Part shown: positions 1-37,221 of the stretch, piece after piece
How the letters are laid out: each line of letters opens with the position of its first letter
How positions within the stretch are numbered: the first letter of the stretch is position 1
Assembly (NCBI GenBank): GCA_013140715.1
Contig: JABFSG010000071.1
Span: 1-37,221 of the forward strand
Reading direction: 5' to 3'
Source: Nitrospiraceae bacterium
Lineage (GTDB): Bacteria > Nitrospirota > Nitrospiria > Nitrospirales > Nitrospiraceae
Length of the DNA stretch: 37,221 nt
Made by a program: the position numbers and the translations under genes
The notes under the pieces: generated by a model
Databases searched by the model: none
Seen by the model: the letters and a program-made list of their open reading frames with translations, nothing else
Told to the model about the DNA's origin: nothing

Positions 1-186
1 CAGCAACAAGCGCCCATGCCGGCCAAAGAGCGCTTTCAACTTTCCCTTCCAGCGCAGCGTCTCCGGATGCCGCGAGTATCCCTTCTTCCCGTTCACCAGA
101 ACCGACCAGATCGCATGCAACTCCCGAGGCTCTTCCAATAAATGATTCCGACAGAGTTTCTTCGGCGAAATATCCCAAATCCTCAC
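1..186 (-). CDS. Pyrimidine dimer DNA glycosylase/endonuclease V-like protein (partial)
   Basis: The reading frame opens at a GTG at 184-186 and runs off the left edge, leaving 62 N-terminal residues. They include VRIWDISPKKLCRNHLL, then RELHAIWS and KGYSRHPETLRW. This matches my memory of the bacterial Pyr_excise family, related to T4 endonuclease V, which cuts the glycosyl bond at UV-induced pyrimidine dimers. An in-frame stop lies a few codons upstream of the GTG, so the start is well bounded. The C-terminus is outside the window, so catalytic residues cannot be checked. Family assignment is from recalled similarity and is fairly, not fully, secure. Confidence 0.7.
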   Translation of the reverse strand, partial: MRIWDISPKKLCRNHLLEEPRELHAIWSVLVNGKKGYSRHPETLRWKGKLKALFGRHGRLLL

Positions 187-245
187 TGCTCGTCGTCCAT
201 CACATTATGCTACGCGATTTAGCTTTGTTGCGCATTAGCCATCAA

Positions 246-1415
246 CTATCTAACTAAATACTTCGTGAGATCAACTTCGTCAAATCCCTTCTTTCTTCTC
301 AAGACCAATTTCTCACCCTCTTGCCGAATACTCACATGCCAATAGAATCTATTTTCCAACTGAGTGATCCACATTCCCTCAAGCCACCCGGTGAAATCCT
401 TAAATGGAATGAGCAGGACGATCTTCTCCGAACCGCAACCATAGGCAACATACCCTTCTATTGCCGCCTCCAGTTTCTCCTTTTGATGAGGATGAAATGC
501 ATACCAATACATTTCTCTTGCATGCGCTCTCGAAACAGCGCAAACAACCACCACTGCTCCATCGGGAGAACTATAGGTTGCACGTGTTTGCTTGAGCAAT
601 GACCTATTCAGGCTCTCCTCAATCCGGCGTATGCAAGCTGCATGGAAATCAACAGGGACAAATTGGGGAACCTTTTTGTCCTTCCTCCTGGATAGATCTT
701 CTTGTACTTCTGGCTCCTCAACGTCCTGTCGAACCTCTTCCGCAGCAGAAAAGACCAGATCTATGATCCCGTCAACTCTCGTGAATTCCTGTGGGACCAA
801 GACGCCTGCTATTTTTTTGAGCATTTGCGGATCTTCGACCGTTTCCTTGAGAATCATCAGCCGAATCAACGAATCGACGCTGATCAGGCGAATATCCCAG
901 GCATGTCTTGAGCCACGAATTTGTGCTTCAAGATCGCCTGTATCTTGCCTACCAACAACGATGAGTATGGAAGATTTGGCTTCAACTACCTTGGCTTCTT
1001 GGATGAGCTTCTTTCTGTATTCAGCAATTGCATCGAGGGCTACCCTATACGCATCGGTTGTTTTGACCTCGACAATAATCTCTTCACCCAATGATGATTT
1101 CCAAAGACCATCATATCCACTTTGACCTGAGCTGCCGCGATATCTCCCATCTTCAACTTGGAAACCAAGCCTTCGGCCAACTTGGTTAACAACATCTTGG
1201 AGTGCCAGTCCACCGCTTTCAAACTTTTCGTTTAGACACTCTGCCGCGCAACGAGCAAGAAGAGCAGACGGCACATGAGAGAGGAAATCTCGGAATTCTT
1301 TTGAGGCATCTCCCCCATCAAGCAGTTTCTCAGAACCAGCAATTGCAATAATTTGCTGAACTTGTTTTCCTTCGAGGTCCGTCCTCGATTTACCCCACAG
1401 ATCCAGGAGAGGCAT
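246..1415 (-). CDS. Hypothetical protein with PD-(D/E)XK nuclease-like motif
   Basis: A 389-residue protein with a GAGGAAAG ribosome binding site ahead of its ATG. An N-terminal helical part (about 1-95) is followed by GYDGLW around residue 100 and EEIIVEVKTTD around 111-121. Asp102, Glu116 and Lys118 fit the D-X(n)-E-X-K pattern of the PD-(D/E)XK nuclease fold found in restriction enzymes and related proteins. The C-terminal 150 residues are not recognised. No methyltransferase or ATPase partner is adjacent, so a restriction system is not shown. It stands alone after the purine genes, separated by a palindromic repeat. The fold call is inference from the motif. Confidence 0.65.
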   Translation of the reverse strand: MPLLDLWGKSRTDLEGKQVQQIIAIAGSEKLLDGGDASKEFRDFLSHVPSALLARCAAECLNEKFESGGLALQDVVNQVGRRLGFQVEDGRYRGSSGQSGYDGLWKSSLGEEIIVEVKTTDAYRVALDAIAEYRKKLIQEAKVVEAKSSILIVVGRQDTGDLEAQIRGSRHAWDIRLISVDSLIRLMILKETVEDPQMLKKIAGVLVPQEFTRVDGIIDLVFSAAEEVRQDVEEPEVQEDLSRRKDKKVPQFVPVDFHAACIRRIEESLNRSLLKQTRATYSSPDGAVVVVCAVSRAHAREMYWYAFHPHQKEKLEAAIEGYVAYGCGSEKIVLLIPFKDFTGWLEGMWITQLENRFYWHVSIRQEGEKLVLRRKKGFDEVDLTKYLVR

Positions 1416-1453
1416 AAATCTTTCCTCGATTTCTATCCAGCCATGACAGGCTT

Positions 1454-1557
1454 TGAGGGGGTGGCCCGATTGGTCTCCAACTGCGCGCGTCCAACGAGGG
1501 CCTTCTTAGGCCGCGCGTTGCGCGAGCAAAGGAGACTAACGGGCTACCCATCCCCTC
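1454..1557 (-). repeat. GC-rich palindromic repeat, copy 1 (downstream of purQ)
   Basis: The conserved core spans about 1479-1530 (ACTGCGCGCGTCCAACGAGG, a short loop, then GGCCGCGCGTTGCGCGAGCA). Its halves are imperfectly complementary. Outside the core, 1454-1478 and 1531-1557 also pair with each other, ending in GTCTCC/GGAGAC, and are unlike the arms of the other copies. A second, unrelated GCGGGG/CCCCGC hairpin lies at 1567-1607, between this repeat and the purQ stop. There is no T-tract, so it is not a standard terminator. Apart from these hairpins, nothing else is seen in the 246-bp gap. Confidence 0.8.
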
Positions 1558-1661
1558 CTACACCGGGCGGGGTGCGAGGACGAGCGATGATCGACGACAG
1601 GCCCCGCTCCTACGCCTAGTACGGTCGAGCCGGAGTGTCTGCACAGAGCCGGCCCTGGCCG

Positions 1662-2384
1662 TCACGCTCCCACCATCTTTATTTGCTTCTTGTTCCCCTT
1701 CAACGACTCCAGCATCGAGAGGAAAATCAACCGGCCATCTTCATTGCCTAGCACGTCTTCCGCGCAGCGCTCCGGATGCGGCATCATGCCGAGCACATTG
1801 CCCTCGGCATTGATAATCCCCGCGATGTTGTCCAGCGAACCGTTCGGATTCGCCTCCGGCGTCACCTTGCCCTCCGGCGTGCAATAGCGCAGCACGATCT
1901 GCGCGTTCGCCTGCATCGCAGCCAGCGTGACCGGATCGGTGTAGTAGTTGCCGTCTGCATGCGCAATTGGAATCTTCAATACCTGCCCGGACTCACAGCT
2001 TCCCGAGAACGCCGTCGCCGCATTCTCAACCTTCACGTAAACATCCTTGCAGATGAAATGCAGCGAGCGGTTGCGTAACATCGCGCCGGGCAACAACCCT
2101 GCTTCGAGCAGAATCTGAAACCCGTTGCAGATGCCGAGCACCATGCCGCCTTTTTTCGCAAACTCCTTCACCGCCCCCATCACCGGCGAGAACCGCGCGA
2201 TGGCGCCGGTCCGCAAATAGTCGCCGTAGGAAAACCCGCCCGGCAGGACAATCGCATCCAGCCCCGCAAGCAAGGTCTCCTTATGCCAGATCATCTCCAC
2301 ATACTGCCCCAGCACATCCTGGGAAATATGCTGACAGTCGTGATCGCAATTACTGCCGGGGAAAACCACCACTCCAATTTTCAT
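1662..2384 (-). CDS. purQ: Phosphoribosylformylglycinamidine synthase subunit PurQ
   Basis: The 240-residue glutaminase subunit of FGAM synthase supplies ammonia from glutamine to PurL in step four of purine synthesis. It begins [16 protein letters not shown], typical of PurQ. The nucleophile elbow GICNG carries Cys86, and the class I amidotransferase His/Glu pair is in MMPHPERC near the C-terminus. The ATG at 2382-2384 is preferred over the in-frame GTG five codons upstream because AGGTGA precedes it at close spacing. purS lies just upstream on the same strand with a repeat hairpin between. purL is not in the window. Confidence 0.95.
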
Positions 2385-2402
2385 TTCACCTACCCCCACT
2401 TC

Positions 2403-2518
2403 GTTGCAGCGAGATGGCGGGACTTGGTTTTACTGCGCGCGTCCAATGAGGGTCGTCCTCGACCGCGCGTTGCGCGAGCACGAAACCAAGTCCGGCCATC
2501 CCGCCACCTCACTGCAAC
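2403..2518 (-). repeat. GC-rich palindromic repeat, copy 2 (purS/purQ spacer, overlaps purS stop)
   Basis: Same core as copy 1 at about 2432-2482. The immediate flanks GACTTGGTTT (2421-2430) and AAACCAAGTC (2483-2492) are perfect inverted repeats. Pairing continues between 2403-2420 and 2500-2518, interrupted by a 7-nt insertion on one side. The outer right arm contains the last codons and the TGA of purS (stop at 2509-2511). The left arm is therefore an inverted near-copy of the purS 3' end, with about 26 of 28 positions matching. Confidence 0.85.
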
Positions 2519-2748
2519 TCATACCGATACTCTTCGACAATGGTATTGGCCAATAGCTTTTCGCACATCTGCTTCACCTGGGCCTCAGCCTTCACCTTGT
2601 CTGTCTCGTTCACGTCCACTTCCATATACTTCCCGACTCGCACATTCCCCGCATTCTTGAACCCCAACGAATCGAGCGCATGCTCAATCGCCTTCCCCTG
2701 CGGGTCCAAGATGCCTGACTTCAAAGTCACATGAATTTTCGCTTTCAC
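2509..2748 (-). CDS. purS: Phosphoribosylformylglycinamidine synthase subunit PurS
   Basis: A 79-residue protein of normal PurS length. It starts MKAKIHVTLKSGILDPQG and includes the usual AIEHALDSLGF and VRVGKYMEVDV segments. PurS is the small dimeric scaffold that holds PurQ and PurL together in the multi-subunit FGAM synthase. Its start overlaps the stop of the upstream small membrane protein gene by four bases, which implies translational coupling. Its 3' end is part of the hairpin arm of repeat copy 2, so the mRNA end around the stop is probably strongly folded. Confidence 0.95.
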   Translation of the reverse strand: MKAKIHVTLKSGILDPQGKAIEHALDSLGFKNAGNVRVGKYMEVDVNETDKVKAEAQVKQMCEKLLANTIVEEYRYELQ

Positions 2749-2966
2749 TTTTGACTCCCCTGCTCAGACTCTTTGGTCTGTTTGTCCACATATCTCCTGA
2801 TCCAGAAAATCCCGGCGATCGTCCCGAAGCCTGCCAGAATTATCGCGAAGAGCGGCCAGCGCCATGGTGACTCCTGCAGGCGATAGGTCAACATACCGAC
2901 CACCCCCATGACCCCCAAAATGGAGCCCACCAACCCATACATCATGAATAACCGCCGAAACCCCAT
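2745..2966 (-). CDS. Small membrane protein, two predicted helices
   Basis: I take the ATG at 2964-2966, preceded by AAGGG at good spacing. The longer frame to 3080 would read into a repeat. The 73-residue product starts MGFRRLFMMYGLVGSILGV and has two hydrophobic stretches (about 7-27 and 36-55), the second ending in IFWIRRYVDKQ, then a charged tail. This loosely resembles AtpI/AtpZ-type small membrane proteins, but I cannot assign it. It overlaps the purS start by four bases, so it is expressed with the purine genes. Confidence 0.7.
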   Translation of the reverse strand: MGFRRLFMMYGLVGSILGVMGVVGMLTYRLQESPWRWPLFAIILAGFGTIAGIFWIRRYVDKQTKESEQGSQK

Positions 2967-3020
2967 TACTTGCCCTTCCCTTCTCCCCTCCACCATAGGA
3001 TTTGGGACAGCCCTCGACGG

Positions 3021-3187
3021 GGATGGTGAGGTTGTCCTCAACTGCGCGACATTCTCACCCGCCCGCCCTGGCCGCGCCAAGATGCGTCCCAGAGGGAGCA
3101 GGCAGATTGTTCTTCACTGCGCGCATCGAACGAGCACCGTCTCATCGTGCACGTTCTGCGAGCAAAGAGGCCGGCCCCTCCATCTCC
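3021..3187 (-). repeat. Composite palindromic repeat, copy 3 (downstream of purC)
   Basis: A clear core copy lies at about 3115-3166 (ACTGCGCGCATCGAACGAGC, loop, CGTTCTGCGAGCAAAGAG). A decayed second core start, CAACTGCGCG, lies at about 3039-3048. The far left flank (about 3021-3046) pairs imperfectly with the flank just after the purC stop (about 3166-3187). The two cores therefore sit inside one outer hairpin. The right arm ends directly at the purC stop codon (3188-3190), as in copies 2 and 5. Confidence 0.6.
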
Positions 3188-3892
3188 TCATCCGCACACT
3201 CTTTTCAAAACTTCCCGATACGCCTCTTCAATCTTCCCCAAATCCTTCCGAAACCGATCCTTATCCATCGACTCCTTCGTCGTCTGGTCCCAAAAGCGGC
3301 AGGTATCCGGCGAAATCTCATCGGCCAGAATCAGCGTGCCGTTATGCAGCCCAAACTCCAACTTAAAATCGACGAGAATCATCTTTCGTTCCAGAAAGAA
3401 GGGCTGAAGGACACAGTTTACTTTCAGCGCAAGGCGCTTGATCTCAGCCATCTGCTCCACTGTCGCCAATTTCATCAGCCGAATATGTTCGTCGGCGATA
3501 AGCGGATCGCCCAACCCATCGTTCTTGTAATACCACTCCACGATGGCAGGCTCGATCGGGTCGCCTTCTTTCAACCCCAGCCGCTTCGCCAAACTACCTG
3601 CCACAACATTGCGAACCACTACTTCGACCGGCACGATCGCCACTTTCTTCGTGAGCAACTCCCGCTCGCTTAGCCGCTCGACAAAATGCGTCGGCACACC
3701 GGCCTGTTCCAGCAGCCGAAAGAGCCGCTCCGACACTTTATTATTGATCACGCCCTTCTCAACGATGGTCCCACGCTTCTGCGCATTAAATGCCGTCGCA
3801 TCGTCCTTGAAATACTGGACGACCTGATCAGGCTTGTCGGTCGCAAAAACCTTCTTAGCCTTACCCTCGTAGAGTAGCGCGCCCGTTACCAT
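3188..3892 (-). CDS. purC: Phosphoribosylaminoimidazole-succinocarboxamide synthase (SAICAR synthetase)
   Basis: A 234-residue ATP-dependent ligase that joins CAIR and aspartate to give SAICAR in purine synthesis. The sequence has the PurC landmarks: LLYEGKAKKVF at the N-terminus, the KRGTIVEKGVINNKVSE region, VEVVVRNVVAGSL, and LVDFKLEFG followed by LADEISPDTCRFWD near the C-terminus. The length is normal. A GAGGT ribosome binding site stands six bases before the ATG. The chlorite dismutase gene ends only 25 bp upstream on the same strand, so the two are probably co-transcribed. Confidence 0.96.
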   Translation of the reverse strand: MVTGALLYEGKAKKVFATDKPDQVVQYFKDDATAFNAQKRGTIVEKGVINNKVSERLFRLLEQAGVPTHFVERLSERELLTKKVAIVPVEVVVRNVVAGSLAKRLGLKEGDPIEPAIVEWYYKNDGLGDPLIADEHIRLMKLATVEQMAEIKRLALKVNCVLQPFFLERKMILVDFKLEFGLHNGTLILADEISPDTCRFWDQTTKESMDKDRFRKDLGKIEEAYREVLKRVCG

Positions 3893-3917
3893 AGCTAGAC
3901 CTCAACTGCGGTCACAT

Positions 3918-4691
3918 TCACTGCGTCAACACCTCGATGATTTCGTCCAGCGACTTGACTGTGCCGATCAGCGTCGGGTGGCCGAACCGGTGCGTGTACT
4001 GAAACTCTTTCACCTTTTGCAACGACAACACCAAACTGTGAAAATCCTCCAGCTTGGAAGTTTCAAAATAGGTGATGAAGTCCAGATCGTCAAGCCCGCT
4101 GGAGTGATAGAGCTTCCGTTTGACTGTTTTGAGATACGGCACCGTGGCTTCCGTATGCTCCTGCATCATGGCCACGCGTTTGTCTTGACCCAACCCCCAC
4201 CATTCGGGGCTCTTCCGAATGGGAATGATGATCGCATAGGGCTTGGGGCCAGGTTCGCTGGGAATCTTAAGGTCTGTCTTCATCTGGTCTGGAAATGCCG
4301 GCACATAATTGGCTTTCTTGGTCAACCCCTGCATTATGGCCGCAGTCTGGAGATGCTTTCCAAACAGACTATGCTGTAGATCGACGAGAAACGCCTGGGT
4401 ATCATGCAGCTCGGACGCATGGACACGAAACATGAGATCTCCGTGATCGGAGAGCCCGCGCAGGAGATAGAGATCGATGGCGACTTTCTCGCGGTGCTGC
4501 TCGACCACTCCCTTCAACGTAAGCAATTGCGTGATACGTGTCGTCTGACCTTGTTTAATCCAATCCTCATCCAGACGGAAAACGGCAAAGGTACCATAGA
4601 CGCCCGGCTCACTCAGCAGCTTCTCGCGGTCGGCTGCCTCGACAGAGGACACCGCCACCAAACCGACCGACACCAGCACAGCAACACGCAT
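3918..4691 (-). CDS. cld: Chlorite dismutase, periplasmic, Nitrospira type
   Basis: This heme b enzyme converts chlorite to chloride and O2. The chosen ATG gives a 257-residue precursor with a cleavable signal (hydrophobic residues 3-15, then VSSVEA before ADREKLL), so the protein is exported. The mature part closely follows the Nitrospira enzyme as I recall it: GVYGTFAVF, LYLLRGLSDHGDLMFRVHA, YAIIIPIRK, and the KLYHSSGLDD block. The proximal heme His179 (MQEHT) and the distal Arg192 (TVKRK), 13 residues apart, are both present. The open frame extends 76 codons further upstream, but that part translates an intergenic repeat. No good ribosome binding site is visible at this ATG. Confidence 0.9.
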   Translation of the reverse strand: MRVAVLVSVGLVAVSSVEAADREKLLSEPGVYGTFAVFRLDEDWIKQGQTTRITQLLTLKGVVEQHREKVAIDLYLLRGLSDHGDLMFRVHASELHDTQAFLVDLQHSLFGKHLQTAAIMQGLTKKANYVPAFPDQMKTDLKIPSEPGPKPYAIIIPIRKSPEWWGLGQDKRVAMMQEHTEATVPYLKTVKRKLYHSSGLDDLDFITYFETSKLEDFHSLVLSLQKVKEFQYTHRFGHPTLIGTVKSLDEIIEVLTQ

Positions 4692-4781
4692 GAGAAGAAA
4701 AAGAGGAGAATGAGGGGAAACCACACGAGCACACCAGAGCTTCGATAATCGGCACACATTTGCCAATGGGAAAATACCTAA

Positions 4782-4905
4782 CAGGATGCTCAAAAGGGAC
4801 GTCCAGCAAGGCCGCAGCGAGTGAAGGGTCGAGGCGTACCCCTTGAGGTACGTTGAGGGTCTGAACGATGCGAGAACGAAGCTGGCAGGCCTTTTCAGCA
4901 TCCTG
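4782..4905. repeat. 124-bp terminally inverted intergenic repeat (CAGGATGCT family)
   Basis: The ends CAGGATGCTCAAAA (4782-4795) and TTTTCAGCATCCTG (4892-4905) are complementary at 13 of 14 positions. Inside are CCAGCAAGGCCGCAGCGAGTG, GAGGCGTACC/GGTACGTTGAG and GCGAGAACGAAGCTGG. A decayed relative lies at 14064-14244. I recall near-identical sequences scattered through Nitrospira genomes; this is memory, not a search. The element sits between purB and cld and creates the false N-terminal extension of the cld frame. Confidence 0.75.
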
Positions 4906-4915
4906 ATAGAGGATC

Positions 4916-6244
4916 TCATCGTTTTCTTCCCTTCGCTGGGCTACGCGTCTCCGATCCGAATACCCGCCGAAAAATCTTGTCGAGATGGCGCAGATAATAC
5001 TTGGGGTCGAAACAGGAACGAATCTCCGTTGCCGTCAGATGTTTCGTCACGAAGGGGTCCCGGCCGACTAATTCTTGTAATCCTCCCTCACCTTTCCAGG
5101 AGGCCATGGCATTGCGCTGGACAGCCTCATAGGACTCCTTGCGCTGGGCGCCCTTCTCGATAAGCCGCAGCAGCAGCCGCTGCGAGTAGACCAGTCCCCC
5201 GGTAAGATCCAGGTTGCGCTTCATGTTGGCCGGGTAGACCACCAGATGTTCGATGACATCGGTGATCCGCGCCAGCATATAGTCGATCAGAATCGTGCTA
5301 TCCGGCATGATCACACGCTCAACGGACGAATGGCTGATATCGCGCTCATGCCACAGAGCGACATTCTCCATTGCCGCAAGGCTATTGCCCCGCACAACGC
5401 GCGCCAGCCCGCAGAGGTTCTCCGAAGCGATCGGATTCCGCTTGTGCGGCATCGCCGAAGATCCCTTCTGCCCTTCCGAAAAATACTCTTCCGCTTCGAG
5501 CACTTCGGTCCGTTGCAGATGGCGAATCTCCGTCGCAAACTTTTCGATGCTGGCAGCGAGCAACGCCAACGCCGAAGCATAGGATGCATGGCGATCGCGC
5601 TGCACGATTTGATTCGAGACAGGGTCCGGCGTCAGTCCCAGCTTGGCGCAGACATACTCTTCTATCTCAGGTCCTTGATGGGCAAAGGTGCCCATCGCGC
5701 CGGATAGTTTCCCGACTGCAATCTCCTGCCGCACATGCGTCAGCCGCTCCCGATGCCGGCAGACCTCTTCGTACCAAATGGCCAACTTGAAACCGAATGA
5801 GATCGGCTCGCCATGAATACCGTGCGAGCGGCCGACCATCACCGTATGCTTATACTTCAGCGCCTGCCGCTTCAACACAGAGACCAACTTGTCGAGATCG
5901 TCAAGAATGAGGTCGAGCGCCTCGGTCATCTGCACGGCCAGCGACGTATCCACAATATCCGACGAGGTCAGCCCCATGTGGAGGAACCGATGTTCAGGGC
6001 CGACCGAGTCCACGAGCGATTCGAGAAAGGCGATCACATCGTGCTTCGTCACCTTCTCGATCCTAGCGATGCGCTTCACATCGATCGTAGCCTTCTTCCC
6101 AATACGAGCCGCGGTGCCGCGCGGAACCTGGCCCGCCCGTTCGAAGGCCTCGCAGGCAGCCAGCTCGACGGCGAGCCAGATCTCGTACTTACGCTTCAGC
6201 TCCCAGATGACGCTCATCTCGGGACGAGTGTATCGGTCAATCAT
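4916..6244 (-). CDS. purB: Adenylosuccinate lyase
   Basis: A 442-residue member of the fumarase/aspartase superfamily. It acts twice in purine synthesis, cleaving fumarate from SAICAR and from adenylosuccinate. It begins MIDRYTRPEMSVIWE. The catalytic signature GSSAMPHKRNP is at residues 261-271, with the flexible-loop serine in SSAMPH, and the general acid histidine lies in the GRSHGIHGEP segment (about 138-147). It is full length and starts at an ATG. nusB lies upstream and cld downstream, so it is the first purine gene in the leftward run. Confidence 0.96.
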   Translation of the reverse strand: MIDRYTRPEMSVIWELKRKYEIWLAVELAACEAFERAGQVPRGTAARIGKKATIDVKRIARIEKVTKHDVIAFLESLVDSVGPEHRFLHMGLTSSDIVDTSLAVQMTEALDLILDDLDKLVSVLKRQALKYKHTVMVGRSHGIHGEPISFGFKLAIWYEEVCRHRERLTHVRQEIAVGKLSGAMGTFAHQGPEIEEYVCAKLGLTPDPVSNQIVQRDRHASYASALALLAASIEKFATEIRHLQRTEVLEAEEYFSEGQKGSSAMPHKRNPIASENLCGLARVVRGNSLAAMENVALWHERDISHSSVERVIMPDSTILIDYMLARITDVIEHLVVYPANMKRNLDLTGGLVYSQRLLLRLIEKGAQRKESYEAVQRNAMASWKGEGGLQELVGRDPFVTKHLTATEIRSCFDPKYYLRHLDKIFRRVFGSETRSPAKGRKR

Positions 6245-6310
6245 GGTAGCCTCGTGAAACGCAAGAGACAGAACTATTTGCCTTGAATTTCAATACCCCA
6301 TCTTTCACGT

Positions 6311-6754
6311 TTAACCTTTCGCGCCTGACGCCTCACGTCTTTTAGCGGCTAGCGTCAGCTCCTTATTCAACACCTGATCGAGAATCCCATTGACGAATTT
6401 GGATGCATCGTCGTCGCCGAAACTCTTAGCCAACTCAATAGCCTCGTTCACCGTGACTTTGGCCGGCACTTCATCCATCCACATTAATTCATAGACACCG
6501 GCGCGAAGGATACTGCGGTCCACAATCGGCATGCGACTGACTTTCCAATTGGTGGCATATTTCCCGATGAGAACATCGAGCTCCTTCTTCTTCTCCAGCA
6601 CTCCTGCAACAAGCCGTTCGGCAAAAGCCTTTACCTCGTCCGTCGCCTCGTTCTCCTTCCAGAACATATCCAACCACAGGCCAGGCTTGCCGTGAATATC
6701 GTACTGAAACAGAATTTGGAGTGCGCGCTCGCGGGCTTGATGGCGGGATCCCAT
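6311..6754 (-). CDS. nusB: Transcription antitermination factor NusB
   Basis: A 147-residue NusB, which with NusE (S10) binds boxA RNA to prevent premature termination in rRNA operons. The N-terminus [20 protein letters not shown] and the C-terminal [28 protein letters not shown] are diagnostic. The ATG at 6752-6754 is chosen because family members start with a basic GSRHxAR segment. An in-frame TTG eight codons earlier is less likely. No strong ribosome binding site is seen. The ribH-nusB order is common in bacteria, and the two are separated here by about 90 bp. Confidence 0.94.
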
Positions 6755-6845
6755 GGCTAAAAAATAGTTAAAAGGCAAGCAAGTTGAAAAGTGCGAACGT
6801 CCACAGCCTGACGGCCGGACAGCAAAGAGTCCCGACTATAACTCA

Positions 6846-7394
6846 TCATCGTTTTGTCCTCACCTGTCCTCGACCCTTCTTACTTGCCGGCTTGTCACTT
6901 TCAAACTTTCCAACTTCCCTTTTGATATTGCGCATGACCGTCGCCATTTCGATTGCAGACCTCGCCGCTTCAGCGCCACGATCGAACTTGGCCGACCCAG
7001 CCCGCTCGATTGCCTGCGCGACCGTGTGCGTCGTGAGCACCCCAAAGATGATCGGCACGTCGGTATCCAGCGACACCTGCCCGACCCCGCGGCTGACCTC
7101 CGCACAGATGTAATCGAAATGCGGCGTGTCGCCACGAATGACCGCGCCGAGACAAATCACGGCATCGAACTGCTTCGTTCGTGCCATCGTTCGAGCCACA
7201 AGCGGAATCTCGAATGCCCCCGGCACCCGCACCGCCTCGACATCGTCTGCCTTGACCCCCTGTTTCGTCAATTCCTCGACACAGGCGCTCAACAGCTTAC
7301 TCGTCACGAACTTGTTGAACTTCGCGACGACAATCCCAACCCGCAACCCCGTCGCATCCTGAGAACCCTTCCGCAGCTTCATTTTTTGTTTCAT
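6846..7394 (-). CDS. ribH: 6,7-dimethyl-8-ribityllumazine synthase
   Basis: Lumazine synthase condenses dihydroxybutanone phosphate with ribityl-aminouracil in riboflavin synthesis and often forms icosahedral shells. Landmarks are GLRVGIVVAKFNKFVTSKLL, VRVPGAFEIPL, the loop CLGAVIRGDTPHFDYICAEVS cut here as two motifs (CLGAVIRGDT and HFDYICAEVS), and PIIFGVLTT. The start is uncertain: GGAGG lies only two bases before the ATG at 7392-7394, and a second in-frame ATG is at 7380-7382. The longer frame to 7625 translates repeat copies 4 and 5 and is rejected. The C-terminus has a Lys/Arg-rich tail beyond the usual end. Confidence 0.93.
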   Translation of the reverse strand: MKQKMKLRKGSQDATGLRVGIVVAKFNKFVTSKLLSACVEELTKQGVKADDVEAVRVPGAFEIPLVARTMARTKQFDAVICLGAVIRGDTPHFDYICAEVSRGVGQVSLDTDVPIIFGVLTTHTVAQAIERAGSAKFDRGAEAARSAIEMATVMRNIKREVGKFESDKPASKKGRGQVRTKR

Positions 7395-7421
7395 TTCCTC
7401 CAGCACGTTCGCCACGAACGA

Positions 7422-7510
7422 GGGAACGGCCAGCTTGCCCTTCAACTGCGCGCATCGAACGATGCACATCCTTATCGTGCGCGTTCCGGGAGCAAAGAGA
7501 TCACCCTTTC
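7422..7510 (-). repeat. GC-rich palindromic repeat, copy 4 (ribBA/ribH spacer, ribH side)
   Basis: The core at about 7444-7498 reads AACTGCGCGCATCGAACGAT, loop, TCGTGCGCGTTCCGGGAGCA. It shares the CATCGAACGA variant with copy 3. The inner halves pair well (ATCGAACGATGC with a GTGCGCGTTC segment), but the outer arms match only weakly. It lies directly before ribH and may affect ribH translation. Copy 5 follows 50 bp away, so this spacer holds a tandem pair. Confidence 0.6.
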
Positions 7511-7542
7511 TTCTCGTCCCCTCCCCAACTTGCCTACACGAA

Positions 7543-7632
7543 GGGTCGGTTGGGTTGGGCTCACTGCGCGCGTCCAACGAGGGCTTTCTCAGGCCGCGCG
7601 TTGCGCGAGCAAGAGACCGACCCAATCGACCC
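7543..7632 (-). repeat. GC-rich palindromic repeat, copy 5 (immediately after ribBA stop)
   Basis: The core at 7563-7612 is nearly identical to copy 1. The outer arms 7543-7562 (GGGTCGGTTGGGTTGGGCTC) and 7613-7632 (GAGACCGACCCAATCGACCC) are complementary at 17 of 20 positions and share nothing with the arms of other copies. The right arm ends three bases from the ribBA stop codon (7636-7638). Confidence 0.8.
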
Positions 7633-7635
7633 TCC

Positions 7636-8844
7636 TCACACTTTCTTGAGAATGTGCCCCATCTTATTCTTCTTCGTTCGCAGATACTTCACATTCGCCG
7701 CACGCGGCTTGATCTCGATCGACACACGTTCCACAACTTTCAATCCATACCCCTCAATGCCGACGATCTTACGCGGGTTGTTCGTGATGAGCTTGATCTG
7801 GTGTAGCCCAAGATTGACGAGAATCTGCGCCCCGACTCCGTAATCACGCAGATCGGCTTTAAACCCCAGCTTCAGGTTGGCCTCCACTGTATCGCTCCCC
7901 TGATCCTGCAGCCCATAGGCCCGAATCTTGTTGAGCAGGCCGATGCCGCGCCCTTCTTGATTGAGATAGAGGAGCACCCCGCGCCCTTCCTTGTCGATCA
8001 CTTCCATCGCCCTATGGAGTTGGTCACGGCAATCACACCGCAAGGATCCCAGTGCGTCGGCAGTCAAACAGCCCGAGTGTACCCGCACCAGGGTGGGGTC
8101 GCCGCCATCTACCCTCCCTTTCACCAAAGCAATGTGTGTGATACCGTCGATTTCACTCTCGAACGCGACCGCCTCGAAATCGCCGAACATCGTCGGTAGC
8201 CGTGCGCTGGCCATCCGCCGCACATAGGTCTCACGCTGCATGCGGTACTCGATCAAAGCCTTGATCGTGACCATCTTCAGCTTGTGGGCTTTAGCAAACT
8301 TCGTCAGTTCCGGCACCCGCGCCATAGTGCCGTCCTCGTTCATGATTTCGCAAATCACGCCGGCTGGTGTAAGCCCGGCCAGCCGCGCCAGGTCGACAGA
8401 CCCTTCCGTTTGCCCTGCGCGCTTCAACACGCCGCCCTGCTGTGCCTTCAAAGGAAAAATGTGGCCGGGCCGCGCCAGGTCTCCAGGCTTGGACTTCGGG
8501 TCGATCGCCGCATGGATCGTCGTGGACCGATCTGCCGCCGAGATGCCTGTCGTAATGTCATGCCGCGCATCGATGGACACGGTAAAGGCCGTGCCAAAAG
8601 TCGCCGTGTTCTCCACCGCTTGCTGCGGCAAATGGAGTTCATCCACCCGTTGGGGCGTGAGGGCCAGACAGATCAACCCACGGGCATGGCGAGCCATGAA
8701 ATTGACGGCCTGGGGCGTCACATGTTGAGCCGCCATGACGAGGTCGCCTTCATTCTCGCGATCTTCATCATCGACGAGGATGATGAATTTCCCCTTCTTG
8801 ATATCCTTGATCGCCTCTTCGATATTGTGAAAAGGTGTGGGCAT
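7636..8844 (-). CDS. ribBA: Bifunctional DHBP synthase / GTP cyclohydrolase II
   Basis: A 402-residue fusion supplying both branches of riboflavin synthesis. The N-terminal half (about 1-205) is Rib[16 protein letters not shown] at 25-39, the loop [12 protein letters not shown], and [10 protein letters not shown]. The C-terminal half is RibA: the zinc cysteines in HSGC and LRCDCRDQL, the GTP-binding [10 protein letters not shown], and [13 protein letters not shown]. Length and both active sites look intact. It heads the leftward riboflavin/purine cluster. Its upstream leader holds interlocked inverted repeats (8871-8946). I do not see an FMN riboswitch there. Confidence 0.96.
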
Positions 8845-8870
8845 AGTTCCAATGTTGAATGTTTAATGAT

Positions 8871-8946
8871 GAATGTTCAAATGTTCAATGGGGGACCAAT
8901 TTATCATCTACCATTGAACATTTAACATCGTTTTTTTGGTCCCCCG
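8871..8946 (-). other. Interlocked inverted repeats in the ribBA leader (possible pseudoknot)
   Basis: Two inverted-repeat pairs alternate. ATGTTCAAATGTTCAATG (8871-8888) pairs with CATTGAACATTTAACAT (about 8914-8930). GGGGGACCA (about 8889-8897) pairs with TGGTCCCCC (about 8938-8946). In the ribBA-sense RNA the order is B-A'-B'-A, which is an H-type pseudoknot or two mutually exclusive hairpins. The ATG of ribBA is 27 bases further on. The A-type words (AATGTTCAAT) are low-complexity and also extend to 8851. Function is unknown. Confidence 0.5.
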
Positions 8947-9065
8947 GCTGTCAACAGGAAACAGGGCCTGCCGTCTCTATGGGATCGAGTATTCGGTGCG
9001 ATCGTCGTTCTGCCAGCAGCACAGATCCTCAGGCAATGCTTGCCGCCACGGCAAGCATCCATAAG

Positions 9066-9395
9066 TCAGGACCGGTAGGAACCGGTTACTTCTTTCAAAG
9101 TCTCCAGCCAAACCGGCAAGAGCACTCCACCGATCCCACCGGCTGCCCCTACGAGGCCGGACGCGAAGCCGATCTGTTTAGGAAACCACTCCGAAGCCAG
9201 CTGGAGAATCACCCCGTTTCCAACCCCCATGATCCCTACCGCCGCCACCATAAAACTGACCGTGAGTTGGACCCAGGCACCAACACGCTGGGCCAATGCC
9301 ATCGCTTCAGGGCCAAGAACATGTCCGTCATCCCATTCTCCTAATCGCGCCAGGAAGCCAAAACCGCAAGCCCGCGTGTGAAGACTGTTATTTGG
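9066..9395 (-). pseudogene. Remnant of an MFS transporter, NarK/nitrate-nitrite porter-like
   Basis: The frame encodes one to two membrane segments only. It includes VGAWVQLTVSFMVAAVGIMGVGNG and LASEWFPKQIGFASGLVGAAGGIGG (each quoted in part: GVGNGVILQLASEWFPKQ, GFASGLVGAAGGIGGVLLP), which is the hallmark motif of the NarK branch of the major facilitator superfamily. A full protein would have 12 helices and over 400 residues. Both ends are missing, and the frame stops shortly after GVLLPVWLE. It is a fragment left in the gap between ribBA and rpoH. A start at 9302 gives 78 residues, but the frame is open further upstream. Confidence 0.65.
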
Positions 9396-9460
9396 TTCAA
9401 CTGGTTTGCTTGGTTCAACAAGACCAAACTAGTTGAACGAAACAAACCAGTTGAACCAGA
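9391..9460. repeat. TGGTTCAAC-type palindrome (70 nt)
   Basis: TGGTTCAACTGGTTTG (9393-9408) is perfectly complementary to CAAACCAGTTGAACCA (9443-9458). An inner pair CTTGGTTCAAC/GTTGAACGAAA extends the stem. The element is built almost entirely from the words GGTT, TTCAAC and their complements. Relatives lie at 17119-17199 and 28550-28647. It is upstream of rpoH and has no T-tract typical of terminators. Confidence 0.75.
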
Positions 9461-9584
9461 TCAGCCCGGTTCGGCAGCCTCTCCCGTCCCGCCAGTCTCG
9501 CACGTCCGGCCTGTCACGCGCCACAGTGGGTAGCAGACTTTTTCAGCACCCAGGCTCCTCGCTCTTATGATATTCTCGACCGTC

Positions 9585-10583
9585 ATGAGCCCGCGCAACA
9601 AGGATCACGACGAAGAACCGATCGAACCGGAGGTCCTGGACCCATCCGAGGATGAAATCGCCGAGATCGGTCCGCCTCCCAAGGCATCTTATCCCCCAGC
9701 CCCGGAAGATCACCATGCCACAGACATCACGGCTGTGGTGCCGGTTACAGCGCTCCAGCAATATCTGGCCGAAGTCCGGCGCTATCCCTACCTCTCCAAA
9801 GAAGAAGAGCTGCAACTGTTTCATGAATATCGAATACAAGGGAATCGAGACGCAGCCGTGAAGCTCATCATGGCCAATCTGCGTGTATCCATCTCGATTG
9901 CCGCGGAATACCTCCATACAGGCGCCGACCACATGGACCTCATTCAAGAGGGCAATGTCGGATTGATGCATGCCATTAAGAAATTCGATCCCTCGAAAAA
10001 CGTACGTTTCTATGCCTACGCTGCCTGGTGGTCCCGAGCCTATATCCTTCGCTATTTGCTGAATACCTATCGCCTGGTCAAGATCGGGACGACCCAAGAT
10101 CAACGAAAACTGTTCTATAATCTCAAGAAAGAAAAGGCCAAACTCGAACGAGAGGGGTTCGCTCCGGATACGAAGTTGCTCGCAGATCGTTTAAACGTAA
10201 GGGAGCGGGACGTTATCGAGATGGGACAGCGGTTGGGCAACTGGGAACTTTCCCTGGACCAACCGATTGGCGAGGACCAGGAAGGGAGTCTCCTGGATGT
10301 GCTCCCCTCCCAGCAGGTTCCGGCCGACGAGCAACTCGCACAGACCCAATTACAGACAATCTTCCGTACCAAGCTCGCCGAATTCGCCAAGACGCTTGAC
10401 GAGCGAGATGAAGACATCCTACGGAACCGGATTCTCTCGGAAACCCCTTTGACGTTAGACGATCTCGGGGCCAAATACTCCATAACCAAAGAACGGACCA
10501 GGCAACTGGAGGCCCGCATCATCAAACGTTTACGAGACTATATCAAGAAAGATATCAAGGACTTCGATCATTTACGGGTATAA
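9585..10583 (+). CDS. rpoH: RNA polymerase sigma-32 (heat shock) factor RpoH
   Basis: A 332-residue sigma-70 family factor. Region 2 contains DLIQEGNVGLMHAIKKFD and the -10-binding AYAAWWSRAYI. The segment QRKLFYNLKKEK just after is the RpoH box that separates sigma-32 from RpoD. Region 4 (LTLDDLGAKYSITKERTRQLE) is present. An acidic Pro-rich N-terminal extension (about 1-45) precedes the conserved part. I prefer the ATG at 9585: the ATG at 9567 lies inside a TATGAT hexamer that could be the promoter -10, which would make the transcript nearly leaderless. groES-groEL follow on the same strand. Confidence 0.9.
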   Translation: MSPRNKDHDEEPIEPEVLDPSEDEIAEIGPPPKASYPPAPEDHHATDITAVVPVTALQQYLAEVRRYPYLSKEEELQLFHEYRIQGNRDAAVKLIMANLRVSISIAAEYLHTGADHMDLIQEGNVGLMHAIKKFDPSKNVRFYAYAAWWSRAYILRYLLNTYRLVKIGTTQDQRKLFYNLKKEKAKLEREGFAPDTKLLADRLNVRERDVIEMGQRLGNWELSLDQPIGEDQEGSLLDVLPSQQVPADEQLAQTQLQTIFRTKLAEFAKTLDERDEDILRNRILSETPLTLDDLGAKYSITKERTRQLEARIIKRLRDYIKKDIKDFDHLRV

Positions 10584-10598
10584 CTTCACCTGCCGCCC

Positions 10599-10627
10599 AT
10601 TGAAATACTTCTAGAATATCCATACTC
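10599..10627 (+). promoter_or_regulatory. Candidate sigma-32 type promoter for groESL
   Basis: CATTGAAA (about 10598-10605) and ATCCATACT (about 10618-10626), with 12 bases between, resemble the sigma-32 consensus CTTGAAA - N11-16 - CCCCATnT. It lies just after the rpoH stop and about 200 bp before groES. No CIRCE operator (TTAGCACTC inverted repeat) is seen in the 256-bp gap. A weaker sigma-70-like TTGACT...TATCTC pair occurs near 10688-10715. The assignment rests on motif match only. Confidence 0.35.
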
Positions 10628-10839
10628 CAATCGTTTATGTTCCTCTCTGTCCAGGTTGAGGAGAGAAAATTTTCATGTTTCTCCCCCTTGACTCGGACGA
10701 ACACGAGGCTATCTCTTGCTCCGTGTCCAGCAGATCAGGCCTTCTGCTCGTTCTGGAGTACCACGATTACGCCATCGAGTTCGAACCTGTTCTACATCGT
10801 TCATATTCACTGGTTTAACTTCACGAGGAGGGTGTTGTT

Positions 10840-11148
10840 ATGAGCACTGCAGCCAAGGAGAAGACAGAAAAGAAGAACTTAGCCAAGGGGTTCCAGCCCC
10901 TGGGTGACCGGGTATTCGTCACCTACACCGAGGAGTTGGACCGGACTGCCGGTGGAATCTACGTGCCTGACAGCGCGAAAGAGAAACCGCAGCGCGGCAT
11001 CGTTCAAGCCATCGGCAAGAAGGTGGAGAACGTGAAAGTCGGCGACCAGGTTCTGTTCGACAAATATTCCGGCAGCAAGCTCCGGATCGAAGACGAAGAA
11101 TGCTTGATCCTCAAGGAAGAAGATATCCTCGGGGTCTTCGCCAGCTAA
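10840..11148 (+). CDS. groES: Co-chaperonin GroES
   Basis: A 102-residue GroES that caps the GroEL chamber as a heptamer. Conserved GroES segments are LGDRVFVTY, the mobile-loop region TAGGIYVPDSAKEKPQRG, VGDQVLFDKYSGSKL and LILKEEDILGVF. The first about 16 residues (Lys/Glu-rich) extend beyond the usual start. GAGGAGGG precedes the ATG at good spacing, so the start is well supported. groEL follows after 45 bp, as in most bacteria. Confidence 0.97.
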   Translation: MSTAAKEKTEKKNLAKGFQPLGDRVFVTYTEELDRTAGGIYVPDSAKEKPQRGIVQAIGKKVENVKVGDQVLFDKYSGSKLRIEDEECLILKEEDILGVFAS

Positions 11149-11181
11149 TCATCAACTAACACACACTACGACGACAATTAA

Positions 11182-12834
<1,653 letters not shown>

Positions 12835-12884
12835 GAGCTGCAAGAGCTAATAGCCTATAGCTGATAGCTCGGAGTAAACCATGA

Positions 12885-12921
12885 GGGCCCGGCGGGAAAC
12901 CGCCGGGCCCTTCGTGTTTCT
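12885..12921 (+). terminator. Intrinsic terminator of groES-groEL
   Basis: GGGCCCGGCGG (12885-12895), a GAAA tetraloop, and CCGCCGGGCCC (12900-12910) form a perfect 11-bp stem followed by TTCGTGTTTCT. It lies 50 bp after the groEL stop. A small AGCT-word palindrome (12844-12870) sits between. Confidence 0.85.
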
Positions 12922-12995
12922 ATTGGACGAATGCGCACCGAAAAGAATCGGAAGCAGCCCTGTTAGGAGAGAGGGAATGATTCGGCAGATGCGAA

Positions 12996-14015
12996 CTAGT
13001 ATCTTCGTTTCTGGAGGTCGAGAATACGGTCTCGCTCAAACCCTTGACAAGACTGTCTCAGCTCATCGTCATTCGGCCACCGGCTGTTACAAATAACCTT
13101 TGCCGCCCGACTCGCATCCAAACCGATGTCCCCCGAAGCATGCACGCGCTCCCTCTTGCTCACTTCATATCTTGTACAGGATTCCTGGAGCGAACTATCG
13201 TGGGAATAGATTCTCTCACAATGCCTTCTGGCCTCCTTTGCTTCAGCAAGCCCCTTATTTTGAATCTGAAGTTTTTCCAGCTGCTTCGTCAGATCGATAG
13301 CAGGTTCTTCCGACTGGCGTGTTTTCTTCGGCTGTTCGGCACCGGCTCTCAACTCCTGAGATGCTGAGGGCGAAGAAAAATCGGCCTTCGCACTGGAGAC
13401 TGGACCGGCATGTTCCCAACCGGTTACATATCCATTCCCATCGAACGAGAGAGTAAATCCGAACCGAGGATATTCCCACCTGATGACGGTGCCGGCCTGA
13501 AGCATCGTGATGGATTTCGGCTGTCCAAACAACTCAAAGACCTCATCTTTGTGCATGCCGATTTTCGGGGTCAGATCTCGCACTTTCTGATAAAACCCCG
13601 TCCCACTCCTCTTCATTTCCTGTCGATCCGATTGTTGCAGTGCTACGCGATTCAATTTGTCCAGCCGTTGGGCCGGAGCACGCAGCAATCTCCATACCGA
13701 CGTCTGCCCCTCGCGGCAGGACTCAGGGCTTGGTTCTTCATAGACCATTTGCGTTTCAATCTGCACATTGCCTATTTCCGCCGCCCTGGTGTAATTCTGA
13801 ACTTCCTGGATTGCAGCATGATAGGCACGCTGTCTTCCCACTTCCGCAGTGGGAGCGCATGTCGCCCGGCCCACAAAAAACAGATCCTCTCCGAATCGAA
13901 ACATCGCCTGCTCAGTCCAAAATGGCCGGCTCGCTCCCACAGCCAGCAACGCAGAAGACAAGACCATCCCCACAGCCATCATGATCACCGTCGTCTGTTT
14001 CACAATTTCCCGCAT
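12996..14015 (-). CDS. Exported protein with SmpA/BamE-like domain, unknown role
   Basis: The 339-residue product opens with a basic start and a hydrophobic stretch (about 7-28, VIMMAVGMVLSSALLAVGA), a likely signal peptide. Residues 45-80 (FFVGRA, then RQRAYHAAIQEVQNY) recall LPP20-type envelope proteins. Residues about 150-200 (IGMHKDEVFELFGQPKSI, then VIRWEYPRFGFTLSFDGNG) match the pattern of SmpA/OmlA (BamE) repeats. A coiled, charged C-terminal part contains four cysteines that could form disulfides. Function is not known. It stands alone between the groESL terminator and decayed repeats. Domain calls are from motif resemblance only. Confidence 0.75.
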   Translation of the reverse strand: MREIVKQTTVIMMAVGMVLSSALLAVGASRPFWTEQAMFRFGEDLFFVGRATCAPTAEVGRQRAYHAAIQEVQNYTRAAEIGNVQIETQMVYEEPSPESCREGQTSVWRLLRAPAQRLDKLNRVALQQSDRQEMKRSGTGFYQKVRDLTPKIGMHKDEVFELFGQPKSITMLQAGTVIRWEYPRFGFTLSFDGNGYVTGWEHAGPVSSAKADFSSPSASQELRAGAEQPKKTRQSEEPAIDLTKQLEKLQIQNKGLAEAKEARRHCERIYSHDSSLQESCTRYEVSKRERVHASGDIGLDASRAAKVICNSRWPNDDELRQSCQGFERDRILDLQKRRY

Positions 14016-14063
14016 AGGCTCAAACTGGCCGAAGCATTCGGCTCTCCCCCAGACTATTCAGCA

Positions 14064-14244
14064 AGATGCTCAAAATATCCGCCCAGTAAGACCGCAGCGT
14101 TGAACGAGGGTAACATCCAGGAGGCAAGAATATTGGAGGTTCGAAGCTGAAGGGAGAGAGGCTCCTAATTCCTAATCCGGCCTCAAACCTCGTCCTTCTA
14201 ACCTCAAACTTTCCCCAACGTTCTCTGGCTTCTCCAGCATCCTG
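14064..14244. repeat. Decayed CAGGATGCT-family repeat with an internal GAGGTT-type insertion
   Basis: The left end AGATGCTCAAAA, then CCAGTAAGACCGCAGCG, matches the 4782-4905 element. The right end CTCCAGCATCCTG also matches. Between them, about 14125-14220 is foreign. It holds GGAGGTTCGAAGC and later CAAACCTCG, TCTAACCTC, an inverted GAGGTT/AACCTC word set similar to 28721-28830. This looks like one repeat nested in another. Confidence 0.55.
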
Positions 14245-14265
14245 TTAGGCAAGCTTAATTCAAGC

Positions 14266-14661
14266 ATGCAGCAAGTCAAGCCAATTGGGGATCTACGCGA
14301 GGCGCTGTCGTGTTTTCCCCTTGCGCGCGATACAGTCGATCTGGCCGGAACATACCGGAAGCCTTCCGTGATCGTAGAGGTTGAACCGAACGATAATGGT
14401 GAGGCGAGTGCCTTTGCCCGGATTCAGAGAATCCGGCTCGGCACGACCAGTCATAGAAGTAACGCTCTTTGACCGGAACCCTGCCGGGGAATGGCACTGG
14501 ATCACTGGTTGGGCGACGACACACAGACGCCTGCCAGCCAAGCCTATGCCCAATTGGTTGAAGACTCGGGCTCGGGCCTGACCCATCTGGTGTATGGAGG
14601 ACTCTACTGCTTGCGGTTCAAGCCGATCAATGTCGAGGAATCGAGGGATCTCGACAGCTAG
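14266..14661 (+). pseudogene. Possible decayed reading frame, unrecognised
   Basis: One frame is open from 14266 to a TGA at 14470-14472 and continues, in the same frame, from an ATG at 14491 to a TAG at 14659-14661 (56 residues, MALDHWLGDD... ending INVEESRDLDS). A neighbouring frame (about 14381-14581) contains a plausible stretch PVIEVTLFDRNPAGEWHW, so a frameshift is also possible. I recognise no family. It may be a gene remnant or chance. The rest of 14662-14747 shows nothing. Confidence 0.3.
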
Positions 14662-14747
14662 GAAAATCGAAGGGGCCGTACAGAAATAAAGGGGTCGGCA
14701 GTCTTTTCGGATTGTTCTCCAGCGCGCCGTCGATTCCTATTCAAACG

Positions 14748-14852
14748 TTACTTCTCTGCAACCACTCCCATGACCATCATCACGGTTCCGACTAACATGA
14801 CGATCGCGAGTCCCGTATACAACATGCCATCCATCAACGCGGCAGCTATCAT
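14748..14852 (-). CDS. 34-aa single-helix membrane protein (second of a tandem pair)
   Basis: Short frame MIAAALMDGMLYTGLAIVML... ending GVVAEK, with one hydrophobic helix (about 12-31) and a short charged end. AAAAGGA stands five bases before the ATG. The bases around the start (GGAA..AGGAACATCATG) nearly repeat those of the 31-aa gene 47 bp upstream. Both proteins share the pattern (D/N)G(M/V)LY before the helix, which suggests duplication. Downstream of a sigma-54-type promoter and its likely activator. No known family recognised; it could be a small accessory subunit of a membrane complex. Confidence 0.6.
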   Translation of the reverse strand: MIAAALMDGMLYTGLAIVMLVGTVMMVMGVVAEK

Positions 14853-14899
14853 GATGTTCCTTTTCCAGAAAACATTAGCAACCTTTGCCCATCTCTCAT

Positions 14900-14995
14900 T
14901 CAAGAATCGCTTCGCTGCAGCCATCCCCAGGCCATGGCCAAGCTTCCAACCAAACAGACATACAGCACGCCATTGAACAACATTGCGGTCTCCAT
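14900..14995 (-). CDS. 31-aa single-helix membrane protein (first of a tandem pair)
   Basis: Short frame METAMLFNGVLYVCLVGSLA... ending LQRSDS, with a hydrophobic helix about residues 6-25 and a polar, charged C-terminus. AAGGAGG stands nine bases before the ATG, a near-ideal ribosome binding site. The leader from the -24/-12 promoter at 15081-15096 to this start would be about 75 nt. The strong site, the good spacing and the similar neighbour argue that this is a real gene rather than chance. Confidence 0.62.
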   Translation of the reverse strand: METAMLFNGVLYVCLVGSLAMAWGWLQRSDS

Positions 14996-15080
14996 GATGA
15001 TGTTCCTCCTTCCAGGGAACTTTTGCAGTCCTTCCTCATCTGAAGTGATGAGTTGAATTGTGCCTGCAGAGTCCACCTAG

Positions 15081-15096
15081 TGCACAAGCCTTGCCA
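15081..15096 (-). promoter_or_regulatory. Sigma-54 (-24/-12) promoter for the two small membrane proteins
   Basis: On the minus strand the sequence is TGGCAAGGCTTGTGCA, against the consensus TGGCACG-N4-TTGCA. The invariant GG and GC are present with exactly 10 bases between. The expected start is near 15070. It sits between the sigma-54 activator gene (15298-16821) and the small genes (14748-14995), all on the same strand. Confidence 0.6.
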
Positions 15097-15188
15097 CTCT
15101 CAATACATTCAACCGCTCACTCGCAACTCATTGAGATGCTGGGCATCCTTGCAGTCTCTTGTAAAAGCGAGTGAAGAGCGCTTTGGGT

Positions 15189-15236
15189 AGCTCGCGGTGG
15201 ATCGCGTTTTTTCGCGAGCTCGGCGCGCGATGGGTC
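15189..15236 (-). promoter_or_regulatory. Inverted repeats upstream of the -24/-12 promoter, possible activator site
   Basis: AGCTCGCG (15189-15196) and CGCGAGCT (15213-15220) are perfect inverted repeats. CGCGAGCTCGGCGCGCG follows, and several ATCGCG/CGCGAT words lie within 60 bp. The distance to the promoter (about 100-140 bp) is typical for enhancer sites of sigma-54 activators. Alternatively it is a repeat hairpin after the activator gene. No protein binding can be inferred directly. Nothing else is seen in 14996-15297. Confidence 0.3.
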
Positions 15237-15297
15237 GCGTGCCTTTTCTTCTGAAAGAATGTGCGGAGTGATCGTGCCGAAAGGAGGTTCTGTTTCT

Positions 15298-16821
15298 TTA
15301 GCTGGAAGGCAGCCGCTTCATCCCAAACTGCTTCATCCGGCTGCGCAACGTGCTGGGAGGGATTCCCAAACGCACAGCCGCGCCATCCGGACCGGCGATG
15401 CGCCAATTGGCCAGTGCAAGGGTCTGCAAAATATGCCGGCGTTCGAGTTCTTCGAGATTCGCCGGCGGCGGGGCAACACCGGAGGCAGCCTGCGCCCCCA
15501 AGACATGTTCGTCGATCCGCAACAGCGATTCACGAGAGAGGATCAGCGCGCGCTCGATCACGTTTTCAAGTTCACGGACGTTGCCGGGCCACGTATATCG
15601 CATCAATCTTTCCAGCGATTCCTGATCAATGTCTTTGCACAAACGTCCGAGTTTCACGCAGTAGTGTTTCAGGAAATGTCGAGCCAATAGAGGAATATCC
15701 TCCGGGCGATTCCTGAGCGGAGGTACGCTGAGAGGAAAGACATTCAGACGATAAAAGAGATCGGCGCGAAAGGTCCCATGCTTGACAGCGGCAGGCAAGT
15801 CGCGATTGGTGGCAGCGATCACGCGAACATCGACATGAACAGGCTGTTTCCCACCCAGACGGTCCACCATACCGTCCTGTAAGACCCGCAGGAGCTTGGC
15901 CTGTGTCTCCAACGGCATTTCACCGATTTCATCCAAGAATAGTGTTCCACCATGAGCCAGTTCAAACCGTCCTACGCGAGCTCTGTCAGCCCCGGTGAAG
16001 GCACCCCGTTCATGGCCAAACAATTCGCTTTCGACCAACCCGGCCGGAAAGGCAGCGCAGTTAACCCGCACCATGGGCTTCGAGCGCCGCGGACTCCAAT
16101 CATGGATGGCCTGCGCAACCAGTTCCTTGCCCGTGCCCGTTTCACCCGTAATGAACACGGTTGAGGGAGTAGGAGCCACGTCGTGAGCAAGGCCTATCAC
16201 ATGCCGAAAGGCAAGGCTCCTCCCCACCAATGAGCCGATGTCTTGCGTAAGCCTCAGTTCTTCGGCGAGGTAGTCTTTTTCTTTGGCCAGTTGGTCCCGC
16301 AAACGATCGATCTGTTCATACGCTTGGACATGATCGATCGCATAGGCAATCTGCGTCGCTACCTGTGCCAGAAATTCGAGATCCCCAGGGTCGGGAGTGC
16401 CCGATTCGATGGTGCCGATATTGAGAATACCGAGACACTTGTCTCTCACCAGAAGAGGGAGATTGATCATGCGCCCGAGGCCTTCTTGCATATATATTTT
16501 GTCTTCAGGGAACACTTGCACCCGCTTCAGATCTGGACGACAGTGGATCGTCTTGCGATCGTAGGCCCATCCCATTCCGCTTCCGGCACGTGGGATCACC
16601 GCATCGCGTTGAAGCACGACCTGCGCCATTGTTGTGGCAAAGACATAAAACCTGAGCCCGTCGACCTGAGGATCGTAGAGGGTAACCGTCGCCCGAGCCC
16701 AGGGAATCACCTTCGTGATCTCAGCGGTAATCGCTTCCCATAGACTGTGCGTATCCCGCTGGGAATTGAGCACCACCGCGACAGCCAAGAGGGCTCGATA
16801 GCTTATTTCGATTTGTTCCAT
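15298..16821 (-). CDS. Sigma-54-dependent transcriptional activator (GAF - AAA+ - Fis)
   Basis: A 507-residue enhancer-binding protein. Residues 1-165 look like a GAF sensor ([17 protein letters not shown] around 121-137). A short coiled linker follows. The AAA+ domain has Walker A GETGTGKE (226-233), the sigma-54-contacting loop GAFTGA (273-278) and Walker [14 protein letters not shown] (291-303). The C-terminus ends in a Fis-type helix-turn-helix (about 465-505). It resembles FhlA/NorR-type regulators in layout, but the GAF ligand is unknown. There is no receiver domain, so it is not a two-component regulator. Its nearest downstream target is the promoter at 15081-15096. Confidence 0.9.
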
Positions 16822-16969
16822 AGACCTGCCAACCGTCTACAAGCCGACAAATTGAATCACGGACCTATGCTCATGTCTATACTCTCGATCGCAAGACTTG
16901 CGCAATCCGTTTTATCGCGATCGGTCATCGCCATCGATCAATGAAGAACTGGCAGCTCAGCTATGGAAG

Positions 16970-17089
16970 TCATACGAACAGGCGTTTAACTTGCTTCAGA
17001 GCAACATCGTATCGTTTTTCCGGCGTGATAGTTTTAAGCATTTCCACAAATTGCGCATAATCCTTCGGACCGATCGACTTGTGTTTCAC
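16970..17089 (-). CDS. Small basic hypothetical protein (39 aa)
   Basis: A frame starting at a GTG (17087-17089) encodes a lysine-rich 39-mer with KSIGPKDYAQFVEMLKTI and KRYDVALKQVKRLFV before the stop. The amphipathic, codon-like pattern suggests coding, but no good ribosome binding site is visible and the frame is open further upstream. It could be the remnant of a longer gene. The rest of the 16822-17250 gap holds only the palindrome at 17119-17199. Confidence 0.3.
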   Translation of the reverse strand: MKHKSIGPKDYAQFVEMLKTITPEKRYDVALKQVKRLFV

Positions 17090-17118
17090 CTTAGTGCTGG
17101 CAGGGTAACCGCGCGGGA

Positions 17119-17199
17119 CAGGCGAGGACTGGCTTGCTACTCTTGTTTACTTGGTCTGCTTGGCTGAACGAGACTAACCGAATAAACCAATCTCGCCTG
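17119..17199. repeat. TTGGTT-type palindrome bounded by CAGGCGAG/CTCGCCTG
   Basis: The ends CAGGCGAG (17119-17126) and CTCGCCTG (17192-17199) are perfect inverted repeats. The interior is rich in TTGTTTACTTGGT and its rough complement CTAACCGAATAAACC. It is related in vocabulary to 9391-9460 and 28550-28647 and lies 50 bp beyond the stop of the leftward glnE-like gene. It could serve as a gene-end hairpin, although it lacks a T-tract. Confidence 0.5.
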
Positions 17200-17250
17200 A
17201 CTTGCGCCCCACACCGTACCCCTCACGTTTTGCGGTTGCTGAGAATTACT

Positions 17251-18987
17251 TCACGGTTCGAGCCCGATAAGACGGAACGTTTTCTTGAGGATTGCCGAAG
17301 TGTTCGGGGTTTCGAAGAACGACCGAAAGATGTCGTGCACGACGGTCGTATGGGCGGCAAGGTCGGTTTGAAATTGCTTAAGGGCAATCGGTCTATCAGC
17401 TCTGTCATAGCCCATGCGGATGGCGCAACGTTCTAATTCTTTCTGTTGATCCGGGAGCGCATGGGTCTGCAGATCGTGCACCATCTGGAGTTTGTGCTCC
17501 ACGTCTCGGAGAAACTTATAGGCACGTGTCAGAGAAGCCTGTTGTTTTCCCGACAAAATACCGGCCTTCTGAAGCCGCGCCAATGAACCGATGGTTCCCC
17601 GGCCCAGAATCCCCGGCAACCGCCGGCCAGCCAGCACCTGGATGGTTTGGACGAGAAATTCGATTTCCCTGATACCCCCGACACCCAGTTTGACGTTGCG
17701 CTGCTCATGCCCTCGCTCCGCCATCTTCGCATCGATTCGCTCTTTGACCGATCGGACCTCCTCCACGATCGCAAGCCCCTGCTCTGCATTCAATTCTTTT
17801 GAGGCCGGCACCAACACAAATGGCCGTACCATCTTGATGAACGATTTCCCGACTTCCTTTGACCCGGCGACGGGCCAGGCTTTAAGCAAAGCCAATCTCT
17901 CCCACACCTGGCCTCTCGTCCGATAGTATTTGGCGTAGTCCTCGAGCGACCGAGTAAGCTGTCCCACCGTACCTTCTGCGCGCAAGCGGAGGTCCACGCG
18001 ATAGACGTATCCCTCACGAGTCTGTTCAGTCAACGCCTTCGTGAGTTCCCGCGCGAGAATTTCAAAGTATTCTTCATTGGACAGTTTGCGCTGCTGAGGA
18101 CCCTTGGTCTTCGTGTGTCCGGAGGCAGTCGGCCTGGTTGTCCCTTCATGGGATTCACAAACATACAGCACATCGACGTCCGAGCTGTAATTGAGTTCAT
18201 GTCCGCCCAACTTCCCCATCGCAATGACCGTGAAACCGGTCTCCACCCACCGTCCGGCTCGATTCTGATGCATGGGAATGCCGTGGCGGGCCCGTAGATC
18301 TGCATCCACAATGCGATAGGCTGCATCGATAAGGACCGACGCCAGATCCGAGAGGGACGCGGTGGTTTCCACTACATCCCCTAACCGCACAAGATCCCGT
18401 ACGCCGATACGCAACATCTCCCGATGACGGAATCGCCTGAGCAAATCCAGCCTGAGTTCAGTGGCATCGACAGCCTCCAAACTCTGCCGGATCGTCCGCT
18501 CCATCCCTCCCCTGGTCGGTGCGGTGGACAATACATTCTGTTGGGCCAGCCAGTACAAGAGGAGAGGATCGCGGACGAGGGTGAAGGCGAGTGAGTCGCT
18601 GTTTCCGAAAATCGTGCAGACCAAATCCAACATGCGGGGAGCGCTACGCAGATATTCCAACACAGCTGATCGGCTGACTCCGCTTGCGAGCCAACGTTCC
18701 CAGTGGTTTAAGGCCTGGTCCGGATCGGCGGTTCGACCGATGGTCTCGAGCAACGAAGGCAGTATTTCCGCCAACTGGCGTCGCTGGTCCGTATCGCCCG
18801 CCATCGACTGCAGGTTCGCATAGGCATCCTGAATCCGGCGGAGACCATAGGGCTGAAGAATTGTGGCAAGCTGTTCCAGTCCCAGCCCTGACGCCAAGAG
18901 AACGGGGGTCGGGTCCGGACGAGACGCCCACTCGAGTTTTGGAATGGCGCAATAGCGCGGCACCGGCTTCTTGGACTGGTCTGTCAT
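17251..18987 (-). CDS. glnE: Glutamine synthetase adenylyltransferase, N-terminal (deadenylylase-like) half as a separate protein
   Basis: A 578-residue protein with one nucleotidyltransferase domain. The motif AMGKLGGHELNYSSDVDVLYV (256-276; Asp270 and Asp272) is the GlnE catalytic signature. KLGVGGIREIEFLVQ and the helical regulatory segment follow. The N-terminus resembles that of bifunctional GlnE, whose N-terminal half removes AMP from glutamine synthetase. Full GlnE has about 950 residues and two such domains, so here the enzyme is split. The partner is the divergent gene at 19053. A TATAAT lies eight bases upstream of the ATG, implying a very short or absent leader. Confidence 0.85.
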   Translation of the reverse strand: MTDQSKKPVPRYCAIPKLEWASRPDPTPVLLASGLGLEQLATILQPYGLRRIQDAYANLQSMAGDTDQRRQLAEILPSLLETIGRTADPDQALNHWERWLASGVSRSAVLEYLRSAPRMLDLVCTIFGNSDSLAFTLVRDPLLLYWLAQQNVLSTAPTRGGMERTIRQSLEAVDATELRLDLLRRFRHREMLRIGVRDLVRLGDVVETTASLSDLASVLIDAAYRIVDADLRARHGIPMHQNRAGRWVETGFTVIAMGKLGGHELNYSSDVDVLYVCESHEGTTRPTASGHTKTKGPQQRKLSNEEYFEILARELTKALTEQTREGYVYRVDLRLRAEGTVGQLTRSLEDYAKYYRTRGQVWERLALLKAWPVAGSKEVGKSFIKMVRPFVLVPASKELNAEQGLAIVEEVRSVKERIDAKMAERGHEQRNVKLGVGGIREIEFLVQTIQVLAGRRLPGILGRGTIGSLARLQKAGILSGKQQASLTRAYKFLRDVEHKLQMVHDLQTHALPDQQKELERCAIRMGYDRADRPIALKQFQTDLAAHTTVVHDIFRSFFETPNTSAILKKTFRLIGLEP

Positions 18988-18995
18988 GGGCAGGC

Positions 18996-19024
18996 ATTAT
19001 ACTGATACATTGGCGCTCGCACAA
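18996..19024 (-). promoter_or_regulatory. Promoter of the leftward glnE half, near-leaderless
   Basis: On the minus strand TTGTGC (19019-19024) and TATAAT (18996-19001) are 17 bases apart, a good sigma-70 spacing with a perfect -10. The ATG begins at 18987, eight bases after the -10. Transcription should therefore start at or within a base or two of the start codon. Confidence 0.6.
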
Positions 19025-19040
19025 TGAACCTCAGTTCGGT

Positions 19041-19046
19041 TATACT
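19041..19046 (+). promoter_or_regulatory. Candidate -10 element of the rightward glnE half
   Basis: TATACT ends six bases before the ATG at 19053, and no ribosome binding site is visible, so a leaderless transcript is possible. No convincing -35 hexamer is seen at the right distance, which lowers confidence. Confidence 0.4.
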
Positions 19047-19052
19047 CCGAAC

Positions 19053-21326
19053 ATGACGGACGGGCTTGGATCACGCGAGTCGATCATCAAGACTCTGACT
19101 TCCATTTGTCCGGATGTTGACGATGAGATACTCAGGGACTTCGTCTCCCGGATGGATCCCGAGTACTTCGAACGATTCCAACCGGACACAGTCGCACAGC
19201 ATATCCAACTTGCCAGCCGACTCACACCGGGCCACCCCTGCGAATTATCGATACTCGACAAGTATGAAGGGCGATATGAGATCAGTATCGTCGCCTACGA
19301 TTATTTCTCGGAATTCGCCGCCATCTGCGGCGCGCTCTCGGCCTTCGGGCTCAATATCGAAGAAGGACGGGTCTATACCTTTGTGGAAGCCGTGCCTTCC
19401 CCACCGTTGCGCAGAGAAACTCCCTCTGCGACCCGCCGGCCTAAAGGCCGGCCTGGCCTAAGCCGCAAGAAAATTGTCGATGTATTCTTAGTGCATCCCC
19501 TGGAGCGCACAGGCTTTCCCGCCCCACAACACAACGCCCTCAGACAGACGGTCACCGAGATCGTGCAACTGCTGGACACCGGACGCTTCGATGAGGCGCG
19601 TCAACATGTCAACCGCCGGCTCGTCGAACGATTGGACAGGCATCGAAGCGCCTTTACCGGCCTGTTGGATACAGTGAAAATTACCTTCGACAATAGCCAG
19701 TCGCCGACCGATACGATCATGGACATCACATCGGACGATACGCCCGCCTTCCTCTATGCGTTGGCGAACGCGCTGGCCATGCGCAATATCTACATTACCA
19801 AGGCCCAGATCGAATGCGATGGATCCAAACTACACGATCGGTTCTTTGTGAGAAATCGCGATGGGCAGAAACTGCTCGATCCCGCCGATCAGCAACAACT
19901 GCGGCTGACCGCCGTGCTCATCAAACAATTTACCCATGCCTTGACCTGGGCATCCGACCCGGCCAAGGCTCTGGCATCGTTCGACCACTTTCTCGACCTC
20001 ATCGTGGCGGAAATGGGCAAGAAGGGAAAAAATAAGGCGCTCGACTTCATCAGCGACAAGAAAACGTTTCCCTTGCTTGCGCGGCTGCTCGGTGCCAGCG
20101 ACTTCTTGTGGGAAGACTTCCTACGCCGCCAACATAACAACCTCCTTCCCCTGCTCACGGAGTACCGGGATGCGCCTCTGATCAAACCGCAGACGACCCT
20201 CAGGAAAGAGCTCGACCGCGCGGTGGCGCGAGCCAGAACGGACGAAGCGCGAAAAGACGCCTTGAATCGATTCAAAGATAATGAGCTATTCCGAATCGAC
20301 ATGAAACATATCGTCGATGTGTCGCCCAGTTTGACCAATTTCTCCCTGGCCCTCACACAACTCGCCGAAGTCATCATGGCCCGTAGCGTCGTCGACTGCC
20401 AAACAAAGCTGGGCCGGCTCTATGGTCGTCCCCTGCTCCAAAATGGGAAACCCTGCCCCTTTGCGGTGCTGGGGCTTGGAAAATTCGGCGGACGGGAACT
20501 CGGCTATGCGTCGGACATCGAACTCTTGTTTGTCTATGGAGGGGAGGGCGCTACGAACGGCAAGACAAAGCTGGAGAACTCAGAATACTTCGAACGCCTC
20601 GTGCAAGAGCTGCTGCAATGGATCGAGGCTAAGCAGGAAGGCATCTTCCGTGTCGACGTGCGGTTGCGCCCGCATGGAGGGAAGAGCTCGCTGGCCAACG
20701 TATTCGAGGCAGGCCGCGACTATTGCAGTCCAACCGGATCCGCCGCGCCGTTCGAGCGGCAAGCCCTCATCAAACTCCGGCATATTGTCGGCGATGCCAC
20801 ATTGGGCCGGCAGATGGAAGCGCACCGGGACTCCTTTGTCTACGCTAAAGATCCCTGGGACATTCCCGCAGCAGTCGAGCTCCGAAAGCAGCAGCTGAGA
20901 CAGTTCGTTAAGCCGGGGCAGATCAATGTGAAGTATGGCGTAGGAGGATTGATCGACATCGAATATGCCGTGCAGTATCTGCAAGTGATGCATGGGCACG
21001 ACCACCCGAACCTGCGTACGCCGAATACGCTGCAGGCGCTCGCTGGACTGATCAAAGAGGGGTTGGTCTCGCGCACCGATGGAGAGGGCCTCAGGAAAGC
21101 CTACGTCTTCATCCGCATCCTGGTCGACGGATTGCGCATGGTCCGCGGAAATACCAAGGATCTGGTTCTCCCTCCGCCCGACTCTGAAGAGTTCGTCAGC
21201 CTCGCCCGCCGCGTCGGCTATACGACAGACGACTGGCGGGCCTGCGCACGCCATTTACAGGCAGACATCGCTCATCACATGCAGACATCCCAAGTTTTTT
21301 TCTCACAACGGTTCGGCAATCTCTAA
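19053..21326 (+). CDS. ACT-ACT-GlnE fusion: glutamine synthetase adenylyltransferase, C-terminal-like half
   Basis: From the ATG at 19053 the product has 757 residues; the longer frame to 18684 runs antisense through the neighbour. Residues about 75-112 (ISIVAYDYFSEFAAICGAL) and 222-272 (DDTPAFLYALANALAMRNI) look like two ACT domains. Residues 472-495 (VLGLGKFGGRELGYASDIELL) carry a nucleotidyltransferase motif with Asp488 and Glu490, so the usual D-x-D is D-x-E. VKYGVGGLIDIEYAVQYLQ then matches the C-terminal, AMP-adding half of GlnE. ACT domains are typical of GlnD, not GlnE, so this is an unusual build, perhaps sensing an amino acid directly. Confidence 0.8.
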   Translation: MTDGLGSRESIIKTLTSICPDVDDEILRDFVSRMDPEYFERFQPDTVAQHIQLASRLTPGHPCELSILDKYEGRYEISIVAYDYFSEFAAICGALSAFGLNIEEGRVYTFVEAVPSPPLRRETPSATRRPKGRPGLSRKKIVDVFLVHPLERTGFPAPQHNALRQTVTEIVQLLDTGRFDEARQHVNRRLVERLDRHRSAFTGLLDTVKITFDNSQSPTDTIMDITSDDTPAFLYALANALAMRNIYITKAQIECDGSKLHDRFFVRNRDGQKLLDPADQQQLRLTAVLIKQFTHALTWASDPAKALASFDHFLDLIVAEMGKKGKNKALDFISDKKTFPLLARLLGASDFLWEDFLRRQHNNLLPLLTEYRDAPLIKPQTTLRKELDRAVARARTDEARKDALNRFKDNELFRIDMKHIVDVSPSLTNFSLALTQLAEVIMARSVVDCQTKLGRLYGRPLLQNGKPCPFAVLGLGKFGGRELGYASDIELLFVYGGEGATNGKTKLENSEYFERLVQELLQWIEAKQEGIFRVDVRLRPHGGKSSLANVFEAGRDYCSPTGSAAPFERQALIKLRHIVGDATLGRQMEAHRDSFVYAKDPWDIPAAVELRKQQLRQFVKPGQINVKYGVGGLIDIEYAVQYLQVMHGHDHPNLRTPNTLQALAGLIKEGLVSRTDGEGLRKAYVFIRILVDGLRMVRGNTKDLVLPPPDSEEFVSLARRVGYTTDDWRACARHLQADIAHHMQTSQVFFSQRFGNL

Positions 21327-21410
21327 CACAGGACACCCGCGCGCGACGAGCGGGAAAGACGAGATGGGCCGGACGAGCCCGTTTCGCGCGCCCCCCATCC
21401 CCTGTGATTA
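21327..21410 (+). repeat. GC-rich gene-end hairpin after the ACT-GlnE gene
   Basis: Directly after the TAA stop, CACAGG pairs with CCTGTG (about 21404-21409). CGCGCGCGA pairs with TCGCGCGC, and the centre has GACGAGCGGG and GACGAGCCCG words. The layout (stop codon, unique outer arm, GC-rich inner core) is like the purine-cluster repeats, but the core differs. The remaining 21411-21569 shows no feature I can support. Confidence 0.5.
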
Positions 21411-21569
21411 TCCTGCGATCTGCACTCGTGCCGTCCCAGGCGTCCAGTTTAGTGAACTTCCCGCGCGCCCACAGCGGCGAATCCACGATTACGAAAAACA
21501 CGCTCATAGACAACAGGGGTCGGCAGAGAAATTCACGACTCTTTGCGTACCTGCTTACCCATAGGCATT

Positions 21570-24500
21570 TCAATCTTCCTGAATGACAAGCAGCATCTGC
21601 CCGGCGGATACGTTCCCACGCTCCTTACAAAATATCTGCCGCACTGTGCCGTTGACCGGCGCATCCACCGAAATTTCCATCTTCATCGATTCCACAATCA
21701 GCAGAGGATTTCCCGCCTTGACGTGCTGCTCCGGCTTGACGAGCAGCTTCCACACCGTACCGGTCACGTGCGCGGTAACGACGCACACCCCCTCCGGCAG
21801 ATCCAGTTCGCTCTGCGCATCCGACTCGTCGAGCGTGACTTCACTCACATACTCTGCTTGACCCTTCTGCTTCCAGCGTTCGCGCTCGGCTTCGAATGCG
21901 ACTTGTTGCCCGGTTTTGAATGCGGTGATTGCCGCCGCATTCTGTCGCAGGAAGGTGTTGTACTGTTTCAAACTGAACGTGGTTTCTTCGACGCGCAGCT
22001 TAAAGCTCCCGGCGATAAAATCTTTACGCAGTTGGAGCAACTCACTCTCGCTCACCGGATAGAAACGGATCTGATCGAAAAAGCGCAGGAGCCACGGCTT
22101 CCCATCCTTGAAATCCGCGGTCTGGCGATACCGGTTCCACATCTGCACCGTGCGTCCGACGAACTGGTACCCGCCGGGGCCTTCCATGCCATACACGCAG
22201 AGATAGGCTCCGCCTATTCCCACCGCATTTTCAGGCGTCCAGGTGCGCGCCGGATTGTACTTGGTGGTGACGAGACGGTGGCGTGGATCGACCGGGGTCG
22301 CCACCGGCGCGCCCAGGTACACGTCGCCCAGTCCCAGCACGAGATAGCTGGCCTCGAACAGGATGCGCTGCACCGTTTCGATGCTGTTCAGTCCGTTGAT
22401 GCGGCGGATAAATTCGATATTACTGGGGCACCAGGGCGCATCGTTGCGCACCGACTGCATGTACTTCTCGATCGCCAGCCGCGTCGCCCCGTCGTTCCAT
22501 GACAACGGCAGATGCACAATGCGCGTCGGCACTTCCATTTCCTCGATGGCGGGGAGGGTCTGTTCCGCAGCGATGAGTATGTCGAGCAATGTGGCGCGCG
22601 GCAGCAGGCGCGAATCGAAATGGATTTGCAGCGAACGGATGCCCGGCGTCAGATCGATGATCCCTTTCAGGCGGCCTTCATCGATGGCTCGCTGGACCCA
22701 TTCCGTCAGCGCATGGATGCGGAAGCGCAGGTTGAGATCGAGGACCGGCGGGCCATACTCGATCAGCAAATTCTTGTCGCCAGACTGGCGATACACGACT
22801 TGCATCTGCCGGGAGCTTTCCAGAATGTTATGCAGGATGGGGCTGCCCATGCTCTGCGCGTGGGACTGGGTCTGCAGAACTTTCGACGGTTGGAGATCCC
22901 TGATCGTTTCGTCCTGCGACTGTTCCAACTCCAGCGCCTGTTCCGCCGACATCCAGCGGAAGTGCAGTCGATCGCCCGGTTTGAGTTGCCCCATCTTCCA
23001 TAACTCCGCCGCCACGATGGTTGCAGGACAGACGAAGCCGCCGAGGCTCGGTCCATCTGGCCCGAGTATCACCGGCATGTCGCCGGTGAAGTCCACTGCG
23101 CCGATCGCGTACGCATTGTCGTGGATGTTGGAGGGGTGCAATCCCGCCTCGCCGCCATCGCTGCGCGCCCATTTCGGCTTCGGGCCGATCAGGCGTACGC
23201 CGGTGCGGCTGGAGTTGTGATGGACTTCCCAGTCGGTGGCAAAGAATTGCTGAATATCGGCTTCGGTAAAAAAGTCCGGCGCCCCGTGGGGGCCGTACAG
23301 GACACCGATTTCCCAGTGGTCGGTATAGTGCGGAATCAGTTCTTGCGGCAGGGTGCGGCCGGGATGGTTCTGCGCTGCGCCGATGTGCAGGATGTCGCCG
23401 TTACGCAGGGCGCGTCCGGCATGTCCGCCGAAGAGGCCGAGGGTAAAGGTGGCTGCGCTGCCCAGATAGGTTGGTACCTGAAATCCTCCCTGTACTGCCA
23501 GGTAGGCTCGGCAGCCGTGGCTTTTGATCCGCCCGAACTGGAGCAGCGAGCCGGCCTTGACGGCATGCGATTGCCACTGCACCAATGGTTCGCTGTCCAG
23601 GCGCACGTCGATCGGCGCGCCGGTCACGGCAATCACGCTGTCGCAGTTGAACCGAAGGGTCGGACCGATCACGGTGATTTCGAGCCCGGCCATATCTTCT
23701 GCGTTGTCCACCAGGCGATTGGCCAAACGGAATGCCAGACCGTCCATCGGTCCGGATGGCGGTACACCGACATGCCAGTAGCCGAGCCGCCCCGGAAAAT
23801 CCTGGACCGTGGTCTGCACACCTGATTGAATCACCTCGATGGTATGGGCCAGGTAATGGAAGCCGTTCAGGAAGCTCGTGGTGTGCCGGCCGCGATGGAA
23901 TACCGTGCTGCGCAAGACCTGCTTGAGATAATTCAGATTGGTTTCGATGCCGTGGAGCGCGGTCGCATCGAGTGCGGCGGTCAAATTCGCGATGGCCTGT
24001 TCGCGGTCTGCCGCATGCACGATGATCTTGGCCAGCATCGGGTCATAGAACGGAGAGACCTCGATGCCGCGTCCCACCCAGGTTTCGACGCGTGCGGTAG
24101 CCGGGAGTTCCACTGCTGTCAGTGTGCCGCAGGAAGGTTGAAACTCTTTGGCCGGATTTTCGGCATACAGGCGCGCCTGTATGGCATGACCGCGTGGCTC
24201 GATGGTGAATGAATCCAGCGGCGGCAGGTCTCCGGACGCCTGGCGCACCATCCACTCCACCAGATCGATGCCGGTGACTTCTTCGGTGACACCGTGCTCG
24301 ACTTGCAGCCGCGTGTTGACTTCGAGGAAATAGAACTCACCGGTGGATGCATCGACAATGTATTCCACCGTGCCGGCCGATTGGTAGTTGACCGCCTTGC
24401 CCAGGCGCACAGCGGTCTGCAACAGAGCCTGGCGTAATTGGGGAGTCAGATTGGTCGCCGGCGTTTCTTCGATGACTTTTTGGTTACGCCGTTGTACCGA

Positions 24501-25184
24501 ACAGTCGCGTTCTCCCAGCGCGATGACCCCGCCGGCGCCGTCGCCGAATATCTGTACCTCGATATGGCGGGCATTCTCGACAAACTTTTCCAGGAATAGG
24601 CCGGCGTCCTTGAAGTTGTTCTGTGCCAGGTATTTCACCGACTCGTAGGCGCCGGTCAATTCATCCCTGTTCCAGCACACACGCATGCCGATGCCGCCGC
24701 CGCCGGCGGTGCTTTTCAGCATGAGCGGATACCCGATCTGCGCCGCTTCGTGCAGCGCCTGATCTACGCTCTCCAGCAAGCCGGTTCCGGGAAGTAACGG
24801 CGCCTGATTGTGCAGGGCCAGGGTGCGCGCCGTATGCTTCAACCCGAAGGCTCGCATCTGCTGCGGGCTGGGGCCGATGAACCGTATGCCTTCGGACGCG
24901 CACTGTTCGGCGAACTCCGCGTTCTCGCTCAGAAAACCGTAGCCGGGATGGATGGCGTGCGCACCGCTGTGCCGCGCGACCTGTAGGATTTTGTCGGCGC
25001 GCAGATAACTGTCCGACGCGACTCCGCTCCCGATGCTGTGGGCTTCGTCGGCTTCCGCGACATGCCGCGACCATGCATCGGCTTCGGTATACACTGCGAC
25101 GCTCTTCACTCCGATACGGCGCAATGTGCGGATGATGCGGCAGGCGATGGCGCCGCGATTGGCAATCAGTACTTTCTCGAACAT
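21570..25184 (-). CDS. Biotin-dependent guanidine carboxylase (urea carboxylase family)
   Basis: A 1204-residue three-part enzyme. Residues about 1-450 are biotin carboxylase ([20 protein letters not shown] at the start, GGGGIGMRV, and [17 protein letters not shown]). The middle matches the KipA/KipI-type carboxyltransferase domains ([18 protein letters not shown] type motif, [11 protein letters not shown]). The C-terminus has a biotinyl domain with ESMKMEIS. It was long called urea carboxylase. With two DUF1989 proteins, a permease and a guanidine riboswitch upstream, guanidine to carboxyguanidine is the likely reaction. No allophanate hydrolase domain or gene is present. Confidence 0.88.
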
Positions 25185-25236
25185 GACCGGCCTCCTGTTG
25201 CGTTCCGTCCGACGAGAGGCAGACCTCCTACCGGGA

Positions 25237-25908
25237 TTATGTGTCAGCAGGATTCCATATCAGCAAGCGAATCGGCGTGGGGTTATAAGCATTGCACGGG
25301 TTGTTCAATTGTGGGCAGTTCGAAATTAACACGACGACGTCCATCTCGGCCCGCATCTCGACATACTTGCCCGGCGCCGACACACCGTCTACAAATTCCA
25401 ACCCGCCGCTCTCCGTCACCGGGACGTTCATGAAGAAATTGATGTTGCTGGGCAGATCGCGCTTGCTCATGCCGAGTTGTTCACAGACCGGTTCATGCGC
25501 CAGCGCATGCAGGAAACTGTCTCGACAGCTGTGCATGGGATATGTGTCCAGCGCGTACCGTACGGTGTTGCTCTCCGCTGCGCAGGCGCCGCCCAGCGTA
25601 TCATGCCGGCCGCAGGTATCTGCGACGATGGTGAGCATGACATTGCCGAAATTTGAATAGAGCTTGCTGCCGGTGGTCAGATAGAGCCTGTTCTGCCGGC
25701 GGATCGTATCGGTGGCGCTGTAGCGTTCCAGCGCGCGGGAGGCGTTGTAGAACAGCGTATCCACCGCCTGATTTCCTTCCAGATCGACGATGCGGAATAC
25801 TTGCCCTTTCTTCACCGGCTTGGCCCAGGGCTCGCCCGCCTGGCAGATCTCATCCACGACGGCGAGGTGTGGATCAAGCTTGCTGACGACGAGATCTTGC
25901 GCGCTCAT
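25237..25908 (-). CDS. Carboxyguanidine deiminase subunit (DUF1989, urea carboxylase-associated)
   Basis: A 223-residue DUF1989-family protein. Motifs are [66 protein letters not shown] and [10 protein letters not shown]. The Cys/His-rich TCGRHDT segment likely binds metal. In the guanidine pathway two such subunits form the enzyme that removes ammonia from carboxyguanidine to give allophanate. Its start overlaps the stop of the related upstream gene by four bases, so a heteromer is likely. Which subunit is CgdA or CgdB I do not decide. Confidence 0.85.
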
Positions 25909-26636
25909 GCGACACCTCTACCGCAGGCGTACAGACGTCTGGTGTTGTGCAGACCGCGCATGTTTTCGGCGATACGCGCACACTCCGCGGCTGCTCCAGG
26001 CGTCGTGGCGCTCGCTGCCAGGCCGACTGCTCCCGGTCGATAGGTGTCTGCCGGATCGAGCGGATGCGGCGCAGCGGACAGCACCATCAGTGTGTCCATC
26101 TCGAAACTCAAATCGACATAACTGCCCGCCTTGCTGTTGCCGATATGGAAGACGAGTTTGCCGGATGCCGTGGCGGTCACCTTGCTGAAAAAATTGATGT
26201 TGGACACGACATCGCGCATGCCCAGGCCCCATTTACCGAGCTCGATCAGCATCCCGTCCAGCCCGCTGCGAAACATACTATTGCGGTGTTCTTGATACCG
26301 GGCGACCCCGTATTGCTGCCGTATCAGTTCGGCATCGCTCACACCGCAGACCGTGTCGTGCCAGCCTGTGGTATCCGCGGCGATGTAACAGAAGATCCGC
26401 CCCATATCGGAATAGCAGGCATGTCCCTTGGTCAGCCGGAATGTATGTTGCGACTTCAGCGTGTCCGCCATATTGTAGCGCTCCAGCCTCTCGTCCTGAT
26501 TGTAAAACAGCACTGCAGCATTGGCCCCGCCATCCACGTCCGTCAGGCGCAGGGTTGTGCCGCGACGCACAAGACCGGACCAATGACAGCCTCCGGGGAT
26601 ACGCTCTTCCCATCTCTCTGTGTGTTGCTGCTCCAT
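25905..26636 (-). CDS. Carboxyguanidine deiminase subunit (DUF1989, urea carboxylase-associated), paralogue
   Basis: The ATG at 26634-26636, six bases after GAGGAG, gives 243 residues. The frame to 27038 overlaps the permease and is rejected. It shares the DUF1989 layout with its neighbour: [70 protein letters not shown] and [18 protein letters not shown]. In place of TCGRHDT it has TTGWHDT, so one metal-ligand Cys is absent and the subunits may not be equivalent. It lies between the permease (26 bp) and the second subunit (4-bp overlap). Confidence 0.85.
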
Positions 26637-26662
26637 GTTGTGCTCCTCGTCAAAAAATACGT

Positions 26663-28099
26663 TCAACTCCGACGGTTGTTTCTGAGCAGAATATACGGCG
26701 TGGCGATGCAGAGAATACTGCCCAAAACTAGAGGTACAGCCCACAGTTGCCACCAGGGTGCATTCGGTGAGACGGCGTAGGCGCGAGGCCAGGCGATGTT
26801 CACAAATTCGAAGACCGACCAGATGAACGCGATCGTATTGATCATCAATCCCCAGACGCCCAGCTTCAGCTCGCCCAATGCCGGGTTCCAGCGACCGGTC
26901 AGACGGGTGAACAACCCAACTCCGGTGGTCATAGCAAACATGGCGTACAACCCGCCTGTGCCAAAGGCGATAATCGTCGCCACCGCCCCGTCGTTCAGTC
27001 CGAACAGCAGCCCGAGTCCGGCCAGCAGCACCACACAAATCACCGCATTGCGTGGAATCTTGGAGGCGGTCACCCGGCTGAACATCAGAGGCATATTGCC
27101 CTCACGGGCCATGGAGTACACGATGCGCGATGTGTATTGCACCATGGATGCCCCGCAAGCCAGGAACGCAACCATGACGATCGCCAAAAACGGCGCCTCA
27201 GCCCAGGCCCCGAAGCTGCTGGCAATCACAGGTGTGACAGGATCGGATGTCGCGCTGGTATTGACCAGGGCCTCTCGATTAAAGCTCAATGTCAGAGCGG
27301 CGGAGTTGAAGAGCACCACCCCTCCCACCATGCACAGAGATAAAAAGATCGCGCGTGGAACCATCCGCTTGGGATTATGGGTTTCTTCGGCAATGGTGGA
27401 GCAGGCGTCGAACCCGATGAAAGCCCAACCGGAAATGGCAAGCGCCGCAAGAAATGCCGCGGTCTGGCTGGGCGCAGTCCCTGTGCCGAGATGCTGGAAC
27501 AGCTCGGAAAATGAATGTTGTCTGAAAAAGAAAAACAGCAGCAGCGCTACGCCGAACGAACCGACGATTTCCGCATAGACGCCCAGCGTAATGACCAGTT
27601 TAAATATATTTACGTGAGCCAAGTTGAGGAGCGTGCAGAGCGACAAAAATATGGCGCCCCATATGACTAAAGTGAGTCCTCCTCCATTCTCGAATCCAAA
27701 AAAAAGCGCAAGCCACACCCCGCCGGTATAGGCGGTCGTCGTGAGCATGGCGATCGTGGAACTGACGTAGATGACACCGGCATATTTCCCCGTGGTGACG
27801 CCTCCGAGCTGATGCGCCCACTTGTACGCGCCACCCGCAATCGGAATCTGCGAGGATAGCTCAGCGTAGACGGTAGCCACAAACATCTGCATCACGAGAC
27901 AGAGCGCCAGCGCGCCAAACCACCCGCCCCCCGTCACCACCGTCTGCACACCGATGATGGCATAGAGCCCTGCCACCGGCGAAACGGTTGCGAATCCAAT
28001 AGTCAGGCTATTCCAGAGACTCAGACTCCGGTTGAGTGTCTCAGTCCCAGTCGTGGCGGTCGCAGAAAGAGCCGCATCCGAACTTTCTGCGATTAACAT
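26663..28099 (-). CDS. APC-family permease, likely guanidine importer
   Basis: A 478-residue amino acid-polyamine-organocation transporter with about 12 hydrophobic segments. ATVSPVAGLY-like and AGGAYKWAHQLGG (helix 1 and 2-3 region, here IPIAGGAYKWAHQL) and GFDACSTIAEETHNPKRMVP are family hallmarks. It is the first full gene after the guanidine-I riboswitch and is followed by both deiminase subunits and the carboxylase, which is why guanidine is the inferred substrate. AGAGAGGA precedes the ATG by five bases. Its start overlaps a short upstream frame (28093-28170) by seven bases, so its translation may be coupled. Confidence 0.85.
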   Translation of the reverse strand: MLIAESSDAALSATATTGTETLNRSLSLWNSLTIGFATVSPVAGLYAIIGVQTVVTGGGWFGALALCLVMQMFVATVYAELSSQIPIAGGAYKWAHQLGGVTTGKYAGVIYVSSTIAMLTTTAYTGGVWLALFFGFENGGGLTLVIWGAIFLSLCTLLNLAHVNIFKLVITLGVYAEIVGSFGVALLLFFFFRQHSFSELFQHLGTGTAPSQTAAFLAALAISGWAFIGFDACSTIAEETHNPKRMVPRAIFLSLCMVGGVVLFNSAALTLSFNREALVNTSATSDPVTPVIASSFGAWAEAPFLAIVMVAFLACGASMVQYTSRIVYSMAREGNMPLMFSRVTASKIPRNAVICVVLLAGLGLLFGLNDGAVATIIAFGTGGLYAMFAMTTGVGLFTRLTGRWNPALGELKLGVWGLMINTIAFIWSVFEFVNIAWPRAYAVSPNAPWWQLWAVPLVLGSILCIATPYILLRNNRRS

Positions 28100-28170
28100 G
28101 ACAGTCCTCTCTGACTTGGCAGCAGATCAGACTGATTCGGTATGGAAAGAACTATGAAGTGGAAGTGCAT
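28093..28170 (-). CDS. 25-aa upstream reading frame overlapping the permease start
   Basis: AAGGAGA stands seven bases before an ATG that opens MHFHFIVLSIPNQ... ending RGLSC. The TAA stop lies inside the second and third permease codons, so the two starts overlap as in coupled genes. It is situated between the riboswitch and the permease. It may be a leader peptide that links riboswitch output to permease translation. Coding status is inferred from the ribosome binding site and the overlap only. Confidence 0.4.
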   Translation of the reverse strand: MHFHFIVLSIPNQSDLLPSQRGLSC

Positions 28171-28210
28171 GGCAATGTCTCCTTGCGAGCGAGTTAAATT
28201 CCAAGAAGGC

Positions 28211-28229
28211 CATGTACCACCTGTACATG
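28211..28229 (-). other. Perfect hairpin just after the riboswitch
   Basis: CATGTAC (28211-28217), a 5-nt loop, and GTACATG (28223-28229) form a perfect 7-bp stem directly 3' of the aptamer. No U-tract follows on the minus strand, so it is not a classical terminator. It may be part of the expression platform. Confidence 0.5.
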
Positions 28230-28230
28230 A

Positions 28231-28325
28231 TCTCCCGGGCTTTTATCCCTCCGTGGAGCCTCGCCATGCGAGACCGGAAACTCTCGGACCAGACACTGCC
28301 GGTAAAAGCAGTCGGAACCCTAGTT
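28231..28325 (-). promoter_or_regulatory. Guanidine-I riboswitch (ykkC class)
   Basis: Read on the minus strand, the conserved blocks occur in the right order: CTAGGGTTCCG (28313-28323), CTGGTCCGAGAG (about 28281-28292), ACGG and GGGATAAAAGCCCGGGAGA (28231-28249). These are the signature blocks of the ykkC/guanidine-I aptamer, which turns expression on when it binds guanidinium. The ligand-binding core looks complete. It lies about 130 nt before the permease start and, by position, controls the whole leftward guanidine operon. Confidence 0.93.
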
Positions 28326-28339
28326 TCGCCTTCGATCAG

Positions 28340-28368
28340 ATTTTACGACCCTGTAACGGAAAAGTCAC
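28340..28368 (-). promoter_or_regulatory. Promoter of the guanidine operon
   Basis: On the minus strand GTGACT (28363-28368) and TAAAAT (28340-28345) are 17 bases apart. The predicted start near 28333 is about ten bases before the aptamer, as expected for a riboswitch leader. Nothing supportable lies in 28369-28540. Confidence 0.5.
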
Positions 28369-28549
28369 GAACATTTCCTACACGGAAGCTGGAAAACTAC
28401 TCTGTCGGAACGTGGTTATTCTCGTCGGATTTCTCCAACATTCGCATGATACAGAATCGGAATATGGAAGTCTTAGGCTGAAGCACATCCCGATGCTGTT
28501 GGGATGACATAGCATCCTACTCGTATCGAAACCAGACTGGTTATGCTTG

Positions 28550-28647
28550 TTTATTTGGTTTGTTTAGTTGATTTGGTTCAATCCACGAGAGAAGCCCTGC
28601 GCACCAAACAAACAAAATAAACCAAATGAACCAGATCAACCAAACAG
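28550..28647. repeat. TTTGGTT/AACCAAA palindromic low-complexity repeat
   Basis: The left half (28550-28580: TTTATTTGGTTTGTTTAG, TTGATTTGGTTCA) and the right half (28603-28645: ACCAAACAAACAAAATAAACC, AATGAACCAGATCAACC, quoted in part) are built from complementary words, enclosing CCACGAGAGAAGCCCTGCG. It is related to 9391-9460 and 17119-17199 and abuts the glnA terminator. Confidence 0.65.
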
Positions 28648-28688
28648 AAAAGGCGTCCGTCTCCCAACCGCGAGAGACGGACGCCTTT
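28648..28688 (-). terminator. Intrinsic terminator downstream of glnA
   Basis: AAAGGCGTCCGTCTC (28649-28663) and GAGACGGACGCCTTT (28674-28688) form a perfect 15-bp stem with a 10-nt loop. On the minus strand the stem ends in TTTTCTGTTT. It is about 155 bp beyond the glnA stop. Between them, 28721-28830 carries GAGGTT and AACCTC words in inverted order, a low-complexity palindrome like the insert at 14125-14220. Confidence 0.85.
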
Positions 28689-28842
28689 GGCTACTGTGCC
28701 TTATTTGAAAAATTACAGTCGAGGTAAATCGAGGTTAGAGGCTTGGGCCAAGGGCATGGTCCACAGATTCCGACATCCAACCTCGAACCTCCAACACTCT
28801 TCTTCGCTCAACCTTGACCTCAACCTTAGCTTCTCTCAACTC

Positions 28843-30252
28843 CTACGCATCATAATAGAGAACATACTCGTAGGGATGTGGCCGCAACCGCATGGGATCG
28901 ACTTCCTTGGTGCGTTTGTAGCTGATCCAAGCCTCGATCAGGTCCTTACTGAAGACCCCGCCCTTGAGCAGGAACTGATGGTCCTGTTCGAGGCTGCGCA
29001 AGGCTTCATCCAGACTGCCCGGCATCGTACGGATCTTCGCTGCTTCCTCCGGCTCGAGATCGTACAGATCCTTTTCAGCCGGTTCACCGGGATTGATCTT
29101 GTTCTCGATCCCGTCCAGCCCCGCCATAAGCATGGCCGGAAAGGCCAAGTACGGATTCGCAGTCGGGTCGGGGAAGCGCACCTCGATTCGCTTGGCTTTT
29201 GGGCTCGGTGAATACATGGGAATCCTGACGCCCGCCGATCGGTTCCGGCTGGAATAGGCCAGCAGAACCGGCGCCTCGAAGCCGGGGGTCAACCGCTTGT
29301 AAGAATTTGTCGTCGGATTCGTAAAGGCCGCCAAAGCCGGCGCATGTTTCAAGATGCCCCCGATGTAATAGAGACAGAGTTGCGAGATACCGGCATATTC
29401 CTTCCCCGCAAACAGGGGCTTCCCGTCTTTCCAGATGCTTTGGTGCGTATGCATCCCGGTGCCATTGTCCCCAAAAATCGGCTTGGGCATGAAGGTGACG
29501 GTCTTGCCATGGCGGCGGGCCACGTTCTTGACGATGTACTTGTACATCATCAATTTATCCGCCGTCTTGACCAGCGAGTCGAAACGCATATCGATCTCAG
29601 CCTGGCCCGCCGTCGCAGTCTCGTGGTGGTGCTTTTCAATGTAAATCCCGGCCTTCTGCATCTCCAGAACCATTTCGCTGCGGATGTCCTGTTGCGTATC
29701 GGTCGGTGGAACAGGAAAGTAGCCTTCCTTGTGACGGATCTTTCCACCCAGGTTATGGCCTTCCTGTCCGATGTTCCAGGCGCCTTCTTCGGAATCGATA
29801 TGGTAGAAGCCGCTGTGGCCTGTCTGGTCATAGCGAACCTGATCGAAAATGAAGAATTCCGCTTCCGGCCCCCAGTAGGAGGTATCCCCGATCTTCGTGC
29901 TCTGGAGATATTTCTCCGCCTTCTGCGCCACAAACCGCGGATCGCGGTCGTAGGGCTCGCGCGTAATCGGATCGAGCACATTACCGATAAGGCTCAGCGT
30001 CGGAACGGCGCAGAACGGATCGAGCGAGGCCGTGTTCGGATCCGGCACCATCAACAGGTCGCTATCATTAATCGCCTTCCAACCCCGGATCGACGAACCG
30101 TCCAACCCGGATCCATCCTTGAACAACCCTTCGGTCAGTTCTTCTACGGGAATAGAAAAGTGCTGCCAAGTGCCGATCAGATCCACGAACTTCAAGTCCA
30201 CGACTTGAACTTTATGCTTCTTTGCGAACTCCGATACCTCGCGGGGATTCAT
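28843..30252 (-). CDS. glnA: Glutamine synthetase, type I
   Basis: A 469-residue GSI that joins ammonia and glutamate with ATP. Landmarks are the Asp50 loop [13 protein letters not shown], the [10 protein letters not shown] metal site, [10 protein letters not shown], and NRSAGVRIP. Tyr397 in [10 protein letters not shown] aligns with the E. coli adenylylation site, so the enzyme should be controlled by the GlnE proteins encoded nearby. The ATG at 30250-30252 is chosen because AAGGAGG is ten bases upstream; the TTG three codons earlier is too close to it. glnD ends 29 bp upstream, so the two form an operon. Confidence 0.96.
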
Positions 30253-30281
30253 TCCAACCAAGCCTCCTTATGAACTGCGAT

Positions 30282-33032
30282 TTATGATGCTGACCCTATC
30301 ACGATGCCGCCCGCCGTGCCAACCTGCCGATCCATGAACAGATCGATATCCTGCTTGACGGTCGCGCGGATGGCCTCCAGCCGAGCAGGATCTTCGAGCT
30401 TGGCCCCCTGCTGGTCTGTCACATAGAACACGTCCGCCACCTGATGCCTGCCGCCGGTACGCAGAGACTGTTGTATATCGTCATCCAGCCTGGTCGAAAT
30501 CCGAGCCGCTTGGACCGACAGACCGAGATTGAAGATGCTGCGGGTAATAGCATACAACAGTCCTTGCGTATCGTCAGCAAACACATCGACAATTGTGGAC
30601 CGGTCGCATGTTTCGTTATCGATCTGCACCTCTGCCGCCTGGCGAGGAGCCGGCAGCCGGCTCACAGCGGACATCCTGGTATAGCGGCTCATCAGCCGCT
30701 CGACTGCCTCGTTGCCCTTCAACACTTGAATAATCATCTCGGCGATGGTCGCCCCGCGCTCGGGCGGGGGAACACCGACAAAATCGGGATCGGATGCCTG
30801 GAAGGTATTGACGACGACTCCGTCTTCCCGGGTCGTGATCTGGGCATCGACAATCTCAAGCCCCTGGGATGCCATCACACCGGCAATTTTCCATACGATG
30901 CCTCCGGTAAGGTTATCGTGGGTAATCACCGTATACTCGCAGATACCGAGCGCTTCATTGAAGCGATCCTCGACCAGTACATCGCCTGCCTGGAGCCTTC
31001 CGATCGCCCCCAGGTGGCTCGCGATCTGCTTCGGATGGATCCCGTAGAGATAGCGCAAAGGAAACTGGTTCAGTTGCGATTCAATCCAGTCCAGGCCAAC
31101 AGATGCCGTGTCCGGAAACTCGCGCGCCACTTCGCCGATCAATTGCTTGAACCGCTCGGGAGCGGCAACCTCGTCCCGCTCACCCGATACGACCGGCAGG
31201 GTGCGCAGATAGAGTTCGACGAGCAGGGACTCCTTCCACTTGGTCAAGACCCCTGGCCCCACCGCCGCAATATCGGCTGCCGTTAGGAGTAACATCTTAC
31301 GAAGAACATCCGGTGTCCCCATTGCCTTGGCGAAGAACCCGATCACCTTCTGGTCGTAAGGATCGCGCCGAAAGGCCGTGTGGGCCATGAGCAGATGTTT
31401 ATGCACCAGAAACGCCAGCTTCCTTGTCTCCTGTTCGTCGCAGCCCAGCCGCGCCGCAGTCTCTTCCGCAATCGTCTTGCCCACTTCGCAGTGATCTTCC
31501 TTCCGCCCCTTTCCCAAATCGTGCAACAGGATCGCCAGGTGCAGCAGATCCTTCCGCTTTATCTCCTGGCAGACCTTCCCTAGGACGCCTGTTTCCAACG
31601 CGAAGGCCTCTGCTTTTGCCACAGCCAGAATGGAATGTTCGTCCACGGTGTACTTGTGATACTGATTGAACTGCATCAGCCCGCGAAGGGCCGCAAAGAC
31701 CGGGATAATCTTTTCCAACAGGTGGACGCGATGCATCGATTCAAGCGTGCCTGCTACCCCCCCAGACCCGGCGAGGATCTGCAGAAACATGCGGCTGACC
31801 TCAGCGCTCCGAAAGGCCTCGCTCGACATGCTGTCCATCTGGCTGCGGATCTCGTCCAATAAGTCGCTGTCGATCTTGAGGCCGCGAGACCTTGCCGTCT
31901 CGAACAGCTGAAGCAACAGTTCCGGCCTATCCAAAACCCGAGCCCGCAGCTCGGAGGGAACGGTCAGTTCTTGGCCGTCCACCGCGAAATAGCCGTCCAC
32001 CGTGGCAGCAGGCAAGGCTCCGATCGAACGGCGCTTTTCAGGGGACACCAGACAACGGTCCACAAACCTGAGCATCGTTTCATGGAGCCCCATCGTCAGC
32101 CGGTAGTATCGCTGCATGAACTGCTCGACTCCCAGGAGATTAGGCTGGTCATGGAATCCGTACAGAGAGGCCAAACGGACCTGTTCTTCGAACGACAGAA
32201 TTTCTTCCGCCCGTCCAGCGTGAAGATGCAGAAACGCCCGCACACTCCACAGAAAATCGCGGGCCTCCGTCAAGGAGTGAAAATCCGGTCTCGAGAGGAA
32301 CCCACGATCCGCCAGGTCCTGGAGCGACGTGGCCTGGAATCTGGCCATGCCGGCCCACCGGAGCAGATGAAAGTCCCGCACTCCTCCTTTGCTCTTCTTA
32401 ACGTTAGGCTCCAGGAGATAGACTGTCTGTCCGAACTTGACATATTCGCGGCGGCGCTCCTCGACCTTCTGCTCGATGAAACTCTCGATCCCCTGACCGA
32501 CGACTTCCTGAGCATATCGGCGGCTGAACTCCTGGAACAGGTAGGGGCTGCCGGTTAAAAACCTGGAGGACATCATGGCGGTGCGAATCGTCAGATCCTT
32601 CGCGGCCAGATCGACACAATCCTGCATCGTTCTCATACTGTGACCGACCTGCAATCCGAGATCCCAGAGATAGTGGAGCACCTCACGGAACAGAGCCGGC
32701 GCTGCTTCCCCGGCCTCCTCGCGGAAGAGAAACATGAGGTCGATATCTGAATAGGGAGCTAACTCACGATGACCGTACCCTCCCAGCGCCACCAGACAAC
32801 AATACTGGTCCCCTGCAACCTGCGCCTGCTCACCGGACTGCCGCATAGCATTCTTGTATTTACCAATAATCAGCCCATCCACAAACTCCGTCAGGTCTGC
32901 CATCGCCAGAGCCGCCGGGACCCCCTCCATCAGTTTCTGCTGGAGGGCAAGCCGATGCCCTGCCAGGGTGGAGGCCGATGCGACCTCCACCCCGCGCAAA
33001 AGCCCAGGCTGAAACCCATTGTCCGATGCCAT
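30282..33032 (-). CDS. glnD: Bifunctional PII uridylyltransferase/uridylyl-removing enzyme GlnD
   Basis: The nitrogen sensor that adds UMP to PII when glutamine is low and removes it when glutamine is high. From the ATG at 33030-33032 it has 916 residues. The nucleotidyltransferase motif LGGYGHRELAPYSDIDLMFL is at 83-102, the HD hydrolase domain (LAILLHDLGKG) lies in the middle, and two C-terminal ACT domains bind glutamine (EYTVITHDNLTGGIVWKIAG; TQGLLYAITRSIFNLGL). The open frame extends to a GTG at 33083, but that lies in the T-tract and stem of the upstream terminator, so the internal ATG is preferred. The N-terminal start is otherwise weakly supported. Confidence 0.93.
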   Translation of the reverse strand: MASDNGFQPGLLRGVEVASASTLAGHRLALQQKLMEGVPAALAMADLTEFVDGLIIGKYKNAMRQSGEQAQVAGDQYCCLVALGGYGHRELAPYSDIDLMFLFREEAGEAAPALFREVLHYLWDLGLQVGHSMRTMQDCVDLAAKDLTIRTAMMSSRFLTGSPYLFQEFSRRYAQEVVGQGIESFIEQKVEERRREYVKFGQTVYLLEPNVKKSKGGVRDFHLLRWAGMARFQATSLQDLADRGFLSRPDFHSLTEARDFLWSVRAFLHLHAGRAEEILSFEEQVRLASLYGFHDQPNLLGVEQFMQRYYRLTMGLHETMLRFVDRCLVSPEKRRSIGALPAATVDGYFAVDGQELTVPSELRARVLDRPELLLQLFETARSRGLKIDSDLLDEIRSQMDSMSSEAFRSAEVSRMFLQILAGSGGVAGTLESMHRVHLLEKIIPVFAALRGLMQFNQYHKYTVDEHSILAVAKAEAFALETGVLGKVCQEIKRKDLLHLAILLHDLGKGRKEDHCEVGKTIAEETAARLGCDEQETRKLAFLVHKHLLMAHTAFRRDPYDQKVIGFFAKAMGTPDVLRKMLLLTAADIAAVGPGVLTKWKESLLVELYLRTLPVVSGERDEVAAPERFKQLIGEVAREFPDTASVGLDWIESQLNQFPLRYLYGIHPKQIASHLGAIGRLQAGDVLVEDRFNEALGICEYTVITHDNLTGGIVWKIAGVMASQGLEIVDAQITTREDGVVVNTFQASDPDFVGVPPPERGATIAEMIIQVLKGNEAVERLMSRYTRMSAVSRLPAPRQAAEVQIDNETCDRSTIVDVFADDTQGLLYAITRSIFNLGLSVQAARISTRLDDDIQQSLRTGGRHQVADVFYVTDQQGAKLEDPARLEAIRATVKQDIDLFMDRQVGTAGGIVIGSAS

Positions 33033-33063
33033 CGTCACAATGCGGACATTCCCTCTCGTCTGC

Positions 33064-33110
33064 GAAAAATCAGGGACAGGCACCCGCCGGAGGCGTGAGC
33101 CAGTCCCTGA
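33064..33110 (-). terminator. Intrinsic terminator after the PII gene
   Basis: On the minus strand CAGGGAC (33103-33109 complement) and GTCCCTG (33071-33077 complement) close a stem with an inner ACGCC/GGCGG helix, followed by ATTTTT. It begins one base after the PII stop codon. It separates amtB-PII from glnD-glnA and argues against the longest glnD start. Confidence 0.8.
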
Positions 33111-33524
<414 letters not shown>

Positions 33525-33550
33525 TCATCGATGGTCTCATGGCCTGTCTA

Positions 33551-34906
33551 TTACACGTGATAGGCTTTTTCACCGTGCTGACTGACATCCAAGCCTTCTT
33601 GTTCTTCATCCTGCGTCACGCGAATGCCCAGTATAACATCGATGATCTTGAGAATGATCCAAGTGCCGATCGCCGTAAAGGCCGCCACCGAAAGCACCAT
33701 GACGATCTGAGCCCCCATGAGAGAGAAGCCGCCCCCGTAGAACAGCCCATCGGCCGGAGAACCCATCGCCTTTGAATTGAACAACCCTCCGAGGATGCAG
33801 CCGGTCGCTCCACCGACACCGTGGACCCCCACGACATCGAGCGCATCATCGTAACCGGCAGCGCTCTTTATGAAGACCACGCAGATATAACAGATAGACG
33901 CGCCCGCAAGACCGACGAGGAATGCCGGAAACAGAGAGACAAATCCTGCTACAGGGGTAATGGTGGCCAACCCTGCAATCGTTCCGGTAGCCACACCGAG
34001 CGCGGTAGGCTTCCCACGATGGGCCCATTCGATCAACATCCAGACCACCGTCGCAGTAGAGGCTGCAATGTGGGTTGCCACGAAGGCGCCGATCGCCTGG
34101 CCATTCGCTCCAAGCGAACTACCGGCGTTGAAGCCGAACCAGCCGAACCAGAGGAGCCCAGCCCCCAGTACCGTGAGGGGAAGGTTATGGGGAGGCATGG
34201 GCGTATTCGGATAGCCTTTACGTTTGCCGAGCATAATGCAGGCAACCAACGCTGCCATACCGCAGGTCACGTGCACAACCGTGCCTCCGGCAAAGTCCAG
34301 AGCACCCATCGCCCCCAACCATCCACCGCCCCAGACCCAATGGGCTACTGGATAGTACACCACCACCGACCAGATGCCGAGAAACCACAACATCGAGGAA
34401 AATCTGATACGTTCCGCAAGGGCCCCCGTGATCAGGGCCGGGGTGATCGCGGCAAACATGAGCTGGAACACCATGAAGAGTTCGTGTGGAATCGTAGGCC
34501 CGTAGGTTGAATGGGGCTCGACTCCTACCCCCTTCAGCATGAACCAATCGAGATTCCCAATCACGCCTCCCACATCCGGGCCGAAGGACAGACTGTACCC
34601 GAACACCACCCAAGCCATGCTGCCCAGGCAGAGGCAGATAAAGCTATGCAAAAGCGTACTCAGAATGTTTTTTTGTCTGGTGAGTCCTCCGTAGAAGAGG
34701 GCCAAGCCCGGCAGGGTCATCAACATGACCAGCGCCGAGGAAACGATAATCCAGGCCGTATCGCCCGTATCGGCCTTCGGCGCAGCCGGGGCTGCGTCTT
34801 GTGCAGCGACATCTTGCACATTGAAAGCCGTCCATCCTGCCAAGACGACAAGGCAAATCAGGAAGACCGGCAAAATCTTTTTCATGTTGCTCATAGCCGA
34901 TAGCAT
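33551..34906 (-). CDS. amtB: Ammonium transporter AmtB
   Basis: A 451-residue Amt/Rh-family channel. The N-terminus MLSAMSNMKKILPVFLICLVVLAG looks like a cleaved signal (quoted in part: KKILPVFLICLVVLAG), then 11 membrane segments from about residue 50. Conserved are ALFYGGLTRQKN, DFAGGTVVHVTCG (first pore histidine), WFGWFGFNAGSS, and DVVGVHGVGGATG (second pore histidine). I chose the ATG at 34904-34906 because AAAGG is eight bases before it; other ATGs at 34915, 34894 and 34885 are possible. Linked to the PII gene, which normally plugs AmtB in ammonium excess. Confidence 0.95.
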   Translation of the reverse strand: MLSAMSNMKKILPVFLICLVVLAGWTAFNVQDVAAQDAAPAAPKADTGDTAWIIVSSALVMLMTLPGLALFYGGLTRQKNILSTLLHSFICLCLGSMAWVVFGYSLSFGPDVGGVIGNLDWFMLKGVGVEPHSTYGPTIPHELFMVFQLMFAAITPALITGALAERIRFSSMLWFLGIWSVVVYYPVAHWVWGGGWLGAMGALDFAGGTVVHVTCGMAALVACIMLGKRKGYPNTPMPPHNLPLTVLGAGLLWFGWFGFNAGSSLGANGQAIGAFVATHIAASTATVVWMLIEWAHRGKPTALGVATGTIAGLATITPVAGFVSLFPAFLVGLAGASICYICVVFIKSAAGYDDALDVVGVHGVGGATGCILGGLFNSKAMGSPADGLFYGGGFSLMGAQIVMVLSVAAFTAIGTWIILKIIDVILGIRVTQDEEQEGLDVSQHGEKAYHV

Positions 34907-35201
34907 AGGTTGCATCCTTTCATCCCCTGGTCAGGACGAGGTTGTCATGATGTTCGTCAACACGCTCTACAGGACTCCCCAAGATCGTCTCACGCGGCCC
35001 ATTCGACTGAAATCGGGACAAGTCTCTCCCTCGAAGCCGGCATGGCTCCGCAACTCTCTCTTGAACCTGTCGAAGGATCGGCCTACCCGAGTGGATTAAC
35101 GAAGCAGCGGCCCTAACAGTTGTTCCTTGCACGAGATCACCTCAATCCCGCACAGGCCTGCCTGTGCCTGTCCGCACAAGAAGCGAGTAGCTTCTATTGT
35201 G

Positions 35202-35233
35202 AGCGCCTCCGCAGCCCATGCCACGGAGGCGCT
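35202..35233 (-). terminator. Hairpin downstream of the porin gene, possible terminator
   Basis: AGCGCCTCCG (35202-35211) and CGGAGGCGCT (35224-35233) form a perfect 10-bp stem about 60 bp after the porin stop, without a clear T-tract. A second small stem AGAAGC-N5-GCTTCT lies at 35179-35195. The rest of the 388-bp gap upstream of amtB (34907-35294) shows no convincing sigma-54 or sigma-70 promoter that I can support. Confidence 0.4.
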
Positions 35234-35294
35234 TCAACCTAGGTCAACACAGGAACACTATGTCAACGTTCAAACCACTTCACGATACCCTGAC

Positions 35295-36614
35295 TTAGAA
35301 CATGTAGACGACTTGGAAGGCCAAGGTATTTTGATTGTTCACAGGCTGCGTGCCGTACAAGAACACGTTCCTGTTCGAGTGGTCATGCCGATATTCCACC
35401 CTCGTGAGGAGGGATGGAGCCGGCTTGTACTGGAGCGTCAGAGTCACGTCCCAAACAGTCTGGGCAACTCCCCCACCGGTTTGAGCGTTGAAGCCGCCAC
35501 CAGTAGTGCTGCCTGTAAATCCACCGGGGCCACCCGCGCAAGAATTGGTGCCTCCGTTGAAGTTGCTGCCTCCGACGCAGCTCCGGACACCGCCGGCATC
35601 TTCCCAGATCGATCCACGAACCCTGGTGCTCCAGGCATCGTTGAAATCATGAATATGGTAGGCGCCGATCCCGTTCCAGCGGGCATTCTGAGATCCGCCA
35701 GCCCTGGCATTGCCCTCGTTCCCATAGTAGGGCTCGAGGATGATCGTGTCGCTGTTGGTCACCTTTGCCGTAATGATTGCCCCCACCACTGTGCGCTTGC
35801 CAGAAGGATCGCACCCAGGGGTACCAGACGCACAGACACCGGCAGCTGCATTACCGAATACAGCGTTGCCATTCGACTGTTCTGGTCCGTAAGATCCATA
35901 AACACTGACCCCCAACCGCTCATGCGGCGTCAAGGCTACGAGGTACTCAAAGGATTTACCCCTGTTGTTGTCTTCGATGTTATCCCACCCATTGATGAGT
36001 CCGATAGACGTCGTCACCATGGGGTGCCAGGTATAGGTGAACCGGATTCCGGTCGTCGTGAAGGCTTGTGACAGACCGAACATATTGGTGCGTGAGAAGT
36101 TTGGATTCTCCCAGCTATTGATCTGCTCGAACCCGATCAAGGTGTGGATCTTTCCCGCTTGAATCTTTAAGCCGTTGCCGATCGGGGCGATGTACTCTGC
36201 ATAGAGTTCCTGGATATCGAGTTCAGTGTTATCCTGGCCCGGCTGGTAGTTCGTGCGAGCCCGTGAAAACCTGGAATTGGGCCCAAAACTGGTGCGTGAG
36301 CGAAAGCCCACCCGATCCCAGCCACTGCCTGACGCCACTGCGGTCTTTTCGAACACGATCTGCGCCACGTTGGGCGAGAAGGAATTCGCCTGGGTGTCGA
36401 AAATTCTCATCTGATTGATGTTGGTGCTGGGATTATTGAAATTCTGGGTATAGGATGCATCCACTGCACCATAGATCTTAAAACCCATGGTTTTAAAGAG
36501 GGATTCCGCTTCCTTCGAAGTTTCAGGCGCTTGGGCGAATACCGTGGTACCGCCAAGCAGCGAAACCATGGCACACATTCCTAATCCGATTCCGATACGA
36601 CTGCGTACTGACAT
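35295..36614 (-). CDS. Outer-membrane beta-barrel porin (bbp2/OmpL-like)
   Basis: A 439-residue protein with a signal peptide (about 1-28, ending VFAQA). GFKIYGAVDASYTQNF opens the mature barrel. Alternating amphipathic strands (QELYAEYIAPIG, GIRFTYTWHPMVTTSIGLING) follow, and the chain ends in ...FQVVYMF, with the C-terminal Phe typical of outer-membrane proteins. The pattern fits the putative beta-barrel porin-2 family. A Gly/Asn-rich loop (about 345-385) with two cysteines is unusual. GAGGAGG precedes the ATG. It lies upstream of amtB and downstream of a structured RNA, so a role in solute entry under nitrogen control is possible but unproven. Confidence 0.85.
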   Translation of the reverse strand: MSVRSRIGIGLGMCAMVSLLGGTTVFAQAPETSKEAESLFKTMGFKIYGAVDASYTQNFNNPSTNINQMRIFDTQANSFSPNVAQIVFEKTAVASGSGWDRVGFRSRTSFGPNSRFSRARTNYQPGQDNTELDIQELYAEYIAPIGNGLKIQAGKIHTLIGFEQINSWENPNFSRTNMFGLSQAFTTTGIRFTYTWHPMVTTSIGLINGWDNIEDNNRGKSFEYLVALTPHERLGVSVYGSYGPEQSNGNAVFGNAAAGVCASGTPGCDPSGKRTVVGAIITAKVTNSDTIILEPYYGNEGNARAGGSQNARWNGIGAYHIHDFNDAWSTRVRGSIWEDAGGVRSCVGGSNFNGGTNSCAGGPGGFTGSTTGGGFNAQTGGGVAQTVWDVTLTLQYKPAPSLLTRVEYRHDHSNRNVFLYGTQPVNNQNTLAFQVVYMF

Positions 36615-36895
36615 AATCGTCCTCCTCGTCGATTTGGTAATTCGGTTACTCCCTTACCTCTCTCATCTCGACGTCCTTGTCGACACGCACGCCATTGTGC
36701 GTCACCGCCGGCCCTCCCCTACTACTGACTACTCACCACTTACTACTCACTTCTCGTCTCTACATCGATTCCCACCAGACCTTCCAACAGACCGCACCTC
36801 AGCGTCATTGAGCGCCCAAATCATGGTTACTGTCCAGCTTTTCCCATTATTTAGCGTTCTGCGCCAAGGCAATGCGCCTGCTCGAAATGGGGGAC

Positions 36896-37032
36896 AAATA
36901 AAAACGTCCTTTAGCCCCGCTGGAGCCAAAGGACGCCATTGTCCATGCCGTTTTCTATCTATGAAGGCCGGTGGGAAACGCCATTGTTCCCCTATTCTCA
37001 TCCGAAGGGCACCCGATAGGAAGCCCTCTGCC
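36896..37032 (-). ncRNA. Candidate structured RNA or attenuator upstream of the porin
   Basis: A consensus promoter (37039-37067) and an intrinsic terminator bracket about 137 nt. The terminator stem is GTCCTTTGGCTCC/GGGGCTAAAGGAC on the minus strand (36906-36934) followed by GTTTTTATTT. Inside are two hairpins with the same AATGGC loop: GGGGAAC-AATGGC-GTTTCCC, and GGAC-AATGGC-GTCC. The second overlaps the terminator's 5' arm, so they may be mutually exclusive. No known family is recognised. It could be a free small RNA, or a riboswitch-like leader of the porin 280 bp further on. Confidence 0.55.
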
Positions 37033-37038
37033 CGGCGT

Positions 37039-37067
37039 TTTATACATGCCCCATGAAGGTCTGTCAA
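37039..37067 (-). promoter_or_regulatory. Strong sigma-70 promoter of the candidate RNA
   Basis: On the minus strand TTGACA (37062-37067) and TATAAA (37039-37044) are exactly 17 bases apart. This is the best promoter in the window. The start is expected near 37032. Confidence 0.75.
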
Positions 37068-37115
37068 TGATAATTAATGCAGAACGGGCTGGAAAGGCTG
37101 AAGGTAGCTAGACTA

Positions 37116-37187
37116 AAGGCCGAAGGCTGGAGGGCTGAAGTTCGGATCTGGCGTTCCAAAATCTTCAGCCTATTTGCCTTCGGCCTT
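37116..37187. repeat. GGCTGAAGG-type palindrome
   Basis: AAGGCCGAAGGC (37116-37127) and GCCTTCGGCCTT (37176-37187) are perfect inverted repeats. GGCTGAAG and CTTCAGCC words occur between and around them. It probably marks the end of a gene beyond the right edge or is a dispersed low-complexity palindrome. In 36615-36895 I see only a GTAGT/GTGAG-rich stretch and the porin ribosome binding site. Confidence 0.55.
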
Positions 37188-37221
37188 CTCACATACCCCC
37201 TTACCCCTCATACCCCTTTAC

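Follow-up and report, generated by a model that had tools for sequence, protein, structure and literature searches.

A glutamine synthetase adenylyltransferase divided between two divergent genes in Nitrospiria, one of them joined to a predicted GlnD-type ACT module

The window, the whole stretch of 37,221 nucleotides that was analysed, belongs to a 3.58-Mb Nitrospiraceae genome that is 99.7% complete, and it carries two genes, labelled P1 and P2, which together make up a two-gene form of the glutamine synthetase (GS) adenylyltransferase GlnE. The two genes are divergent and lie head to head, with 65 bp separating their start codons. The features of the pair are as follows.

17251..18987, minus strand: P1, 578 amino acids, GlnE N-half, predicted GS deadenylylase (adenylyl-removing)
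18988..19052, no strand: inter-start gap of 65 bp, which must contain or border both promoters
19053..21326, plus strand: P2, 757 amino acids, predicted tandem ACT module and GlnE C-half, predicted GS adenylyltransferase
19053..19577, plus strand: predicted GlnD-type helical lead-in and ACT1, P2 residues 1–175
19677..19949, plus strand: predicted ACT2, P2 residues ~209–299

The coding sequence of P2 runs from the ATG at 19053 to the stop codon at 21324–21326; a longer open reading frame (18684–21326) was set aside as P2 with a superfluous 5′ extension, as the P2 orthologues align from M1. Both proteins are recognized by Pfam far above the cut-offs, P1 with 201 bits for PF03710 and 100 bits for PF08335, and P2 with 144 and 52 bits, respectively. 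Each contains a single GlnE nucleotidyltransferase unit and a single GlnD_UR_UTase (HEPN-like) domain, so that two such units do not occur in one chain here but are distributed, one per protein, over opposite strands. No second full-length PF03710 protein, and hence no one-piece glnE, was found in the 99.7% complete genome, in which the third PF03710 match is weak and corresponds to GlnD at 30282–33083. The NCBIfam GlnE equivalog cut-off of 487 bits is missed by both P1 (407.9) and P2 (196.4), and the model of the bifunctional enzyme therefore misses or misnames both genes.

Focusing on which half of GlnE each protein represents, E. coli GlnE and 20 one-piece GlnE proteins from the phylum were cut into halves and placed in a tree together with 24 P1 and 24 P2 sequences. 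In this tree of 91 half-sequences, P2 and every one-piece C-half share one branch with 100/100 support and P1 falls on the N-half side, which supports descent of the P1 unit from the GlnE N-half and of the P2 unit from the C-half. The active-site motifs agree: ELNxSSDxD is common to P1 and the N-halves, whereas P2 has E[LM]GYASD[IV]E where the C-halves have E[LIM]x[YF]xSDLD. Because the best NCBIfam stretch of P2 falls within the N-half part of the GlnE model, P2 was considered as a second N-half; this reading was rejected on the basis of the tree and the half-specific motifs, both of which group P2 with the C-halves. The stem branch of P2 is long (1.24, compared with 0.38 for P1), and its function may have shifted. 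In E. coli GlnE, GS is AMPylated by the C-terminal domain and deAMPylated by the N-terminal domain (PMC12409994); from this division of labour and the placement of the halves, deadenylylase activity is predicted for P1 and adenylylase activity for P2. A preliminary description of this DNA, made from the sequence alone, had proposed that GlnE is split into an N-like protein of 578 residues and a C-like protein of 757 residues that are transcribed divergently, and the coordinates, the Pfam matches, the tree, the motifs and the opposite strands all bear this out.

The AlphaFold2 model of P1 (pLDDT 90.1) matches 1v4a with a Z score of 43.0 over 423 residues, and the HEPN-like GlnD_UR_UTase domain occupies residues 414–558. 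P1 has the full set of a DxD pair and a third Asp, D270, D272 and D332, which are invariant in 21 of 21 sequences. The model of P2 (pLDDT 81.8) resembles both 1v4a (Z = 39.4) and 3k7d (Z = 38.7), and its catalytic acids are D488, E490 and D535, invariant in 30 of 30 sequences. As had been noticed at the outset, the second acid is thus Glu, and it is Glu in all 51 P2 sequences in which this position was read. Since the P2 sequences sampled diverge to 41% identity, a Glu fixed over that depth points to a working site and to a fixed trait rather than to decay.

The N-terminal part of P2 is, as judged from profiles and predicted folds, a GlnD-type helix–ACT–ACT module. Residues 24–284 align to positions 617–842 (of 850) of the GlnD model TIGR01693 with an E-value of 1.3e-21, this being the end of GlnD that carries both ACT domains, and P2 also matches the GlnD encoded in the window itself (1e-11). 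A scan restricted to the first 205 residues matched TIGR01693 in 30 of 30 orthologues (best 3.3e-8). All 30 also match PF24931 over ACT2, the P2 of the window with an E-value of 2.5e-9, and ACT_ACR9_3rd is the best Pfam model for this domain. Pfam finds no match for ACT1 in the window P2, and the assignment of ACT1 therefore rests on the GlnD profiles and the fold. In the AlphaFold2 model, ACT1 extends over residues ~75–175, with strands at 75–82, 100–110 and 140–149, helices at 85–97 and 157–175, and a low-confidence loop at 111–139, and the elements of ACT2 lie at 209–299. ACT structures are matched with Z scores of 8.5–9.4: residues 55–172 correspond to the ACT-like structure 9c7n (Z = 9.4) and residues 215–293 to the ACT domain of SerA, 3k5p (Z = 8.5). 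The closest solved structure to the lead-in and ACT1 together (residues 7–190) is 9hv0, with a Z score of 14.1 over 146 residues; a profile search of solved structures for relatives of ACT1 or ACT2 gave nothing significant, and Pfam finds no HD (uridylyl-removing) domain in P2. The fusion of the C-like half to ACT domains, as initially described, is thus upheld by the GlnD profile, the match to the window's own GlnD and the 30 orthologues. The ACT folds were located correctly in that description, but the ranges given, 75–112 and 222–272, were too short.

The ligand loops of the two ACT domains, DYFSEF in ACT1 and DTPAFL in ACT2, differ from the usual DxxG type, and a Gly is present in the ACT2 loop in four of 30 orthologues; DYFSEF and PxFL are nearly invariant in P2. 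As the loops are altered, though nearly invariant, any assignment of a ligand is tentative. Glutamine regulates GlnD via its ACT domains (PMC12702975), and because GlnD senses glutamine with a homologous module, glutamine would be the best candidate ligand of the ACT pair of P2.

To determine how widely the pair occurs, 196 genomes of Nitrospiria, including that of the window, were compared. Both genes are present in 168 genomes and neither in 24, while three contain P1 without a P2 match (G173, G192 and G314) and one contains P2 without P1 (G107). In these four the remaining gene is partial (G173, G192 and G107) or starts near a contig end (G314), and fragmentation may explain them. The pair is a trait of the class Nitrospiria as a whole. 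It is absent from small members (1.7–1.8 Mb) of the genus of the window genome (G137 and G290), and streamlined Nitrospira from the Great Lakes have been reported to be without glnE (PMC9239080). As the genes are neighbours, joint loss of P1 and P2 could be a single deletion. Where both genes could be placed (143 genomes), the pair is divergent in 138, convergent in four (G095, G133, G139 and G208) and on different contigs in one, with a median gap of 138 bp between the P1 and P2 matches; the pair of G246 is likewise convergent by its coordinates. Cultured N. moscoviensis and Ca. N. defluvii have the same divergent pair. In a scan of named genomes, the best 80 of 234 relatives come from Nitrospira and its relatives, save for one record titled Nitrosospira (L167), which is possibly mislabelled. 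The best matches assign the window genome to Nitrospira, the nearest being Nitrospira sp. CG24E (95% identical in P2). Among 170 genomes sampled in three further groups of Nitrospirota, the strong matches listed are all to the GlnE domain and lack the ACT part; nearly all lie in frames of one-piece size, and matches to the ACT part, where there are any, lie in separate frames, mostly of GlnD size. Separate promoters for the two activities had also been suggested for the window. Separate transcription does follow from the divergent order, and both promoters would be placed in or beside the 65-bp gap, but some families are convergent and a scan of the gap for the sigma-70 consensus returned zero matches.

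Other genes of nitrogen control form a single minus-strand run in the window.

28843..30261, minus strand: glnA, type I glutamine synthetase (NCBIfam GlnA, 2.9e-204)
30282..33083, minus strand: glnD, PII uridylyltransferase with HD and C-terminal ACT domains (NCBIfam UTase_glnD, 7.7e-190; Pfam)
33132..33449, minus strand: PII, GlnB/GlnK family (PF00543, 5.7e-31), T-loop RGAEY by translation
33551–34915, minus strand: putative amt, assigned by sequence

The GlnA of the window retains the AMP-acceptor Tyr400 within DLYDLEPEE, and the acceptor tyrosine is present in all 27 genomes examined that contain the pair. It is also present in 21 of the 22 readable genomes without the pair, the exception having Phe (L203), so that conservation of the tyrosine alone proves little and its loss (one genome in 22) was uninformative as a functional test. 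In six genomes (G067, G101, G111, G155, G190 and G226) glnA is the immediate neighbour of P2, tail to tail. The preliminary description had supposed that the fusion might let the adenylylating enzyme read glutamine without PII. This is weakened by the PII and GlnD genes, which lie 9–14 kb from the pair, and by the RGAEY T-loop of PII, the tyrosine of which is the uridylylation site. With GlnD, PII and GlnA encoded in the same window, direct sensing by P2 would add to PII control and not replace it. Taken together, the observations of that description are confirmed and its interpretation is partly supported.

Compared with the bifunctional GlnE represented by the E. coli enzyme (1v4a, 3k7d; PF03710 and PF08335), the pair has both halves, each containing a nucleotidyltransferase part, a HEPN-like part and catalytic acids, and the expected substrate, a type I GS bearing the acceptor tyrosine, is encoded as well; the pair differs in being two genes on opposite strands, in having Glu instead of Asp as the second catalytic acid of the adenylylase half and in the ACT module, which is absent from every one-piece GlnE examined. 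P2 resembles GlnD in its front, which is homologous to the C-terminal helix–ACT–ACT region, and in a related nucleotidyltransferase fold, whereas it lacks an HD domain, carries the ACT module at the opposite, N-terminal end and has a GlnE C-half as its catalytic part. The fit of ACT2 to the ACT_ACR9_3rd model recalls the plant proteins ACR9 and ACR11, which have no catalytic domain; binding of ACR11 to plastid glutamine synthetase has been put forward, a link that is disputed in the same paper (PMC12702975). The protein whose ACT region is structurally closest to residues 7–190, the large NAD-glutamate dehydrogenase of Mycobacterium smegmatis (9hv0), is a different enzyme with no significant sequence match to P2.

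These features lead us to propose, with good though not full confidence, that P1 and P2 replace the one-piece GlnE and that the GlnD-type ACT pair serves as an amino-acid switch on the adenylylase half. In the following scheme we infer the activities of P1 and P2, the ACT ligand and the direction of the ligand effect. The halves of GlnE would have separated in an ancestor of Nitrospiria, and the C-terminal helix–ACT–ACT region of a GlnD-type protein would have become fused to the N-terminal side of the adenylylase half. P1 would strip AMP from GlnA at Tyr400, presumably while PII is in its uridylylated state, and the intact GlnD–PII route probably still feeds this deadenylylase; P2 would add AMP to the same residue and thereby turn GlnA down. 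The ACT pair, most likely an amino-acid switch, would raise P2 activity when nitrogen is plentiful, alongside the GlnD–PII route. The separated halves of E. coli GlnE retain their single activities, and a natural split would thus be workable. A narrower form of this proposal, in which a GlnD-type glutamine sensor on a stand-alone adenylyltransferase gives a one-step shut-off from glutamine to GS beside PII, with the deadenylylase made and controlled separately, is put forward tentatively, as a possibility that falls a little short of an even chance.

That the split is an artefact, produced from a one-piece glnE by a frameshift, a rearrangement or misassembly, is suggested by nothing but the split itself, and can practically be dismissed: P1 and P2 lie on opposite strands, the same two-gene form occurs in 168 genomes, two of them, N. 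moscoviensis and Ca. N. defluvii, with complete chromosomes, and this conservation rules out a pseudogene, a frameshift or an assembly error. It is rather improbable that P2 now acts on another target or has become a regulatory pseudoenzyme, with DxE in place of DxD abolishing AMPylation of GS. The Glu at the second acid and the long stem branch would fit such a change, but this Glu is invariant in 51 of 51 sequences, as are D488 and D535 in 30 of 30, which indicates that the site is under selection, and glnA adjoins P2 in several genomes. Moreover, both Asp and Glu are allowed at this position in polymerase-beta-type nucleotidyltransferases, and the PDB entry of an E52D mutant of ANT-4 implies a natural Glu there.

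A more serious competitor, which we nevertheless regard as unlikely, is that P1 and P2 form a standing heterodimer controlled by PII in the manner of the one-piece GlnE, with the ACT pair acting only in dimerization or docking and not in sensing. The genes are neighbours in 142 of the 143 placed genomes, whichever their orientation, the ACT loops lack the usual Gly, and PII and GlnD are both present, all of which would suit a heterodimer. Against it, the module is GlnD-like, and in GlnD such a module senses glutamine (PMC12702975); the near-invariance of the DYFSEF and PxFL residues is as expected for a ligand site or a partner site. The proposal of an amino-acid switch on P2 is the preferred reading.

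In conclusion, this study describes a two-gene GlnE in Nitrospiria in which the adenylylase half carries a predicted GlnD-type ACT module. Earlier annotation may already have touched on the two-gene form, as a read study of N. moscoviensis refers to the adjacent NITMOv2_1289 and NITMOv2_1290 as GlnEB (PMC6131200); a search largely outside subscription journals found no literature on an ACT fusion of glutamine synthetase adenylyltransferase. GS adenylylation is a textbook example of two opposing activities that share a single chain and are switched by PII, and what appears to be an ancient natural split with a transplanted sensor indicates that the halves of GlnE need not be joined. The pair would offer a natural system for probing the roles of linkage and of PII, in nitrite-oxidising Nitrospira and relatives, in which the control of ammonium assimilation has been little studied. 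If P2 does sense an amino acid through its ACT pair, the cell may be able to shut down nitrogen assimilation directly.

The front end of P2, the protein that joins a tandem ACT module to the GlnE C-half, matches the ACT part of the 180-kDa glutamate dehydrogenase from M. smegmatis over P2 residues 7–190 (19071–19622), with a Z-score of 14.1 in structure comparison, and the sequence similarity between the two regions is below detection. This Z-score was better than expected.

The split GlnE pair lies about 7.5 kb (window coordinates) from a nitrogen cluster, amt–PII–glnD–glnA, which is compact and is transcribed in a single direction (28843–34915, minus strand). The window also holds a carboxylase cluster, assigned from sequence only:

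within 21570–28099, minus strand, urea carboxylase-type (or guanidine carboxylase-type) biotin-dependent enzyme, 1204 aa
within 21570–28099, minus strand, two proteins resembling the urea-carboxylase-associated pair, after the carboxylase
within 21570–28099, minus strand, amino-acid-type permease, also after the carboxylase

This cluster appears similar to those linked to guanidine use.

In genome L203 (G296), which lacks the pair, the AMP-acceptor Tyr of GlnA is replaced by Phe (DLFELSA), a naturally occurring case in which the modification site has been lost. In genome G173, the match to P1, the GlnE N-half protein, is limited to residues 251–574 within a 661-aa frame (contig C3, 32113–33084); P2 was not found in this genome, and the P1 match may be a decaying copy.

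In the tree, the C-half nearest to P2 is that of the one-piece GlnE of genomes L086 and L087 (G021 and G012; support 94/71), a small sister group with the C-half motif GYGSDLD. These one-piece proteins possibly represent an intermediate preceding the split.
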